Of a DNA stretch of 11,016 bases, positions 1 to 11,016 are shown piece by piece; position 1 is the stretch's first letter; each line of letters starts with the position of its first letter. The translations under genes were made by a program, and so were the position numbers. The DNA comes from Actinomycetospora sp. (GTDB taxonomy: Bacteria > Actinomycetota > Actinomycetes > Mycobacteriales > Pseudonocardiaceae), in assembly GCA_025925615.1 (NCBI GenBank), contig JAICLN010000099.1, positions 1 to 11,016 on the forward strand, read 5' to 3'. Under the pieces are notes generated by a model, which made no database searches, was not told the DNA's origin, and saw only the letters and a list, made by a program, of their open reading frames with translations.

Positions 1-23
1 ACGCCGACGGGGTGCGGCTGTGA
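1..23 (+). CDS. 3' end of an upstream gene (partial, unidentified)
   Basis: The reading frame from base 3 encodes A-D-G-V-R-L and stops at TGA (21-23). That stop overlaps the GTG start of the next gene in a GTGA junction, the same arrangement as the next two junctions in this cassette, which is the main reason to think a coupled upstream gene ends here. Six residues are too few to name it. From memory, PIG-L/methyltransferase/glycosyltransferase cassettes in actinobacteria often follow an acyl-CoA dehydrogenase gene; that is only a guess for this one. Confidence 0.35.
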
Positions 24-853
24 CCGACCTCGGGGCACGGGACCTGACGGGCCCCCGCGACCTGACCGGCCCCCGCGACCTGACCGGAACCGGCACCGCC
101 GAGGCCCGCTGGCGCTCGTCGTCGCTGCTCGCGGCACTGCCGCGGGTCGCGCCGGAAGCGCTGCGGCCGGCCGGGCGCATCGTCGTCGTCGCCCCGCACC
201 CCGACGACGAGACCCTCGGTGCCGGCGGCACGCGCGCGGCCGGGGCCGCCGGCGGGCAGGCCGACGTCGGGGTGGACGTCACCGTGGTCGCCGTGACCGA
301 CGGCGAGGCCAGCCACCCCGGGAGCCCGACGCTGCGCCCCGACGAGCTCGCCGCGCGCCGCCACGACGAGCGCCGGCGGGCGCTGACCGAGCTCGGGCTC
401 GGCGACGCCACGGTGGTCCGGGCCGGGCTCCCCGACGGCGACGTCGCCGGGCCCCGGCACACGCTCGCGGACCAGCTCGACCACGTCGTCCGTGTCGGCG
501 GCACCCTGCTCGCGCCGCTGCCCGGCGACGGGCATCCCGACCACGACGCCGTCGCGGAGGTCGTCGACGAGCTCGCCGCGCGCCGCGGGGTGATCCGGTG
601 GCACTACGCAGTGTGGTTGTGGCACTGGGCGGAGCCGGACGCCGGTGACATCAGGGATGGGGCGGTTCCCCGCGACGGAGCGGTGGCCGTGCCGCTGCCC
701 GAGGCCGCGCAGCGCGCGAAGCGGGACGCCGTGGCGTGCTTCACCACCCAGGTCGAGCCGCTCTCGGCCGACCCCCGCGACGGCGTGATCCTGCCGCCGG
801 AGGTGCTGGCGCGGTTGCTCCGGGACGTCGAGGTGCTGTGGAGGAGCCGGTGA
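20..853 (+). CDS. PIG-L family (LmbE-like) zinc-dependent N-deacetylase
   Basis: This 277-residue protein is a PIG-L/LmbE-fold deacetylase, a family that removes acetyl groups from N-acetylated sugars or glycolipids (MshB is a known member). The signature is VVVAPHPDDETLGAGG at residues 55-70, where H60 and D63 should bind zinc and D62 should be the catalytic base. A second motif, GHPDHDA at 171-177, supplies the third zinc ligand, probably H175. The GTG start at 20 overlaps the preceding stop and is the only plausible in-frame start before the fold begins. The first 24 residues contain three copies of R-D-L-T-G-(P/T), encoded by an 18-base tandem repeat, and look like a disordered tail. The gene is coupled by GTGA to the methyltransferase downstream, so the substrate is probably shared with that enzyme and the glycosyltransferase. 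It is not convincingly MshB, because the neighbours do not fit mycothiol synthesis. The substrate is unknown. Confidence 0.9.
   Translation: MTDLGARDLTGPRDLTGPRDLTGTGTAEARWRSSSLLAALPRVAPEALRPAGRIVVVAPHPDDETLGAGGTRAAGAAGGQADVGVDVTVVAVTDGEASHPGSPTLRPDELAARRHDERRRALTELGLGDATVVRAGLPDGDVAGPRHTLADQLDHVVRVGGTLLAPLPGDGHPDHDAVAEVVDELAARRGVIRWHYAVWLWHWAEPDAGDIRDGAVPRDGAVAVPLPEAAQRAKRDAVACFTTQVEPLSADPRDGVILPPEVLARLLRDVEVLWRSR
38..91 (+). repeat. Three tandem 18-bp repeats in the PIG-L gene
   Basis: Bases 38-55, 56-73 and 74-91 are near-identical 18-mers encoding R-D-L-T-G-P, R-D-L-T-G-P and R-D-L-T-G-T. The first differs from the second at two bases, and the third diverges only near its end. The repeat is in frame, so copy number could vary without breaking the gene. 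It lies before the catalytic domain. Confidence 0.9.
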
Positions 854-1485
854 CTCCCCGCTCGGAGCGGTCGACGGCGTCCCTCGACACGGCGCACTTC
901 GACCGCCTGTGGTCCGACGAGGACGACCCGTGGGGCCTGGAGTCCACCTGGTACGAGGACCGCAAGCGCGCCCTGGTGCTCGCCGCGCTCCCCGACCCCC
1001 GCTACCGCCGCGCGTTCGAGCCGGGATGTGCGGGTGGTGCGCTCTCGGTGCTGCTCGCGCCGCGTTGCGACGAGCTGGTCTGCACCGATGTGGCCGCCGA
1101 GGCGGTGGATCGTGCCCGTGCGCGGTTGGCCGACCAGCCGCACGTGCGGGTGCAGCAGACCGCGGTGCCGGCGGACCTGCCCGACGGACCGTTCGACCTC
1201 GTCGTCGTCTCCGAGCTCGCCTACTACTTCGACGCCGGCGACCGCGCCGCGCTGTGGGACGGCGTCCGCGAGCGGCTGGAGCCCGGCGGGACGCTCGTGG
1301 CCGTGCACTGGGTCCGCGAGGCGCCGGAGTACCCGGTCGAGGGCGACGCGGTGCACGACGAGCTCGCGGGCCTCGACGGGCTGGCCCGGGTCGCGGAGCA
1401 CCGCGAGGCCGACTTCCGCCTCGACGTCCTCGCCCGCGTGCCACCGGCCCCGCGCTCGGTCGCCCAGCGGGTGGGCCTGCGGTGA
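850..1485 (+). CDS. NodS-like class I SAM-dependent methyltransferase
   Basis: This 211-residue protein is a class I methyltransferase resembling the NodS family (N-methyltransferases of amino sugars). The N-terminus contains DPWGLESTWYEDRKR at about 26-40, a NodS-type lead-in. SAM-binding motif I is FEPGCAGG at 56-63, the acidic residue after strand beta-2 is D80, and the post-motif strand is FDLVVVSELAYYF at 115-127. The GTG start at 850 overlaps the deacetylase stop by four bases; an ATG further upstream at 736 would put 38 residues inside the deacetylase gene and is not needed. A deacetylase followed by a NodS-like enzyme suggests that an amine is exposed and then N-methylated on a sugar or similar acceptor. 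That is inference; the substrate is not known. Confidence 0.88.
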   Translation: MTPRSERSTASLDTAHFDRLWSDEDDPWGLESTWYEDRKRALVLAALPDPRYRRAFEPGCAGGALSVLLAPRCDELVCTDVAAEAVDRARARLADQPHVRVQQTAVPADLPDGPFDLVVVSELAYYFDAGDRAALWDGVRERLEPGGTLVAVHWVREAPEYPVEGDAVHDELAGLDGLARVAEHREADFRLDVLARVPPAPRSVAQRVGLR

Positions 1486-2246
1486 CGCGACCGCAGTCGG
1501 CCCCGGAGCTGGCCGTGTCCGACCTGCCGGTCCTGGGCGTCGTCGTGCCCGCCCACGACGAACAGGACCTCCTCGGCGGGTGCCTCGACGCGCTCGCCCG
1601 CGCGGCCCGGTGGGTCTCCGACCGCGCCGTCGTGCGCACCCTCGTCGTCCTCGACGCGTGCCGGGACCGCACCGCCGAGGTCGCGCGGGCGCACGGCGTC
1701 GAGACCGTGGCCGTCGCCGACCGCTGCGTCGGGCGGGCCCGCGACGCCGGGTGCCAGGTGCTCGTCGACGGCGCCGGAGCGCGGCCCGGCTGGCTCGCCA
1801 CCACCGACGCCGACTCCCGGGTGCCCCCGGACTGGCTGCTCGCCCAGCTCGAGGCGTGGGCGCGGCCTGCCGACGCGCGCGTGGGCGCGGTGTACGTCGA
1901 GGACTGGAGCGAGCAGGCCCCCGGCGCGCGGCGCTGGTTCGCCGACGTCTACGACACGGCCGGTGATCCCCACCCGCACGTGCACGGCGCGAACCTCGGC
2001 GTCCGCGCGGCGGCCTACCGGGCGTGCGGGGGCTTCCGGGGTCTGGCGACCGGCGAGGACGTCGCCCTGGTCGACGCCCTCGACGCGGGAGGGTTCACGG
2101 TGCACCGCACGCGGCGCAGTCCGGTGATGACGAGCGCTCGGCGCCTCGCCCGGGCAGCGGACGGGTTCGCGGGCCGGCTGACCGAGCTCGGGGCGCGCGA
2201 CCGGAACGCCGCCGACCGGGACGTCGAGGCGCGGCGCGTCGGCTGA
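1482..2246 (+). CDS. Family 2 (GT-A) glycosyltransferase
   Basis: This 254-residue protein is a GT2-type glycosyltransferase. The nucleotide-binding strand is LGVVVPAHDEQDLL at 18-31. A DxD-like metal site, T-D-A-D-S, lies at 108-112. The acceptor-side motifs are HGANLGVRAAAYRACGGF at 168-185 and GED at 191-193, whose acid is a likely catalytic base. It starts with GTG at 1482 inside the stop region of the methyltransferase (GTGA overlap). No membrane segment is seen, so it is probably cytosolic, making a small glycoside or activated intermediate rather than exporting polymer. It ends the three-gene cassette and faces the MAA operon tail to tail. The donor and acceptor sugars cannot be told from the sequence. 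Confidence 0.9.
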   Translation: MTRPQSAPELAVSDLPVLGVVVPAHDEQDLLGGCLDALARAARWVSDRAVVRTLVVLDACRDRTAEVARAHGVETVAVADRCVGRARDAGCQVLVDGAGARPGWLATTDADSRVPPDWLLAQLEAWARPADARVGAVYVEDWSEQAPGARRWFADVYDTAGDPHPHVHGANLGVRAAAYRACGGFRGLATGEDVALVDALDAGGFTVHRTRRSPVMTSARRLARAADGFAGRLTELGARDRNAADRDVEARRVG

Positions 2247-2255
2247 GCGGGTGCG

Positions 2256-2295
2256 GCCCGGGCAGTCGGAGGTGTGGTCGTCTGCCTGTCCCGGG
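2256..2295. terminator. Possible bidirectional terminator hairpin between convergent genes
   Basis: The 49-base gap between the glycosyltransferase stop and the mysD-type stop holds an imperfect inverted repeat: GGCAG at 2261-2265 with CTGCC at 2282-2286, extended inward by CG/CG after one mismatch. There is no T-tract on either strand, which is common for actinomycete terminators. The position between convergent stops supports a termination role; the stem itself is weak. Confidence 0.35.
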
Positions 2296-3354
2296 TCACG
2301 CGCGCCGGCGCGCGGCCCGCGTGACCAGCTCGCCGAACAGCTCGTCGAGCTCGATCCCGCCCCGCGCGGCCATCATCGCGACCACGCTGGTGCGGGCGAA
2401 CGAGCAGTACAGCCCCGCCTCCAGGAACCAGGGCCGGCCGTCGGGGTCGACGCGGAAGTCGAAGAGGCCGTAGTCGCGGCAGCCCAGCGCCACGTAGCAG
2501 CGCCGGGCCGCCTCCCACACCGCCGGCGTGACCGGGTCGGCCACGTCGACCATCCAGGCCTTGCCGTCGCCCTTCGCGACCAGGCCGAGCCCGCCGTCGT
2601 CGTCGCGGGCGAGCTTGTCGGCCGGGGTGCGGATCGGCGCGGCCTCGGCGTCGAGCGGGTACTCCTCGAGCGGCAGGCAGACCAGCGCGCCCCCGAGCTC
2701 CACCACCCCGCAGCGCACCTCGCGCCCCGCCGGGACGTAGGTCTCCACCAGTGCGGCGCTCGCGTGCTCGAACGCCGTCGCGAGCGCCGGTCCGCTCTCC
2801 TCGGGGCGGCGGACGAGGGTGACGCCGAGGGAGTTGTCCGAGTCGGCCGGCTTGACCACCACGGGCAGCGCGACGGCGGGCCACGGGTCCCCGGGGCGCA
2901 CGACCTCGCCGTCGGGGACGTCGACGCCGCCGTGCCCGACGATCGCGCGGGTCCGCGGCTTGTCGGCGCCGACCGCCATGACGTCTGCGGCGTTGCCGAC
3001 GACCGGGATGCCGAGGACGTCGAACAGCGCGCGGTAGGACGTCATGCCGGGCAGGCAGAACATCTGCGGGACGACGACGTCGGGGGCGAGAGCGCGGATC
3101 CGCGCGACCGCCTCGGCGACGTCCAGGGCCGGCGTCCCGGCGAGGACGGCCTCGTCCAGCGCGCTGCTGTCGAGGGAGTGGGCGTCGCGCGGGGCCGGGA
3201 AGCGCCAGCAGCCGTCGTCGGAGACGTGGGCGACGACGAACTCGTAGCGCTCCGGGTCGGCGACGGCGGTGAGGGCGTCGCGGGCGTAGAGCCGGGAGAG
3301 CTCGGCGAGGAACTCGCTCGTCGGGGAGCCGACGAGGTGCAGGACGCGCAGCAC
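2296..3354 (-). CDS. mysD: D-Ala-D-Ala ligase-like ATP-grasp enzyme of MAA synthesis (MysD type)
   Basis: This 352-residue ATP-grasp ligase is the last gene of the MAA operon. MysD enzymes condense mycosporine-glycine with a second amino acid (often serine or threonine) at C1 to form the iminomycosporine shinorine or porphyra-334. Visible features are the ATP-binding lysine in VVVKPADSDNSLGV (K168), the segment E204-TYVPAGREVRCGVVE, the acidic residue in YGLFDFRVD (D299) and FLEAGLYCSFA at 310-320. The last replaces the E-x-N-x-x-P-G metal motif of true D-Ala-D-Ala ligases, arguing for an MAA enzyme rather than a cell-wall ligase. The GTG start at 3354 lies four bases after the mysC-type stop, with GGCGGGGG upstream as a plausible ribosome site. 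Which amino acid it adds cannot be predicted here. Confidence 0.9.
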   Translation of the reverse strand: MLRVLHLVGSPTSEFLAELSRLYARDALTAVADPERYEFVVAHVSDDGCWRFPAPRDAHSLDSSALDEAVLAGTPALDVAEAVARIRALAPDVVVPQMFCLPGMTSYRALFDVLGIPVVGNAADVMAVGADKPRTRAIVGHGGVDVPDGEVVRPGDPWPAVALPVVVKPADSDNSLGVTLVRRPEESGPALATAFEHASAALVETYVPAGREVRCGVVELGGALVCLPLEEYPLDAEAAPIRTPADKLARDDDGGLGLVAKGDGKAWMVDVADPVTPAVWEAARRCYVALGCRDYGLFDFRVDPDGRPWFLEAGLYCSFARTSVVAMMAARGGIELDELFGELVTRAARRRA

Positions 3355-3358
3355 GGGT

Positions 3359-4708
3359 TCAGTCCCCCGCCGGTTCGACGAGCTTGCCGATGTTGAAGTC
3401 GATCCTGACCCAGTCGCGGCCCTCGAGGAGGTTCCGCCAGAGCAGCGCCGGGATCTGCAGGTGGTGCACCAGCAGGAACGGCAGCGGGTCGTCGAGGTCG
3501 AAGATCGCGTCGGTGCCGCGCAGGACCACGGCCAGCCGCTCGGGGATGCTCGCCGGACGGCGGATCATGCGCCAGAGCTCGTGGTAGAGCCAGTACGTCG
3601 GCCGGCCGGTGGCGCTGGGGCGCACCGTCGGGCGTGCGGAGTTGGGGCCGGCGTGCTCGAGGTAGGCGCGGGACAGGGCACCGGGCTGGTCGTGGAACAT
3701 CGTGATCGCCGAGTGGGTGCGCGGGTTGCACTCCAGCGCGACCAGCGCCCCGTCGTCACCGACGATGAAGTCGAACGAGTACTGGCCGGTGTACGTGCCG
3801 TCCGCGACGAAGGTCTCCACCCAGCGCTCGATCTCCGGCTCGTCGACCGGGGCGTAGTTCACCTGGAACGCCGAGGACTCGCAGCAGCAGTACACCTGCA
3901 ACCGGCCGTCGCGAGCCGTTCCGTGGGTGCAGTACTCGCGGCCGGGCACGAACGCCTGGAGGATCCACGGGGTGTCCGGCCCGATCGGCTTGGAACGCGC
4001 CAGGGCCGCGGTCTCCTCGCGGGTGGGGCGCGGGAGCGGGGTGAGGTCGAGCCGGTTGACCGCGTCGTACGGGATGCTCTTGAGCACGTACGGCGGCCCG
4101 TCGGCGGGGAAGTCGAAGGCCTCGACCTCCGCCGCGGACGTGACGCGGTGCGTGTCGGGCACCGGCAGCCCCGACGCCCGCGCGGCCGCCGCGAAGGCGG
4201 CCTTGTCGTCGACGGTGCCGATCTGTTCGGCGTCGCCGTGCAGCACCTCGCAGTACTGCTCGAGCACCGGTTTGGCCAGGGCGTCGTACCAGCTCGACGC
4301 CGGGCTGCACACCGGCACGTAGACGTCGACGCCCTCGCGGCGCACCACGTCCACCAGCGCGTCCACGTAGCCGGGGTCGTCCGGGGCCGGGATCACGTGG
4401 AACGCGGCGACGGCGCGGGAGAAGCGGTGCCCGGTGAGCCGGTAGCGCCCGGCCTCGACCAGGACGACGCGGTGGCCCGCGGCGTGGAACGCGCGGGCGA
4501 GGGTCAGCGCCTTGGTCATCTTCCCGCCGCTGACCAGCACCGTCCGGGGACGATCCGGCGTCTCGCGGGCCGGCGCCCCGACGATCGCGCCGCGCGCCAG
4601 CGCTGCGGCGGTGACGGCGAGGTTCGCGGGCAGGGCCGCGGCCAGCAGCGCCTGGGTGGCGAGCGTGCGGGCCGCCCCAGGCCACCTCCTGCCGGACCCG
4701 GGGCTCAT
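3359..4708 (-). CDS. mysC: ATP-grasp ligase, mycosporine-glycine synthase (MysC type)
   Basis: This 449-residue protein matches the MysC family, which phosphorylates 4-deoxygadusol and couples it to glycine, giving mycosporine-glycine. Hallmarks are TVLVSGGKMTKALTLARAFH at 56-75, PYVLKSIPYDAVNRLDLT at 206-223 (K210 for ATP), a cysteine-rich CCCESSAFQVNY at 274-285, and the metal-binding ECNPRTHSAITMF at 326-338 with E326 and N328. Residues 15-45 are hydrophobic (L/A/V-rich) and could be a membrane-anchoring helix before the ATP-grasp fold; from memory cyanobacterial MysC proteins have a similar N-terminal segment. The ATG start overlaps the oxygenase stop by four bases (ATGA), so translation is coupled. 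Length and motif order agree with a complete, functional enzyme. Confidence 0.95.
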   Translation of the reverse strand: MSPGSGRRWPGAARTLATQALLAAALPANLAVTAAALARGAIVGAPARETPDRPRTVLVSGGKMTKALTLARAFHAAGHRVVLVEAGRYRLTGHRFSRAVAAFHVIPAPDDPGYVDALVDVVRREGVDVYVPVCSPASSWYDALAKPVLEQYCEVLHGDAEQIGTVDDKAAFAAAARASGLPVPDTHRVTSAAEVEAFDFPADGPPYVLKSIPYDAVNRLDLTPLPRPTREETAALARSKPIGPDTPWILQAFVPGREYCTHGTARDGRLQVYCCCESSAFQVNYAPVDEPEIERWVETFVADGTYTGQYSFDFIVGDDGALVALECNPRTHSAITMFHDQPGALSRAYLEHAGPNSARPTVRPSATGRPTYWLYHELWRMIRRPASIPERLAVVLRGTDAIFDLDDPLPFLLVHHLQIPALLWRNLLEGRDWVRIDFNIGKLVEPAGD

Positions 4709-5487
4709 GCCACACCCGGGTAGGCGCCGACCATGCCCCGGTGCATCACGCGGTCCCCGACGACGCCGGCGTGGTCGGCCTTGTGCAGGACCGCGCCGTT
4801 GTCCCAGATGACGACGTCGCCGGCCCGCCAGGCGTGCCGGTACACGTTGTCCTCGCGGGTGGAGTGCTCGAGCAGCGCGGTGATCGTGGCGCCCGACTCC
4901 GCCTCGTCCAGGCCGTCGATCGCGGCGCAGCGCTTCGGGGCGTCGAGGTAGAGCGCGACGCGACCGGAGACGGGGTGGGGCCGCAGGACCGGGTGGTCGG
5001 CGGCCGCCTCGTCGTCGGGGCCGAGCTCCAGGCCGGTGACGACGTGGCGCAGCGTGCGCCCCTCGACACGGGCCCGCAGGTCGTCCGGCAGCGTGTCGTG
5101 GGCCCGGAACTGGTTGCTGAACAGGGTCTGGCCGCCCTGCTCGGGGATCTCCACCGCGCGCAGGGCCGTGTAGGCCGGGGGCCGCGCCACGTACCCGGTG
5201 TCGACGTGGAAGGTGCTGCGCGGCGGCTCGGCCCGCCCGACGTTGGAGATCAGGTTGAGGTCGGGGTGCCCCTCGAGCGGCGTCTCCCCCGTGGTGAACG
5301 CCAGGTCCCCGAGGCTGCGCAGGAACGCGGTGAACGTGTCGTCGTCCGCGTCCGCCTGGTCGCGGAGCACGACCACGCCGTGCTCGGCGAGCAGGTCGCG
5401 CAACGCCGTCACGTCGTCGGCGGACAGCGGCCCGACGTCGAGGCCGGTCACCTCGGCGCCCACCGGGGTGAGCGGGTCGACCTTCAT
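4705..5487 (-). CDS. TauD/TfdA family Fe(II)/2-oxoglutarate-dependent dioxygenase in the MAA operon
   Basis: This 260-residue protein is a TauD/TfdA-type oxygenase, which uses Fe(II), O2 and 2-oxoglutarate to hydroxylate, demethylate, desaturate or otherwise oxidise a small molecule. The iron triad is H94 and D96 in STFHVDTGY and, by alignment to TauD, H235 in WDNGAVLHKADH. The 2-oxoglutarate-binding arginine is probably R250 in DRVMHRGMV. The start is the ATG at 5487, which overlaps the methyltransferase stop (ATGA); a much longer open frame upstream is only the methyltransferase strand read out of frame. It sits between mysB and mysC with overlaps at both ends, so it is made together with the MAA enzymes. 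The oxygenase known to tailor MAAs in cyanobacteria (MysH) is, from memory, of the phytanoyl-CoA dioxygenase type, not TauD. A role in modifying 4-deoxygadusol, mycosporine-glycine or the final MAA is inference. Confidence 0.9.
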   Translation of the reverse strand: MKVDPLTPVGAEVTGLDVGPLSADDVTALRDLLAEHGVVVLRDQADADDDTFTAFLRSLGDLAFTTGETPLEGHPDLNLISNVGRAEPPRSTFHVDTGYVARPPAYTALRAVEIPEQGGQTLFSNQFRAHDTLPDDLRARVEGRTLRHVVTGLELGPDDEAAADHPVLRPHPVSGRVALYLDAPKRCAAIDGLDEAESGATITALLEHSTREDNVYRHAWRAGDVVIWDNGAVLHKADHAGVVGDRVMHRGMVGAYPGVA

Positions 5488-6362
5488 GCGTCCTCCCCGG
5501 GCGCGCGCCGGATCAGGGTGAGGCCGTCGCGGAGCGGGACGAGGACCTGCTCGACCCGCGGGTCGGCGGCCACACCGTCGTTGAACGCCGCGATGGCCGC
5601 CCCGTTGGCGGTCTGATCGAGCGCGCCGTAGGCCCGGCCCTGCATGAGGGTGTTGTCGACGACAACGAGCCCGTGCGGCGCGAGCAGCCCGCCCGCCAGC
5701 AGGAGGTCGAGGTACTCGGCGTACCCGGCCTTGTCGGCGTCGACGAAGACGAGGTCGAAGCTCTCCCCCGCCTCGTCCAGGGCGCGCAGCGTCGCGGCGG
5801 CCGGCCCGACGCGCACGTCCACGCGCCCACCGGCCGTCGACGCCGCGAAGCACTCCTGCGCGAACGCGGCCACCTCGGCGTCGACCTCGCAGGCGACGAC
5901 CCGGCCGCCGTGCCCGACGGCCTCGGCCATCGCCAGCGCCGAGTACCCGGTGAACATGCCGACCTCGAGGACCGTCCGGGCGCGGGTGGCGTGCACCAGG
6001 GTCGAGAGCAGCCGGCCCTCGACGTGCCCGGAGAGCATCTCCTGCTCCAGACCGGTGTCGCCGGCGTGCTCGCGCCAGTCGTGCTCGGCGGTGCGGCGGG
6101 CGAGCTCGGCGAGCGCGGGCGACGGTGGCGTCGTGCACCGCTCGAGGTAGGGGTCGAGGCCGGTGGCCAGCTCCCGGGCGCTGCGCAGCCGGTCGAGGCC
6201 CGCCGCGTCGAGCGCACCCCGTTCCGCCCGCGCGAGCACGTCGTCGAGGGTGGCGGCGAGGATGCCGACCGGGGTGACCGGGCGCGGGTCCCCGGGGGGC
6301 GTCACCCCTGTTCCCGTCCCCTGTGCGGTCGTCGGAGCCGCTGTCGTCGAGGGCGGGGTCAC
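5484..6362 (-). CDS. mysB: O-methyltransferase forming 4-deoxygadusol (MysB type)
   Basis: This 292-residue enzyme is a class I, metal-dependent (caffeoyl-CoA-OMT-like) O-methyltransferase. In MAA synthesis MysB methylates desmethyl-4-deoxygadusol to 4-deoxygadusol. Family-typical segments are [14 protein letters not shown] at 66-79, [12 protein letters not shown] at 105-116, SAM motif [19 protein letters not shown] at 131-148, E159 in ACEVD, the metal site FVDADK at 206-211, VVDNTLMQG at 234-242, and the C-terminal [15 protein letters not shown] at 266-280. The GTG at 6362 overlaps the cyclase stop (GTGA) and is preferred. It gives a 28-residue Thr/Pro/Gly-rich leader before PVTPVGIL. An internal GTG at 6305 would remove most of that leader and cannot be excluded. 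The rest of the protein agrees with MysB along its length. Confidence 0.94.
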
Positions 6363-7603
6363 GAGGCGACCACCTGCTCGGGCACCACGAACATGTCCTC
6401 GCCCTCGCCCCCGCGGGGGTAGCCCGCCGCGAGCTCGTGGTGGGCCTCGAGGGTCGCGGCGAGCTCGTCGACGGTGAGGTCGTTGATGAAGACGCAGGTC
6501 CCGATCGGACGCGGGACCGCGGCGCGCAGCTGCCCGTCGCGGGTCGCCACGATGGAGTCCGTGGCCCTGGCGAGCAGCTCCGCGGTCAGGTACGGACTGT
6601 CGAGCGTGAGCCCGATCCGGCTCAGCAGCCAGAAGATGCGGTCCCGCTCGCCGGCCGATATGTCGCCGCGCCGCTCGGCCAGCGTCGTCGAGAACGCCAT
6701 GTCGACGGCGATCGCGTGCCCGTGGAAGTAGGGCCGCTCCGGGGTGAGCTCGAGGGTGGGGCTCCACGTGTGGCCGAACGCGATGACGCGGTCGAGGTCG
6801 AGCTCCTGCAGGTTCGGGACCTCGAGCTCGAGCATCGTGCGGATGGCGTCGTAGGTCAGCCGGTGGGCGATCTCGCGCAGCTCCTCGGACCCGTCGAGGT
6901 GACCGAACCGGGTGGTCAGCAGGTCCTCGCCGTACTTCTCGAGGGTCTCGAAGATGTCGCTGTTGCCCACCGTCGCGATCTTCACGAGCTCGGCCATGCC
7001 GTTGCGCACCTGGTCGACCGGCAACGTCCGCAGGAACGAGAAGTCGAGGATGACCTGCTGCGAGGCGTGGAACGCGCCGAGGCGGTTCTTGGCCTTGCCG
7101 TGGTTCACCGCGACCTTGATCGCGACGCTGGCGTCGATCAGCCCGATCAGCGTCGTCGGGATCCGGATGTAGTTGGTGGCGCGCCGGAACATCGAGCACG
7201 CCATCCCGGTGACGTCCGTGATCAGACCGCCCCCGACGACGAGCACCGGCTCGGTGCGCACGAGACCGAAGTCGCCGAACGCGTCGACGATGCGCTCCGC
7301 GGTCCGCATGGTCTTGTCCGGCTCGCGGATGACCAGCGGGAACAGCGTGAGCGCGATCCCGTGGTGGTCGAAGTACGTACGGATCTGCTCGCCGTAGAGG
7401 TCGAGCACGGCGCGGTCGATGACCATGAGGCAGCGGCCGTAGGAGCGGTAGGCCTCGGCCAGCTCGGGGTTCTCCGGGGAGAACACGCCGTCGACGTAGC
7501 GCAGCGAGTAGTCGATCTTCTCGTAGGCCTGGACGTGGAAGGCGGTGTCGGTCGCGGTGAGCCGTGGCTCCGGCGCGGCCGTTCTCGGTTCGGTGGCGGT
7601 CAT
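6359..7603 (-). CDS. mysA: Sugar phosphate cyclase, desmethyl-4-deoxygadusol synthase (MysA/DDGS type)
   Basis: This 414-residue protein belongs to the dehydroquinate synthase-like sugar phosphate cyclases. DDGS cyclises sedoheptulose 7-phosphate with NAD+ and a divalent metal to desmethyl-4-deoxygadusol. The NAD-binding [20 protein letters not shown] lies at 124-143, followed by [19 protein letters not shown] at 147-165 and [16 protein letters not shown] at 167-182. Probable metal ligands are E205 (GMAELVK), H278 (FGHTWSP) and H294 ([10 protein letters not shown]). The AFHASQ segment and the lack of a classic AroB HGEAV motif separate it from dehydroquinate synthase. The close relative 2-epi-5-epi-valiolone synthase shares most motifs; DDGS is chosen because mysB, mysC and mysD types follow directly. 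The ATG start has a strong AGGAGG five bases upstream. Confidence 0.93.
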
Positions 7604-7608
7604 GGTGG

Positions 7609-7614
7609 CCTCCT
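7609..7614 (-). promoter_or_regulatory. Strong Shine-Dalgarno of mysA
   Basis: AGGAGG on the minus strand, five bases from the ATG at 7603. It settles the start codon. Unlike the downstream genes of the operon, which rely on overlap with the preceding stop, mysA has its own strong ribosome site after a 100-base spacer. Confidence 0.85.
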
Positions 7615-7632
7615 GGGCACGACGACGGAGCC

Positions 7633-7649
7633 CACGGGCGGCGCCCGTG
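7633..7649 (-). other. Perfect hairpin between the HAD-like gene and mysA
   Basis: CACGGGC (7633-7639) and GCCCGTG (7643-7649) form a 7-bp perfect stem with a 3-base loop in the 100-base spacer. No T-tract follows on the minus strand, so it is not a clear terminator. It could be an mRNA-stabilising or attenuating structure that sets the ratio of the HAD-like protein to the MAA enzymes, or chance in GC-rich DNA. Confidence 0.4.
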
Positions 7650-7703
7650 CGGCAGGGAGGGTGGGATGGTCAGGGGCGGCGGACGGGCAGGGGCCCGGCC
7701 GGC

Positions 7704-8378
7704 TCAGCGTCCGGCGGCGAGGGAGGCCAGCTCGGACAGGTCGAGGTGGTCGACCCGGCCGACGGTGCCCGCGAAGTCGGACGCGGCGGTGTTCTCGTTG
7801 GGGAAGGCGACGCAGGGGACACCGGCGGCCTCGGCCGCGCGGGCGCCCCCGGGGTTGTCCTCGACGGCGACGCACTGCGAGGCGGAGAGCCCGAGCTCGC
7901 CCAGCGCCACCTGGTAGGCGGCGGGGTCGGGCTTGGTCCGCTCGACCCGCGAGGAGTCGACGACCACGTCGAGCGCGCCGGCGCCGATCTCGCCCTTCAC
8001 GCCGTCGAGCAGCGCCGCGACGTTCTCCTTCGACGTGGAGGTGACGAGCCCGACGCGCAGGCCCTGCTCGTGCGCCGAACGGATCGTCTCGACGACCCCC
8101 GGCCGCGGCTGCAGGCCCGAGGAGCCGAGCAGCTCCTGGAAGATCTGCGACTTGGTCGCGTGCACGGCGTCGGCGTCGACGGACTCGCCGACCGACTGCG
8201 CGTACTCGGCGATGCGGTCCCGCCCGCCGTTGCTCTCGAGCATGGCGACATAGCGCTCGCGGTCCCACTCCCAGTCCAGACCATGACGGGAGAACGCCTC
8301 GTTGAACGCTCGGCGCTGGAGCTCGGACGTGTCGACGACGGTGCTGATGGAGCCCAGCAGGACAGCGGACGGAGACAT
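7704..8378 (-). CDS. HAD-superfamily (CbbY/beta-phosphoglucomutase-like) protein lacking the catalytic DxD motif
   Basis: This 224-residue protein has the layout of a subfamily-I HAD phosphatase. Motif II is LVTSTS at 111-116, motif III is the lysine in RTKPDPAAY (K149), and motif IV is AVEDNPGGARAAEAAG at 171-186 with E173 and D174. Motif I, normally hydrophobic-D-x-D-G-T, reads AVLLGSISTVVDTSELQ at 5-21: the nucleophile Asp is G9 and the acid/base Asp is I11. Standard Asp-phosphate catalysis should therefore be impossible. The DNA read base by base gives GGC TCC ATC at these codons, with no frameshift nearby. I recall related HAD proteins with a G-S-I motif in other bacteria, so this may be a conserved non-canonical subgroup rather than a decayed gene. 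It has a strong GGAGGTG ribosome site and precedes mysA by 100 bases on the same strand, so it is probably the first gene of the MAA transcript. Its role is unknown. Confidence 0.85.
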   Translation of the reverse strand: MSPSAVLLGSISTVVDTSELQRRAFNEAFSRHGLDWEWDRERYVAMLESNGGRDRIAEYAQSVGESVDADAVHATKSQIFQELLGSSGLQPRPGVVETIRSAHEQGLRVGLVTSTSKENVAALLDGVKGEIGAGALDVVVDSSRVERTKPDPAAYQVALGELGLSASQCVAVEDNPGGARAAEAAGVPCVAFPNENTAASDFAGTVGRVDHLDLSELASLAAGR

Positions 8379-8385
8379 GCGGATA

Positions 8386-8397
8386 CACCTCCGGGTG
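8386..8397 (-). promoter_or_regulatory. Ribosome-binding site of the HAD-like gene inside a small hairpin
   Basis: On the minus strand CACC-CGGA-GGTG reads as a 4-bp stem with a 4-base loop, and GGAGGTG is the ribosome site eight bases or so from the ATG at 8378. The site fixes the start codon with good confidence. The hairpin could limit ribosome access, but a 4-bp stem in such GC-rich DNA may be chance. Confidence 0.55.
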
Positions 8398-8405
8398 GAG
8401 ACGAG

Positions 8406-8432
8406 GGGGTAGGACGACGGCCCGGCTACCCC
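8406..8432 (-). promoter_or_regulatory. Inverted repeat in the leader of the MAA operon
   Basis: GGGGTAG (8406-8412) and CTACCCC (8426-8432) are perfect 7-base inverted repeats around a 13-base loop, about 14 bases upstream of the ribosome site. The GGGGTAG arm of the minus-strand RNA could instead pair with ACCCCG-like bases further upstream (complement of CGGGGT, 8451-8456), so two exclusive folds are possible. If transcription starts at the ECF-like promoter described at 8433-8459, the first arm would be mostly outside the RNA, and the repeat would be a DNA operator or nothing. Confidence 0.35.
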
Positions 8433-8459
8433 GACGGGCTCCGGCCCCGCCGGGGTTCC
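8433..8459 (-). promoter_or_regulatory. Candidate ECF-sigma promoter for the MAA operon
   Basis: On the minus strand GGAAC (8459-8455) and CGTC (8436-8433) are separated by 18 bases, similar to the -35 and -10 elements used by many extracytoplasmic-function sigma factors. It is correctly placed about 55 bases upstream of the HAD-like start. Stress-sigma control would suit a UV-screen operon. The motifs are short and this is a single match, so confidence is low. Confidence 0.28.
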
Positions 8460-8479
8460 CGCGTTCTCCGCCCCTAACC

Positions 8480-8502
8480 GCTCCAGCTGTGGCGGCTGGA
8501 GC
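8480..8502 (-). terminator. Hairpin after the GAF-ANTAR gene, probable terminator
   Basis: GCTCCAGC (8480-8487) and GCTGGAGC (8495-8502) form a perfect 8-bp stem with a 7-base loop, starting eight bases after the TAG stop of the regulator gene. There is no run of T after it on the minus strand. It most likely ends or attenuates regulator transcription before the MAA operon, meaning the operon needs its own promoter. Confidence 0.5.
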
Positions 8503-8510
8503 TGGGTCCG

Positions 8511-9338
8511 CTACAGCTCGGCCCGTCGCGAGGCGATGGTGTGGGCGATGTCGCGAATCTTCACGTTCAGGTCCTGCGAGGCCCGGCGCAGGATGTCGAA
8601 GGCCTCGTCGGCGTCGGCTCCCCGACGTTCCATGAGGATCCCCTTGGCCTGCCCGATCACGTCGCGGGACATGAGCGCCTCGGTGAGCTGGACGGTGCGC
8701 AGCCGCTCGGCCTCGACACCGCGGGCGGCGTGCAGGGCGACGGCCGCGTAGGAGGCGAGGATGAGCATGGCGTCCTGGTCGACATCGGCGAACCCGTCGG
8801 CGTCGCGGAAGTAGTAGTTCAGCGCCCCCAGCCGCGGCGGGTCGCCGCCCGGGAACATGCCGGTGGAGCACACGGCGCCCATCCCGAGCTCGACCACGCG
8901 CGGGCCGAAGCGCGGGTAACGGTCGTCGTGGGCGAGATCCGTGCTCACCGTGAAGCCCGAGCTCGAGCTGGCGGTCGCCTCCACGCAGGGACCCTCGCCG
9001 GTGGCGTACTGGATCCCGTCCGCACGGGTGGCGAGCGGATCGGTCTCGGCCGGCGTGTGGAAGGTGCCGTCGGCCTCGCGCAGCGTGACCGACACCATCG
9101 CCGCCGTCGGCACGATCGAGGTGGCGCGGTGCACCACGCGCTCGAGGACGCCGACGACCCCGGTCTCCGGTGGCACCGCGAACAGGTCATGGCTCAGCCC
9201 GACGAACTCCGCGGCCAGCGGACCGATGTCCCGTTCGGTGGCGACCGACGCCGCTGATCGGTCCCCGTCCGTCCCGCGCCCGCCCTCGAACTCGACGAAG
9301 CGCGCGCGGGCCTCCTGCCACTCCTCCTCGGTCGCCAT
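8511..9338 (-). CDS. GAF-ANTAR domain transcription antitermination regulator
   Basis: This 275-residue protein has a GAF domain at about 57-205 (landmarks GEGPCVEA at 114-121, a run of hydrophobic strands, and GALNYYFRDADGF at 171-183) and a C-terminal ANTAR domain at about 213-268 (LTEALMSRDVIGQAKGILME and SQDLNVKIRDIAHTI). ANTAR domains bind paired hairpins in RNA and prevent transcription termination; the GAF domain would sense a ligand or redox state. The ATG at 9338 is preferred because it opens with a typical MATEEEWQEAR helix; an open frame continues 82 codons upstream but is Pro/Arg/Gly-rich and looks non-coding. The ribosome site is weak (GCGGGT). It lies upstream of and in the same direction as the MAA operon, with a hairpin and a short gap between, so it is a candidate regulator of it. 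Such proteins are numerous in actinomycetes, so the link may be coincidental. Confidence 0.9.
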   Translation of the reverse strand: MATEEEWQEARARFVEFEGGRGTDGDRSAASVATERDIGPLAAEFVGLSHDLFAVPPETGVVGVLERVVHRATSIVPTAAMVSVTLREADGTFHTPAETDPLATRADGIQYATGEGPCVEATASSSSGFTVSTDLAHDDRYPRFGPRVVELGMGAVCSTGMFPGGDPPRLGALNYYFRDADGFADVDQDAMLILASYAAVALHAARGVEAERLRTVQLTEALMSRDVIGQAKGILMERRGADADEAFDILRRASQDLNVKIRDIAHTIASRRAEL

Positions 9339-9582
9339 ACCCGCAGCGGTACCCGACCCGGGGTGCTGTCCACGCGTGGGGTGTGTTCCGCGATCCGGGG
9401 TGTGGACCGGCGGCGGGGCCGGGTAGCTCCGGATCACCACCAGTTCGCGAACCCGGGTCCGCGGTGGTGTCAGGTCCTCGCCGGTGCAGACCGGGCCGCC
9501 GGCGGGGCCGAACCACGGAGTTCCCTCACCCCGACCCGGCCTCCGGGTCCGGAACCACCCGCGAGGCCTCGAGGAGGCCCGC
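9339..9582. promoter_or_regulatory. Divergent intergenic region with palindromes and repeats
   Basis: This 244-base region separates the minus-strand GAF-ANTAR gene from the plus-strand DUF1990-like gene and must hold promoters for both. Seen in it: a perfect 10-base palindrome CCACGCGTGG (9370-9379); three copies of GGGGTG at 9360, 9378 and 9397, spaced 18 and 19 bases; an inverted pair GTCCAC/GTGGAC (9369-9374, 9402-9407); and CACCACC/GGTGGTG (9435-9441, 9463-9469) flanking two palindromes, TTCGCGAA (9444-9451) and ACCCGGGT (9451-9458). No convincing -35/-10 pair was recognised on either strand. Frames that run across it have no coding character. Confidence 0.5.
9571..9577 (+). promoter_or_regulatory. 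Shine-Dalgarno of the DUF1990-like gene
   Basis: GAGGAGG lies five bases before the ATG at 9583. It selects this start over the in-frame ATG at 9484, whose 33 extra residues are Pro/Arg/Gly-rich and read like intergenic sequence. Confidence 0.8.
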
Positions 9583-10374
9583 ATGGGTCCGGCAGGTACG
9601 CGCGGCGAGCCCGCCCACCCCGACGCGGTCGAGCAGGAGTCACGCTCCGGCCGTGCCCCCGTCCGCCTCGCGGCGCGGTGGGTGGTCGGGATGGGCGTGA
9701 TGGGATGGAGCTACCTGCGCGAGCCGGTGCCGATCCGGCGTGCGGAGTTCCTCGGCGGCGACGACGACCTGCCTCCCGCCGTCCCCGACGCCCTGCTCGA
9801 CGAGCGCTCGCAGCCCGCGGAGCAGGGGCACGGGCCGCTGTACCGCCGCCGCTTCCGGGTGCTCGTCGACGATCCGGACCTCGACGCCGCGACCCTGATG
9901 ACCCGGGTCGCCGGCGATCTGACGCTGCTGCTGCCCGGTGAGGTCGCGGCGGTCTCGCCGCGCACCGAGGCCCGGACGTTGCCCGGGCCGGGCGACGAGT
10001 TCGTGGTCCGCATGCCCGGGCCCTGGGACGGCCCGGTGCGGGTGGTCCTGCGCGACGAGACCCGGCTGCGGCTGGCCACGCTCTCCGGTCACCTCGAGGC
10101 GGGCCAGATCGAGTTCCGCGCGACCGACGACGACGGGGCCCTGTGCTTCGAGATCGAGACGTGGGCGCGTCCGGGGACGGCGCTCGTGCGCCTGCTCTTC
10201 GCCGACCTGCGCGTGGCGAAGGAGATGCAGCTCTACATGTGGGTGCGGGCCTGCGACGCCGCCGCCCGGCTGGCCGGGGGACGGGTGCGCGACGGCGTCG
10301 ACGTGTGGACCCACCGTGTCGAGGTCGCCCCGCACGGCGGCCGGCGCCGGCCCTGGCCCCGCCCTCGTCGCTGA
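9583..10374 (+). CDS. DUF1990-like protein of unknown function
   Basis: This 263-residue protein resembles the DUF1990 group, for which I know no biochemical function. The most recognisable part is the C-terminal half: DEFVVRMPGPWDGPVRVV, then LATLSGHLEAGQIEFRA, FEIETWARPG and AKEMQLYMW, a pattern of beta-strands like a lipocalin- or START-like binding barrel (structure is inferred). The first 30 or so residues are variable. There is no signal peptide, although AARWVVGMGVMGWSYL near residues 30-45 is mildly hydrophobic. The C-terminal tail is rich in Arg and Pro. It is divergent from the GAF-ANTAR gene, with a 114-base gap to the next small gene. Nothing ties it to MAA synthesis apart from position. 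Confidence 0.75.
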   Translation: MGPAGTRGEPAHPDAVEQESRSGRAPVRLAARWVVGMGVMGWSYLREPVPIRRAEFLGGDDDLPPAVPDALLDERSQPAEQGHGPLYRRRFRVLVDDPDLDAATLMTRVAGDLTLLLPGEVAAVSPRTEARTLPGPGDEFVVRMPGPWDGPVRVVLRDETRLRLATLSGHLEAGQIEFRATDDDGALCFEIETWARPGTALVRLLFADLRVAKEMQLYMWVRACDAAARLAGGRVRDGVDVWTHRVEVAPHGGRRRPWPRPRR

Positions 10375-10456
10375 GCCCCGACCTCGTCACGGAGTTCCCC
10401 CGACGTGCGGCAGATCACCGATGGCGCCCGCCCCGGGGCCGGGAGAAGATCGGCCG

Positions 10457-10468
10457 GACGACGTCGTC
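10457..10468. promoter_or_regulatory. 12-bp perfect palindrome upstream of the small gene
   Basis: GACGACGTCGTC is a perfect dyad about ten bases before the GGGGAG ribosome site of the 88-residue gene. The position would suit an operator for a dimeric repressor such as the TetR-type protein encoded nearby at the window edge; that link is speculation. Confidence 0.3.
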
Positions 10469-10488
10469 GGCACGGGTGGGGAGAAGAC

Positions 10489-10755
10489 ATGGCGGGGCAG
10501 TGGCATCCGGGCGACTCGGTGCCCGACCGGTGGTTGCTGGCTCTGGAGGCGGGCTCGGTGAGCCTCGACGAGACGTGCTCCGCGCTGGCCGCGTACCAGT
10601 GGCCGGACTCGACGCCGGCGGTCTCGCCGGGGGCCTCCGCGGACCCGTTCCCACCGGGCGGGTGGGTCAAGACCGTCGAGGCGGCCTACGGCGACGGGCG
10701 GGTCACGGCCGAGCAGTACGAGCAGATCTGGCTGGCGGCCAGCGGCCGGGGCTAG
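10489..10755 (+). CDS. Small acidic hypothetical protein (88 aa)
   Basis: The ATG at 10489 is preceded by GGGGAG at a good distance. The frame from there encodes an 88-residue soluble, acidic protein beginning MAGQWHPGDSVPDRWLLAL and containing a Trp/Pro-rich middle and a helical end (VTAEQYEQIWLAAS). I do not recognise a family. An ATG 28 codons further upstream at 10405 would add a basic Arg/Gly-rich stretch unlike the rest and lacks an obvious ribosome site. The compact composition and clean start make it look real. It is downstream of the DUF1990-like gene in the same direction but with 114 bases between, so it may have its own promoter. Confidence 0.65.
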   Translation: MAGQWHPGDSVPDRWLLALEAGSVSLDETCSALAAYQWPDSTPAVSPGASADPFPPGGWVKTVEAAYGDGRVTAEQYEQIWLAASGRG

Positions 10756-10768
10756 GCGCGCTCCGCGC
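10756..10768. terminator. Short GC hairpin between convergent genes
   Basis: GCGCG (10756-10760) and CGCGC (10764-10768) form a 5-bp stem with a 3-base loop, immediately after the small gene's TAG and before the TetR-type stop at 10777. Convergent position suggests termination, but the stem is short and there is no T-tract. Confidence 0.25.
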
Positions 10769-10776
10769 TCGTGCGA

Positions 10777-11016
10777 CTAATCCGTGTCATGGGGCGGATG
10801 AGTGCTCACGAGCCGCAGGCACCTCGTCAGCTCGGCGGCGTCCGGCCGGGTGCCGTGCGCCAGGTGCGCCAGGAAGTAGCCGTCGACCGCGGTCGCCCAG
10901 AGCCGCGCCGCGTCGGGGTCGTCGGTGTGCCGACCCGCCAGCTCCGCCAGGAGGTCCGTCCAGACCGCGACGGCGGGTCGCAGGCCGGGCTGGCGGGCGG
11001 CGAGCAGGTAGAGCTC
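10777..11016 (-). CDS. TetR-family regulator, C-terminal part (cut by window edge)
   Basis: The minus strand from the right edge reads 79 residues and ends in TAG at 10779-10777. The segment ELYLLAARQPGLRPAV, the run of amphipathic helices, and ATAVDGYFLAHLAHG followed by PDAAELTRCLRLV are typical of the ligand-binding C-terminal domain of TetR/AcrR repressors. The DNA-binding helix-turn-helix would lie beyond the window, so the family call rests on the C-terminal half only. Ligand and target are unknown. Confidence 0.7.
   Translation of the reverse strand, partial: ELYLLAARQPGLRPAVAVWTDLLAELAGRHTDDPDAARLWATAVDGYFLAHLAHGTRPDAAELTRCLRLVSTHPPHDTD

What the first reader, a model, noticed from the sequence alone, without database searches (positions are those of the whole stretch)
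2296..8378. Mycosporine-like amino acid operon with two non-standard members
The mysA, mysB, mysC and mysD types are all present, intact by their motifs, and tightly coupled by overlaps. MAA operons are best known from cyanobacteria; from memory, actinomycete examples exist (Actinosynnema mirum, a Pseudonocardia strain) but are few. Here the core is interleaved with a TauD oxygenase and preceded by a HAD-like protein, suggesting a product or control step beyond shinorine/porphyra-334.
Basis: partly seen in the sequence, partly recalled or inferred. Interest (0 to 1): 0.8.

Follow-up and report, generated by a model that had tools for sequence, protein, structure and literature searches.

The report
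Sunscreen operon with a dead phosphatase
This is a real bacterial sunscreen (mycosporine-like amino acid) operon of a kind already described from actinobacteria, but its first gene, taken for a phosphatase, has lost its catalytic residues in every relative examined, so it probably binds a sugar phosphate or a partner enzyme instead of cutting anything.

Summary
The cyclase is a DDGS by score and tree. The operon is not rare: MysA is in 29 of 397 sampled genomes of the order. HAD and TauD genes in such clusters were reported in 2025 (GATOR-GC, PMC11888242; [quoted passage not shown]

The parts
7704..8378 (-). HAD-like pseudophosphatase (224 aa), CbbY fold, motif I D-x-D-G replaced by G-S-I-S, cap His replaced by Gln
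   Evidence: CbbY 4uat/4uar best by sequence; model pLDDT 93.6; CbbY best fold match; motif conservation
6359..7603 (-). MysA: 2-demethyl-4-deoxygadusol synthase (DDGS, 414 aa)
   Evidence: 5tpr 598 bits, ValA/EEVS 4p53 259 bits, best DHQ synthase 119 bits; inside the DDGS clade (99/99); K163 and N167 (window numbering) invariant in 45 of 45 DDGS rows
5484..6362 (-). MysB: O-methyltransferase (292 aa, GTG start, 4-bp overlap with mysA)
   Evidence: PF01596, 1.5e-43
4705..5487 (-). TauD/TfdA Fe(II)/2-oxoglutarate dioxygenase (260 aa, overlaps mysB by 4 bp)
   Evidence: PF02668, 3e-53; PlaO1 best; iron ligands H94, D96, H235 and R246 conserved
3359..4708 (-). MysC: ATP-grasp ligase (449 aa)
   Evidence: NF005315, 416.7 bits against cut-off 406; found near MysA in 43 of 43 loci
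2296..3354 (-). MysD: D-Ala-D-Ala-ligase-like (352 aa, GTG start)
   Evidence: PF07478, 2.8e-19; found in 43 of 43 loci, in L052 only a piece at a contig end
7604..7703 (-). HAD/mysA intergenic gap with AGGAGG shortly before the mysA ATG

Best explanation
The operon turns sedoheptulose 7-phosphate into a palythine-type sunscreen. MysA closes the ring to demethyl-deoxygadusol, MysB methylates it, MysC adds glycine, MysD adds a second amino acid (shinorine type), and TauD, a Fe(II)/2-oxoglutarate oxygenase, most likely oxidises the glycine alpha-carbon so that it falls off, leaving a palythine. The HAD-like first gene is not an enzyme of the pathway but a conserved pseudophosphatase derived from the CbbY family. 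It keeps the sugar-phosphate cap, the phosphate-binding Thr and Lys and the Mg-binding Glu-Asp, but has swapped the nucleophile, the acid/base and the cap His, so it should hold a ketose phosphate (most simply sedoheptulose 7-phosphate) without cutting it. I propose that it acts on the entry cyclase next to it, as a substrate-loaded activator or hand-off partner. Shown by sequence: gene content, DDGS identity, TauD ligands, loss of the HAD catalytic residues, purifying selection, linkage. Inferred: the MysA-D steps (known for the families, recalled), TauD chemistry (recalled MysH chemistry plus a second-hand report), HAD ligand, HAD partner. My estimates: MAA operon 0.97; TauD makes palythines 0.65; HAD non-hydrolytic 0.88; HAD acts on the cyclase 0.4.
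Against: The cyclase beside HAD in L118 and L119 is only about 37% identical to MysA, so one conserved DDGS-HAD interface cannot be universal. HAD evolves faster than MysA: dN/dS above MysA in 12 of 13 pairs, and the highest of the six genes in one pair (L014/L016). No ligand, complex or expression was tested. The TauD model is weak (pLDDT 73.4, under 50 around H94-D96 and at the C-terminus). Two Actinomycetospora species keep a TauD lacking two iron ligands, L007 has TauD in two frames, and three loci outside L055/L056 lack TauD, so TauD's step is optional.
Confidence: 0.55

Rival explanations
1. The HAD-like protein binds something other than a cyclase substrate, for example the MAA product, an intermediate or a stress metabolite, and works as a sensor or regulator of the pathway or as a carrier to MysC/MysD, not as a cyclase partner.
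For: It persists when DDGS is replaced by a divergent cyclase, and MysC and MysD accompany it in all 43 HAD-bearing loci. It has invariant residues where the intact set has others (S10, S12, S18, Q21, N175, N196), which suggests a changed ligand.
Against: 29 near-invariant positions are shared with the intact CbbY set, among them cap and phosphate-binding residues. It sits next to the cyclase in 41 of 41 DDGS loci that have it and in 2 of 2 with the replacement cyclase.
Confidence: 0.3
2. The HAD-like protein is still an enzyme, using a different set of residues (for example the new serines) for a phosphate transfer or a non-hydrolytic reaction in the pathway.
For: The replaced loop is itself almost invariant (G9 and S10 44/44), as an active site would be; motifs II-IV are kept.
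Against: Asp nucleophile, acid/base Asp and cap His are all gone; positions 7-12 hold only hydrophobic, Gly or Ser residues in all 42 rows. A HAD phosphatase without the Asp nucleophile is not known to me (recalled), and no step of the known pathway lacks an enzyme (recalled).
Confidence: 0.1
3. TauD does not make palythines but hydroxylates or desaturates the MAA or its amino acid side chain, giving a new product.
For: It shows no meaningful BLASTP alignment to the PhyH-type oxygenase of a Nostoc MAA cluster and is closest to PlaO1 and to herbicide and taurine dioxygenases.
Against: GATOR-GC cites unpublished production of palythine and palythine-serine from a R. fascians operon holding HAD and TauD.
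Confidence: 0.25
4. HAD and TauD are passengers with no role in MAA synthesis.
For: The actinobacterial loci L055 and L056 do without both.
Against: HAD is in 41 and TauD in 38 of 43 loci from several families, TauD in three arrangements (22 after MysB and before MysC or with MysC elsewhere, 15 after MysD, 1 on the opposite strand). By coordinates no flanking gene family recurs in more than 10 loci (22 largest clusters printed).
Confidence: 0.04

Closest known systems
Actinobacterial MAA clusters with HAD and TauD/TfdA (GATOR-GC, PMC11888242; section 36 and passages seen)
   Same: Same gene content: DHQS-like cyclase, O-methyltransferase, ATP-grasp, D-Ala-D-Ala ligase, HAD, TauD
   Different: That paper treats the HAD as an enzyme of unvalidated role; aspartate, nucleophil, catalytic and pseudoenzyme have 0 occurrences in its main text. 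The catalytic loss, the alternative cyclase and the TauD deletion variant are not in the parts I saw; its supplements were not seen.
Cyanobacterial MAA cluster (Nostoc sp. HK-01 plasmid AP018319)
   Same: MysA 65.5% identical; MysB, MysC and MysD homologues at 55, 53 and 52%
   Different: No HAD or TauD homologue in the 17-kb stretch (tblastn, best E 0.28 and 9.9); its oxygenase is a PhyH-family protein
   Same: MysA-D in the same order
   Different: No HAD and no TauD
CbbY, xylulose-1,5-bisphosphate phosphatase (4uar, 4uat, 4uau)
   Different: D8, D10 and H20 of CbbY are G9, I11 and Q21 here
MysH, Fe/2OG palythine synthase (recalled as PhyH type; mentioned in passages of PMC11888242)
   Same: Proposed reaction
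   Different: Different oxygenase family

Membership tests
MAA biosynthetic operon (mysA-D) | DDGS-type cyclase rather than EEVS or AroB | tested here: met
   (DDGS clade 99/99 in a tree of 18 cyclases)
MAA biosynthetic operon (mysA-D) | O-methyltransferase, ATP-grasp and D-Ala-D-Ala-ligase-like genes beside it | tested here: met
MAA biosynthetic operon (mysA-D) | Makes a UV-absorbing MAA | not testable with these tools
   Needs expression and LC-MS
Actinobacterial HAD/TauD MAA cluster (GATOR-GC) | HAD and TauD/TfdA genes within the MAA cluster | tested here: met
HAD phosphatase, CbbY type | CbbY fold and cap | tested here: met
HAD phosphatase, CbbY type | Motif I Asp nucleophile and acid/base Asp | tested here: not met
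   G9 44/44; I11 43/44 with Leu in one
HAD phosphatase, CbbY type | Motif II Thr/Ser, motif III Lys, motif IV acidic pair | tested here: met
   T113, K149, E173, D174 all 44/44
TauD/TfdA Fe(II)/2OG dioxygenase | HxD...H iron ligands and distal Arg for 2-oxoglutarate | tested here: met
   H94, D96, H235, R246 present in the window and conserved; their roles are recalled
MysH (palythine synthase) | PhyH-family sequence (recalled) | tested here: not met
   PF02668 and not PF05721 at E <= 0.001; no meaningful BLASTP alignment to the Nostoc PhyH protein
MysH (palythine synthase) | Converts shinorine-type MAAs to palythines | not testable with these tools
   Second-hand report for a Rhodococcus operon of this type only

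The most novel reading that the evidence does not exclude
Actinobacterial sunscreen operons are marked by a dedicated, catalytically dead sugar-phosphate phosphatase that has been kept as a ketose-phosphate-binding subunit or activator of the entry cyclase: a pseudoenzyme that gates carbon flow from the pentose phosphate pathway into MAAs, and that is kept even when the cyclase is swapped for a divergent one with a long N-terminal extension.
Probability: 0.38. Interest if true: 0.75.

Novelty: new variant of a known kind. Interest (0 to 1): 0.5.

Why it matters
The question left open in print is what the conserved HAD does in these clusters; treating it as a phosphatase sends experiments the wrong way. 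If it is a pseudoenzyme that controls the cyclase, adding it could change MAA yield in engineered producers, and a catalytically lost HAD protein would be the fixed mark of a biosynthetic operon. The replacement cyclase in two genomes also offers a divergent sugar phosphate cyclase to test.

Tried and rejected
EEVS or AroB identity of the cyclase: rejected on scores and on a tree that holds ValA, a S. clavuligerus sedoheptulose 7-phosphate cyclase and six further paralogues. Rarity in actinomycetes: rejected. HAD tied to TauD ('highly co-localized' in GATOR-GC): not supported, since HAD is present in three loci without TauD. HAD tied to MysB: rejected, since L058 and L059 lack MysB and their genomes have only weak homologues (best about 5e-18). 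HAD tied to DDGS sequence: rejected by L118 and L119. The replacement cyclase as 2-epi-valiolone synthase: not supported; the second cyclase of G083, which I take from memory to be that enzyme, is 30% identical and groups elsewhere (100/100), while the replacement cyclase is sister to DDGS with moderate support (90/93). A structured RNA, sigma-70 promoter or terminator before HAD: no Rfam match, no consensus site, leader fold z -2.03, 3 of 200 shuffles as low. Defence families: none for the four proteins tried. Other conserved neighbour genes: among the 22 largest ORF clusters printed, those in more than 10 loci fall, by their coordinates, on the six genes or on frames overlapping them (ORFs under 90 aa or with third-position GC under 0.78 were left out). 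Plasmid search: one DDGS-level hit, Nostoc HK-01; the other 17 records are 36-37% cyclases (18 records in all). GATOR-GC also reports HAD and TauD in Pseudomonadota and Bacillota; I could not test the motif there.

Rows dropped or altered: 7 genome loci (L068, L098-L102, L104) were dropped as duplicates of contigs by equal contig length. Start codons in scripts were chosen mechanically. L007 TauD enters the alignment only as its 3' piece of 120 aa. The TauD structure alignment holds 16 rows: the window and 15 of the 18 TauD loci (L004, L007, L020 left out). The MysA tree holds only DDGS rows and says nothing about EEVS.
Full report
What is there. The window is contig C364 of a 3.52 Mb, 59.8% complete assembly; the nearest relative found is Actinomycetospora endophytica (L002; MysA 91% identical). 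On the minus strand lie HAD-like, mysA, mysB, tauD, mysC and mysD, from 8378 down to 2296. MysA/MysB, MysB/TauD and TauD/MysC overlap by 4 bp; MysC and MysD are 4 bp apart; HAD and MysA are 100 bp apart with AGGAGG before the mysA start.

The core. MysA scores 598 bits against the PDB entry 5tpr (the Anabaena DDGS; that identity is recalled) but 259 against the EEVS ValA (4p53) and 119 or less against DHQ synthases. In a tree of 18 cyclases it lies in a DDGS clade (99/99) with 5tpr and a Nostoc protein, apart from ValA and a S. clavuligerus cyclase and from six DHQ-synthase-like paralogues. K163 and N167 are invariant across 45 DDGS rows. MysB is an O-methyltransferase and MysD a D-Ala-D-Ala-ligase-like protein; MysC has no Pfam match but passes the NCBIfam cut-off for PRK06849. 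TauD is PF02668 at 3e-53 and nearest PlaO1 by sequence and by fold; its model is modest (pLDDT 73.4).

How common. A scan of GTDB contigs with MysA gave 19 loci. MysA at E <= 1e-90 was in 29 of 397 genomes of the order and 5 of 396 of the phylum, the window's own genome included. After dropping 7 duplicates I compared 43 loci: HAD directly upstream of MysA on the same strand in 41, MysB in 41, MysC and MysD in 43 (in L052, a short contig, they lie on the other side on the opposite strand and MysD is cut), TauD in 38. TauD comes after MysB in 22, after MysD in 15 and on the opposite strand in 1. The two loci without HAD (L055, L056) also lack TauD, and their genomes have no HAD at E <= 1e-30. 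One of them has a chromosome of 8,248,144 bases, which I recall as that of Actinosynnema mirum. A Nostoc plasmid cluster has neither (tblastn).

Prior art. GATOR-GC (PMC11888242; section 36 read, other passages seen) already reports HAD and TauD/TfdA as conserved in MAA clusters, absent from Cyanobacteriota and found in Actinomycetota, Pseudomonadota and Bacillota. It cites unpublished work in which a R. fascians D188 operon with HAD and TauD gave shinorine, palythine and palythine-serine, and calls the role of the HAD unvalidated. The search for mycosporine with haloacid dehalogenase gave two papers, one of them GATOR-GC; mycosporine with pseudoenzyme gave none. Most subscription papers are not in that library, and I saw no supplements.

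Linkage as a clue. Among 298 genomes of the order, all 22 HAD hits at E <= 1e-65 are in genomes on the MysA list; the three weaker hits (1e-33 to 4e-32) are intact-type with D-V-D. Among 396 genomes of the phylum the seven with strong HAD hits are the seven with MysC. Two of these (G500, G636; L118, L119) have no DDGS in the cluster. Their cyclase is about 37% identical to MysA, carries roughly 150-200 extra N-terminal residues (start codons uncertain), and has Arg and Asp where all DDGS rows have K163 and N167. The two are 60% identical to each other and sister to DDGS with moderate support (90/93). It was not found at that level in the other 4 genomes of one family and 34 of the other that were searched. 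HAD also persists without TauD (L011, L049, L107) and without MysB (L058, L059). What is present with it in 43 of 43 loci is a cyclase, MysC and MysD, and the cyclase is its immediate neighbour in each. Hence my proposal that it serves the cyclase step, held at about 0.4.

TauD. In the rows that cover the positions, H94 and D96 are in 36 of 36, H235 in 39 of 39, R246 in 37 of 37. L004 and L020 share an internal deletion that removes H94 and D96 yet keep an open frame, and L007 reads in two frames, so some lineages have probably lost this step. The likely reaction, N-dealkylation of the glycine arm to give palythines, rests on the second-hand Rhodococcus result and on recalled MysH chemistry. 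TauD is not a MysH by family.

Limits. 

Noticed in passing
L118:10289-12205 (-) and L119:9987-11789 (-): MAA clusters with a divergent sugar phosphate cyclase (about 37% to MysA, 60% to each other) with a long N-terminal extension; K163 and N167 of DDGS are Arg and Asp.
   Followed up: partly
L004:11039-11593 and L020:11039-11587: TauD of two Actinomycetospora species shares an internal deletion removing the HxD iron ligands but keeps its frame and place in the operon.
   Followed up: partly
L058 and L059 (G281, G207): Clusters without MysB; best homologues elsewhere in the genomes only about 5e-18, so the ring may stay unmethylated or another methyltransferase serves.
   Followed up: partly
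L007, about 11009-11736: TauD reads in two frames, a frameshift or a sequencing error.
   Followed up: no
window 8511-9584 (-): GAF/ANTAR-domain gene directly upstream on the same strand, 132 bp before HAD; ANTAR proteins are RNA-binding antiterminators (recalled). tblastn found a homologue in only 1 of 43 loci (L063, downstream), and the leader fold is only z -2.03.
   Followed up: partly
window 20-2246 (+): Convergent neighbours: PIG-L-type deacetylase and a family 2 glycosyltransferase, with a further open frame between them.
   Followed up: no
L049 (G267): MysA groups with the window's clade (99/96) while its HAD falls outside it, hinting at gene exchange within the operon.
   Followed up: no
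L061:6395-7018 (-, orientation) and 8 similar loci: A divergent ORF of about 207 aa, TetR-like by eye, upstream of the cluster in 9 loci; not checked against Pfam.
   Followed up: no
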